DNA of 31,484 nt from a virus, in IMG/VR virus record IMGVR_UViG_3300027852_001424, positions 1 to 31,484 of that record; one strand, given 5' to 3'. How positions within the stretch are numbered: position 1 is the stretch's first letter; each line of letters starts with the position of its first letter. A program made the translations under genes and the position numbers. Shown piece after piece: positions 1 through 31,484 of the stretch. The notes below the pieces were generated by a model. That model saw nothing but the letters and a program-made list of their open reading frames with translations, did no database searches and had not been told where the DNA came from.

Positions 1-543
1 TTACTTTTCCTCTCCTTCCGGTATTGAATAGACCTTAAGCTTATCGGGATTGGCGTTGGCCCAGAGCGCAATCCCCAGCGCCTCCCATTCATCCTCCCGC
101 TGCCACACCTGGATCTGGGGGAAGATCTCCTCCACCCTGCGCCGTATAAGGGGCTTCCCTACCGTCCCCTTCCATTGCTTGGCCGTAACCATGGCAAAGG
201 AGGAGCCATTGAGGACGGCGGTTCCCAGGGAAACCCCTGTTGCGATGCACAGTTTGGTCAGCCCTTTCTTCTTTACAAGGTCGTGCCCCCGCGCACTGTT
301 CTCGAAAGTGGGCATCTCCACCACCGTGAGGATGTTGGGTAAAAACGGAAAGGAGGAAAAAGTTCGTTCGAAGATGTCCTGCATGACCGTGGCGATGATT
401 CCGTAGCGCAGATGGGTGAGCTCCTTGTCCGATTTAATGACACCGCTCCTTATATGCTCCACTACTTCCTTTTCCGTTCTTATGATCCCGTACCCCGTGT
501 GGTTGATGCTGGGGTCGATGCCTACTATGTATCTTTCTGTCAT
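1..543 (-). CDS. RuvC-like Holliday junction resolvase
   Basis: A 180-residue protein with the RNase H-fold signature of RuvC resolvases, which cut four-way DNA junctions. The N-terminal strand reads IVGIDPSINHTGYG with acidic D10. The second acidic residue lies in VVEMP (E76). The C-terminal acidic pair is in REDEWEALGIALWA (D151, E154), matching the D-x-x-D of RuvC helix alpha. A TAKQWKGTVGK segment (120-130) resembles the usual lysine-rich loop before the last motif. The length fits the family (about 160-180). Start ATG follows CAGGA at about 5 nt. It is the last gene of the left-end recombination operon, 84 nt after the ssDNA-binding protein, a sensible place for an enzyme acting on recombination or replication intermediates before packaging. 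The stop codon coincides with base 1 of the window. RNase H-fold is near certain; substrate is inferred. Confidence 0.85.
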   Translation of the reverse strand: MTERYIVGIDPSINHTGYGIIRTEKEVVEHIRSGVIKSDKELTHLRYGIIATVMQDIFERTFSSFPFLPNILTVVEMPTFENSARGHDLVKKKGLTKLCIATGVSLGTAVLNGSSFAMVTAKQWKGTVGKPLIRRRVEEIFPQIQVWQREDEWEALGIALWANANPDKLKVYSIPEGEEK

Positions 544-627
544 GGTCGTCCTGTAAAAGGGTCGCGCATCGTGTTGGCCGAAAGGACGTTGGCGGGCGTC
601 ACCAACGCGACACGCTTCCCAGTGTTG

Positions 628-1080
628 TTAAAAAGGAACGTCGCCTTTTTCCAAGGGCTCGATGGTGGTTGTCTTATCGACCGCCAGACTGTTAGCGTAG
701 ACGTTGATGAACTTGCCAAGTTGCCCTTCCTTGCCTTTGGACCTCTGCACGTTCCCGTGCCACAGCTTGTTAACAAGGTTATCCTCAACCCATGGGGGCA
801 CTTCCTTGATCGACATGGATTCCACCGGCACACCCAGCGCCCTGCAAAAGTCTCGCAAGAAAACCTTGCTCTTGCTGTCGGAGGGTGTGAACACCACCCG
901 GTTACTGAACCCCTCGTTCTTCTTTTCAGCGCCTTCCACGTAGAAGATGATCTTGGGCTCGTTGTCCTTCCAGATCGCCGTTTCCACGCTGGAAATATAA
1001 AGCAACTGCGGCCCCTCAATCAGCGTTTCTTTCCATCCCTTGTCGTACTCTTCGTCAAACCATGAATTGTCTACTGTCAT
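628..1080 (-). CDS. DUF669-like ssDNA-binding protein with SSB-type tail
   Basis: A 150-residue protein that resembles DUF669-type phage proteins found beside recombinases. It is rich in beta-prone segments (LLYISSVETAIW, EPKIIFYVEGAE, NRVVFTP) followed by a helical region (FLRDFCRALGVP), then GKFINVYANSLAV. The C-terminus ends GDVPF, which resembles the acidic D-x-P-F tip by which bacterial single-stranded DNA-binding proteins recruit partners. The ATG overlaps the TGA of the ATPase gene upstream by 4 bases (ATGA), so translation is probably coupled. Sak4-type recombinases are known to work with a dedicated SSB; the neighbour is such an ATPase, supporting an ssDNA-binding role. The overlapping frame at 540-1019 has no protein-like character and is a shadow. 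A remote alternative is an unrelated replication accessory protein. Confidence 0.65.
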   Translation of the reverse strand: MTVDNSWFDEEYDKGWKETLIEGPQLLYISSVETAIWKDNEPKIIFYVEGAEKKNEGFSNRVVFTPSDSKSKVFLRDFCRALGVPVESMSIKEVPPWVEDNLVNKLWHGNVQRSKGKEGQLGKFINVYANSLAVDKTTTIEPLEKGDVPF

Positions 1081-1823
1081 TGTTCTGTCTCCTGTCTGTT
1101 AAAATAGTTTTCAATAATTGCCCAACCCGATTCCTTGGGCTCGATAACATGCTCAACCCCCTCAAGCTTACCCGTGCGATCACCCGCCACAAGATGGGGT
1201 GTCTGGGTGAACGTGAGGTGTCGTGCATTGACCATCTCGTTGCCCCTGCGGGCGTTCTTAAGATACATGTAACCGATCATATCCACCATGGGGTACACGA
1301 TCTGTTTACACTGCTTGCCGTTCCATTCCGGCTGATAAACCGTGACCTCGTTGTTGAACACGAAGGTACTCTTGATCTCCTCGTGACAGATAAAAACAAG
1401 ACGCAGACCGGCCCTTTGTAAGCCAAGGATCGGCCTGCGTAGAGCATCGCGAGCCATTGCCCATCCCCGGCCATACTCTAAATCCGCTAACGAGGAAACG
1501 TTGTTTTTCTTACAGACGTGCGTGACCGCAAGCTCGTATGCCGCAGTCACCGTATCGAACACAATGGTTTTGTACCCATGGGAGGTTTGGGCAAGACTTT
1601 TCGCCACATCCACGAACTCTTCGTAACTCCCGAAGCAGTCCTTATCCGTCGGAGACTTGTACACCGACAACGCCTTGAGCCCCGCCTCGAATGCAAGAAA
1701 ATACGCATCCGGTATACTTGCACAGAAAGTACTCTTGCCCACCTTCGGAAGCCCGTACACCATGAAAGTGTAGTCGGCAAGGCTCGTGTGCACCAGTGAC
1801 CTTTCTTTAGCTATCACGCCCAT
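1077..1823 (-). CDS. Sak4-like RecA-fold ATPase (single-strand annealing/recombination)
   Basis: A 248-residue P-loop ATPase of the AAA_24/Sak4 type. It has Walker A GLPKVGKST at residues 24-32, Walker B TIVFDT at 86-91, and a catalytic-type HEE at 147-149 at the end of a hydrophobic strand (LRLVFICHEE). The length matches minimal RecA-core phage recombinases. Sak4 proteins bind ssDNA and promote annealing or strand exchange in phage recombination, working with an SSB. Here the candidate SSB lies directly downstream with a 4-base overlap, and a Cas4-like nuclease and RuvC-like resolvase are in the same operon. Start ATG at 1823 has a GGAAAG ribosome site about 5 nt upstream. The alternative is a packaging or replication AAA protein, but size and neighbours favour Sak4. 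Confidence 0.8.
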   Translation of the reverse strand: MGVIAKERSLVHTSLADYTFMVYGLPKVGKSTFCASIPDAYFLAFEAGLKALSVYKSPTDKDCFGSYEEFVDVAKSLAQTSHGYKTIVFDTVTAAYELAVTHVCKKNNVSSLADLEYGRGWAMARDALRRPILGLQRAGLRLVFICHEEIKSTFVFNNEVTVYQPEWNGKQCKQIVYPMVDMIGYMYLKNARRGNEMVNARHLTFTQTPHLVAGDRTGKLEGVEHVIEPKESGWAIIENYFNRQETEQ

Positions 1824-1838
1824 TTTCTTTCCTTTCGT

Positions 1839-2024
1839 TTATCGAATTCTTTGCAACAATTCGTCCGCCTCTTTACGAAGACGCCTGTTTTCATCAACCT
1901 CACCTTTAATCATAAGGGTTAACTTGGAAACTTCTTTGTTAAAACGTTGCTGTGCCGCCCATGCAAGTATCTTTGCCATCAAATAACCGAAAACAAAACC
2001 TACACCACCGGTATACCATTCCAT
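1839..2024 (-). CDS. Small membrane protein with coiled-coil tail
   Basis: A 61-residue protein with one hydrophobic segment at about residues 6-24 (GGVGFVFGYLMAKILAWAA) followed by a charged heptad-like helix (SKLTLMIKGEVDENRRLRKEADELLQRI), so probably a bitopic inner-membrane protein with a short N-terminal side and a coiled-coil tail. The ATG overlaps the nuclease stop codon by one base (TAATG) and follows a GGGGG-type ribosome site, so it belongs to the recombination operon. I do not recognise a family. It could be a superinfection or lysis-timing factor, but the sequence only supports membrane plus coiled coil. Confidence 0.65.
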   Translation of the reverse strand: MEWYTGGVGFVFGYLMAKILAWAAQQRFNKEVSKLTLMIKGEVDENRRLRKEADELLQRIR

Positions 2025-2974
2025 TATTTCCCCCTTTCGTCTTCAGCCAACTCCGGATGTGCAAACGGTTCCCTTTTATCGTAAAGATAGTAGCACCCGT
2101 CTTCCTCGTTACATATCGGAAGAAAGGAACAACGCACTTTATAAAACATGCAGCTTTTGCGGTTCTGGCAAAAGTAGTCGTCTACAAGACAATGCTGGAT
2201 ATCCGCCACGGTGGCCTTGATGCTTTTCCAGTCGTCCCCGGTCAAGAACTCCAGCGGTTTGTCAGTATCCTTGAACGGGATATCCATCTGGCGATAATAC
2301 ATCTCGGGGCGGTCTTTGTAGTCCTTGCATATGCGATTGCAATAACCGGCCCAGCTTTCTTTCTTCCCGCACCGGAGGGCAGGACGCCGCACGTAGTAGA
2401 ACCGGAATCCCTGCACCCCGTCGAACTTCACACCGTTACCGGTCACCAGTTTCCGATAGATCAATACCTGGGGGTCGTGTTCGTACACATCCTCCACATC
2501 TTTCGGAAGCTCGCCCACGGTCTTGTAGTCGGTGATCCAAAGCTTCTCCGTGTCAGGATCTTTAACCAGCAGGTCCAGCTTACCCATGAGCGGTACACCA
2601 GAAACCGTTCCGCTAAGAACAACCTCTTTATGGGTGGAGCATTTATCGATATGGTCCTGCCACGGCAAACCCTGAACCATCCCGTAAAGCATGGCCCTTG
2701 TTTTTGCCAAGTCAGGCTCGTCATAGATATGCTCATTGGCCATTTCACGGATACGCTGGTCAATGAGGTTTATTGCGGCATCCAGACAATCACCCGTCCG
2801 AAACTCCTGGGCCTCGTGGAACAACCGCCCGATGAGCAACTTGGACACCTTGCCGCCCATCTGTTTGGGCACATAACCCTTCACCTGATTCAGGTAGTAT
2901 TTACGCGGACACAACTGAAACGCCGTCAGCGTACTAGTCGTCACGCTCAATTGATCTGTTAACGAAGTCTGCAT
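2024..2974 (-). CDS. Cas4/RecB-like PD-(D/E)XK nuclease with four-cysteine (Fe-S) site
   Basis: A 316-residue nuclease. Numbering from the ATG at 2974: an N-terminal CPRKYYL (C22), GRLFHEA (H53), GKLDLLV (D134), ITDYKTV (D149, K151) and Q169/Y173 form the RecB/Cas4 catalytic set. The cysteines at about 269, 275, 282 and 288 near the C-terminus, with C22, provide the residues for a [4Fe-4S] cluster as in Cas4 and AddB. Such enzymes resect DNA ends to give ssDNA tails. A GTG at 2977 also exists, but GGGAGG sits 6 nt before the ATG at 2974 and only 3 nt before the GTG. The gene overlaps the upstream RHH-like gene by 41 nt. No CRISPR array or other Cas gene is visible, so the role is most likely phage recombination feeding the Sak4-like ATPase. 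Confidence 0.85.
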   Translation of the reverse strand: MQTSLTDQLSVTTSTLTAFQLCPRKYYLNQVKGYVPKQMGGKVSKLLIGRLFHEAQEFRTGDCLDAAINLIDQRIREMANEHIYDEPDLAKTRAMLYGMVQGLPWQDHIDKCSTHKEVVLSGTVSGVPLMGKLDLLVKDPDTEKLWITDYKTVGELPKDVEDVYEHDPQVLIYRKLVTGNGVKFDGVQGFRFYYVRRPALRCGKKESWAGYCNRICKDYKDRPEMYYRQMDIPFKDTDKPLEFLTGDDWKSIKATVADIQHCLVDDYFCQNRKSCMFYKVRCSFLPICNEEDGCYYLYDKREPFAHPELAEDERGK

Positions 2975-3266
2975 CACGAACCTCCCGTTCTAACTTGTCT
3001 CTCTTTTCCGTACTGTAAATGTGGCTGAAGTTTAGCTTGAGTTTAAATCGACCCTTCCTCATGCTTTCCGTGGCCTTGAACTTCCTGAACTCAGCCCTCA
3101 CCTGATAGGCGAAAGGAGATAAAAGAAAGTCCACCACGTCAGATCGGCCCATACCCCACATCTTGCCCATCTTATCAATGCAGTCCAATACATCATAAGA
3201 CAGGTAGAACGACGTCGGAGAACCGGTGCTGCTGGAGAAGGGTTTGTCCTTTCGTTTCTTAGCCAT
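2934..3266 (-). CDS. Ribbon-helix-helix-like DNA-binding protein, putative autorepressor
   Basis: A 110-residue basic protein. Residues about 18-54 fit the ribbon-helix-helix pattern: a short strand (TSFYLS), a helix (YDVLDCIDKMGKMWGM) and a second helix opening with GRSDVVDFLL, like the sRSe-V segment of Arc/CopG-type repressors. The rest is lysine/arginine rich. The ATG at 3266 is chosen because AAGGAG lies 8 nt upstream; an in-frame GTG at 3275 touches the ribosome site and is unlikely. The 3' end overlaps the nuclease gene by 41 nt. A predicted promoter and an inverted repeat lie directly upstream, so it may control its own operon. The fold assignment rests on pattern alone. Confidence 0.55.
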   Translation of the reverse strand: MAKKRKDKPFSSSTGSPTSFYLSYDVLDCIDKMGKMWGMGRSDVVDFLLSPFAYQVRAEFRKFKATESMRKGRFKLKLNFSHIYSTEKRDKLEREVRDADFVNRSIERDD

Positions 3267-3267
3267 C

Positions 3268-3295
3268 CTCACCACTCCTTTCGATTAATGGTGAG
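3268..3295 (-). promoter_or_regulatory. Inverted repeat over start site and ribosome binding site (operator or RNA hairpin)
   Basis: CTCACCA (3289-3295 on the minus strand) is an exact inverted repeat of TGGTGAG (3268-3274), separated by 14 nt. The loop contains the AAGGAG ribosome site of the downstream gene, and the second arm ends one base before its ATG. The repeat begins about where transcription from the predicted promoter would start. It could be an operator for the RHH-like product or a 5' RNA hairpin that presents or hides the ribosome site. Confidence 0.5.
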
Positions 3296-3299
3296 CATC

Positions 3300-3328
3300 A
3301 CTTTAGGCAGTTTCTTCACCACCGTCAA
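3300..3328 (-). promoter_or_regulatory. Predicted sigma70-type promoter of the recombination operon
   Basis: On the minus strand a -35 box TTGACG (3323-3328, 5 of 6 matches to TTGACA) is followed after exactly 17 nt by TAAAGT (3300-3305, 4 of 6 to TATAAT). Transcription would begin near 3293, at the inverted repeat. The site sits in the 75-nt space between the membrane protein gene and the RHH-like gene, where a new transcript for the recombination genes would be expected. Confidence 0.5.
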
Positions 3329-3341
3329 TAAGTTTTTCAAA

Positions 3342-3668
3342 TTATTTTTCGAGTTCGTTTTTAATAACAGCTATGTCACGGGTTATGATGTAAATATTGT
3401 CGTTGGTTTCTTTGCGAAGCCGCTCAATTTCTGCATGTCTGGCCTCGGCTGTGTCAAAGTGTTTGTCTGAATTCCAGGTAACAAACCCCATCATGAGCAC
3501 AACAAGCGGTATAAACACGAACCACGGAACTCGGTTTTTTATGGATTTCCACATGTCTTTATGCGCCTCTTCGGCTTTGCAAGAGCGTTTGAGCCTATCC
3601 ACCACAAGCGGGTGAGCTGAACAGTCCTTGCAATATTCAAGGTTATCGATTCCGCCATTATTTGGCAC
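3342..3668 (-). CDS. Bitopic membrane protein with CxxC motif and coiled coil
   Basis: A 109-codon gene when started at GTG 3668, which follows an AAGGGA site at 9 nt and overlaps the upstream gene by 11 nt. The longer TTG start at 3725 has no ribosome site and would overlap by 68 nt. The protein has an N-terminal CKDC pair and a basic region, one strong membrane segment (WFVFIPLVVLMMGFVTW, near the middle) and a C-terminal helical coiled coil (AEARHAEIERLRKETNDNIYIITRDIAVIKNEL). This layout resembles small phage membrane proteins such as XhlA-like or holin-accessory proteins, but I recognise no specific family. It is the last gene before the recombination operon promoter. Confidence 0.6.
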   Translation of the reverse strand: MPNNGGIDNLEYCKDCSAHPLVVDRLKRSCKAEEAHKDMWKSIKNRVPWFVFIPLVVLMMGFVTWNSDKHFDTAEARHAEIERLRKETNDNIYIITRDIAVIKNELEK

Positions 3669-4380
3669 TTTTACGATTCCCTTTCCGCCCCGGATGCTCG
3701 TCCGTCCAGAACTCACTGAACTCAATGACCGGTATATTTAAAATACCATGATCGCCCAGTTGATAGATGTGCTTGGAGTCCTTGTATTTTTTGTATATGT
3801 TATGGAAATGCTTGGCGAAAGTCTCGAACAGATTCGTGGTCAGCCGCCCCTTCTTCTTCGGTGTGGCCTTCATCTGCTTTCGGTTGATGTAGCTGGCAGC
3901 CTTATCTCTGAACACGTTGGTTTTAATTCGGTTCTTGTTATCCACAAATACACGGCAGTCACAACCAACAAGAATGACAGGATCAAAACCCATATAAATC
4001 GCCGCCTGAATCGACATGTACCCGGCATTTCCTTTTTTAACCTCGTTGACAATGTAGTAGGTGCTGTCCTTCATGAGGTGAAACTTGCGGTTGCGCCGAA
4101 GCGTGGTGAGTTTCATTCCCTCGAAGGTGTAGCACTGATCGTTCATGCTGCTATCGGCCCAGAGCAGGAAGTCCAACGGGTGTTTGGTGAACCCGGCGTT
4201 GCAGCCGAACAGCATTCCTTTTTCGGCCAGTTTCTTAGTGTCATAGAACGTCGAGGATACCCCGTTGCCAATGATGAACGCGGTTCTTCCAATGAACTTG
4301 TCTTTGAACAACGCAAGCCGCTTATGGGGTTCCTGGCTCAAGGGTTTTTTCCTGGACTTCAGCGTTTGCGTATCAGTCAT
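3658..4380 (-). CDS. Rossmann-fold MptE/DUF115-like protein, possible sugar transferase
   Basis: A 240-residue protein with a nucleotide-binding style N-terminal motif GRTAFIIGNGVSST (31-44), then FGCNAGF (58-64) and LDFLLWADSSM (69-79), and a second conserved block GNAGYMSIQAAIYMGF followed by DPVILVGCDC (117-142). This arrangement (GNG-x-S, GCN, D-x2-D, and a G-D near the end of a strand) is shared by the DUF115/6-hydroxymethylpterin diphosphokinase MptE-like family and by GT42 sialyltransferases (GNGPS, RCN). The actual substrate cannot be read from the sequence. The gene starts 2 nt after the giant ejection-type gene ends and is in the same direction, so it would be made late, which suits a modifier of virion or host surface glycans better than one of metabolism. 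The tail is basic. Confidence 0.6.
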   Translation of the reverse strand: MTDTQTLKSRKKPLSQEPHKRLALFKDKFIGRTAFIIGNGVSSTFYDTKKLAEKGMLFGCNAGFTKHPLDFLLWADSSMNDQCYTFEGMKLTTLRRNRKFHLMKDSTYYIVNEVKKGNAGYMSIQAAIYMGFDPVILVGCDCRVFVDNKNRIKTNVFRDKAASYINRKQMKATPKKKGRLTTNLFETFAKHFHNIYKKYKDSKHIYQLGDHGILNIPVIEFSEFWTDEHPGRKGNRKSAK

Positions 4381-4382
4381 GG

Positions 4383-7300
4383 TCAGTCATTTCCCAGATC
4401 TTCTATCAACCCCTGCATGTATTCAGCCGCTTTGTTGTGTCCGAACCGCTCCGCTGTCCTGAGTGCCTTGCGGTACTGGGCCTTTTTGATGGCCACATCG
4501 AACTTCTTGCGTTTTTCAAGTTGCTCCACATCGAACTTCTTGGTCTTGGGCACCACACCAGCGAGGTTCCACAACCGGTCGCCCATGGTGTAGGTGCCGC
4601 TGGTGGTCTTGCCCTTGAAGAACTTGTCCAGCTCGTTGGCGGCACGGATGTTCTTGAGGACGTGGATCACCTTACGGTCCATCGCCATGCCCAGGAATTC
4701 CCCGGAACTGACCCCGGTCTCCTTGATGGGCTGGTCCGTGAAGAAGCTCTTGTTCAGGGACAGCTCGGCCATGGTCTTGGGGATCGGATGCAGATAATCC
4801 TTGAACAGCTTCCCGGCACCGCCCACCGGATCCGTAGACACAATCGGCATCAGATCCGCCGCGGGCAACCAGGACTTCAAAATCTTCACATGGATTTCCC
4901 CGGTCTTCTTGTCAAACTTGGTCGGGATCCCCATATTCTCGTTCACCCAGCGAGGCAGCTTGCTCTTGTCGAACTTTTGTCCTTCTTCCGATTGCAGCAT
5001 CCGGGCCAACTGGCCCAGACGGTTGTATTTGGCAGGTTTGGTCGCCATGCCCTGGAGCTGCAACGGGATGTTGTGGCGCATCCACCTGTAAAACGGAAGG
5101 GCGGTAGCAACTTTCTTCTCCAGACGGGTGAGTTCGTCAAACGACCCGTGGTACTTCTTGACCGACATGGCCGCCTCATAGGGGCTGTCCCCCTTGCGGA
5201 GCCGTGCGATGAAATGCGTCATACGCATCTGGTTTTCCATCACATTCCCTGCATAGAACAGGGATTTGACGCCCTGGCCCTCATGGGTGAGCTCCTTGAA
5301 CACCTTTTTAAGGGTGCCACCCTCGCCCAACCCCTGGCCCTTGGCGATCGCTTTGGCCTCCGCGCCGTAGTATCCGCCCAGAAACTTGTACTTCTGCTCG
5401 AACCGTAACAGATCGTTCCCCGTGTAAGTGACCCCATCCGGCACCTGGGCCTTGATTTTCAGGCTCTCCAGGCTCGGCGTAGGACCGGCAATGAAAGTAT
5501 CCTTGGTACCACGAGCCTTCTGAGAAGCCCATTTTGCGAACCCAGGGGCGCCTTCCTTCCACTGGCCCGAGGCGATCATGAAATTCTTGGTGTCGCCCAG
5601 GTTCTTCACAATGTTCCGGTCCAGGGCATCCCCCAGATGCAGAAACGTCACGGACCCCAAGAGGTTCCTCAAGTGGTATCCCGGAAAGGGAGCAAGGGTG
5701 ATCCCCTTCCACCAGTTGGTGATATAGTTAAATTTGTCCATGAGTCCGGACCATTCATCCGGGCTGTTCATGAGCTTGGACCATTTGCCCACCTCGTCAA
5801 AAACCGTAGCAGGCATGGCGTATGAAGGAATGCCCATACGTTTTACGTTTGCCAGGTCTCCCCGGTCCCTGATGGGTAGGAAATAATCGGAAAGGGAGGA
5901 AGGATTATTAAGGCTACTTACCCCAACAAGCCCCTCGTAGGACGAATAGGCGTCTTTACCCAGAACCTTTTTCCAATCAGGGCCGTATACCGCCTCCATT
6001 CCAGCCGGTGAAAGGATCTGGCCGATCTCGCCCACCCGAGGGATCTCGCCTTCTCCCAACTCCCTTCCGGTCATCATGACCGCCTGCTGGATCCGCTGTT
6101 TCTTGGTGATGGCTTTTGTGCTGTTTCCAATACGGGCGGTGATGGCCTGAATGGGATCGTCAATGAAAAGGCCCGTGGCCCCCGGCTCCACCTCCTTGAT
6201 GATCTGGTTCCACCAATGCTTCTGTTTCCGGGTCTTGAGGTTGTTGGGGATCTGACCAATCACCTCATCCCACCACCCATACATATCCTGGCTCATGAGC
6301 GTTTCGTTGATCTCGTTAACCGTCATGTCCCGGAAGGTCCGGTTCTGGCTGTTGCTGAGAAAGAAGGAATAGGCATCCTTGTCCCTGTAACTCACACGGG
6401 TGCTGCTGAACAAGTTGTCCAACATCCCCTTTGCTTCTTCCGTTAAATGGCGCGGGAAATACCCTTGGTACCCTAACGGGATTGAATGGCCCAGCCAGTC
6501 CGTGGCTTGCCGCATCCCTCCGTCCAGCCACATCTTGGTGTTGGAGTCAATGTCACCCACACCAAGCTTCTCAGTCTCTATCTTGGCCCTGCTGCGAATC
6601 TGTTTATAGGTGGGCATTCTCTCGTACTTCTCGGGATTCTCCTTGCGGAGCGTAGCCCTCATCTTCTCATAGGCATCCTTGTCGTTGAGCGGCTTCCACC
6701 CGATCTCCTTGTACTGGATCCCCGCCGCCTTCTCCAGCCGGTTAAGCTCGTTGTTGATCCGGCGCATATGATGGACACCCGGTGCAAGCTTGGGGTCGAT
6801 TTCCCGTGCAACACGTCCCCAGTCTTCCGCAGGACGTTCTGCAAGATCAATGATCTTTTTAGCCTCTTCCCGACTATAGGGTGCAAACACCTTCTTGGTG
6901 GATTCCGCCATGGCGTCGGCGGTCTTCTGGGTCACCCCTTCTCTTGCTCGCCAAAGAGTTTCCGAATAGTCCAGACTCGAATACCCTGAACTGTGTGAAA
7001 AAGAATCCTTGAACCATTTCACCATCCGGGCCGTCTGCTTGTTCTTGACCATCCCCTCGAACATGAGGTCCACGCTGTCGCCCATGACCTTGTTCAGCCG
7101 ATCTTTCATCGGCCCCACATTGGCAAGGTCACTTATCCCCAGCTGCTTCTGTACAAACGGAATCTTCCACCCAAGCAAACGCCGTTGCCCCTCCCTGAAC
7201 TGCTCGCCCAATCCCCCCACCGCGTACTCACCCGTGTTCAGATAGGGCGCAATATCGTCAATGTTCTCCGTGAACTCCTTCTGCATCCCTTCCGGTATAT

Positions 7301-7994
7301 ACTCATCAAGGAACTTCTGCTGGTTCTCGGAATACTCCTTCACCAAGTTGTCCAGATAGTTGGCCTCGGTTTGCTGGTGAAGCATGTTGCGCTGAAATGC
7401 TTGTACAGTTTTGGCGTTACTACCAAATACTTTCTTTTGCCGAGCCCCAAATGTAGCCGCTGCTTCAAGTTTTTTGGCAGATTTAAACTTACTGGTCCAA
7501 CGGAACATGGTCGCCGCAAGCCCAATATCAGCTTTCTTGAACTTTCCAAGCAAAGACCCTATCCGCAACTGGTTCAAAGGGTCCGTCAACACGTCCCCCA
7601 CAAACCCCACACTTTCCTTGAAAATATCAATGTCCTTGCCGCCCATCCAGTCAGGCAACTTCATGTTGCTCCAGTCCCCCGGAGCAATGACATCGATCAC
7701 ATCCTTGATACGGTACCGTTCTTCGCCCATGAGCGCCTGGCCCACGCGGTCCAACGGGTTGAAGCTTCCCCCGTCAATCATGTCCTTGATGGTACCAGCT
7801 ACGGCAGCTTGTGGTCGCCCCAGATAATCCAGCATGGTCATGAACGCCGATTCGCTCTCGTTCTCCTTGGACACCTCCGCCTCGGCCGCCTGCTCAAGCT
7901 GACGATCCTCGTAGTCACCGGAAGTCGTCCCGTGACGTATGTTCTTCAGGAGTTCTGATATTTCCCGTGATACGGGCAATGTTAAATTAACCAT
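4383..7994 (-). CDS. Giant internal virion (DNA ejection) protein, T7 gp16-position
   Basis: A 1203-residue protein, the last structural gene. The ATG at 7994 follows CAGGGT by 8 nt; the TTG at 7997 is ignored. It is largely helical with charged stretches. Recognisable elements common in giant phage virion proteins are FVGDVLTDPLN near residue 130, an amphipathic stretch WWKGITLAPFPGYHLRN near 760 followed by a hydrophobic helix, and FYRWMRHNIPLQLQ near 970. I see no lysozyme or transglycosylase motif. Its size and place after genes of 204 and about 606 residues mirror T7 gp14-gp15-gp16, proteins ejected into the cell to form a conduit for DNA. The role as an ejection protein is inferred from order, size and character rather than from recognisable homology. 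A large polyvalent protein of unknown enzymatic function is the alternative. Confidence 0.6.
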   Translation of the reverse strand: MVNLTLPVSREISELLKNIRHGTTSGDYEDRQLEQAAEAEVSKENESESAFMTMLDYLGRPQAAVAGTIKDMIDGGSFNPLDRVGQALMGEERYRIKDVIDVIAPGDWSNMKLPDWMGGKDIDIFKESVGFVGDVLTDPLNQLRIGSLLGKFKKADIGLAATMFRWTSKFKSAKKLEAAATFGARQKKVFGSNAKTVQAFQRNMLHQQTEANYLDNLVKEYSENQQKFLDEYIPEGMQKEFTENIDDIAPYLNTGEYAVGGLGEQFREGQRRLLGWKIPFVQKQLGISDLANVGPMKDRLNKVMGDSVDLMFEGMVKNKQTARMVKWFKDSFSHSSGYSSLDYSETLWRAREGVTQKTADAMAESTKKVFAPYSREEAKKIIDLAERPAEDWGRVAREIDPKLAPGVHHMRRINNELNRLEKAAGIQYKEIGWKPLNDKDAYEKMRATLRKENPEKYERMPTYKQIRSRAKIETEKLGVGDIDSNTKMWLDGGMRQATDWLGHSIPLGYQGYFPRHLTEEAKGMLDNLFSSTRVSYRDKDAYSFFLSNSQNRTFRDMTVNEINETLMSQDMYGWWDEVIGQIPNNLKTRKQKHWWNQIIKEVEPGATGLFIDDPIQAITARIGNSTKAITKKQRIQQAVMMTGRELGEGEIPRVGEIGQILSPAGMEAVYGPDWKKVLGKDAYSSYEGLVGVSSLNNPSSLSDYFLPIRDRGDLANVKRMGIPSYAMPATVFDEVGKWSKLMNSPDEWSGLMDKFNYITNWWKGITLAPFPGYHLRNLLGSVTFLHLGDALDRNIVKNLGDTKNFMIASGQWKEGAPGFAKWASQKARGTKDTFIAGPTPSLESLKIKAQVPDGVTYTGNDLLRFEQKYKFLGGYYGAEAKAIAKGQGLGEGGTLKKVFKELTHEGQGVKSLFYAGNVMENQMRMTHFIARLRKGDSPYEAAMSVKKYHGSFDELTRLEKKVATALPFYRWMRHNIPLQLQGMATKPAKYNRLGQLARMLQSEEGQKFDKSKLPRWVNENMGIPTKFDKKTGEIHVKILKSWLPAADLMPIVSTDPVGGAGKLFKDYLHPIPKTMAELSLNKSFFTDQPIKETGVSSGEFLGMAMDRKVIHVLKNIRAANELDKFFKGKTTSGTYTMGDRLWNLAGVVPKTKKFDVEQLEKRKKFDVAIKKAQYRKALRTAERFGHNKAAEYMQGLIEDLGND

Positions 7995-8008
7995 CAACTA
8001 TACCCTGA

Positions 8009-9829
8009 TTAATCGGCACCCACGTTCTTGTAAAATATCTTGATCCTTTTAAGCGCGGTTGGATCAATTCCCTTCTGCGCTGCTACCGCTTCGTGCCATT
8101 TTTCTTTGGCCACGTCCATTCCAGGGGAATCGTCGGTTTTAACCCCTTGAGACAGAAGCTTAATCTGTTTTGTATATTTATTTCCAACATTTAATGCTTG
8201 AGAAGAATTTCTGAAAGGCCCTCTTGCGATTCCCGTGGACTCTTCTGTGACCCCCAACGGCCCATACAAATACCATTCTCCCCCTTCCTTCCGCCATTCA
8301 AGACCCTCGTCAACCCCATGGCCCCATTGAATCAGCGTGTCATACAAAGTCATTAGCCCCTCATCAACAACCTTGAGGCTCGGTTCAATTGCCCTTTCCT
8401 CATTATCGGAAGAAATAAGAGAGGTCAAATCGGTGTCCATTCCAGAAAACTTCATCAGCCCCGATTCATAATTCGTGAACACACTCCCCTGTTCGCTGTT
8501 AATGTCCGTTATGGGAACTTCTTCACGGGTCACCACGGTATCCATCTTGGGCTCCACGTAGTCGTCAATCCACTTGATGTCTTTTTCATCAAAGAACGAC
8601 CTGGAGACACCTGCAAGTTTACCGTCCTTGACCTCGCCCATCGTGGAATAAAAAAGGTTCTTTGCCTCGTCCCATTGCCCACCCTTACGGAGTTTCTCAT
8701 AGTCATCATAAGAAACGTCGGCCGAGGTATTGTCACCAAAAAAACCGGTGGACTTCTTTTGCGTGAGTTTAAGTGAAGCAATCTTGGACTCTTCTCCAGG
8801 CTTAACAAAAGGAGAAATCCCGTCTATTGCACTCTGGCGTTCTTCAGGAGTCAGCTCCATTCCAGAATTATCTACAAATTCCTCGATCTTCCCACTACCC
8901 TTGAAGATCTCTGGATTATGTTCAGCAAGTTCCGTGGCTCTCTTAACGAGTTTCTCAACCTTGTCGCTGGAAACCGCTTCCTTCTGCATGCCCAACCGCT
9001 CACGGCTTAACGCATCGGCACCCGTGTCTTTGAACTTTCCCAGTAGGGCATCAATCTGTTTATTGTATCCTGAATGCCAAGTCTGAATACCCGTACTCCC
9101 GGCTTTACCAATCATGGCACCCACCATAGCAAGCCCCGGAGACGACGGGGCGGCCGAAAGCGCAAGAGCCCCACCACCTAAAGCAAGCAGCAAGTTTTCC
9201 CAGTTGGCCCCAAAGAAGTTTTCCGGATCTTTGTGCTCCGCTATAAGAGCCTTTGCTTCTTCAAGATGTTCCCTGTTATCTTGTTCGTGCTGGTCATCGG
9301 ATTTCTGATCTTCTTGTAGACCATTTTTTACATTCTCGGTGGTTTGGTTAAACATGCGCGAAAGGGCCATGGCCTCTTTTTTCTTTTGAGACTGAATCTT
9401 TGCTTCCTGAACAATATTTGCAGCCATATCTCCAGCTTCTTGGGCAGCCTGCTCCTCTGGGCTTGGCCCACTACTTGCCATAAGTGATTCCAATACATGA
9501 AAATTTTCTGTAGGATCATACATATATTGCTGCCCTTCTTGCGACACTGACCTTTTTTGAATGTCATGTGTTTCTGTTGTTGGGATAATTGGTGAAGTAT
9601 GCTCACCCATGCGGTGTTCTGCAAGATCATATAACATTTCTTGCCAACCTCTTTCCCTAGGCATATATGAATAGTTTCTTGGACTAATCTCAAACGGTGG
9701 GCCTTTTGTATGCGTCTCTGTCAGAGCTATAGCCGGTGATCCGTGTTCACTCATTCGATGTTCGCTCGGATCATAAATACTCTTCCTATAGTTGGTATCT
9801 TTATTCCCATGTTTCAATTTATCAGCCAC
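8009..9829 (-). CDS. Internal virion protein with N-terminal YDP-EHRM repeats, T7 gp15-position
   Basis: About 606 residues from GTG at 9829, which has AAGGGAG 9 nt upstream and begins 4 nt after the previous stop. The upstream extension to 9916 runs through the preceding gene in another frame and lacks a ribosome site. The N-terminus contains two degenerate copies of YDPSEHRMSEH followed by SPAIALTETH (second copy YDLAEHRMGEH then SPIIPTTETH), then a third partial YDPTE. Next come an Ala/Gln-rich helical region, acidic helices, and a hydrophobic Gly/Ala stretch (LLLALGGGALALSAA then LAMVGAMIGKAG) that could contact membrane. The C-terminal half is mixed and acidic. It lies between the 204- and 1203-residue ejection-type genes. 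Function is inferred from position. Confidence 0.55.
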   Translation of the reverse strand: MADKLKHGNKDTNYRKSIYDPSEHRMSEHGSPAIALTETHTKGPPFEISPRNYSYMPRERGWQEMLYDLAEHRMGEHTSPIIPTTETHDIQKRSVSQEGQQYMYDPTENFHVLESLMASSGPSPEEQAAQEAGDMAANIVQEAKIQSQKKKEAMALSRMFNQTTENVKNGLQEDQKSDDQHEQDNREHLEEAKALIAEHKDPENFFGANWENLLLALGGGALALSAAPSSPGLAMVGAMIGKAGSTGIQTWHSGYNKQIDALLGKFKDTGADALSRERLGMQKEAVSSDKVEKLVKRATELAEHNPEIFKGSGKIEEFVDNSGMELTPEERQSAIDGISPFVKPGEESKIASLKLTQKKSTGFFGDNTSADVSYDDYEKLRKGGQWDEAKNLFYSTMGEVKDGKLAGVSRSFFDEKDIKWIDDYVEPKMDTVVTREEVPITDINSEQGSVFTNYESGLMKFSGMDTDLTSLISSDNEERAIEPSLKVVDEGLMTLYDTLIQWGHGVDEGLEWRKEGGEWYLYGPLGVTEESTGIARGPFRNSSQALNVGNKYTKQIKLLSQGVKTDDSPGMDVAKEKWHEAVAAQKGIDPTALKRIKIFYKNVGAD

Positions 9830-9833
9830 CGGA

Positions 9834-10448
9834 TTAATCTCCCTTATCCTTACTGAAAAGATCGCCGCCAAAGATCCCTCCGAGCATACCATACACACCG
9901 GCCAGGCCACTAGCACTAGCAGCGGCTTTCTGTCCCTTGTAGGCCAGATTCGCCTGGGTGTTACCCAGTGTCCCGCTCATGATCTGATTCAGAACGTTAA
10001 ATCTTTCTGTCGTGACATCGCTTAATCTTCCCTGGGCACCAATACGAGCTGCCTCAGCTTGCCCTAATGCGCCCAAGAGAGCGCCGGAACGTGCCTGGGC
10101 TCCCATACCAATAGCCGATCCGAATCCTCCACCACCGCGCCCTGCAAGGGCCTGACCAATGGAAGCCAACTGGTTATCAATCCCAACGTTTGCTTGCTGC
10201 ATGTACTGACCACGATAATCTTTGTTAAAATCATCCTCGGCCCGTTCAGACAACGCTTTCACGTTGGGATCTTGAGTGTATTGGTTATAGGCCCACAACG
10301 GAGACCCAAACCCGATATGACCCGTGGGGCCGTGAAAACCCAATTCATTAAGATTTTCAAGATCCCAAACCTCTTTACCCGTTTTTTTATCACCAATCCC
10401 ATAAGTTTTCGGATCATAAAACTTAGTTAACTTTTTAAACCAACCCAT
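9834..10448 (-). CDS. Gly/Ala-rich virion protein, T7 gp14-position
   Basis: 204 residues from the ATG at 10448, which has GGAG 8 nt upstream; a longer frame to 10508 starts inside the preceding gene. The protein begins MGWFKKLTKF and has an N-terminal segment that may bind other tail parts. It has a central DFNKDYRGQYMQQANVGIDNQ helix, a glycine run (GRGGGGFGSAIGMGAQ), long Ala-rich helices (GALLGALGQAEAARIG) and a hydrophobic Gly-rich end (SGLAGVYGMLGGIFGG). This composition and length match the small ejection proteins of podoviruses such as T7 gp14 (about 196 residues), thought to form the outer-membrane part of the DNA conduit. Similarity is in kind, not demonstrated homology. Confidence 0.55.
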   Translation of the reverse strand: MGWFKKLTKFYDPKTYGIGDKKTGKEVWDLENLNELGFHGPTGHIGFGSPLWAYNQYTQDPNVKALSERAEDDFNKDYRGQYMQQANVGIDNQLASIGQALAGRGGGGFGSAIGMGAQARSGALLGALGQAEAARIGAQGRLSDVTTERFNVLNQIMSGTLGNTQANLAYKGQKAAASASGLAGVYGMLGGIFGGDLFSKDKGD

Positions 10449-10452
10449 CGCC

Positions 10453-10926
10453 CTATCTCCAAAGAAGGACACGGACGTATCCCGTGGCCCAACCATCATC
10501 ATGAACAAACAGCGTATCGTCTGCTGTGTATAAACTACTCTTCATTCCATCACCTTCGTGTCGTAGTCGAACCCCACATGCAATTTCATTAGCAGAACCG
10601 GAAGTGTCTTTTGAAATAAACGTAGGGAGTTCATAAACAAAATCATTTTCACCCGGCTCCTCTACGGAAGAAAGATATATGGAAGACCGTGTGGGAATGC
10701 TGCTGAATTTATGTTCGATCTCATATATATTCCCAGCCTCTACAAGTTTATAACCCGTGTCATAGTCAGGAACATTGTTTATTACTTTTTCCAGATATTC
10801 AACAATACTTTTGTTGAACGCGATTTTGGCCGCGTTAGGTTCCTGTACTTCGTCTATGACCTTCTTGACAACATTGAATGCCTGGTTGCCCTGAAAACCG
10901 GTTTTTGTAAAAGGATAGGTCGCCAT
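10453..10926 (-). CDS. Small tail-region protein of unknown function
   Basis: A 157-residue protein directly between the nozzle-like and gp14-position genes; its ATG touches the nozzle stop codon without a gap. The N-terminal half is helical (NVVKKVIDEVQEPNAAKIAFNKSIVEYLEKVI), the C-terminal half is rich in beta strands and aromatic residues (IYEIEHKFSSIP, SSIYLSSVEE, DDTLFVHDDGWATGYVRVLLWR). I do not recognise a family. Such a helix-then-beta-barrel layout between tail tube and internal proteins suggests a minor tail component. It stops with TAG 5 nt before the next start. Confidence 0.6.
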   Translation of the reverse strand: MATYPFTKTGFQGNQAFNVVKKVIDEVQEPNAAKIAFNKSIVEYLEKVINNVPDYDTGYKLVEAGNIYEIEHKFSSIPTRSSIYLSSVEEPGENDFVYELPTFISKDTSGSANEIACGVRLRHEGDGMKSSLYTADDTLFVHDDGWATGYVRVLLWR

Positions 10927-13900
10927 TTAACTGTCTTTCTTTCCCTTCGTAAGTGAAACATGATACGTCGTTTCAGTAAGTTTGAATTCGTCATCGGTTA
11001 AAAGTGCATGCTCCATTTGGAAGTTTTTGTGCATCCCGGAAATCAGCTTCATCTTGTTCCCGTCCGTATTGGCGGAAAGGGAGAGAGAGTGAGTCCCCGT
11101 ATTGCCGGAATGATTATAGTAAAACTTGATATAGGCGGTCAGGGCTCCAGGAAGGTAGTTGGTCAAAAGCTCCAGTTCCTTGAGGTTCTTCTCATACATG
11201 TTGAAAGAGTCCGGACCGCCTTCCTGATAATTAAATGTGTACTGCGGCGTTTTGTCATAGAGGAATATGTGGCCCAGATACACCGTCACATCCAATGCCG
11301 CCGTAGGATCCGCCGACGCATTGAACAGTTCTTCCCATAAGTCCACGGTAAGTGTACTTGTGCTATAACTGGTGACGGTACCTTTCCAGATCTTTTTGTT
11401 GGTTGAGTCTACCGCATAAACAGGAACCCCGTACAACGAATAAGACACATTAAAAGGAGTCCCCGACGTTGCAGTATATGTCAGGGATGTGATGGTTCCT
11501 GTATCAGTAACGGAAGAAGGAAGAATATCGAGATAGGCGTCGCTGGAGTATTTAAGCACCTGCCCGTACGGAGTCCCCAGATAAATACTCCCATCCTCTT
11601 TTCCGTCTATATATCCACAGGTGACATCGGGGATCAGGTCTATCGTGAAAGAACCACTCTGGAGGTCATAGACTATGCATCGGTCGCAATAGGTCTTTCC
11701 GGAAGAAGGGACAAAGGCAAGGATCTGCTCCTCCTGTTTGTTGTGAAGCATGAATGCATTGTCGATGTTGTCTTGGTTAACCTCGTTCCGGAAATAGTCA
11801 TAAAGGCTTCTGGACAACATGACAGGCTCTCCCTGAGAGTACCGATAGATTCCGTTGGTGTCCATGAAGATGATAGCGTTTCCAGCGACCAGAACACATC
11901 GTTGGTTGACACATCCCACTCCTTTGTACACCAGAGAGGGCGCAAAATCGTTCGCCCCAACCTGGTTGATCCGGAACATGGCGTTATCCTTGAACGCGAA
12001 CAACTGCCCGGAATACTCGACCAATGCCTTTCCTTCCGATGTTCCACCTTCCTCCACGATGGTCCCGTTTGCAGGAGGAAACATGTCGGGACGAGGAAAT
12101 CCAAGCCCGTCCACATCGGACCAGAAAATGGTGCTTTTTTGTTCGTTGCTCCCAAATAGGAACAACCGATTATAGGCAACTTCAAGTCCCTTGCTCACCG
12201 CGGGCACCAAACTCACGCCCAACTCGGCAAGAGGAAGTATGGGATTTGCAGCAGCAAGAGCCGTGTCGCCCCACACATCTCTGAAGTTGATCGTGTTTTC
12301 TACGCGCTCCATGGAAGACTCGTTCACCAAGAACAGAACCGTTTCTATGCCATCACCGTTCATATCAAGTGTCCGGAATATCTTGAACCTATCCACGTTC
12401 AAATCTCTGCACCCGGTTATGTTCACATCCACATAATTGGTTCCATCGGTGGTTGTGTTTCCGTCAAATTCAATTGTTTGCCCATCCTCTGCAAGAATTG
12501 GGATCGTTCCTGAATAAGCATCATTTTCTGAATCATAGAACTGGGCCACATATCCATACTGTTCCCCTGTCAAAAAATTATCCACTGTAGTATATGACCC
12601 AGATACGGCAACAGAAACTTCAACTCCAACAGGTCGCTCAATGCCCAGTCGTGACCAATTATCTTTATAGTTAAGCTTGATAGACTCAAGACCATTCATG
12701 ACGATAAGTTTATTATTCACTGCAAGAAAATCTAACACATCATCATCATTGCGATCAATCCATGCATAATCAAGCGGTTTGGCCCACTCGTTTGTAAGGT
12801 CAAGTTCATATCCAGAACATCCCGCAAACATGATCAGTTTATTAACTTCACCGTCTTCTGATATGTACCGGTGAATACCACGCACTGGAAGTTCTGACAC
12901 ATTGTAGATAGGGCCTGTACTCCAACGAGCCCTTAGACTTTTCTGCCCATAAACCGTATCATACCTGCTACCACGAGCGGAAAGAATAAGATATTTGCTT
13001 TTGTATGTTGCAGAACCTATTTGTTCGATACCCTGAATCGGCGATCCGTCGTTGATGCATTCAAAGAACAAAAGCTGTTTGTGGATTCCGTCAAAGTTGG
13101 TATCGATATTCGTGGTTTCTTCATGATACATGGCCCGTTCGTGTCGATTCTCTTTAAACTGTTTCGGGCCATATTCACAAAGAAGATTTGAAATATCTGC
13201 TCCGCTGAAATAGCGTTTGTCAGATAAAGATGCAGTTACAAAATACTTGTATTCGGATGCTTTTAAAACTTGAACATTAGTTCCGCCAGTAAGCCACACC
13301 ATTATACGTTTGACCAATATATCTTGCTTGAAAACGTAGTCCGTAGTTCCATCCAAATAAACATAGGTATATTCCCCGGACTCGTCACTCATGGTCATTG
13401 TATCTGATCCATAGTGAATAGGGATTCGTATATACCCCAAATGGTCCCCTAATGTTCCAGCATCCTTGTTCCATCCTTTAGAAAGAGTAACATACTCGCT
13501 ATTGTTATTAATATATCCACCGACACCACGGCTCATGTATCGATAATCATCGGTAAGATCTTCAAGTTCATAGGTATCTGCAATAAAATCTGTGGGATCA
13601 CTTCCGTCGTATGGGCCGTCATGAAACCACTGTCGTAAATAAATAAGATCAAACGCCAAGTAAGACTCAACGAGGAAATCTACACCACCATCTGCACCTC
13701 CAAGTGCACCATTTGGTGAATTTCCAACATCATCAGCAAAGGCCTTTCGATGTTCACCGACCGTTTCATCATTCAACTGATCTCCGCTGCACCAGGTTTC
13801 ATTTTCTGAATAGGAATCAAATATGTTGGCCCCATCGTTAACATAGAATCCGACCTGGTAGTCAATGTCCGGGTCTTCGCCGTTCCATACCACGGTTAAG

Positions 13901-15315
13901 GTTTTCTCAACACCTATCCATGAAGAGTCCACTACGGCATCGGACACAAAGACCATATCTGTCGTGGTACTTTCGTCATACTGATCAACAAAGAAATAAA
14001 ACCTGTATTTGGTTTCTCCACTATCATTGTCATAAAGTAGCCCGAGTCTTCCGCATATAGGGCCTTCTTTCAACTGGCGAAGCCGGAACTTTATTTGGGC
14101 AATTCCTTTCCACACACCTTCAAGCTGATGATCAATGTCAGTGGTTGTGTCCGTTGAATCAAGATTCCTTAATCGGTTGTCCCAGAGAATACCCCCCTCA
14201 TACCCACCGTCACAGTTTAGCTGTCGATGATTCGGACTATCCTGGGACATATGATCCAGATCAACATCCTCTTTGTTATATGCGGCCCGTAAAGACGGGT
14301 ATGCGAGACATTCGTATCCTGTAAAGACAAGCTCATCGTCATCGTTCACATAGGGTTCCTGGGGCGAAAAATAGCCCCGTACAGGGTCACTCCCATAAGC
14401 GTGGATCTCATCAAAGTACTTTCCTTCCCCTTCGTCAAAGGGAACATAACAGGCCAGGTTTGCATGAGATCCTGTCCGGCTTAAAGGTTTAATATAATTT
14501 CCAGGTATTTGGGCAGTACGATCGGTGGTCCACATACGCCATTCTGCTAGATGTATTTCATTGCCACCAAGCAAAAGATGATTGTCGAACATGGGTTCAT
14601 CGGGCGCAAGAATGTCATCTTCAGCAAGAGTATCCCATGTATTCTGAGGACTTGATCCGTCATAATTCTCCATGGTATGCGTGGACCCTGCACCCAAACT
14701 ACCTCCGTCAATCATCACAACAGGATAACCCTTGGCCACATCACGAAGAATGGCATAGTGGTGCCATTTTCCGTCAGTTTCCACATTAAACGCATCAGGA
14801 CTTTGGCAAATGATCGCATCAGGAGTACCCGAGTTATTCCCAGCGAACTGGATACAAAGACGGGTTCTGCGAACATCTTCCGGTTTCTTTGTGATAAACA
14901 CCTGAAAATGCTTTGTCACATTAATAAACCCTACAGGAATCTCCGAGATGACCCGGATCTCCGGACGTTCCTCGCACTTCATCCAGAACTCTATGGTCCA
15001 ATCATCTTGATCAGCCATGTAAAAGTTGTTCTGAAAATCATGATCCGTTACTGGGACGATTGCCCTGGCCCCATGGGGAAAATACACACCCGACCCCCGG
15101 AATCTTCCGAAATATTCTTCGGTATCCACGTAAGGGTTTTTCTTTGACCAATCCACAACTGTCTCAAACCCCTTCCGTGCTTTTCTAATCCCGTTATCCG
15201 CACGATAGTTATATGAAAGAACGGAAGAAGCAGGAGATTTTTTGCCTAACACATAGGGGTCCGTGGTGTAGTTCACCCCTTCGTATCCAAGTATATTTCT
15301 GGCAAATTCAGGCAT
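10927..15315 (-). CDS. Nozzle-like tail protein with LamG-like N-terminal half
   Basis: A 1462-residue protein immediately downstream of the adaptor, as T7 gp12 follows gp11. Residues about 72-310 look like a LamG/concanavalin jelly roll: DWTIEFWMK (105-113), GKWHHYAIL (182-190), IHLAEWRMWTTDRT and YVPFDEGEGKYFDEI (290-304). A second beta sandwich may follow near 395-500. From about 690 the sequence has the repeated strand pattern of podovirus nozzle propellers: SKYLILSARGS, NKLIMFAGCSG, NKLIVMNG, then YNRLFLFGS (near 1045) with FWSD, and QLFAFKDNAMFRINQVG (near 1105). The C-terminal 160 residues are beta rich. T7 gp12 is about 794 residues, so roughly 650 residues are extra. Nozzle role is inferred from order and propeller pattern; LamG domains usually bind carbohydrate, so the extra half may touch the host surface. 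Confidence 0.7.
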   Translation of the reverse strand: MPEFARNILGYEGVNYTTDPYVLGKKSPASSVLSYNYRADNGIRKARKGFETVVDWSKKNPYVDTEEYFGRFRGSGVYFPHGARAIVPVTDHDFQNNFYMADQDDWTIEFWMKCEERPEIRVISEIPVGFINVTKHFQVFITKKPEDVRRTRLCIQFAGNNSGTPDAIICQSPDAFNVETDGKWHHYAILRDVAKGYPVVMIDGGSLGAGSTHTMENYDGSSPQNTWDTLAEDDILAPDEPMFDNHLLLGGNEIHLAEWRMWTTDRTAQIPGNYIKPLSRTGSHANLACYVPFDEGEGKYFDEIHAYGSDPVRGYFSPQEPYVNDDDELVFTGYECLAYPSLRAAYNKEDVDLDHMSQDSPNHRQLNCDGGYEGGILWDNRLRNLDSTDTTTDIDHQLEGVWKGIAQIKFRLRQLKEGPICGRLGLLYDNDSGETKYRFYFFVDQYDESTTTDMVFVSDAVVDSSWIGVEKTLTVVWNGEDPDIDYQVGFYVNDGANIFDSYSENETWCSGDQLNDETVGEHRKAFADDVGNSPNGALGGADGGVDFLVESYLAFDLIYLRQWFHDGPYDGSDPTDFIADTYELEDLTDDYRYMSRGVGGYINNNSEYVTLSKGWNKDAGTLGDHLGYIRIPIHYGSDTMTMSDESGEYTYVYLDGTTDYVFKQDILVKRIMVWLTGGTNVQVLKASEYKYFVTASLSDKRYFSGADISNLLCEYGPKQFKENRHERAMYHEETTNIDTNFDGIHKQLLFFECINDGSPIQGIEQIGSATYKSKYLILSARGSRYDTVYGQKSLRARWSTGPIYNVSELPVRGIHRYISEDGEVNKLIMFAGCSGYELDLTNEWAKPLDYAWIDRNDDDVLDFLAVNNKLIVMNGLESIKLNYKDNWSRLGIERPVGVEVSVAVSGSYTTVDNFLTGEQYGYVAQFYDSENDAYSGTIPILAEDGQTIEFDGNTTTDGTNYVDVNITGCRDLNVDRFKIFRTLDMNGDGIETVLFLVNESSMERVENTINFRDVWGDTALAAANPILPLAELGVSLVPAVSKGLEVAYNRLFLFGSNEQKSTIFWSDVDGLGFPRPDMFPPANGTIVEEGGTSEGKALVEYSGQLFAFKDNAMFRINQVGANDFAPSLVYKGVGCVNQRCVLVAGNAIIFMDTNGIYRYSQGEPVMLSRSLYDYFRNEVNQDNIDNAFMLHNKQEEQILAFVPSSGKTYCDRCIVYDLQSGSFTIDLIPDVTCGYIDGKEDGSIYLGTPYGQVLKYSSDAYLDILPSSVTDTGTITSLTYTATSGTPFNVSYSLYGVPVYAVDSTNKKIWKGTVTSYSTSTLTVDLWEELFNASADPTAALDVTVYLGHIFLYDKTPQYTFNYQEGGPDSFNMYEKNLKELELLTNYLPGALTAYIKFYYNHSGNTGTHSLSLSANTDGNKMKLISGMHKNFQMEHALLTDDEFKLTETTYHVSLTKGKKDS

Positions 15316-15320
15316 AGTGT

Positions 15321-16019
15321 TTATTTCCTGACATAACGGTCATAACTAAAATTTTCGACATTGGCCGGTAACTTGAGCGACGAACTCTTGGACGAACCCA
15401 GATCTTCCCTGCGCTTGAGCGACATTAAAGCAAAACTCATGTGCTTTTCAGCGAGACGAATGGTGTTGGCCGGCGCCTCGGTGTGGTTCAGGGCCTCAAG
15501 GGTGGCTTTCTTGATGATCAGTTCCCAAGCGGAAGGCGGGATAGGCGGAACATCCGTGGTGTCCGTGAACTCGTCCAGATATTTAATGTACCACAGATTA
15601 TAGGTGGTACCGGAATCGGGCGCCGGATAAATATCGATCTTCATGCTGGGCGCGATAGTGTCCGTGCTTTGATTGGTCCCCCGTTTACAGAAATAGATAG
15701 ACTCTGTATCCGCTTGCCCTAGTTTGTATTCAAGAAACGGAATGGGGTCGAGCTCTACAAGTGCAACATTTGACCCAGTTTCATAGATTGCCAGTATCCG
15801 CTCAACGTCTGCTGAAAGGATGACAACTCCCGTGGCGTCAGTGGTTGTGAAGGTCGTCACCTCCCGAAGCCAGGACCAGTCGTGCTGTATAGCGACGAAA
15901 GCGAGCGCGTGATTGAGCATATCCAGAACCAAGGCCTGGTACTCGGTGCTTCCCTCGGCCCCAATACGCTTTAATATATAATCCCGTGCCTCGCCTACGG
16001 TTTGCGTTAATTTAGTCAT
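15321..16019 (-). CDS. Head-tail adaptor (gatekeeper) protein
   Basis: A 232-residue protein of the podovirus adaptor type (T7 gp11, P22 gp4 position). The N-terminal helices contain LNHALAFVAIQHDWSWLREVTTF, the characteristic aromatic helix seen in these adaptors, followed by a beta domain (VVILSADVERILAIYE, SMKIDIYPAPDSGTTYNLWYIKY) and a C-terminal helical bundle (PPSAWELIIKKATLEALNHTEAP). The last residues are basic and aromatic. Adaptors form a ring of twelve under the portal and hold the nozzle. The gene precedes the nozzle-like gene by 5 nt. ATG at 16019 lies 3 nt after the tailspike stop. Confidence 0.75.
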   Translation of the reverse strand: MTKLTQTVGEARDYILKRIGAEGSTEYQALVLDMLNHALAFVAIQHDWSWLREVTTFTTTDATGVVILSADVERILAIYETGSNVALVELDPIPFLEYKLGQADTESIYFCKRGTNQSTDTIAPSMKIDIYPAPDSGTTYNLWYIKYLDEFTDTTDVPPIPPSAWELIIKKATLEALNHTEAPANTIRLAEKHMSFALMSLKRREDLGSSKSSSLKLPANVENFSYDRYVRK

Positions 16020-16022
16020 CTA

Positions 16023-17708
16023 TCAGTCTCCAACCCTGTGAATGGACACGGTACATTTACCGGAAAGCCAGTTGGTCCCGGCATCTTCGGCGTCGAACTT
16101 TCCTTGGACACGGAGGTAGTCATCGGCGGTGAGTTGGATGGGGCCGATGAGGGCCACCACCTGGGAGGCCGCCGCACCGCTGGTCCCCTGCATGACCTCG
16201 CCCCCGTCTATATCGGCATAGACAATGGAGGGCTGGTACTCGTAGCACCCCATGTCCGGCCCAACGTGCTGGTCGGCAGGCTCCCCGTCGAGGTCCGTGG
16301 TGCTGGTGCCTGCTTTTACAACCCCGGTGTCGCGGCACGGGGAATCGTTGGGGATGTGGTAGTCGTCGGATGCCGGGTCGTCAAAATCCGGGTCCGTGGT
16401 GATGTTGCCTGTTCCGGCTGCCCAGGCGGTGGTGGCGTCTTGATAAGTGTTGGTGGTGTTATCATACCCACAACAATAATCTATTGATGGCGAAGACCCG
16501 GTAAGTGCATAATATCCATGATTTGTGGAACCCTCCACAATGCAACCGTCTATATCACAACCCGTCGATGTGGCAGCAAGATATATTCCCCGATACTCGT
16601 CAACAAAGGTACACCGATATATCTCAACATCGTCGGCATTGTTTAAATAGAGACCTGCATGGGTAGCGCCGTTGTCATAGAGAAGATCAAATTGGGCAAG
16701 AAAACTATTTGCCGCCGTTACATTAAGTAAATAAATCCCATACTGGGTGTTATCATAAACCTTATTCCGACGAAGATCGACATCCCCGCCCGTCACCCCG
16801 CTGAAATAAATCCCGTGTTGGGTGTTGGAATAGAAGCTGCTATCCTGGATGGTTAGGGTGCCGCCGGAGAGGGTGGCGGCGTAGAGGCCGTGGTCATCGT
16901 TGGAGTAGAGGGAACAGCTGTCTATTAAAAATGTTCCGCCTGAATTGCTTCCTGTATACAACCCGTGTCCTGCCGGGATATCATGTGAGCTTGAATTCTG
17001 GAGAGTAACATCCGCACTTCCTGACAAGGCATAAATTCCTATCCCATGAAGCGCTTTGTTGGTATCAGCCTCAAAATTGTCTATAACATGAGTTCCGCCA
17101 CTAAGCGAGTAAAACTTGAGGTTATAATATCGAGTATACTTGCTGGCACAATCGGTGATGTTGACATTGCCCGATGCAATACTGGCTATATTAATCCCAT
17201 CATTTTCGGTATACCGAACTTCCAGTCCTGTTAGATCAAACCAAGACTTTGAGCTGCATTGAATGCCATAGGTTCTGGTACTGATCTCCATGGTTGCGGA
17301 GGTTGGGTCGTCCTTGACATAGACCCGCGTGTTTCCGGCATCCCATCCCCATTCTCCAGCAGCCAGCGAGCCGACCGTCCCCTCGGTGAGAATCGCACCA
17401 TCGTCCACCACCCAGATAGGCTTAGATGCGTTAGTGGCATAATATTCACTATTTCCATCCGGTCCGGTCCAAGAACTTTCTACATCGGCCCCGTTGAAGA
17501 TGGCCTGGTCCTGACCGCTCCATTGCTGGTAGGTGATGGGCGAGCCGTCCGATCCTGTAAGAGGGTATAAGGTGAACCGCAAGTTACCTCGAAAATGGCA
17601 AGTATCTCCGGCAGTTTCGGTAAACGGAGCCATGGTGGCGTACGGGTTCCCGCTGGACCCGTCGCCCGTTCCATCGTCACCGTCTTCTGCTATGTAGTAG
17701 TCAGCCAT
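16023..17708 (-). CDS. Right-handed parallel beta-helix tailspike
   Basis: A 561-residue protein. It opens with YYIAEDGDDGTGDGSSGNPYATM, the start typical of secreted beta-helix proteins. About ten rungs follow, many of the form HGIY/HGLY plus small residues (for example GHGLYTGSNSGGTFLID and QHGIYFSGVTGGDVDLRRN), from about residue 150 to 400. Then come DPDFDDPASDDYHI and SPCRDTG with a DLDGEPADQ-type end and GCYEY, a closing motif common in bacterial surface proteins. A C-terminal beta domain (about 490-561) may trimerise or anchor it. Such spikes bind or cut host polysaccharide; no catalytic residues can be assigned. It lies between the mini protein and the adaptor, in the tail cluster. 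Confidence 0.75.
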   Translation of the reverse strand: MADYYIAEDGDDGTGDGSSGNPYATMAPFTETAGDTCHFRGNLRFTLYPLTGSDGSPITYQQWSGQDQAIFNGADVESSWTGPDGNSEYYATNASKPIWVVDDGAILTEGTVGSLAAGEWGWDAGNTRVYVKDDPTSATMEISTRTYGIQCSSKSWFDLTGLEVRYTENDGINIASIASGNVNITDCASKYTRYYNLKFYSLSGGTHVIDNFEADTNKALHGIGIYALSGSADVTLQNSSSHDIPAGHGLYTGSNSGGTFLIDSCSLYSNDDHGLYAATLSGGTLTIQDSSFYSNTQHGIYFSGVTGGDVDLRRNKVYDNTQYGIYLLNVTAANSFLAQFDLLYDNGATHAGLYLNNADDVEIYRCTFVDEYRGIYLAATSTGCDIDGCIVEGSTNHGYYALTGSSPSIDYCCGYDNTTNTYQDATTAWAAGTGNITTDPDFDDPASDDYHIPNDSPCRDTGVVKAGTSTTDLDGEPADQHVGPDMGCYEYQPSIVYADIDGGEVMQGTSGAAASQVVALIGPIQLTADDYLRVQGKFDAEDAGTNWLSGKCTVSIHRVGD

Positions 17709-17717
17709 TTATTTCTC

Positions 17718-17966
17718 TTACCCAAGCTCCGGATCTTCCTGCCCGTTCGGAAAAAACAAACAATTCTTCACAAGAGCTTTTTCTGGAATACCCACCGAAT
17801 AGAACTGGCATCCCGTGAACTCGTAGATAATCTCCTTGGTCTTATAGGTTGGGTCAATCCCGTAGTTCAGCTCCTCCATCTTGGTGGGGATGATTTTCTT
17901 GTCGGGGTCCAGTTTCGGGTTCGTGTCAATGAACTGGCATCCCGTGAACTTGGTCACGTCGGCCAT
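17718..17966 (-). CDS. Cys-containing mini protein with duplicated FTGCQF
   Basis: An 82-residue protein from ATG 17966 with GAGGT 8 nt upstream; the longer frame to 18290 runs through the fibre gene out of phase and is not real. FTGCQF occurs at 7-12 and again at 50-55, and KNCLFF follows at 67-72; the three cysteines lie in beta-strand-like rung segments. It could be a small beta-helix-like tail adapter between fibre and tailspike genes. I recognise no family. Confidence 0.6.
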   Translation of the reverse strand: MADVTKFTGCQFIDTNPKLDPDKKIIPTKMEELNYGIDPTYKTKEIIYEFTGCQFYSVGIPEKALVKNCLFFPNGQEDPELG

Positions 17967-17968
17967 GG

Positions 17969-19783
17969 TTATACCTCTGGGCCCGCCTGGACCCGTAAAG
18001 AATGAATCTTGTCCGTGGTGGCATAGTCGCTCACCAAAGACACCTGGATCATATACTCCCCGCTCTCCGGCACCTGGATGGCCTCGTCCCCGTCCAGATG
18101 GACAAAATCGTGCTTCGTGGAGCTGTTCCACAACATGTCCACCCAGTCGTCGTCCGTGGCAATGTTCGCGGAAAGGGTACCGTAGAAACTGGGCGGGTTG
18201 CCCGTGTGGTTGGCTCGGTCCCGGTCGGTGGCGTGGTAGTGGTAGGTGAAATCCCCGCTGCTGATGAGCCCGGAATACCCAATCTTCCACTGGTTTGCCG
18301 AGAAATCAAAATAGAGCATGTCCTTGTTGGTGGGCAAGGAAAGTTCCGAAGCCAGATTCTTTCCATAGAACTTTCGGGCATCCATGTCCGACACATTCAC
18401 CCCGTCCACTGTCCCGTCCAAAGTAATATTGCCTGAAGTGTCAATAACACAACTTCCGGCACCAATGTTAAGATTATGACTATTCTCTAAAACACCCACC
18501 CCACCAACAGAAATCACAATCAGTTTCTTATACGACCACTGATCCTCTCCTGAATCGAAACAGGGTACATGGTTGTTATCGAGTGCCGGACGTCCCGTGT
18601 CCCAGTCTTTGGCATCAAACTCAAGATTAACAATGTCTAAGAGGTGGGTGTGAAGTCCTTCGGCATCAGAGCCATCCGTCAAGGTGTCGTGCTGAACTTC
18701 CGTGAAATGAAAATAGTCTCCGACCGCCCCGCCCTGGAGCCCGGACAGGCTGTTATGATCCGATGTCGTCAGTTCAACACGAGAAATCACCGTACTGCGC
18801 CAGTCAATATAATTATCCCCGTCATCGGTTGTCCATATGGCCGCGTTAACGGCATTACCCGTCGCATCCGATGTTTTAAGGATGGTTGTTCCGATGGGTC
18901 GCATCTCGGGAGACAGAGTATCATTCGTGACCAAGGACAAGATTTCTGTTTCTGCTCCCGTCCTGGCGGCGTTTCGGTTGGCATACTCAGCTTGTCCCAC
19001 AAACGCGACCATGGGGGTATCTTTTTCAGCAGTTGCAAAGATATGGCATAATACGTACTTGTTGTTCCCAACCTCGGTCAACTGCCACGCACCGACCGTG
19101 TATTGATTATAGGGTAACCTCGTGTTGGTCGTTCCATCATAGGTCCTCACGCTGAACCCTGCATTGACAACCTTGTTCCAATCGGCCCCGGCTCCTGTCA
19201 GATAATAGATGGGTAGTCCCGTTGTCTTTACAATTGAAGATATGGTGTGGTAAATATCCTCATCTGAAACGCCACCCGCATCAACAGCAAACTGTGCGTC
19301 TTCATCATCTGCCCCGTCCTGATCGACTGTGAAATCGCTGAGTCCGAGTCCAGGCGGCACATACTCGAGTCCATAGATAAAATGAAGATACGCATGGGTA
19401 ACCGGCGACATCGAATTCCCATGCCGCTCCTCACCAACATAAATAGCTGCAACCGCGCTAACGTCCCAGTAAATGAAAGAGACAATCGCTTTGGTGCGGA
19501 TAACTGAATCTACTTGCGCTGCGGTCGGGTTTGCAAGAGCGGTAAGAACAGCATCATCGTAATAAACAACATGGATTCCTTCCGTGTTGTCTATGACAAC
19601 GGTGTCGCCCATGGAGCTGTATATGATCCCTTGTACGGAAAATTCAAACGCGGTCCCGGTGGGCTGAATGGAAAAGGTTCGGGAACCGTCGGTAAAAGAT
19701 ATGGTGGAATCGGTCCTGTTTGGAAACCCGTTGGTGTAGATTTCTATTTGGCCAGGATCGGTAACATGTAGTCTGTGGTCCAT
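17969..19783 (-). CDS. Tail fibre / receptor-binding protein
   Basis: A 604-residue protein. The first 60 residues (ISFTDGSRTFSIQPTGTAFEFSVQG) resemble N-terminal virion-attachment domains of podovirus fibres. Near residues 335-365, VELTTSDHNSLSGLQGG and DYFHFTEVQHDTLTDG form the H-N-L-GLQGG-x-HL repeat that marks many phage fibres. The last 110 residues are a beta-rich tip (FYGTLSANIATDDDW to MIQVSLVSDYATTDKIHSLRVQ), a plausible C1q/jelly-roll-like head. The ATG at 19783 is 3 nt after the neighbouring stop. Together with the tailspike it gives this phage two candidate host-binding proteins. Confidence 0.75.
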   Translation of the reverse strand: MDHRLHVTDPGQIEIYTNGFPNRTDSTISFTDGSRTFSIQPTGTAFEFSVQGIIYSSMGDTVVIDNTEGIHVVYYDDAVLTALANPTAAQVDSVIRTKAIVSFIYWDVSAVAAIYVGEERHGNSMSPVTHAYLHFIYGLEYVPPGLGLSDFTVDQDGADDEDAQFAVDAGGVSDEDIYHTISSIVKTTGLPIYYLTGAGADWNKVVNAGFSVRTYDGTTNTRLPYNQYTVGAWQLTEVGNNKYVLCHIFATAEKDTPMVAFVGQAEYANRNAARTGAETEILSLVTNDTLSPEMRPIGTTILKTSDATGNAVNAAIWTTDDGDNYIDWRSTVISRVELTTSDHNSLSGLQGGAVGDYFHFTEVQHDTLTDGSDAEGLHTHLLDIVNLEFDAKDWDTGRPALDNNHVPCFDSGEDQWSYKKLIVISVGGVGVLENSHNLNIGAGSCVIDTSGNITLDGTVDGVNVSDMDARKFYGKNLASELSLPTNKDMLYFDFSANQWKIGYSGLISSGDFTYHYHATDRDRANHTGNPPSFYGTLSANIATDDDWVDMLWNSSTKHDFVHLDGDEAIQVPESGEYMIQVSLVSDYATTDKIHSLRVQAGPEV

Positions 19784-19786
19784 CCA

Positions 19787-20152
19787 TCATATCTCTATGT
19801 AGTGAAGTGTACTTGTCCCTGACACCGTTTGAGCCCATATGGCTTTCGTGGTATCGAGGATTAATGTGCCACGATAATGCAAGGGAAACCCGTTCGTTGC
19901 CGTAGCCCAGGTTGCGAAATTAATATAGATCGTGTCACGGCTGTTATTGAAAAGCATGACCCCAACTTCACGACTCATGTTTGCTGCAAGAATCAATTCC
20001 GGTGAAGTGGTCACCGTGGTATCGAGCCCCACCGTCCCGTTATCAGAAAGTCCTGGCCCCGCAACCGGGGTAACCTTCCACGCCTCCCGGACATTATCAT
20101 ACGTCTTGCGGTTCATCGTATGATCGGAAAAAGCTTGTTGGGTATCAGCCAT
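19787..20152 (-). CDS. Small beta-sandwich virion protein 1
   Basis: A 121-residue protein with alternating hydrophobic strands after a helical N-terminus: LILAANMSREVGVMLFNNSRDTIYINF, GFPLHYRGTLILD, AIWAQTVSGTSTLHYIEI. This is the pattern of small receptor-adapter or decoration jelly rolls. Its ATG overlaps the stop of the preceding gene by 8 nt, a coupling shared with the next pair. It is the third of three similar-sized small genes just before the fibre gene, so probably a fibre base or decoration component. Function is not directly shown. Confidence 0.6.
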   Translation of the reverse strand: MADTQQAFSDHTMNRKTYDNVREAWKVTPVAGPGLSDNGTVGLDTTVTTSPELILAANMSREVGVMLFNNSRDTIYINFATWATATNGFPLHYRGTLILDTTKAIWAQTVSGTSTLHYIEI

Positions 20153-20510
20153 CGATCAAGTAGTATCCAAGTGAAATACCAATAATAACCGAAGTGCCTG
20201 TTTCGTGAGCTACGGTCAACGCTTCGTTAGTCTTACAGAAAGAAAGTGATCTGTTAATAAGATTGACTACGTTCGGGGTAGTATATGTGCTCACTTTCAA
20301 TTCTTCCAATGTATCTCCAGCGCCGTTTTTTACCGTGACACTTCGCTGGTCTAATGCTGTTCCTGTTGTAACCCATACAAGAATCCATGCAGGTACAATA
20401 CGTTTTCCGGCTACCGCTGCAACCAGCGTCTGGGACGCCGTTCCGGTAGCTGCTGAAAACCGACCTGTATTAATTACACCACCAGCTAAATCGTATACAT
20501 GTTTATCCAT
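20145..20510 (-). CDS. Small beta-sandwich virion protein 2
   Basis: 121 residues from ATG 20510, which has GGAG 7 nt upstream; the longer frame to 20597 is out of phase within the upstream gene. Strands include QTLVAAVAGKRIVPAWILVWVTTG, RSVTVKNGAGDTLEELKVSTY and SVIIGISLGYYLI. The VAAVAGKRI block resembles the VVTPASGKKL block of the next gene upstream, hinting at common descent. It overlaps both neighbours by 8 nt. Probably a decoration or fibre-associated protein; no family was recognised. Confidence 0.6.
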   Translation of the reverse strand: MDKHVYDLAGGVINTGRFSAATGTASQTLVAAVAGKRIVPAWILVWVTTGTALDQRSVTVKNGAGDTLEELKVSTYTTPNVVNLINRSLSFCKTNEALTVAHETGTSVIIGISLGYYLIDG

Positions 20511-20886
20511 TTGGAAGCTCCACATAGTGAACAACAACGTCACAAGTGTTGGCAGCAGCAGCAACGCCGCCACGAAGCAACCAATCCACGCCACCAATAG
20601 CAGGGGCCGATGAAAGATTCACAGGAACGGACTGTACCACGTTCAAACATTTGAATCCGGAAACAATCCATATTGAAGGATTTGCCGCACCGGAGGCAAG
20701 GCCCAGATAAGCAAGAGTTGTCGTGTTCAGCGGTGTAAAGGTCACATCAAGAATACACAGCTTTTTGCCAGATGCGGGTGTTACAACCGTTTCATATGCA
20801 GTGCCAATCTCAGCATCTATTGTATATTCAACCGTCTTAATTTCACCGCCAGCTCGTTGAACCAAATGCAGTGCAAGAGAACTCAT
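20503..20886 (-). CDS. Small beta-sandwich virion protein 3
   Basis: A 127-residue protein with beta strands EIKTVEYTIDAEIGTAYETVV, SGKKLCILDVTFTPLNTTTLAYLGL, SIWIVSGFKCLNVV and CDVVVHYVEL. The layout (charged strand, GKK turn, long hydrophobic strands, short C-terminus) parallels the two following genes. It starts 2 nt before the stop of the 159-residue gene and its own stop overlaps the next ATG by 8 nt. It may decorate the capsid or form part of the fibre base; the sequence shows only the fold type. Confidence 0.6.
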   Translation of the reverse strand: MSSLALHLVQRAGGEIKTVEYTIDAEIGTAYETVVTPASGKKLCILDVTFTPLNTTTLAYLGLASGAANPSIWIVSGFKCLNVVQSVPVNLSSAPAIGGVDWLLRGGVAAAANTCDVVVHYVELPNG

Positions 20887-20888
20887 GA

Positions 20889-21368
20889 CTAGGCTCCGTA
20901 CACAGCCGAACCGGTTTGTCCCTGGACAACACGGGTGCCGCCTTGGTTAATGTTCTGTAGAAAATCGTCGAACTTCTCACCCTCTACCGCAGCCACGCTT
21001 TTGCTCATGATCTCTTTCTTGGCCTTGTCGAGCTTCTCCACGGTACGCTTGATATCCGCCCGCTGGGAGGAATTGGGCTGTTTGCAGTAGAGCCTGCCCC
21101 ACTTCCTACCCGGAGCACCTGTGAGCCGTTTATCGAGCTCTGCAATGAGCTCAGGGTCATAGGTCACGAGCTTGTTGTTGGCGAATTCGGCCCGGAGCCC
21201 GGGTTGGCGGACCACTTCCCCGCTGATGAAGATTTTTCTGGCACACCGAAATCTCACCTTGAGGTTTTTAGCTTTGGACAGGTACACGGCCGGCTCTTGT
21301 GGCTTTGCAGCTTCTTTCTTGGCGATCTCTCGCTGCACTTCCTTCCGGTCTTGAAGAATGTCGGACAT
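20889..21368 (-). CDS. Basic virion-region protein of unknown function
   Basis: A 159-residue basic protein. It begins with a charged helix (DRKEVQREIAKKEAAK), has a beta region KNLKVRFRCARKIFISGEVVRQ, and a Lys/Arg-rich helix (SQRADIKRTVEKLDKAKKEIM) and ends in a glycine/glutamine-rich tail. It sits downstream of the major capsid gene, behind the predicted terminator, so it should be made at lower levels than the capsid protein. ATG 21368 has AAGG 9 nt upstream, located just after the terminator's U-run. I recognise no family; a head-completion or tail-attachment role is a guess from place. Confidence 0.6.
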   Translation of the reverse strand: MSDILQDRKEVQREIAKKEAAKPQEPAVYLSKAKNLKVRFRCARKIFISGEVVRQPGLRAEFANNKLVTYDPELIAELDKRLTGAPGRKWGRLYCKQPNSSQRADIKRTVEKLDKAKKEIMSKSVAAVEGEKFDDFLQNINQGGTRVVQGQTGSAVYGA

Positions 21369-21380
21369 ATCTGATTACCT

Positions 21381-21429
21381 TAAAAACGGAAAAGGGAAGG
21401 AAGGTTGAGGTTCCGACCCTCCCTTTTCC
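21381..21429 (-). terminator. Strong intrinsic terminator after the capsid gene
   Basis: On the minus strand GGAAAAGGGAGGG (21429-21417) pairs with the arm at 21400-21388 along 13 positions, with a single G-U wobble and a 16-nt loop. The second arm is followed by G then a run of five U (21386-21382). It lies 48 nt after the capsid stop and 13 nt before the next start. Partial termination would lower expression of the tail genes relative to the capsid. Confidence 0.7.
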
Positions 21430-21476
21430 CCGCACGAAGAATGGAAAAGAACAGAAGAGGTTGATGCCAGCGTATG

Positions 21477-22700
21477 CTAGCTTAAAGCCCAACCGAAAAT
21501 CTGCATGTGGTGATCCGGGAGGCGAAGAACCAGGGTCGATTCCGTCAGATACTGGTCCTCGGTCGCGTCACGGTCGTTCTCCTGGATGTTCATCTCCAAC
21601 CGGGTATCGCGGAGGGCGCGATATTCAAGCTGGTTGAGGTCCAGAATCACGGATGCCGTGGCCCAGTTGCCGATGGAGCCGGAACTTGTGGCCGACAACT
21701 CGGTACCCGTAAAATCACCGAACAGTTTATTGTTGATCAGGTTCAATTCACCATGGGGCGAAATGTACCTGGTTATATTGATGCCCCACGTCTTGTCACG
21801 CGGCACGGCCCGGAGCTTGTCACGGCCCCAAGAGCTGATAACGGAAAGGGCGAGGGGAGAACAGAACATAAACTTAGTGCCCATTCCATACCGGAACGCG
21901 GTACGGAGATCGGCATCGAACTCGTCTTCAGTGTACTCGGAAGCGTCGTTGTACACCTCGCTGTCGGTACCACTGAGGAAATAGTCCACACCACCCATCA
22001 TATAGGTGACCTTGAGTGCAGCAGCGGTATAGAACTTATCCCGACCACCCCACCAAAGAGCGCGCTCGTGGTCCTTGGTATGGATTTCACCATGTTTCTT
22101 GTTGAGGCGTTTTCTTTCGTTACCACCAAACAGGCGAGTCGCGTTTGCGGTATTGTCGATCTCCCAAGACTCTTTCATGATCTGGGTATAGTTGTACTTG
22201 GGGTCTACCTGGGTGGTGAGACTTGTTCTTGCGGTCTCTCCCACGGTCTGAGCATTTCCAACGATAAAAGCAACATCACCTGATTCGATATCAGCAGCCG
22301 TTGAGCCACCAACACCACGAATCACAGTAACGGTTGTCGTGGACATACTTTTCACATATAGAAGTTCCTGGGTATCCGCTACGAGCAAAACATCTCCTGC
22401 TCTTAGCAGATATGAATCCGCAGTCGAAACCGTAAGGGTGGTGTCTACCACACTGGTATCACCTGCGGCAATAGTCACCCACTGGGTCGGAAAAGCGTCT
22501 TCGAACCATTCAACCTTGGGGTCCGTTGCCCCGCCTTTCCGCAACTTCCTGAGCAAAGTCAGAAGTGCGTTGTTCCCTACGTCGAGAAGCGAAATCTCGT
22601 TGGACACATCACGAACTCTACGACTGGAGCTAATAATCTGCCCCAGGGTAGCATCAGTGCCCGTAAGATTTCGTTGTCCTTGTCCAAATGTAACAGCCAT
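21477..22700 (-). CDS. Major capsid protein, SU10-like (DUF5309-type)
   Basis: A 407-residue protein. The middle (about 165-225) has QIMKESWEIDNTANATRLFG and KDHERALWWGGRD, which match the conserved helix and E-x-A-x-x-W-G pattern of SU10-type capsid proteins. The region PKVEWFEDAFPTQW and the strand DSYLLRAGDVLLVADTQELLYV (about 65-120) form the E-loop and an inserted beta domain. The C-terminal part (GELNLINNKLFGDF, ATASVILDLNQLEYRALRD) is the P/A-domain type. It has the best ribosome site of the region (AAGGAG, 9 nt) and is preceded by a scaffold gene and followed by a predicted terminator, as expected for the most abundant protein. The family name is by motif memory. Confidence 0.8.
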   Translation of the reverse strand: MAVTFGQGQRNLTGTDATLGQIISSSRRVRDVSNEISLLDVGNNALLTLLRKLRKGGATDPKVEWFEDAFPTQWVTIAAGDTSVVDTTLTVSTADSYLLRAGDVLLVADTQELLYVKSMSTTTVTVIRGVGGSTAADIESGDVAFIVGNAQTVGETARTSLTTQVDPKYNYTQIMKESWEIDNTANATRLFGGNERKRLNKKHGEIHTKDHERALWWGGRDKFYTAAALKVTYMMGGVDYFLSGTDSEVYNDASEYTEDEFDADLRTAFRYGMGTKFMFCSPLALSVISSWGRDKLRAVPRDKTWGINITRYISPHGELNLINNKLFGDFTGTELSATSSGSIGNWATASVILDLNQLEYRALRDTRLEMNIQENDRDATEDQYLTESTLVLRLPDHHMQIFGWALS

Positions 22701-22713
22701 TTATAACTCTCCT

Positions 22714-23607
22714 TTAATGAGGCTTGTCTCCAATGGGATCGAAGGTGCCGCCCCCAAGGAGCGCATCTGCAATCCCTGCACTTTCACCTGATAAGGAGTC
22801 TTTTCCGATCAGTTCTGCTTCAGAGATGTCGTCCGGGTTATAGACCTGGTTCGGAATGTTTCCGGACGGATTGAGCTGGGCCATGGTCTTGTTCAACTCG
22901 GACACATGGGCCTGGTGCTGCTCAATCGGGATAAACCCACCTTCTGCGTGTTTCAGGGCGATATAGACCTGCTCCATGTCCTGCATACTGTTGATGGGAA
23001 TCTGGTTCTTCTTGATATATTGATATGATTTCATTTTATACTTGTCGAAGTCCGTGTATTTTCCATCAAGCTGCCGTACCCAATCCTGACCCTTAAGGGC
23101 GTAAACCTCGTTGGTCAAACTCTTGATCCGGTCTTCCATGGGGTTGATCTGTTTTTGCGTCGCCTCTGAAATCGCGTCCAGTGGTTTTTCCTGGAAACGA
23201 TCCATGAAACCTTCCGCGTCTTGCTGGGGAGGTTTATTCCCGTTCCCAGCTACCTGTTGCCGTCTCTGAACATCTTCTGCATTGGGAATGACTCCCACTC
23301 CTTTAAGATGCTTCATCATTGCATCGTCATCAGGCATGATAGCTCCACTTTCATCTATCTTTATGAGTCCAAGTCCCATAACTTGGCGCAAGGCTGTTTC
23401 GTACTGTGCATGAGTCGCTTTCAGACGATCATGTTCCTGCGCTTGGGTCTCGTATGCCTGGATTACCTGTTCACGGGATTGCCCGTGATACTTGTCTACA
23501 CCCTGCGTTTCTTCTGCGGGAGTTCCCGCCACGCCCGTCATTCCCGGCTGCGCCACGCCCTCTTGGGGTTGTGTGATGCCTGCTTCTGGGATTCCTTCAT
23601 TCGGCAT
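22714..23607 (-). CDS. Capsid scaffolding protein
   Basis: A 297-residue Gln/Glu-rich protein with low-complexity N-terminus (many PQ, GV, AQ), helical coiled-coil segments (SREQVIQAYETQAQEHDRLK, TQKQINPMEDRIKSLTNEVY) and an acidic C-terminus. Such composition, length and location directly before the major capsid gene, with a near-perfect AAGGAGG ribosome site, are typical of scaffolds that guide capsid assembly. No protease motif was found. Homology to a named family was not seen; the role rests on order and composition. Confidence 0.75.
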   Translation of the reverse strand: MPNEGIPEAGITQPQEGVAQPGMTGVAGTPAEETQGVDKYHGQSREQVIQAYETQAQEHDRLKATHAQYETALRQVMGLGLIKIDESGAIMPDDDAMMKHLKGVGVIPNAEDVQRRQQVAGNGNKPPQQDAEGFMDRFQEKPLDAISEATQKQINPMEDRIKSLTNEVYALKGQDWVRQLDGKYTDFDKYKMKSYQYIKKNQIPINSMQDMEQVYIALKHAEGGFIPIEQHQAHVSELNKTMAQLNPSGNIPNQVYNPDDISEAELIGKDSLSGESAGIADALLGGGTFDPIGDKPH

Positions 23608-23621
23608 TTCAGATGACCTCC

Positions 23622-23888
23622 TTACGCTCGTCCTACGTCTGCCAGGAAACCTTGCATTGGGTCGCTGTAGTCCGCTAACATGAACTGAGAGTTAAACGGT
23701 TGCTGACCATGTTCAGCCATTCCTGGAAGACCATTATTAAGTTTCGTTCGTTTTATCCATTGCGCAATGCCCGAGAGTTGACTGAAAATTAACTGCCAAT
23801 CCGGGTCGTTATTTTGTGTCGGCTGCTGCTGCCCCGCCAGGGGATTTGAGTTCAGCATCGCGCTTGTTAAGGCGTCGTTCCCGTTCAC
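23622..23888 (-). CDS. Small Gln/Asn-rich protein of unknown function
   Basis: An 88-codon gene starting at GTG 23888, with AGGAGG 6 nt upstream. Sequence is rich in Gln and Asn (NSNPLAGQQQPTQNN), then a helix (WQLIFSQLSGIAQWIKRTKL) and a C-terminal loop. It overlaps the upstream gene by 80 nt in a different frame, so the Gln-run DNA is used twice. The strong ribosome site supports it. Its place between portal and scaffold suggests a head-assembly accessory. Confidence 0.55.
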   Translation of the reverse strand: MNGNDALTSAMLNSNPLAGQQQPTQNNDPDWQLIFSQLSGIAQWIKRTKLNNGLPGMAEHGQQPFNSQFMLADYSDPMQGFLADVGRA

Positions 23889-24159
23889 GATCTACCTCCT
23901 GCTTGATAGCAAAAATAAATGTCAATCCAAACCTCTGTCCCTGGCCACGATAGAGCTTGGCAAGATCCTTTTCCTGGGTGTCTTCTTTGTCATCAATACC
24001 GAGGGCTTTCACCGCAATCCCCAAAGATGCGTTATGGAAGATCTTGTCCAAGAACTGATAGGGTTCGCTCTTGAAAAACTCATGAAGACTCAACAGCATG
24101 TCTTCGGGTGCATTTCGGATCAAACTCATGATCTCAATTTGTCTGTGTTCATTTTCCAT
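23809..24159 (-). CDS. Small head-region protein of unknown function
   Basis: A 116-residue helical protein, charged (RNAPEDMLLSLHEFFKSEPYQFLDKIF, then LAKLYRGQGQRFGLTFIFAIKQEVDRERERRLNKRDAE). The tail is Ala-rich. ATG 24159 lies 3 nt before the portal stop, with AGGAAA at 12 nt. Its last 80 nt overlap the next gene in another frame. No family is recognised. Position between portal and scaffold suggests a small capsid or head-vertex factor. Confidence 0.6.
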   Translation of the reverse strand: MENEHRQIEIMSLIRNAPEDMLLSLHEFFKSEPYQFLDKIFHNASLGIAVKALGIDDKEDTQEKDLAKLYRGQGQRFGLTFIFAIKQEVDRERERRLNKRDAELKSPGGAAAADTK

Positions 24160-24162
24160 GGG

Positions 24163-26343
24163 CTAAAAGTTTCCTGCTGCTACGTTGGCCCCTTGGCGAA
24201 CCTGGGGCTCGATGCCGCCTGCCGCGTTGGGACTGGTTGTTCGTTGTCCGCCTTGGAGCGCCTGGAGCGCCATGGCCTGCTGGGTTATTTCCTCGGTGGC
24301 CTGGTCCTGTTGTACTGCGGTCGCCATCATCTCCTTACTGGTCTGGAGCATCTGGGCATGGGTTTCGTAGTGCTGATTTACCAGGGTCTTGATATCGGTC
24401 GCATAATCCGGAAGGGCGGTATAATAATCCCGATGCTCGATCATGTGCTTCGGGTGATTCTCGTTGAGCTTGGGGATCACGGCCTGGCCGGTTGACATAA
24501 GGCGATTCTCTTCAGCAGGCGGCAACAGATCCATAGTACGCCCAACGAGTGCATTCTCTTCGCCGGTAAGACTCGGGGGCGGCTGATTGTTCATGAACTC
24601 CTCGTGCCCAAGAATCTCGTCAGAGTTGGGGATCTCCATCTCGTCAAGGAGCCTGCGGAACAGGGCTCGTTTATCGATGTTGAGCCCGCTCTCCGGTCCT
24701 GCAGATAAAAGGATCTGCATGACCTGGATAAGCTGCTGCTGACGCATCTGCTTGGATCCCACGGACGACGTATTCACGATATTGAAGTCATATTCGTTCT
24801 GGAGGGCGTCGGGCGACACATCCACGAAATCGTACTTGGTGGCGCCGGATGTGCTGAGGATACGAACCCGCTGGGCCTGGGTCAGGTATTGGGCGTTGAG
24901 GGCATGGACCATCATCGCCAAATCCCGGATGGAACGTTGGACAATCTGGCCTTTATGGGCAATCCGCTTCAGAGCCGCGTTCTGGATGATGGTGATACCG
25001 GAGGCGGTGTCGTTGAACCCGGTAGCACTGCGAAAATCCCCCCGTACGAAATCGTTCACGCCGGTTGCTGATTCAATGTCTCGGCGAATGTCGTCCTGGG
25101 ATTTGAATGCAGCTGGGTCAATTCCTGGAAAATGAAGCACTTCCACATCGTCCTGATCGTCCACATGAATGATCTGACCTGGCCGAGCAACAAGCTCACT
25201 TTCATCAATATCCGCTCCGCGTCTTGCCTTGAACATATTGTTCAACATACGGACCAGATTATCGTTCATAATGTTTCTCTGATCTCGTTGCTCAACCAGG
25301 AGAGATTCACAATATTCGATATCCCCGGTTCCATAGAATTCCCCAGGACAGGCGTTGATTCGGGCGTCCACGAAAGGGATCTTGTTGTGGGCGAAGGGTG
25401 TGGGTTCCGCGAGGAGGACGATGGGGTTCCCGTCCCCACCCGGCCCGCTGCCAGAAAGCGCGAGGATGACGTGGTATAACTGGCTCTTAGCCTTCTTCTT
25501 GTTGCATTTCTCTCCCTCGTCGCCTGCAGTCAATTCACCCCACCAGTCGATAATATGGACCTTTGAGCGGGACTGCATGGGAGCTCGCTGGTGGCCGGAG
25601 AGGTTCACCTCCTCCATGCGGTCCACGAGTCCCTTGTTGGGATTGGACGCGCCCTCAAGGCCATCGAATACGTTGTGGAGCAAACCAATCCGCTCCTTTT
25701 CGATCAATTCGAAAGGATCAACATACATCTCTTCGAAGGCGAACCGGGCGTTTCCAATGTGGCTAGCGTTGGGATCCACACCGAAGTTGTACAGATCCAC
25801 GACCCGGCCCTGGGGGTTAGACTCCAGGATGACTTCCGTAGTCAGGTCTTTCGCAGTCTCCTCGCCGGTTTCGTCGTCGACCTCGGTGACCGTCTCTGTC
25901 CGCCAGCCGGGTTTGTAGTTCCAATCGGCCTTATAGACGCTGGTACCGTACATGAGCAACTGGCGCACGAACCCCGACATGTCTTCGTAAATACGGAAGG
26001 AGTGACGAAATTGGTAGTCCAGAAGATCCTGCACGGAGCTTGCCGCAGCCTGGCCCTCGGGGGTCTTACCCAGCACCTCCACGAAGGTACCGCCCTCCAT
26101 GATCATGTCGATAATGAAGGATACCTGGACCTCTATGAATGTAAATGCTGTGGGGATAGCGGTTTTGGAGCAGTAGGGGTATTTGGTCTTATCGATGAAA
26201 TTGCGATAGAGCTTGTAGAACTGGAGCCATTCGATACTGCGCTCCGTGTCCCTGAATTCCCGTGCCCAGAGAACATCATCATAAACTTTTTGCGCAATTT
26301 CCTCTTCAGGAATAAGCGTCTTTGATGGTTTTCTTTTTGCCAA
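24163..26343 (-). CDS. Portal protein
   Basis: A 726-residue protein with the portal pattern of podoviruses: an N-terminal helical region with RNFIDKTKYPYCSKTAIPTAFTFIEVQV, a wing-like part (FVRQLLMYGTSVYKADW), the SKVHIIDWWGE strand, the clip-region GEFYGTGDIEYCESL then QRDQRNIMNDN, and the stem/crown helix DDIRRDIESATGV. The C-terminus is Gln-rich. It begins at TTG 26343 (no other start fits; AGGAG lies 9 nt upstream), which is unusual for a major virion gene. A predicted promoter lies 80-100 nt upstream. Length and order (terminase, portal, scaffold, capsid) fit well. Confidence 0.85.
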   Translation of the reverse strand: MAKRKPSKTLIPEEEIAQKVYDDVLWAREFRDTERSIEWLQFYKLYRNFIDKTKYPYCSKTAIPTAFTFIEVQVSFIIDMIMEGGTFVEVLGKTPEGQAAASSVQDLLDYQFRHSFRIYEDMSGFVRQLLMYGTSVYKADWNYKPGWRTETVTEVDDETGEETAKDLTTEVILESNPQGRVVDLYNFGVDPNASHIGNARFAFEEMYVDPFELIEKERIGLLHNVFDGLEGASNPNKGLVDRMEEVNLSGHQRAPMQSRSKVHIIDWWGELTAGDEGEKCNKKKAKSQLYHVILALSGSGPGGDGNPIVLLAEPTPFAHNKIPFVDARINACPGEFYGTGDIEYCESLLVEQRDQRNIMNDNLVRMLNNMFKARRGADIDESELVARPGQIIHVDDQDDVEVLHFPGIDPAAFKSQDDIRRDIESATGVNDFVRGDFRSATGFNDTASGITIIQNAALKRIAHKGQIVQRSIRDLAMMVHALNAQYLTQAQRVRILSTSGATKYDFVDVSPDALQNEYDFNIVNTSSVGSKQMRQQQLIQVMQILLSAGPESGLNIDKRALFRRLLDEMEIPNSDEILGHEEFMNNQPPPSLTGEENALVGRTMDLLPPAEENRLMSTGQAVIPKLNENHPKHMIEHRDYYTALPDYATDIKTLVNQHYETHAQMLQTSKEMMATAVQQDQATEEITQQAMALQALQGGQRTTSPNAAGGIEPQVRQGANVAAGNF

Positions 26344-26360
26344 CGCAAAATTCTCCTGCG

Positions 26361-26395
26361 TAAGAACTTAGGGTCAACACCATCAATTGTTCTTA
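26361..26395 (-). repeat. Inverted repeat in the portal leader
   Basis: TAAGAAC (26389-26395 on the minus strand) and GTTCTTA (26361-26367) are perfect 7-base complements separated by 21 nt, just before the portal ribosome site. It could be a weak hairpin or operator in the 5' leader made from the predicted promoter. Confidence 0.3.
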
Positions 26396-26419
26396 TTCCA
26401 TTATCGTGCTTGAAGTATA

Positions 26420-26448
26420 GTTTTATGCAACTTAGAGGATTCTGTCAA
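26420..26448 (-). promoter_or_regulatory. Predicted sigma70-type promoter of the structural operon
   Basis: On the minus strand a perfect -35 TTGACA (26443-26448) is followed after 17 nt by TAAAAC (26420-26425, 4 of 6). Transcription would start near 26412, giving a leader of about 70 nt before the portal TTG. It sits 10 nt after the terminase stop in the longest gap of the window (115 nt). Its -10 begins TAAA, as does the recombination promoter. Confidence 0.5.
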
Positions 26449-26458
26449 TGGAAAACTT

Positions 26459-28039
26459 TTATTGGGCTCGATAAGTGTAGCCGGTTTGAAACCCGCGCCT
26501 GGAGCGGTAGACCTCGGGAGCGACATGGTAGGGGACACGGGTGAGCTTGTTCTTTGTTGGGAGCCGCATCTTGCTGATGGCGTCCGCGAGCAGGTCCAGG
26601 AAATCATCGTTGGCCCCGTTGGGGTATTCTCGGAGTTCTTTCTTGAGCTGGTAGATTTCTCCTAAATCATCCCTTGCAAAGACCTTACCGTTTTTGAGGA
26701 AGGGTTGTATGCTATCATGGCGGTCTTTCTTGCCAGAATGGCGGCTTCTTTTGATGGGAACGATGGTGAACCGCATCTCACGGTCCTTCTTGGCTTTCTC
26801 CATGTAGAACGAGAGCCATTTGGAGAAACACACCTCTTCCACACCGATCTTCCGGATGTTGTATGCCTGCTGGAGGGCGAAGATCTTCTCGATGATTTCG
26901 TCGGGGTTCCACCATCCCCGCAGGAGTTCCTTGATGTAGAAGTTGCTCTGGGCGTCGGCCGCGAACACACCGATGGCCGTGGGGTCACCTTTACGCTTCT
27001 TCTCGGTAGCGGCCGGATCCACGAACATCATGTAGCTGAAGGGTTGGCGCCGTTTCAGCCACTCGCTATCCTCGCTGAAATATTTAAGATCGCCTGGGTT
27101 CAGTGTAACATCCCCATCGGGCACTGGATTATTCATGTAAAGACAACTAAATTTATACTCATGCTGTTTGCGACGAAGTGCATCAAGAGCTTCAGGTGGA
27201 AACTCTTCTGGAAACAAATGCTTGGTATATTCACTCCCTGTTTCTGGATCTTTTTCTTTCCAATAGGCAGAAGTGATCATCACCTCAAATGTAGGATGTT
27301 TCTTATTCTCTTGAATAAGATCATTATACAAATCATCAAACGCCCATCGCGTTCCCACAATATGATGCCACGGAAGATTATCTTTGTTAATGGATGTCGT
27401 AGAAAGCGAAGTCACATAATTTTCATAGATCTTTTGTCTTAAGGCTGCTGTTGCCACATTTTTATCATCTACTATATCATCAAAACTGATAATGTCGTAG
27501 TGACGGGAAACAATAGCTTTGTCTACAGAAGCTGTTTCAAAGGTGTGCATACGAATGGTTTTATTAGTTCGGGCAGGAGTCGTAAAATAATCGGTGGTTC
27601 CTTCCTGGCTTTTCCGAGAAGGCGTATGTTCAGGAAACAAATGTTGAAACTTCTCGTTGGTACAAAAATGAGCACGAATCTCCCGAAGAAAGGATTCGCT
27701 GTTGCCCAAGGTATCCGCATTGATACAAATGGTAATATTAGGATCCACTAACGCCATCCTGATCTTTCCGCTAACAGTGATCAGGGTGGTTTTGAAATGT
27801 TTTCTAGGATGGAGGTGAAGTTGATTCTTATAAAGATTTTTGTCATAAAATCGACACAGAGCACGATGGAAATAGTTTTTAAGTCTCTTGTATCCCAACA
27901 CGTACTTGGCAAGATAATATGTGTCCCTCAGAGCCAGTTCTCTTTCAACATCGCGCGACAAGCGGAGTTTCTGTCCCTCACTTAATCCGTCAATGATCGC
28001 GTCTTTATTTTTTAGAACATCACTTCGGGACACATGCAT
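26459..28039 (-). CDS. terL: Large terminase subunit
   Basis: A 526-residue packaging motor protein. The N-terminal ATPase has a P-loop-like HPRKHFKTT (77-85), Walker B HYDIISFDDIVDD (180-192, D187/D188) and the coupling-type GTRW (229-232). The C-terminal RNase H-fold nuclease has D341 in FVDPAAT, E401/E402 in IGVEEVC and the D478/D479/D482 set in GANDDFLDLLADAI. These are the full catalytic sets. The Walker A departs from classical GxxxxGK[ST] but keeps K83-T84. It lies upstream of portal, the usual order. ATG at 28039 directly follows the stop of the previous small gene. Confidence 0.92.
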   Translation of the reverse strand: MHVSRSDVLKNKDAIIDGLSEGQKLRLSRDVERELALRDTYYLAKYVLGYKRLKNYFHRALCRFYDKNLYKNQLHLHPRKHFKTTLITVSGKIRMALVDPNITICINADTLGNSESFLREIRAHFCTNEKFQHLFPEHTPSRKSQEGTTDYFTTPARTNKTIRMHTFETASVDKAIVSRHYDIISFDDIVDDKNVATAALRQKIYENYVTSLSTTSINKDNLPWHHIVGTRWAFDDLYNDLIQENKKHPTFEVMITSAYWKEKDPETGSEYTKHLFPEEFPPEALDALRRKQHEYKFSCLYMNNPVPDGDVTLNPGDLKYFSEDSEWLKRRQPFSYMMFVDPAATEKKRKGDPTAIGVFAADAQSNFYIKELLRGWWNPDEIIEKIFALQQAYNIRKIGVEEVCFSKWLSFYMEKAKKDREMRFTIVPIKRSRHSGKKDRHDSIQPFLKNGKVFARDDLGEIYQLKKELREYPNGANDDFLDLLADAISKMRLPTKNKLTRVPYHVAPEVYRSRRGFQTGYTYRAQ

Positions 28040-28231
28040 TTACTCAACGACCTCATACGATATATTGTATTCTCTCAACTCGCCCTCAACTTGCGTTCTC
28101 TCCATTGGAGATATGATCAAATTAGGAAATATCTTAGAAAACATGGAATACCTCCTGGAAGTGTCCATCATTTCCTGTATATATTTCTCAAGCAATTCTG
28201 GTGTCAATACGTCATCTTTAGATTTACTCAT
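28040..28231 (-). CDS. Small protein preceding terminase
   Basis: A 63-residue protein, charged and helical (LTPELLEKYIQEMMDTSRRYSMFSKIF, then SPMERTQVEGELREYNISYEVVE), whose stop codon abuts the terminase ATG. It starts 2 nt after the TAG that ends the interrupted lipoprotein gene. It could be a small terminase accessory. No family was recognised. The ribosome site AAGGA is distant (about 14 nt), so start is moderately certain. Confidence 0.6.
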   Translation of the reverse strand: MSKSKDDVLTPELLEKYIQEMMDTSRRYSMFSKIFPNLIISPMERTQVEGELREYNISYEVVE

Positions 28232-28233
28232 AA

Positions 28234-28551
28234 CTATGTTTCTTTTCCTTTCGGCTTGGTTATCTTAATCCTTCCCAGAACCTCCCGAAGTGCAAGAAAG
28301 AGGGGTCGTGAGGCTCCCAGTCCAGCAAGTCCGGCCAGCCACATGAACCAATCGTTCGCATCTTCCGTTTTTCCCAGAATGGACGATATCTGTCCCTGGG
28401 CTTTTTCTGAAAGCGGTACGACCTAAATATGGGTTTGCCCTGTTTCGGCATCGGTGGTGAGGTCGACATCTTTAACCCCCAACATTCCGCAACCTGAAAA
28501 CGGAAAAGAGAAAATAATGATCAAGAGGCCTGTTTGGATCTTTTTGTACAT
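28234..28551 (-). CDS. Lipoprotein plus C-terminal TM segment with internal TAG: possible one-piece spanin
   Basis: Not reported as one open frame because of an in-frame TAG at 28423-28425. The reading frame from ATG 28551 (CGGAG ribosome site 8 nt upstream) encodes MYKKIQTG, a hydrophobic stretch and lipobox FSGC (C21), i.e. a type II signal peptide. The ectodomain then meets TAG at codon 43. The same frame continues without another stop for 62 codons: VVPLSEKAQGQISSILGK, then the membrane segment DWFMWLAGLAGLGASRPLF (about residues 69-88), and a positively charged tail ending KPKGKET, to a final TAG at 28234-28236. N-terminal lipid anchor plus C-terminal inner-membrane segment is the design of unimolecular spanins, which fuse outer and inner membranes in lysis. 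TAG terminates portal, capsid and other genes here, so recoding is unlikely; readthrough, mutation or sequencing error are possible. Confidence 0.55.
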
Positions 28552-28552
28552 A

Positions 28553-28798
28553 TCATTTGCTCCGATCTAAATAATGATCTGCATCTTTAGCTTTTTTGGA
28601 CAAGCACCCATTTAAATACCTTTCTTCTGCAATACATTCCCAATTCCTCACCTGTCCTATAGTCACATGATCCTCATCTTCACCAATTGAAAAAAAAGCA
28701 ATCCCCCCCTTTTCGGTGTAATAACGTTCCGCTTTAATTTTAAATACCGTGTACCCTGTTCTTTTAACAACAAAAGTCTTCAGTTCAACATCTTCCAT
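28553..28798 (-). CDS. Small protein of unknown function
   Basis: An 81-residue protein from ATG 28798 (GGAG 8 nt upstream; a longer start at 28816 lacks support). Strands VELKTFVVKRTGYTVFKIKAERYY and GIAFFSIGEDEDHVTIGQV form an SH3-like or OB-like small beta fold, then a Cys-containing helix. The stop lies just before the lipoprotein ATG. No family is recognised. Confidence 0.6.
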   Translation of the reverse strand: MEDVELKTFVVKRTGYTVFKIKAERYYTEKGGIAFFSIGEDEDHVTIGQVRNWECIAEERYLNGCLSKKAKDADHYLDRSK

Positions 28799-28799
28799 T

Positions 28800-29066
28800 C
28801 TACGTACTCCAATCAATCAAATCGAACCGTGCCTTGTACCGAGCACTACCGGGGGTAAAGAACTGTCGCTTACCCGGACCGCGCTTATCCACTTCATCCC
28901 AATTCGAAAGAGGCTGTATCAGAGGGGTGTCTTCATCCATAGGCTTTGGACTACCCGCTTGGAACTTCGCTGATTTGAGTTCCGGCCCATTGAGAATTGC
29001 GTCTACTTTTTGGAGGTTCGCGTTTGTCGTCTTCAGTTTATGGACGGTTTGCTGATCGAGAACCAT
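28800..29066 (-). CDS. Small basic protein of unknown function
   Basis: An 88-residue protein with an N-terminal helix (QQTVHKLKTTNANLQKVDAILNG) and a basic, proline- and glycine-rich C-terminal half (KRGPGKRQFFTPGSARYKARFDLIDW). The ATG follows GGAGG and it ends with TAG next to the following ATG. It is in the cluster between the candidate small terminase and the terminase large subunit. I recognise no family. Confidence 0.55.
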   Translation of the reverse strand: MVLDQQTVHKLKTTNANLQKVDAILNGPELKSAKFQAGSPKPMDEDTPLIQPLSNWDEVDKRGPGKRQFFTPGSARYKARFDLIDWST

Positions 29067-29069
29067 GGA

Positions 29070-29795
29070 TTAGTCTTCCTCCAATACAGCCTGTGTTCTG
29101 TCTTCGAATTCGTCGAGCATTTCATCAATCTCCGCGTTGGAGGTGTCCTGGATGTCCACCACATGGGCGATTACTTCGTTCACCTGATCGCCAGCGTCTT
29201 TCAAATCCTTGTTTTTTACGCCACCAGCCGCTCGCTTGATGTCGCTTGCCGGATCCGCCCTTCGGAGACATTCAAGGGTCTTGGCCACCAGACTGACATC
29301 GCCCATGGTCACCGGCACCCCGTTGGTCACGGCCTGCGTCACCACCCCGTCCAGGAGCAGAGCGGTGTTTGCGGCGATGTTGTGGTACTTCTGGTTCACG
29401 GGATTCGCGGCGAGCTCCTGCTGGATATGGAGGTGGGAACGGAGGGTCTGGGTCAGATGGGTGTCGCGTTCCTGCTCGAGGCGATGCTCCTCTCTGGTGA
29501 TGTAGTGGTCGATGAACATCACGGGGATGTCGTAGCGGAGGTTGCTTTTCACGAGGGCGCGGAGATGGTGGATGTCTGCTGCGGTGCCGGTGATGTAGAG
29601 ATAATCCACCTGCTGCCATACCGCGGGCGGAACGGAATCGTACTTCATCTGGAACTCGTGGGAGACCATGGAGCCGGAAGGGGCGGACGGGACCACACCG
29701 GGCCTGTACCGGGCGATATCGAAGCTGAACGTGGTGGTGCCGGGTCTGGGCGGTTTCACGGCAACCGGGGCATCTTTTGTGTCTTCTGGCTCCAA
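29070..29795 (-). CDS. Candidate small terminase subunit
   Basis: About 241 residues from TTG 29795, chosen because AAGGAGG lies 5 nt upstream; the frame to TTG 29831 has no ribosome site. After a disordered Pro/Thr-rich N-terminus, QQVDYLYITGTAADIHHLRALVKS resembles a helix-turn-helix, followed by long charged helices (REEHRLEQERDTHLTQTLRSHLHIQQEL), then TMGDVSLVAKTLECLRR, and a highly acidic C-terminus (EIDEMLDEFEDRTQ). Small terminases have an N-terminal DNA-binding domain, a helical oligomerisation core, and an acidic tail for the large subunit. It lies at the head of the packaging gene cluster, but four genes separate it from terL. This is an inference from pattern and place. Confidence 0.45.
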   Translation of the reverse strand: MEPEDTKDAPVAVKPPRPGTTTFSFDIARYRPGVVPSAPSGSMVSHEFQMKYDSVPPAVWQQVDYLYITGTAADIHHLRALVKSNLRYDIPVMFIDHYITREEHRLEQERDTHLTQTLRSHLHIQQELAANPVNQKYHNIAANTALLLDGVVTQAVTNGVPVTMGDVSLVAKTLECLRRADPASDIKRAAGGVKNKDLKDAGDQVNEVIAHVVDIQDTSNAEIDEMLDEFEDRTQAVLEED

Positions 29796-29815
29796 CAGAA
29801 CCTCCTTTTGTGGTA

Positions 29816-29844
29816 AATTAACCCCAAACAACCCGTTTTGTAAA
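29816..29844 (-). promoter_or_regulatory. Weak candidate promoter for the packaging operon
   Basis: On the minus strand TTTACA (29839-29844) and TTAATT (29816-29821) are spaced by 17 nt in the 62-nt gap between the divergent genes at 29795 and 29858. The -10 matches only 3 of 6, so this is a low-confidence site; the gap is nevertheless the only place where the divergent pair could be separately controlled. Confidence 0.25.
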
Positions 29845-29857
29845 GGAATTTCTTATC

Positions 29858-30556
29858 ATGAGCAATAATCTTGTTTCCATATGCATGCCCTATTTCAACC
29901 GTATTGAACCACTTAAAAAGACTTTACAATCATACCAAGATTGCGGGTACTTCGAATCAAAGACTTTTTCGGTGGAGGTTTGTATTTGCGATGACGGGTC
30001 CACCAAGGAGCCGATCACAGAGATTGAGCCGCGTCCATGGCTCAAAACGCTCCAACTTCCAGCGAAGGAGTCCTGGAAATGCGCTTGCGTTCCCATCAAC
30101 CGGTCCGTGGAGATGTCTTCAGGGGCGCTTATCTTGCTCACCAGCCCGGAGGTCATGCACCCCAAACCCATCCTCTGGGAAATGTTCAGCAAACTGAGTG
30201 ACTGGAAAGACACGGTTCTTGCCTGCGTGAAGAACTTCAACGGAAACAAGATAAGCTGGTACAGCCACCCTGTGCACCGGCCTGCGCGGTACTGGTGGTG
30301 CCAGATGATGAACCGCGAACTCTTTGACAAGGTGCATGGGTTTGATGAGTCCTATCGAAACGGAAGAGGGTGGGAGGATGATGATTTTGTGGAGCGGCTT
30401 GACAAGGCGAAATCCCAATGGAAATGGATCGACGAAGACCACTATGTGGAACACCTTTTTCTGGGAGGGAAGCCTGCCGAGGTGTTACGGAAGGGTGAAA
30501 ACAAGAAACGGTTTTTCAAGAAATATGGGAAAAAGGACACGCGGGGATTTATATAA
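29858..30556 (+). CDS. GT-A fold glycosyltransferase (family 2-like)
   Basis: A 232-residue glycosyltransferase, the only plus-strand gene. VSICMPYFNR (6-15) and CICDDGST (42-49) are the nucleotide-sugar-binding strands. The NRSVEMSSGALILLTSPEV block (81-99) is where the usual DxD lies, but here reads T-S-P-E. The segment GFDESYRNGRGWEDDDFVERL (161-181) is the catalytic acceptor/ED loop as in galactosyltransferase-type C-terminal domains. The C-terminus is basic. It may glycosylate host surface glycans or phage proteins. It converges with the radical SAM gene (8-nt overlap) and diverges from the packaging operon. Opposite orientation to all others suggests a moron-type cargo gene. Confidence 0.85.
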   Translation: MSNNLVSICMPYFNRIEPLKKTLQSYQDCGYFESKTFSVEVCICDDGSTKEPITEIEPRPWLKTLQLPAKESWKCACVPINRSVEMSSGALILLTSPEVMHPKPILWEMFSKLSDWKDTVLACVKNFNGNKISWYSHPVHRPARYWWCQMMNRELFDKVHGFDESYRNGRGWEDDDFVERLDKAKSQWKWIDEDHYVEHLFLGGKPAEVLRKGENKKRFFKKYGKKDTRGFI

Positions 30557-31484
30557 AAAATTTGCTCTCAAGATGATGTACCGCCTTTACGGAAGACAGG
30601 AGATTATTGCTTTTCCAGTAGAAGCAATACCTGCACATTCCTCCGCAAAAGGGTTCTTGATTTTTTACACGGTCCATGAAGCTTGATAAATCCCGGAGCC
30701 CCAGGTTTTCTTTGGGGTATTTCCGGCCCACCTTGTCCACGGCGTATTGCACCCCGCAACACGGATAGAACTCCCCGTCCACGTCCACCTTGGGATGCAG
30801 GAGCCCCAGCCAGCATTGCCCCGATCCGCGTTTAGACACTTGGCGATCTTGTACTATCACGTTTGGGCGTTCCTGAAAAACGGAAGGAATAGGAGATGGA
30901 GAAAGGATATCATTGCCAATGCGTAGATGGGTTATTTTTCCTTCTTTCGCCATACGCACCAACTCCCAAAGGTTCCTGTTTTCGCGGTCCACTTCGCGCC
31001 ACATCCACGAGAACCCCACCCTTGCCCCTTCCGGTATAAGAGGCAGTTCCTTGCGCTCCCCGTCAAACGAGACCCGGATCCAGTCAAACATGCCCTGCTG
31101 CCTGAATATCGGAAAAGAGGAAAGATTGAGTCCGTTCGTTACGAGCCCCACCTTGATGTTGCAAGTTGTTAGATAGGCCACGAAACCCTCAAAATGGGGA
31201 TGGAGCGTGGGTTCGCCTCCCCCGGTCAGGGTAACCGCCTTCAGGCGTCCGAAACTCTGCAACTCTCCCATGATCTCCAGAAACATATCTTTGCTCATAT
31301 CCGGCATCTTCATGTCACGCTCCGACACGCAACAATACGAGCATTTCAATTGGCATCGGTTCGTCGGATTGAGCGACACATGCTCCGGCACGAACCGGTC
31401 CGCGCCCTTCCGCAACAAAGACCACAGAAGCTTGAGCGGATAATGGCCCGCCACCACCACATCATCTTTGTTCAAAACAATACC
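30549..31484 (-). CDS. Radical SAM enzyme with SPASM-like C-terminus (5' end cut by window)
   Basis: At least 308 residues counted from TTG 31475; the frame stays open to the window edge, so the true start may lie outside. The iron-sulfur motif CQLKCSYC (C41, C45, C48) binds the catalytic [4Fe-4S] cluster, GGGEPT (85-90) contacts SAM, and LVTNGL and VSFDGE are further barrel strands. C-terminal cysteines (C221, C239, C240, C277, C281, C284) form a SPASM-like auxiliary cluster site. Such enzymes often modify peptides or sugars. The convergent glycosyltransferase next door may share a pathway. Substrate is unknown. Confidence 0.85.
   Translation of the reverse strand, partial: GIVLNKDDVVVAGHYPLKLLWSLLRKGADRFVPEHVSLNPTNRCQLKCSYCCVSERDMKMPDMSKDMFLEIMGELQSFGRLKAVTLTGGGEPTLHPHFEGFVAYLTTCNIKVGLVTNGLNLSSFPIFRQQGMFDWIRVSFDGERKELPLIPEGARVGFSWMWREVDRENRNLWELVRMAKEGKITHLRIGNDILSPSPIPSVFQERPNVIVQDRQVSKRGSGQCWLGLLHPKVDVDGEFYPCCGVQYAVDKVGRKYPKENLGLRDLSSFMDRVKNQEPFCGGMCRYCFYWKSNNLLSSVKAVHHLESKFFI

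Follow-up and report, generated by a model that had tools for sequence, protein, structure and literature searches.

A small phage lipoprotein gene at a T7-like spanin position probably carries a nonsense change or base error rather than a programmed readthrough site

A lipoprotein gene with an in-frame TAG

How should a TAG be read that falls inside a small phage gene when the reading frame stays open behind it? The gene in question lies on the minus strand of the stretch analysed here (the window), a 31,484-base virus record that is apparently a fragment and encodes portal and capsid proteins of the SU10 type. An earlier note had proposed that the locus is a possible one-piece spanin hidden by the TAG, to be explained by programmed readthrough, an amber mutation or a sequencing error. 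Retranslation of 28551-28234 (minus strand) yields MYKKIQTGLLIIIFSFPFSGCGMLGVKDVDLTTDAETGQTHI, a stop, VVPLSEKAQGQISSILGKTEDANDWFMWLAGLAGLGASRPLFLALREVLGRIKITKPKGKET and a final stop, and agrees with that note on the lipobox signal peptide, the TAG at codon 43 and the 62 open codons that follow. The parts of the gene are:

28423-28551, minus strand: 5′ part of the lipoprotein gene, with ATG start, signal peptide, lipobox FSGC (Cys21) and 42 sense codons, then the in-frame TAG
28423-28425, minus strand: the in-frame TAG, codon 43; the homologous codon in the related contig L002 is CAG (Gln)
28234-28422, minus strand: 3′ part of this gene, comprising 62 codons and the final TAG, with a homologue in L002; encodes a linker, a weak hydrophobic or amphipathic C-terminal segment and a basic tail

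Together these parts fill the interval 28232-28552, which at 321 nt is the widest real gap on the minus strand of the gene map; a separate 260-nt gap in the gap listing is an artefact of one ORF omitted from the ORF list. Across all six frames of the window this is the only ORF with a lipobox signal peptide, the average in dinucleotide shuffles being 0.3.

An intact homologue in a related phage

A search with the large terminase returned a single contig, L002 (IMGVR_UViG_3300027881_002084, 4607 bases). Just upstream of its own terminase gene this contig carries, at 397-711, an uninterrupted gene for 105 residues, which is the whole form that the earlier note had suggested looking for in related phages. 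The L002 protein is 86% identical, without indels, to the two halves from the window when these are joined. It has the lipobox FAGC in the same place as FSGC, and at codon 43 the TAG of the window is matched by CAG, the codon from which an amber change had been guessed to arise. A whole copy at the corresponding position in L002 shows that the ORF in the window is not a chance one; the intact gene also excludes the readings in which the second half is never translated or the two halves are separate genes.

We compared both halves with L002 for coding constraint. dN/dS is 0.43 before the TAG and 0.30 after it, and of the 24 differences after the TAG, 15 fall on the third base of a codon, 8 on the first and 1 on the second. 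In a neutral simulation with the same number of changes placed at random, only 0.06% of the runs combine an open frame with as few residue changes. The downstream half was therefore translated during most of the time that separates the two phages. Taken together, the intact L002 protein and the coding-like evolution of both halves show by homology that the window's two halves are one gene, as had been supposed. Since the frame beyond the stop is preserved, the C-to-T change would be derived in the lineage of the window; this direction, from CAG to TAG, is suggested by two sequences, that is, by comparison with one relative. No excess decay is seen in the downstream half. A nonsense change of very recent date or an error would agree with this, and so would continued translation by suppression.

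Two further observations concern the same stretch of DNA. Synonymous divergence of the lipoprotein gene is low: 7 of its 47 fourfold sites differ, compared with 189 of 467 in the genes around it (Fisher p 0.0004). A small cassette that was exchanged recently, or an overlapping constraint, could account for this. An ORF of 69 codons in the +1 frame lies inside the gene (28260-28469, minus strand) and shares its start and stop with L002. We rejected it as an overlapping gene for want of support (dN/dS 0.50; a 4–9% chance of such an open length); it contains neither a lipobox nor a membrane segment.

Searches for further relatives gave little beyond L002. With the read-through protein as query there were no matches in viral contigs or phage records, and DNA or degenerate-codon patterns for the hydrophobic segment, the codon-43 region and the 88-aa gene described below found only the L002 contig among viral contigs. 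In genome contigs neither the portal protein nor the 88-aa pattern gave a match. A portal profile search additionally gave one contig, L005, which is too distant and has no obvious counterpart gene. The lipoprotein has no matches in PHROGs, Pfam, NCBIfam or PDB sequences, and in four distant phages none of the small genes ahead of the terminase encodes a lipoprotein. The intact homologue also matched portal proteins of mycobacteriophages, but at E 7 these matches were dismissed as chance.

Gene neighbourhood

The genes around the lipoprotein gene are:

26459-28039, minus strand: terminase large subunit, the synteny anchor; its L002 homologue is 90% identical outside an intein-like insertion
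28040-28231, minus strand: 63-aa ORF that separates the lipoprotein gene from the large terminase gene; L002 lacks it, and no function was found
28553-28816, minus strand: 87-aa ORF that separates the 88-aa gene from the lipoprotein gene; likewise lacking in L002, and with no function found
28800-29066, minus strand: 88-aa gene, kept in L002 (89 aa), at the position of the T7 small terminase gene

The lipoprotein gene comes after the conserved 88-aa gene and before the large terminase gene, and in L002 it stands directly before the latter. Both small flanking ORFs are missing from L002; small genes are thus gained and lost on both sides of the lipoprotein gene. No sequence similarity could be detected between the 88-aa protein and the T7 small terminase, and the large terminase is distant from those of named phages, with at most 28% identity among the matches listed. 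Neither the neighbours nor the other proteins scanned in this fragment match a holin or an endolysin.

In the L002 terminase an intein-like (Hint) insertion of 164 residues, which the terminase of the window lacks, precedes a cysteine (FS/C; L002:1612-2103, plus strand); it scores slightly below the curated cut-off of Pfam Hint (E 3.4e-06). Beside the packaging genes lie a glycosyltransferase gene on the opposite strand (29858-30556, plus strand) and, at the contig end, a radical SAM gene (30549-31475, minus strand). At 3342-3725 and 1839-2024 (minus strand) two small predicted proteins each combine one hydrophobic segment with a helical, probably coiled-coil tail; they are possible lysis or membrane proteins, with no family match above cut-off.

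Comparison of the intact protein with spanins

Lipoproteins are rare in phage genomes and serve as a first lead to spanins, and the prototype of the unimolecular spanins (u-spanins) is T1 gp11 (PMC6139136). Like T1 gp11, the intact protein is small, begins with a lipobox signal peptide and ends with a single C-terminal hydrophobic segment and a basic tail. Its only cysteine after the signal peptide is Cys21, which is predicted to be lipidated, and as in T1 gp11 there is no periplasmic cysteine. The two proteins share no sequence similarity (hhalign probability 0.3%). A basic n-region and a hydrophobic core are found in the signal peptides of both the window and L002. Phenylalanine at −3 of the lipobox is off consensus, and FVGC is among the listed spanin lipoboxes (PMC6139136).

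The position of the gene recalls the T7 spanin genes. In T7 the genes of the two-component spanin gp18.5/gp18.7 (Rz/Rz1) are flanked by those of the small and large terminase subunits, and here, in a T7-like order, the lipoprotein gene has the small-terminase position on one side and the large terminase gene on the other. It differs from the T7 pair in being one gene with an N-terminal lipobox and no adjacent inner-membrane i-spanin partner, and in that its embedded +1 frame encodes no lipobox or membrane segment. By the enterobacterial sorting rule, residue +2 after the lipidated cysteine directs the protein to the outer membrane unless it is Asp; here it is Gly, not Asp, and outer-membrane sorting is therefore expected. 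In the intact protein the signal peptide would be cleaved, Cys21 would be lipidated and the Gly at +2 would favour the outer membrane. The conserved hydrophobic or amphipathic C-terminal segment would then contact the inner membrane or a partner and so aid disruption of the outer membrane at lysis.

The C-terminal segment itself fits a spanin less well. The earlier note had described one transmembrane segment; a hydrophobic segment is indeed present, but by hydropathy it is only marginal. Its best 19-residue mean hydropathy is 1.35 and its estimated dG +2.3 to +2.7, compared with 2.97 and −4.0 for T1 gp11 and 2.63 and −2.6 for the LIMEzero homologue, where both scales are crude and dG comes from a simplified calculation of our own instead of a published predictor. 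The segment is thus far less hydrophobic than that of T1 gp11 (dG +2.7 vs −4.0), contains R82, P83, R89 and E90, and on these crude scales does not qualify as an inner-membrane transmembrane helix. The linker spans 43–47 residues as against 85 in T1 gp11 and 129 in the LIMEzero homologue; two-component spanins have a combined minimum of 62 periplasmic residues (PMC6139136). A u-spanin would be expected to have a periplasmic domain made mainly of beta-strands; AlphaFold2 run with two sequences (pLDDT 45) placed low-confidence strands at 26-34 and 40-46 and helices at 49-59, 63-77 and 82-94, a model too poor for a fold search.

The poor membrane helix, the short linker, the lack of a family match and the unusable model are the reasons why we do not file the protein as a u-spanin, although it may still work like one. 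The proposal of a one-piece spanin is supported in part: the lipobox and the genomic position agree with it, whereas the weak helix, a linker about half that of T1 gp11 and the missing family match fit it less well. Topology and T7-like position make a lysis-cassette lipoprotein anchored in the outer membrane the most likely identity of the intact protein; a spanin-like role, argued from the same analogy, is proposed tentatively and at somewhat less than an even chance. Another envelope lipoprotein that does not act in lysis, for example a superinfection-exclusion or assembly factor, falls only just short of an even chance. Such a protein would account for the weak transmembrane segment, the short linker and the missing family match, and for neighbours among which, unlike those expected for a unimolecular spanin, no holin or endolysin is recognised; against it stand the T7-like position beside the large terminase gene and the rarity of lipoproteins in phage genomes, where they hint at spanins.

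Origin of the TAG

The simplest reading of codon 43 is a C-to-T nonsense allele or a base-call error, and we consider it highly probable that the locus is a single lipoprotein gene interrupted at this codon by an amber allele or by a wrong consensus base, and not a site of programmed readthrough. As written, the allele would encode a 42-residue precursor that matures to a lipopeptide of 22 residues; the remaining 62 residues at the C terminus would be made at no more than background or host-suppressor levels. It resembles the classical amber alleles of phages, which likewise have a sense codon changed to TAG within an otherwise intact gene; unlike these, the window is a natural metagenomic consensus in which a base error is still possible. 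The error, under which the natural phage has an intact codon 43, forms part of this preferred reading and is by itself rather unlikely: one C-to-T difference is the sole disruption of the gene, and comparable stops are absent from the portal and terminase genes, but single-base consensus errors are generally uncommon in contigs of ordinary coverage. Reinitiation behind the stop was considered and rejected, the sole in-frame ATG past it being codon 70, with no evident ribosome-binding site and 36 residues left.

Programmed or selected readthrough, in which a few ribosomes pass a leaky TAG and make the full-length protein so that its level is tuned, would explain why the downstream half is intact and constrained, and a UAG followed by G can be moderately leaky. 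However, L002, the sole relative found, has a sense codon in place of the TAG while its downstream frame is constrained. We know of no readthrough context that TAG GTC GTA matches. The RNA fold after the TAG gives no structure signal (z −0.97; 35 of 200 shuffles fold as well or better), and ARAGORN found no tRNA genes, and hence no suppressor tRNA, in the window, apparently a fragment. Readthrough, which the earlier note had put forward as one of three readings, is thus quite improbable, and its more specific form, a leaky regulated TAG that sets the amount of a spanin-like lysis lipoprotein in this lineage and that the relative has lost or has yet to acquire, would be more improbable still.

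A TAG reassigned to an amino acid such as Gln (code 15) in the phage or its host would leave the gene intact as written. Phages that use code 15 exist (PMC9523058), and the relative has Gln at exactly codon 43. Yet at least six other clear genes of the window end in TAG (portal, capsid and those at 20889, 10453, 2934 and 28800), some directly before the next gene, and TAG read as sense would extend the portal protein by 117 residues over the next gene and the capsid protein by 33. The last stop of the lipoprotein gene itself is TAG in the window and TAA in L002, and the missing suppressor tRNA in the fragment also counts against reassignment. Its probability is close to negligible, in line with the earlier judgement that global recoding is unlikely. 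Hardly less remote is a functional truncation, in which the 42-residue product would act as a small lipopeptide like the colicin lysis proteins and the downstream half would be dispensable in this lineage: the signal peptide and lipobox ahead of the TAG are intact, but the downstream half is constrained between both phages, its changes are not in excess, and the relative keeps the whole protein.

Implications

Control of lysis timing at the step of translation termination would be new, and would follow if readthrough were true, but the evidence points the other way. On the preferred reading, a nonsense allele or base error, what appeared to be an oddity of recoding becomes an ordinary gene with a nonsense change. 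The gene and its intact homologue point to a family of small phage lipoproteins, missing from every family library searched, at the position that the spanin genes occupy in T7.
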